Origin: a bacterium
Lineage (GTDB): Bacteria; Patescibacteria; Gracilibacteria; 1-14-2-50-48-13
Direction: 5' to 3'
DNA length: 8,188 nt
NCBI GenBank assembly: GCA_030430105.1
Contig: JAUIFW010000048.1
Coordinates: 1 to 8,188, forward strand
Each line of letters begins with the position of its first letter. The first letter of the stretch is position 1. Positions 1 to 8,188 of this stretch are shown piece by piece. The notes beneath the pieces were generated by a model, which worked only from the letters and a program-made list of their open reading frames with translations, ran no database searches and had not been told where the DNA came from. The position numbers and the translations under genes were made by a program.

Positions 1-3000
1 CACCTGAGCATTGCCAGCAAAGGTAAGGTTTCGTGGATTTTCTATCTGAGCATCAAGTGTTCCCGCTTGTACGTATGTTCGCACCGCATGCAACTCTCTG
101 AGCTCCTCTTCTGAGAGTGATTCAGTTTCGGCCTTTGCAAGTAACGCCATCATTTGATCATCCAAAGCTAGATCCACATCAGGACCTGCATTCTGAGCAT
201 AGGTTTCTGCAAGGGAGCTTATGTCAGCCAATACAGCGGCCTGTCTATCTCGCAAATATTTTTCAGTAGCAGCCGTTTTTTCTTCCTCTGAGACTGCAGA
301 ATTTCGAATTTCAGCAAGAGTATTTGTATCCCGTTCCAATGCCTCTTTCTCCGCACGCTCAGCAATTTGGGATGTAGCAACCCCATCTTGAAGTATCTGA
401 TCACATACCGTATCATCCTCAGAAAGCTGTTTACATTGCGTCAACTTCTTCACCTTTTCAATTTCAATTTGCTTCTCTGCACGTGCATAACTCTGCGTTC
501 CTGCAAGTGTCCCATTTTCTATAGACGACACAAAGTCAAAGATACCCTCACCCGCCTGTTCTAGTAACGTTACATCTCCAAGCTTTCTACGTTCTTCAAT
601 ATCCTTTGTCGGATACTGAGGCAAGAACACTCCCGTCAGTGGGTCTGGCAGCCTGAGCGTAATTGTTGGAAGCTTGAGCTTCACCTTGAATTCCTCAAGT
701 TGACGCTCTACCCACTCCATAAAGAACGCTGGAGCGGAAACCTCCGGAGCTCCAGAAAGCATCTGAGTCGGAGATTCTCCAGTCATTTTGAACCCAGCAA
801 AGAACTCCTCCGCTGCCTGCTGCACCGCTCCTGCCGTGAGTGGATTGTTGATCTCGCCAGTCTTGGAAGATATCGCATACGGCGTAGAAACAAACGGCAC
901 ATTTTCCTCTCGTAAATCCAACGCTTCTGTACCCACACTCTGCGCCCTTGCAACCGCGTATCCCGCATTCCCTATCGTTCTACCAACTCCAGAAAGCATT
1001 CCTGACATACCGTCCACAAGCGATTGACAGGCTTCACGAACACCTAGTACATCTGGAAGTAGGTACACCAAACAGTTTCGATTTGGATCAAATGGAGGAG
1101 TACCTATCTTGGAGGTACCAGCCGCATATGGAGCCACACAGAACGCGATCGCAAAGCGACCTGACAAGGTAGGAGAAAGATAAAACCTGAAGTTAGTTGT
1201 TGCCTTCGAAGCATCATTCGTCAAGTACGTCGCATCCGGTGGCCATACTGGTACAGGAGATGGTGTGGGAGCAGCAAATGCTGGGATTTCATCAAATGGA
1301 ATCATGTCCAACAATCCATCCACGAGCTGCTTAATAGGACCAGCCTCCTGTTCACCGCCACCGAGCAACGAAGCCAAGTCGGCTTGTTCCTCAGGACTAA
1401 ATCCATCTAGGTTATCTAACAATGCATTGAAATCTAGATCTGAGAAGCCATCCAAAATAGATTTCCCGTCTGGTACAAAGAACGCCACATTGTCCTTTGG
1501 ACCAATAAGCCCACATCCTCCATACTGACAAGAACTATTGCGAAGCGAACGAGAGAATCGATCCATTTCTCTCTGCACACCTTGGTACACGCCCTCTCCG
1601 TACAGACGAAGGTCTTCAAGGGCAATACCAATCTCAGCAAGAATATCCTGCTGCTCCGCGGTAGGCATAAATCCAGGATCTCTGAGAGCGTCCGTATCTA
1701 TACCTAGAATTGTAAGAAGACGGTCATACTCCATATTGTCATCCCATAGATCAACAAGCCCATCCACGTCCTTGTCCTGAGCAAACAGTTGATTTTTGAG
1801 ATAGCTATTGAGCTTTGTTGCTAGCTCAAGTCCAATTGCCTCAGGTGAGGCATCATCCCCTGCACCCCATACAATCGCGCCATTTTCATCAAACTCAAAC
1901 CCTATAGCCTTGAGCACGAATCCAAATGGCAGGTCTTGGATACCCTGCACCCGTGGCTGCTTGCTAATATGGTTCACCATGAAGCCGTCACCCGCCTTTG
2001 CATACAGCATGTGGCCATCTGGAGACTGTGGAGAAGAAACACTAATCACTTCTTTAAGAGGATTGGAACCAAGTACCTCTGTCCAACCAGTAGCAATATC
2101 ATACAGAAGTGTCGGAAGAACAGGCTGCCCAACACTATTTTCCTCTACCTTCAGAAGTCGCTCTGAAAGAGTTGAAAGTCGAAGAGAAAGCGGAAGTCTC
2201 TTCACTTGTGTTCGATACGCAATATAGATGGTATCGCCATCTCGAAGCACCAAGTCTCTCAAGTACATCTGGAAATGCGATACCCCCATACCAGGCTCGT
2301 ACGAACAGACATTCTGGGTCTGAATCGTACCGTCTGTCTTTTCAAGCACACACACAGGTGTCTGCACAAGCTGCTGCCCATCCGTAAATCGATCACCCAG
2401 CTCCATCACAAGCACCTCTGGATAGGTCTGCGGATCTGGAAGACCTGCACGTACATACGAAAGACGAATCACATGCTCCACACGATCTCCTACAAGGAGT
2501 CGCTCGGAATCATCCATATCTCGCATATACTTCACCGCTTGTACTCCCTGTCCAGCTGCCTTGGCAACAACACCCTTTCGTAGTTCCTCGGAAATTTGTG
2601 CACTTCGCTGTGAAACCACATCCGTAAAGAGACCAACCAGCCCCTTCTGGTCAGATTCCACACCAGAGCCACCATTGATATCCATATACGTACGCAGGAA
2701 TCTAGTCGCCTGCCCAGCTAGCGTCACATATGGACTATTTGCCCTCACCAATCCCTTCATCGTCCCTCCATTGGCCTCTCCAAGGAAGCTTCGAAGGTAG
2801 TCCGCTCGATCAGCATTTTCAGGGGTAATATCCTGTCCTACTGCCTGCTTATTTGGATCATCATAACCTGCAGCATCTAGGGGACTCACAGAGTAGTTCG
2901 CCTTCTGGGCAAGCTCAGAAATAAGCGTGCTTGACAAATTGTCTGTAGTGTTCTCGACAAACACAATCTCAGGATTTCTAGGCTGCGTTCGAGGCACATT

Positions 3001-6000
3001 TTCAAAAGCCAAGACAGGTGTATGCCTCGTCCAATCTCCACGCACCGATGACTCATTACTATTGAAGCGTACATACACCTCATTCTCCATAGGTACGCCC
3101 TCCCAACTATCCACAAGTCCGATTGCCCTCGATGCAGCATCTGAGATAGGAAGGCTCTGTTCATCTCCATCTCCCTGAAGATTCACATCAAATCGATCAA
3201 TCTCATCCACGCTAAAGCGTCCTTCCTCAGAGGAAGTCGCAGAGGCAATAGAGAAACTTTGCTCCTCCACACAATCATTGGATTCATTCACCGTAATCAC
3301 CTTGAGCTCCTGATTCTGAGTTAAAAGAATGAGCTCATCATCTCCGTCCCCCTCCAAATCAGCCATCTCTACTTGCGCAATGCTTCCTAGGTCTGGAAGT
3401 ACCACACTACAACGAGCGAGTATAGTACTTGGATCCCGAGAAAGCTCGATCAGTGATCTATCTTCATGCTCAAGGTAAAAATTCGCTTCCTCCTGCTTGA
3501 GAGAGGCCTGCTTGGTATCCTTACGAGGAAGAATCACAATATTATCCCCACTATCCCGTCTCCTGAGCACCATATCCACCACACCCTCTGGCACATCAAA
3601 GATAGCTCCCACATAACGGAATCTCGCAGTAGGTTCTCCTCCTGTATTTCGAAGCGCATAGATCTGCTCTGATCCATCGGAGTACAGGATATCGTCACGC
3701 CCATCCCCATCATAGTCATAGGTGAGTATAGACGTAATTGGTGTCTCATGATGATGAAGGAAGGTTCCCACATCCTTCGTAAAGAATGCGTTTCCATCCT
3801 CCGTCTCTTCAATACCATTATGTATTCGAATGACAGGGTCCCCGAGATTTATCAAGGTATCCGAAGCATATGGAAGTGTACTCATTCCCACATTGTTTCC
3901 CCCTGAGAAAAGAAGCATATTCTTAAATTGTCCGACGTAACCAATCCCCTTACCCATTGGAAGCAGTGCATCCTCAACGCCTGGAGCAATACCTCCAAGC
4001 TGCTCTGCCGGAGAGTACTGCATAAATCGATCTCGAAGCACAAGCGCCGCAGAGTTATTTGAAGAAGAACCATATAAGCCATAATCAATACTATAGCGAT
4101 CCCTCTCCGGTGAATTCAGCTCCACAAAGATTCCATGCCCATTGTAAAGATTGAGGTATTTGGTCAAACTATCTCCTCGCCGAATAGGTGGAATACGGCC
4201 TGGAGACGGAAGGCTAGTACCAGGCTGCTGCGCACTATACACCGTTGGTAAGGACACATGCATACGCGCCAAGCTATCAAGTGTCACGCCAAGGTAGGTA
4301 TGAGAACCAGAAAGACTAGAAACCTCAGCTCCATCCGTAAGCAGTGGCCTAAAGTTTGGCGTCCACACAGCTTGTTCTTGATCAATGCTCCTCTCGGTCA
4401 ATGGCTCAAAGGTAGAACCGGCGAGGTTTGTGCGAAGATTTGATCCCTCTGGCAATTCAAGAAGGACCAATCCACTCGCCTCTGATCGGAATGGATCGGA
4501 GAAGAACTCAGCCAAGCGCAGCGACCCAAGCATGATTGATCGCACAATAGTAGACTGTGCAATCTGCCGCATGAGTGAGGCAGAAGTTTCAAATCCTTCC
4601 GTGAAGCTCGCTAGGTTCATCGAACTATCCAGTTGCCCAATATTGTCAAAGGCAAGATATATCGTATATCCAGAATCCGTCACCTCTGCCTGTAGAAGAG
4701 AATCTCCCTGTCTCCAAAGCACTCCATCACTCTGCAAATTCGCCTCTTCAAGCGTTGCGAGTGTATACATTGGTACAGCCTCAGGACGCGTAAGGCGCAT
4801 GCGAGCCACCTGAGTACCATCCACGAGGACACGATACTGAGACTCCTCTGGCGTCAGAGATTCCAGTGCCAAGCTAGCTCCTCCGAGAGACCATCGCGCT
4901 TCATCGTGATATACATCGACAAGGGAGGTCGCCACAGCATCGCTCTCTGCTGATGCTGAAGCACCTAGAACAAACTGCGTTGCTCCTTGAAGCACCAGCC
5001 GCAACGGCCCCTCTCGAAGCTGACTACCTGGCTCAGAAGTGAACTGAGACACCTCTTCTCGTGAGATGGTTGAACGATCAAGTTTCACAGAAGCGCTAAA
5101 GCGTGAAACTGTTGGAGTTGAAAGCTTAGCAAGTACATCCCCAGTGGACACCTCAACAAGAAGTTCACCCTCCTCCTGCGTGCTATCCAGCAACCTAGAC
5201 TCATATCGATCATCCAATATTACAAAGGAACGACCATCTTCACGCACCTGAGCAATACGATCTCCAGATCTACGAAGAAGATAACCTTCTACATCCTCAG
5301 CATCCACATCCCTTCGCACCTGTAGAAGTGTAGTATGTAGAGCCATAGCCTCTATAAAAGTCTCTTGCCCTTCTCGAAGAGTAAGCACTGGCTCGTTGCT
5401 AGGTCGCACATAGATGCCATCCGCAGCGAAGGTAGCAAGAACTCCTGATGTCTTCAAAGTGATTCCATCCTTCGCCTGAGCAATCTCTGTAATTGCGCCA
5501 GTGCGTACAATGCCATCTTCCAGAGCAAGAGAAGGAAGTTCTTCTCGCCGCTCACTAATGAGAATCTCCTTTTCAAATTCGTCTGCACTAAGTGATTCTG
5601 CGTAAAGTCGGACCACCGCCTCACCCAACTCCGGCACTGAGTACTCACTACTATCCAAGCCTACTGCTGGTTGAATACGGATTTCTGAAATACTACGCTC
5701 TCTCCTTTCCACCTCCTCTACCCTTGATCGAATCACTAGAAGCAATGTGCCGTCCTCACCATAAAGCTCACGCACCTCAATCACTCCAGCTAAAGAAGTC
5801 TGTAGAGAAGTATCTGGAGCAGTGGCTTCAAAAGCAAGATCCTCCTTGGAGAATACACCGAGAAGAGAATTACCAGCCCGCTCACTATCTCGCACCAAAA
5901 TCTGGTCCCCCACATCCTCAAGGACAACGCGTTCTACCTGCCTCGAGAAAAACACTTCACCAGGTTGCACAGAAAGAGAATCCGAAAGTGAAAAGTCCGT

Positions 6001-8187
6001 ATAGCTTCGATCAAGTGACACAGAGACCTCTGGCCAAAGGAGCACTTCCGCCAAAATATCAGCTGCGCCCTCCTTTCGGAGAAGTAAGCGAGAAATTTCA
6101 GTGCCAGGCTGTTCCTCCACCGTATACCCATCTGCAAGCTCACGCACGGAAGATGTAAGATCCGAATCCGTTTGCGCTCGCAATAAGGGAACATTTGTTT
6201 GCACAGCTGGCAGGCTCGTTGCCTTCCTATCGAAAACAAGCAAGTACCCATAGCGCTCAAGAACCACAATGTCCTCGCTTTGCATAGCTACCTGGAACTC
6301 GTTTCTCTCAGGAAGGAAGGTATTCAAATACTTATATTCACGCTGATACGCTCCCTGATATACCCCCGAAAGCACCTCCTCAGCATCAAGCGTAAGAGAA
6401 AGAGTCATGTACCCAAGTGTTTCCTGAAACTCCACACTACCCGATCCATAGACTGAAGACTCCAAAGTTTCGAGATGTACAAGCGCTCGCAGGCGAGCAT
6501 TCTCAAGATTTTCCTCTCGAGAAAGCGAAGTAACAGCACCATCCATTGTCAGCACATATCCATCTGCAAGATCCTCAAAGGCAACAGAAACGGAAGGTAC
6601 ATCCGTAAGCACAAGCTCCACAGATGCAATTTCTTCACCTCGGTATTGAAGCATTCCCTCAATACTACTTGATGCATTGTATGCTGCACCACTTACAACC
6701 AAAGCTACGTCTGGAGCAAAGACAAACGCTCCATCTCGTAGCCCAAAGAGCAGTGTATCCCCCTCATACAGACCACTTCGAACGCGAGACACACGATACG
6801 CAGAATTTTGAGGAGAAATACGTAGATGTGAAGTGCTAAGCAGGTCATCCGTCACCGTCAATCCTGCACCTGAACCTGCACCTGGTACAAACTGCACCCT
6901 TCCAACAAGCTCATTTCCCTTCAACAATTCAAGAGAAAGCACATTTCCAGCTTGCACGCGCCATGCAAATCCTTCCTCACAACTCGTCATTTTTCCCTCA
7001 GGCGAAAGCGTAGCCACCACATGCTGCGTAGCTCCTCTAGCAGCTGAAAGTGCACATACCGAGAGCACATCCTCTGACTGAGCACCAGAAGTGATAATAC
7101 GAAGATCACCATCTACCTCTACAGTAAACTGCCCTCCCGTATCCGGATCAATAAAACTAGATGTATCCACATAAAACCCCGCACCACTATCTGGAGATTC
7201 ATCTGGAAGCAATGTAATGATACGAGCTGGATGGGCAGCATACGAATCACGAAGTGTTCCAAGAAGCAATGAATCTCGACCACTTCGCTCTGATGCACCT
7301 AAGGTAGAAACAAGCTGACCACCTGCATTCACCGTAGATGTGAATGCAAGGGAAGTATCAGAGTCCGCATTCTCATTTTGTGACTCTATTGCATCTTGCA
7401 GAGATGCTCCTTCAAAGAGTTCTTGCGTAGCTCCTATGGTAAAGCGTCCTCCTTGCCCCATAAAGACCTTGGTCAATCGATCATGGTCCTGACCTCCGAC
7501 TAGAAGACGTGCAGATGGATGCCGCAGCTCCATATCACCAGCATCATTCATAGTAGCAACTGCTGTCGAAAGTACATCAAGCCGGAGCCTTGCAGAAGCT
7601 TCGTCAATAGAGAAGGAAGCAAGAGGTGTCTCCTGCGACCAACGTACGCTCATTCTTTCACTCGAATCCGAAAGGAATCGATCATCTATCAGTAGGGAAG
7701 CCGTAAGTCCCTGCTCTCCCCTTCGAAGTTCATACTGAACACTCTCTCCTAATGCATCCAATTGCAGCTCAGTTCCTTCCGTAGGAGCCACTACACCAGT
7801 AGCTCGATCCACTCGAGCAAAGAGCTCATCACCAACATACAAGAACAAGGTACGATCTGTTTCCTCAACTCTAGCTCCCTCCCCTGTAAGACGAAGAGTA
7901 TCCGCTCCAAAAGCCTCATCTGCCACATGAAGGTCAAGTGTAGCAATATGCAGCGCATTAAAGTACACACCAAGACGAAGTGTATTTCGCCCTTCAAGCG
8001 CAGGAAGAACTCTGTATGTAATAGCATCCTGTGCAGGCTCCAAGAAACGATCTCCAGAAAGCCACACCTGTGCCAAACAAAGAGGCGCAATACTTGTAAG
8101 TCCACTACAGAAGAGTAATTGTTCTTCAGAATCCGGATACCCTGGGACAAAAGCTCCAGCATAGTACCCCTGCACAGCGGAATCTCT
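1..8187 (-). CDS. Giant multidomain probable surface/secreted protein, internal fragment (open at both ends)
   Basis: One minus-strand frame is free of stops for 2,729 codons, from position 8187 to position 1. The frame at both edges agrees, so no net frameshift has occurred. No start, ribosome site or stop is present, and the complete protein is longer than 2,729 residues. The translation is coherent throughout: alternating beta-strand-like sequence over the first 1,180 residues or so, FG-GAP-like calcium loops near residues 1491-1678, a DUF11-like domain at 1899-1999, an EF-hand-like loop at 2138-2149, a Pro-rich hinge at 2302-2317 and a charged helical region at 2566-2709. I saw no catalytic motif and no convincing transmembrane helix. 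Only 15 cysteines occur, mostly as near neighbours, which fits disulfides in an oxidising compartment. Known families with such parts are extracellular and structural or adhesive; that role here is inference. The coding claim is very secure, the function is not. Confidence 0.95.
61..492 (-). other. Charged helical, possibly coiled-coil region (fragment residues 2566-2709)
   Basis: The segment is very rich in Glu, Lys, Arg, Ala and Leu and poor in Pro and Gly. Examples are YARAEKQIEIEKVKKL, QIAERAEKEALERDTNTL and TAATEKYLRDRQAAVLADI. Such sequence forms long helices and probably a coiled coil or helical bundle. Near its start, Cys2585 and Cys2595 bracket CKQLSEDDTVC, which could clamp a helical hairpin by a disulfide. 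The region then reads TESLSEEELRELHAVRTYV before the chain becomes less helical near the window edge. It contrasts strongly with the beta-rich first half of the protein. It may serve in assembly or attachment, but this is inference. Confidence 0.6.
493..999 (-). other. Unassigned segment before the charged helical region (fragment residues 2397-2565)
   Basis: It opens with a Gly/Ala/Ser-rich stretch (SGMLSGVGRTIGNAGYAVARA), possibly helical and small-residue packed. A helix (GAVQQAAEEFFAGFKM) follows, then a run that looks like an amphipathic helix followed by strands (EWVERQLEEFKVKLKLPTI). A sequence LPDPLTG occurs at positions 631-651, but it is not a sortase signal (see rejected items). 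No cysteine is present. No family recognised. Confidence 0.4.
1000..1200 (-). other. Small domain with three cysteines after the hinge (fragment residues 2330-2396)
   Basis: The domain starts with strands NFRFYLSP and GRFAIAFCVAP, followed by a turn-rich stretch (GTPPFDPNRNC), a hydrophobic strand CLVYLLPDVLG and a helix beginning VREACQSLVDG. The cysteines are at residues 2350, 2372 and 2387. This is the one place in the fragment where cysteines do not pair evenly. The odd one might bond with a residue outside the window or stay free. The hydrophobic strands are too short and broken to be membrane helices. No family recognised. Confidence 0.45.
1237..1284 (-). other. Proline-rich hinge (fragment residues 2302-2317)
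   Basis: Sixteen residues, PAFAAPTPSPVPVWPP, include seven prolines. Such stretches are extended, flexible or polyproline-II linkers between domains. This one separates the acidic helical segment from the cysteine-containing domain that follows, so it is a useful domain border. Confidence 0.7.
1285..1737 (-). other. Helical, acidic segment with a close cysteine pair (fragment residues 2151-2301)
   Basis: The segment is mostly helix-forming, e.g. AEQQDILAEIGIALEDL and VQREMDRFSRSLRN. It is followed by CQYGGC (Cys2220 and Cys2225, positions 1513-1530), a tight CxxxxC pair that may form a small disulfide loop. A lone CxxxxC is not a known metal site. After it come acidic Leu-rich helices (DLDFNALLDNLDGF, PEEQADLASLLGGG) and the start of the Pro-rich hinge. 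I do not recognise the fold. Confidence 0.45.
1738..1776 (-). other. EF-hand/dockerin-like calcium loop DKDVDGLVDLWDD
   Basis: Residues 2138-2150 read DKDVDGLVDLWDD. The spacing D-x-D-x-D-G-x-x-D-x-x-D is that of an EF-hand loop, with acidic ligands at loop positions 1, 3, 5, 9 and 12 and Gly at 6. The same pattern occurs in dockerin and thrombospondin type 3 repeats ('DxDxDGxxD'). A helix precedes it, and helical sequence (YDRLLTILGI) follows, as in an EF-hand. Only one clear copy is visible, whereas dockerins have two, so an isolated calcium-binding loop in a surface protein is the safer reading. Confidence 0.6.
1777..2190 (-). other. Unassigned segment with a propeller-like strand (fragment residues 2000-2137)
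   Basis: After the DUF11-like domain the chain reads as mixed strand and helix. One piece, SPQSPDGHMLYAKAGDG, resembles the 'SPDGxxLxY' strand of TolB/PD40 propeller repeats, but only one copy is seen, so it may be chance. The segment ends in a helix (LELATKLNSYLKNQLF) that leads directly into the EF-hand-like loop. No cysteine is present. I cannot name a family. Confidence 0.4.
2191..2493 (-). other. DUF11-like extracellular beta-sandwich domain (fragment residues 1899-1999)
   Basis: About 101 residues follow the order of a DUF11 or related conserved-repeat domain. A VGDRVEHVIRLSYVR entry strand is followed by an EVLVMELGDRFTDGQQL segment at the place of the usual 'VTDxLPxG' part. The exit pair is YLRDLVLRDGDTIYIAYRTQV, broken here as YLRDLVL and RDGDTIYIAYRTQV, which matches the family's 'L..G.s.tl.i...V' ending. 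Cys1946 and Cys1961 flank the central hairpin and are well placed for a disulfide. DUF11 domains are stalk modules of bacterial and archaeal surface proteins, often sharing an architecture with other adhesive or structural domains. The call rests on pattern and topology, not on a profile search. Another Ig-like family is possible. Confidence 0.5.
2494..3120 (-). other. Mixed, partly helical linker region (fragment residues 1690-1898)
   Basis: The first part has strands such as EVYVRFNSNE and EIVFVENTT. The second part looks helical, for example around STLISELAQKA, DYLRSFLGEA and VSQRSAQISEELRKG. It lacks cysteine and contains a small acidic Gly turn, DINGGSGVESD, that might bind a metal but is not a recognised motif. 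I cannot assign a family. It joins the FG-GAP-like block to the DUF11-like domain without any break in frame. Confidence 0.45.
3121..3960 (-). other. FG-GAP/VCBS-like repeat block with calcium-binding loops (fragment residues 1410-1689)
   Basis: The clearest loop is DYDGDGRDDI at residues 1491-1500 (positions 3688-3717), preceded by ILTY and followed by LYSDG. This is the classic FG-GAP/VCBS form, in which a DxDGDGxxD loop joins two strands of a propeller blade. A second copy, DLEGDGDDEL, lies at 1610-1619 (3331-3360). A third, weaker copy, NLQGDGDEQS, lies at 1669-1678 (3154-3183). Between the first two, LRRRDSGDNIV near 1541 sits at the right spacing but has lost most of the acidic ligands. 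The steps are about 50, 69 and 59 residues, close to the usual 60-residue blade. Upstream, GYVGQFKNMLLFSGGNN looks like another blade without the loop. Such repeats form beta-propellers in integrin alpha chains and many bacterial surface proteins, with calcium bound in the loops. One cysteine pair (1593/1639) falls inside. Confidence 0.8.
3961..4653 (-). other. Unrecognised segment between the beta-repeat part and the FG-GAP-like block
   Basis: Residues about 1179-1409 begin with a helical stretch (around ASLMRQIAQSTIVRSIMLGS), followed by mixed strands and a Pro/Gly-rich turn region (PGTSLPSPGRIPPIRRGDS, ending near residue 1340). After that comes YLNLYNGHGIFVELN, which looks like strand-turn-strand. 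It contains no cysteine. The final part could form the first blade of the FG-GAP-like block that follows, because Gly-aromatic patterns already appear there. I recognise no family. The coding frame is continuous with both neighbours. Confidence 0.5.
4654..8187 (-). other. Beta-rich N-terminal part with diverged repeated domains (fragment residues 1-1178)
   Basis: This section has short alternating hydrophobic/polar stretches separated by Gly, Asp, Asn and Ser turns, as expected for a chain of beta-sandwich domains. A recurring strand pattern, hydrophobic-Ala-x-[V/L/R]-x-[L/V], often follows a G-[D/N/E] turn. Examples are HIATLDL (Ala at residue 82), LFARVDR (124), EIASVELVL (521), ILAEVLL (713), RIAQVRE (979), VLAKLST (1020), QVARMRL (1128) and LLQAEVT (1167). 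ELVGRVQF at 429 has Gly in place of Ala. A second shared element follows some of these, e.g. VSVSLDRS (LDRS from 725) and SASVKLDRS (LDRS from 1036). The pentapeptide LADGY occurs at 540 and 684. Two cysteine pairs lie here, 27/37 and 378/403. The domains are too diverged for me to name a family or set borders. A stalk or fibre-like role is inference. Confidence 0.55.
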
Positions 8188-8188
8188 G

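Follow-up and report, generated by a model that had tools for sequence, protein, structure and literature searches.

What gene occupies a stretch of bacterial DNA from one edge to the other, and what does its product do? Gracilibacteria and their relatives are tiny bacteria thought to live either in attachment to other cells or as predators of them, and the molecules with which they attach are poorly known. The ten longest proteins of Vampirococcus lugosii, with 1,392–4,163 residues, are inferred to lie in the membrane, and the very large proteins of this organism are proposed to serve host recognition and attachment (PMC8080830). Homologues of some of these giant proteins are reported from several orders of Gracilibacteria (PMC9793634), and proteins above 5,000 residues are enriched in Peregrinibacteria (PMC11573180). 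Large exported proteins are described for Peribacter (PMC4736985), and type IV pili and a VCBS-repeat protein are expressed by Gracilibacteria (PMC11452946).

The DNA analysed here, 8,188 nucleotides in all, is referred to below as the window. Its source belongs to the class Gracilibacteria, in the Peregrinibacteria–Gracilibacteria–Absconditabacteria branch of Patescibacteria/CPR, and probably uses the standard genetic code. A preliminary description, made from the sequence, had claimed that a single frame is open across the whole window and encodes more than 2,729 residues of a giant, multidomain surface protein. By our analysis, the window represents the middle third of one gene, whose very large product is probably secreted.

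A single open frame across the window

The minus-strand frame that begins at position 8187 has no stop in 2,729 codons and exits both edges of the window, as had been claimed; at the base composition of the window, the probability of such a frame by chance is about 10^−65. The remaining five frames contain 69 to 208 stops, and their longest open run is 188 codons. Common prokaryotic gene callers allow genes that run off both edges of a sequence. The GC content at the three codon positions of the open frame, 63/43/40%, is a coding pattern. Furthermore, its codon usage correlates with that of the homologous giant gene of genome G027 with r = 0.69, as against at most 0.23 for the other five frames, and it is the best frame by codon usage in all 26 sliding windows of 600 bases. 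Thus, codon usage favours the minus-strand frame of the preliminary description. Homology to the G027 protein extends over window residues 14–333 and 812–2703 without a frameshift. That the frame is open by chance, or is a dead gene, has in its favour only the absence of close relatives in direct searches with the window protein, and is already refuted by the chance probability, the homology along G027, and the codon usage.

No tandem DNA repeats were found in the window, and no self-repeats were found in the window protein at E ≤ 1 or in a two-sequence profile search of its residues 1–1420, so the length does not come from simple repetition. The protein contains 8.2% Glu and 7.2% Asp, only 2.1% Lys, and 0.5% Cys.

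The direct searches were these. With the window protein as the query, the protein database gave no relatives among proteins between 0.55 and 1.75 times as long (about 1,500–4,775 residues), a restriction that places longer relatives outside this search. No relatives of the window protein were found in phages or plasmids, none in viral contigs with either the protein or the motif pattern described below, and no match in PHROGs; the PDB, searched by sequence, gave only matches with E values of 0.6 and 0.8. Single-sequence patterns applied to genome contigs matched eight stretches, of which none was a relative.

The closest relative

The search of the class genomes with the window protein matched 178 of 353. 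By far the best match is G027:C6:107052-110579 (E = 1.6e-140, 34% identity, window residues 1339–2598). The giant gene of G027 (C6:102726-126308) is an open frame of 7,874 codons, giving 7,861 residues from the first start codon, and makes up nearly 2% of a 1.3-Mb genome. A global alignment places the entire window against G027 residues 3847–6563. The significant local matches cover window residues 14–333 (E = 2.5e-9) and 812–2703 (E = 1e-145). Residues 334–811 are joined to G027 by the global alignment only, with 21–28 identities per 100-residue block, and no local match in this part reaches significance, G027 included. Across the first 1,400 residues of the window, there are 21–30 identities per block, and the number is 55 in block 1401–1500, in the propeller, and 47 in block 2301–2400, in the motif. 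If the rest of the protein resembles that of G027, the full protein would, by analogy, have about 7,900 residues (3,846 + 2,729 + 1,298 = 7,873), and the full gene would be about 24 kb long.

The GroEL of G027 is closest to those of the Peregrinibacteria G025 and G002, with 70 and 69% identity (28 of 36 genomes had a match), and this likeness fits the standard-code part of the class. The giant protein of G027 ends where its relatives run on to SLH and TSP3 domains, and groES–groEL lie downstream of the gene. Pfam finds no SLH domain in the window, the C-terminal end of the protein being outside it, and none in the C-terminal piece of the G027 protein.

Domain anatomy of the window

The features of the window are collected in Table 1. 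Judged from its sequence, the second half of the window holds a conserved core, made up of an FG-GAP β-propeller, a DUF11-like domain, and a Cys/Pro/aromatic motif.

Table 1. Features of the window; residues are those of the window protein and positions those of the forward strand.
Feature	Residues	Positions	Strand	Basis or remark
Interior part (2,729 residues) of a single giant protein-coding gene that continues beyond both edges of the window		1..8187	−	Open frame, G027 alignment, codon usage
Lineage-specific, non-repetitive expansion before the conserved core	1–1340	4168..8187	−	Of the proteins compared, G027 alone shares it
Weak copy of a repeat of about 60 residues	972–1014	5146..5274	−	10.2 bits; best of 100 shuffles, 4.8
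FG-GAP-type β-propeller region, best conserved part of the window	1361–1640	3268..4107	−	Pfam, homologues, invariant Asp positions, model
DUF11-like domain (by position)	1880–1995	2203..2550	−	Aligned with the weak DUF11 match of G027
Asp-rich segment DKDVDGLVDLWDDN	2138–2151	1735..1776	−	Sequence; place of the DxDGDG segments of relatives
Class-specific Cys/Pro/aromatic motif region, ending YxSPTLSxxxAIAFCxAPY	2216–2540	568..1542	−	Profile A1
Motif core used as DNA pattern		1126..1182	−	Exact match in the window
Charged, probably helical stretch toward the C-terminal part	2541–2729	1..567	−	G027 alignment to about residue 6563; helicity from sequence only

The Pfam family FG-GAP_3 matches window residues 1491–1517 with 25.4 bits, just below the cut-off of 26.9, and there are four weaker matches. 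The propeller core also gives tblastn and blastp matches to relatives, with E values down to 1.6e-140. The structure model of the region has a pLDDT of 46 overall and of 70–78 at residues 1490–1539, the central blade. A Foldseek search with the model returned 21 matches at E ≤ 0.001, with TM about 0.25, all of which we take to be β-propeller proteins; given the overall pLDDT, we take only the description 'β-propeller' from the model. The propeller alignment leaves out a mis-registered row (L025) and lacks 10 of the 26 true loci described below, which had no propeller match at the threshold.

The DUF11 match of G027 that defines the next domain scores 17.6 bits, below the cut-off of 24.6, and P0004, one of three relatives (P0002–P0004), has a match of 23.3 bits at a like place. 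The DxDGDG segments of P0002 (position 3327) and P0004 (position 2118) each lie about 100 residues before the Cys/Pro/aromatic motif. In this motif region, P, R, Y, P, T, C, C, and Q are invariant in 26 aligned rows, and the window keeps these columns; blastp pieces from window residue 2200 on are found in many of the 83 family proteins compared. The structure model of the region has a pLDDT of 51 and no usable fold. An NCBIfam acetyltransferase model matched the window protein with 12.7 of 350 bits, which we regard as chance.

The first half of the window is different. Of the 129 matched pieces from 81 family proteins, 128 begin at or beyond window residue 1200 (blastp). The stretch before the propeller, measured by alignment ends, is 2,367–2,422 residues long in G027, versus 117, 152, and 87 residues in P0002, P0003, and P0004, respectively. 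The first 1,340 residues of the window lie in this expansion, which among the proteins compared is found only in G027, and they may lengthen the stalk in the lineage of the window. What is this stalk made of? A model of a divergent repeat of about 60 residues was built from relatives, ten of which have 2 to 6 copies each, before the propeller and before SLH. The single weak copy in the window suggests a β-rich stalk, but no copy above 0.8 bits is found in the expansion of G027, which counts against it.

A giant protein family across the class

Window residues 2334–2353, approximately, resemble what we took to be a motif of the giant proteins of Peregrinibacteria. A degenerate DNA pattern of this motif, with one exact match in the window, was loosened slightly for the search of the genome contigs and gave 27 loci; at 26 of these, the pattern lies in a long homologous frame. 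The record titles of the 27 include Peregrinibacteria, Gracilibacteria, Absconditabacteria/SR1, Patescibacteria, and one spirochaete. The 26 match the window protein by tblastn (E < 1 with at least one of two genetic codes), the best with E values of 10^−13 to 10^−27 and the weakest being L003 (0.23, 0.34), L005 (0.004), and L021 (0.22 with code 11; 1e-5 with code 25). L012, from the spirochaete, has a closed frame of 344 residues and no tblastn match, and we reject it as a chance match of the pattern.

The frames that carry the motif at the 26 loci are 1,125 to 2,666 residues long, provided that 13 loci are read with code 25, and each is cut by the end of its locus on at least one side. These 13 loci (for example, L004, L010, and L017) have in-frame TGA and a long frame only under code 25. 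Of ten relatives that were extended, two run off the contig and seven have a closed frame, which encodes 4,002 to 5,845 residues when counted from its first start codon. At G008:C14 (L037), 201–17781, the giant gene is in two frames beside a run of unknown bases, possibly an assembly gap.

Two profiles were used to follow the family. Profile A1 covers the motif region and was built from the window plus all true loci but L001 (25 of 26), which was excluded because it ends at the motif; the profile matches 226 of the 353 class genomes. Profile A2 covers an N-terminal domain, outside the window, from 14 relatives, and matches 241 of the 353, with a single match in all but seven of the 241. The completeness of the class genomes is not given, so these counts are probably lower bounds. 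In a phylum sample, whose share of genomes from outside the class is not given, A2 matches 20 of 379 genomes, all 20 of them already seen in the class search. Genomes G162–G235 gave no match to the family with A1, A2, or the window protein, and GroEL was present in all nine that were tested. This seems to be a part of the class without the giant protein, or with one that has diverged beyond recognition.

The N-terminal domain of P0002 found 82 database proteins, the query included, of 3,757–6,066 residues. The named ones among them are labelled 'S-layer homology domain-containing', 'FG-GAP-like repeat-containing', 'TIGR01451 family', or 'hypothetical' and are assigned to Peregrinibacteria, Gracilibacteria, or 'bacterium'; counted from the table of domains, SLH is present in 70 and FG-GAP_3 in 70. 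P0002–P0004 had been reached earlier through the motif of the window. When the 82 proteins and P0004 were compared with the window by blastp, 81 of 83 matched at E ≤ 1e-3, showing that both parts of the family, inside and outside the window, are in the same proteins. This result, with the unbroken 7,861-residue gene of G027, bears out the giant, multidomain protein of the preliminary description.

By homology, then, the family is real, class-wide, present in about one copy per genome, and already in the databases, and as far as the sequences tell it crosses a change of the genetic code. Its members are at least about 3,700 residues long, each in a single frame; the window contributes at least 2,729, and its collinear relative has 7,861. 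On the same comparison, the branch of the window is an unusually long version of a known giant family.

Architecture of the relatives

Because the gene ends outside the window, its secretion, anchoring, and neighbours are read from its relatives. Their N-terminal part has a signal-peptide-like start, recognised by eye, followed by the VAILV...WHGVI domain, Ig-like/invasin domains, and the 60-residue β-type repeats. The middle of the proteins and the part toward the end contain the FG-GAP propeller, a DUF11-like domain, the Cys/Pro/aromatic motif, helical and proline-rich stretches, a PKD-like region (our own assignment), and further repeats. SLH, TSP3, and a short end domain form the C-terminus, and not every member has each domain. 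In this order of domains, the window begins ahead of the propeller and reaches into the helical stretch that follows the motif. The start of its gene is outside the window, and the N-terminal domain, VAILV...LIGDVPLPVV...WHGVI, is present in G027. The signal-peptide-like start and the SLH, Ig-like/invasin, and FG-GAP domains of the relatives are consistent with the class of surface proteins in which the window had been placed.

Gene neighbourhood

The flanks of the giant gene were examined in 15 genomes, ten of them with readable sequence on the upstream side; G015, G022, G024, G239, and G301 offer hardly any there or none at all. Five of the ten have a pilin homologue one to three positions before the giant gene: G026 (loci L029/L030), G025 (L031/L032), G023 (L033/L034), G012 (L038), and G286 (L080). 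No upstream pilin homologue was found in the other five, G002, G005, G007, G009, and G027. In G026, genes for T2SSE, T2SSF, and a PilN-like protein (20.6 bits, versus a cut-off of 22.8) precede the pilin gene. Homologues of T2SSE and T2SSF are also found in three further genomes, and a pilin homologue in four further.

Downstream, as far as the stretches reach, as many as four genes encode partner proteins whose starts resemble signal peptides. For the first partner gene, blastp finds a counterpart in one or more of the other genomes in 13 cases out of 15, the exceptions being G002 and G027. The four partner proteins of G026 have no Pfam match. Profile A6, made for the second partner protein, matches 133 of the 353 class genomes; 26 of its best 32 matches are on the contig of the giant gene (by eye), eight of these 26 by construction. 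The A6 profile has no match in the G027 genome. In the third partner protein (L030:10061-11896 and seven counterparts, alignment A5), a C-x-x-C-H sequence is invariant in 8/8. Such a C-x-x-C-H motif also occurs in c-type cytochromes.

Proposed function

What is the function of the giant protein? Taken as a whole, we consider it likely that this is a giant exported protein of Gracilibacteria with a role in host attachment together with pili. Its most likely role would be that of a host-attachment scaffold or adhesin, as suggested by the domains, the neighbouring genes, and published views of the relatives. In the proposed mechanism, the protein would be exported through Sec and would form a long, β-rich surface fibre or scaffold, on which the FG-GAP propeller may be displayed as a ligand-binding module. 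It may act jointly with type IV pili, and its purpose would be to fix the cell to a host or to prey. The SLH, TSP3, Ig-like/invasin, FG-GAP, and DUF11-type domains of the relatives argue for this reading. Against it are the low confidence of both structure models, of the propeller and of the motif region, the five genomes among ten in which no pilin homologue was seen upstream, window residues 334–811 with their lack of a significant local match, and G027, with neither the SLH/TSP3 end nor partner genes, no A6 match, and no recognised upstream pilin. We found no adhesion experiments on members of the family in the literature searched.

A bolder version of the attachment role is that the pilus genes, the giant propeller protein, and the four partners, one with CxxCH, form an undescribed attachment machine found throughout the class, and that the lineage of the window has added about 2,300 residues ahead of the propeller and dropped the SLH anchor and the partners. 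A literature search, largely without subscription papers and preprints, turned up no account that links the giant gene with type IV pilus genes, and none of the partner genes. We regard this version as less likely than not.

Also less likely than not is the possibility that the giant protein is mainly a structural scaffold of the envelope, like an S-layer, in which the propeller and Ig-like domains merely build the layer. The SLH domains in 70 of the 82 database members, several of which have 'S-layer homology domain-containing protein' as their source name, speak for this explanation. On the other side, an appendage or adhesin accounts better for the pilus genes found beside the giant gene in five genomes, and no SLH end is present in G027, the closest relative.

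The pilus genes might instead mean that the protein resembles PilY1, a pilus-associated adhesin in which a large propeller-bearing protein is presented by type IV pili. The T2SSE, T2SSF, and pilin genes directly upstream in G026, along with the sub-threshold PilN, and the FG-GAP propeller agree with this, but Pfam assigns no PilY1 family to the window, to P0003 and P0004, or to two pieces of the G027 protein, and the five genomes without an upstream pilin homologue include G027. We think it rather unlikely.

Could the protein be secreted, processed into several pieces, and degradative or predatory? The N-terminal domain of the relatives, 'GVVLIGDVPLPVV...WHGVI', may recall the core of a peptidase C25-like protein. 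The peptidase reading was rejected, since none of 14 N-terminal domains matches a peptidase family in Pfam. No catalytic domain above the cut-off was found in the window, the two relatives P0003 and P0004, or the G027 pieces, with the sole possible exception of a C-terminal domain of P0003 and P0004 that is named after glycoside hydrolase family 2. Such a role has been suggested for giant, processed proteins of Omnitrophota (cited in PMC13104272), and the giant size and the predatory life of some relatives (Vampirococcus, PMC8080830) would suit it; on balance, we regard it as improbable.

Comparison with known giant proteins

For an attachment role in these bacteria, the giant family is an obvious candidate, with about one copy per genome in 241 of the 353 class genomes and with matches in the phylum sample to class members only. 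The N-terminal domain and the motif core are simple markers with which it can be recognised, and the window adds a branch with a protein of about 7,900 residues, if the G027 analogy holds.

How does the window compare with the giant proteins already on record? The G027 protein aligns along the whole window and shares the expansion before the propeller; however, it is from a different species, over the first 1,400 residues it shares only 21–30 identical residues per 100-residue block, and both of its ends are known, while those of the window protein are not. The 82 database proteins resemble the window in the propeller, the motif region, or both (81 of the 83 compared). By contrast, they have no match to its first half, and 70 of the 82 have SLH, which is absent from G027.

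The giants of V. lugosii are from the same class as the window, include proteins with integrin, fibronectin, PKD, and DUF11 domains, and are proposed to act in attachment; they differ in having at most 4,163 residues and in coming from an order with code 25 (PMC8080830, PMC9793634). Judged by their descriptions, they likely belong to the family of the window. Candidatus Peribacter also has large exported proteins, and two cysteine-rich ones are annotated as integrin alpha FG-GAP. It differs in that its seven very large variable proteins have 1,219–3,861 residues, and a 14-gene cluster of other proteins averages 7.2% cysteine, versus 0.5% in the window (PMC4736985).
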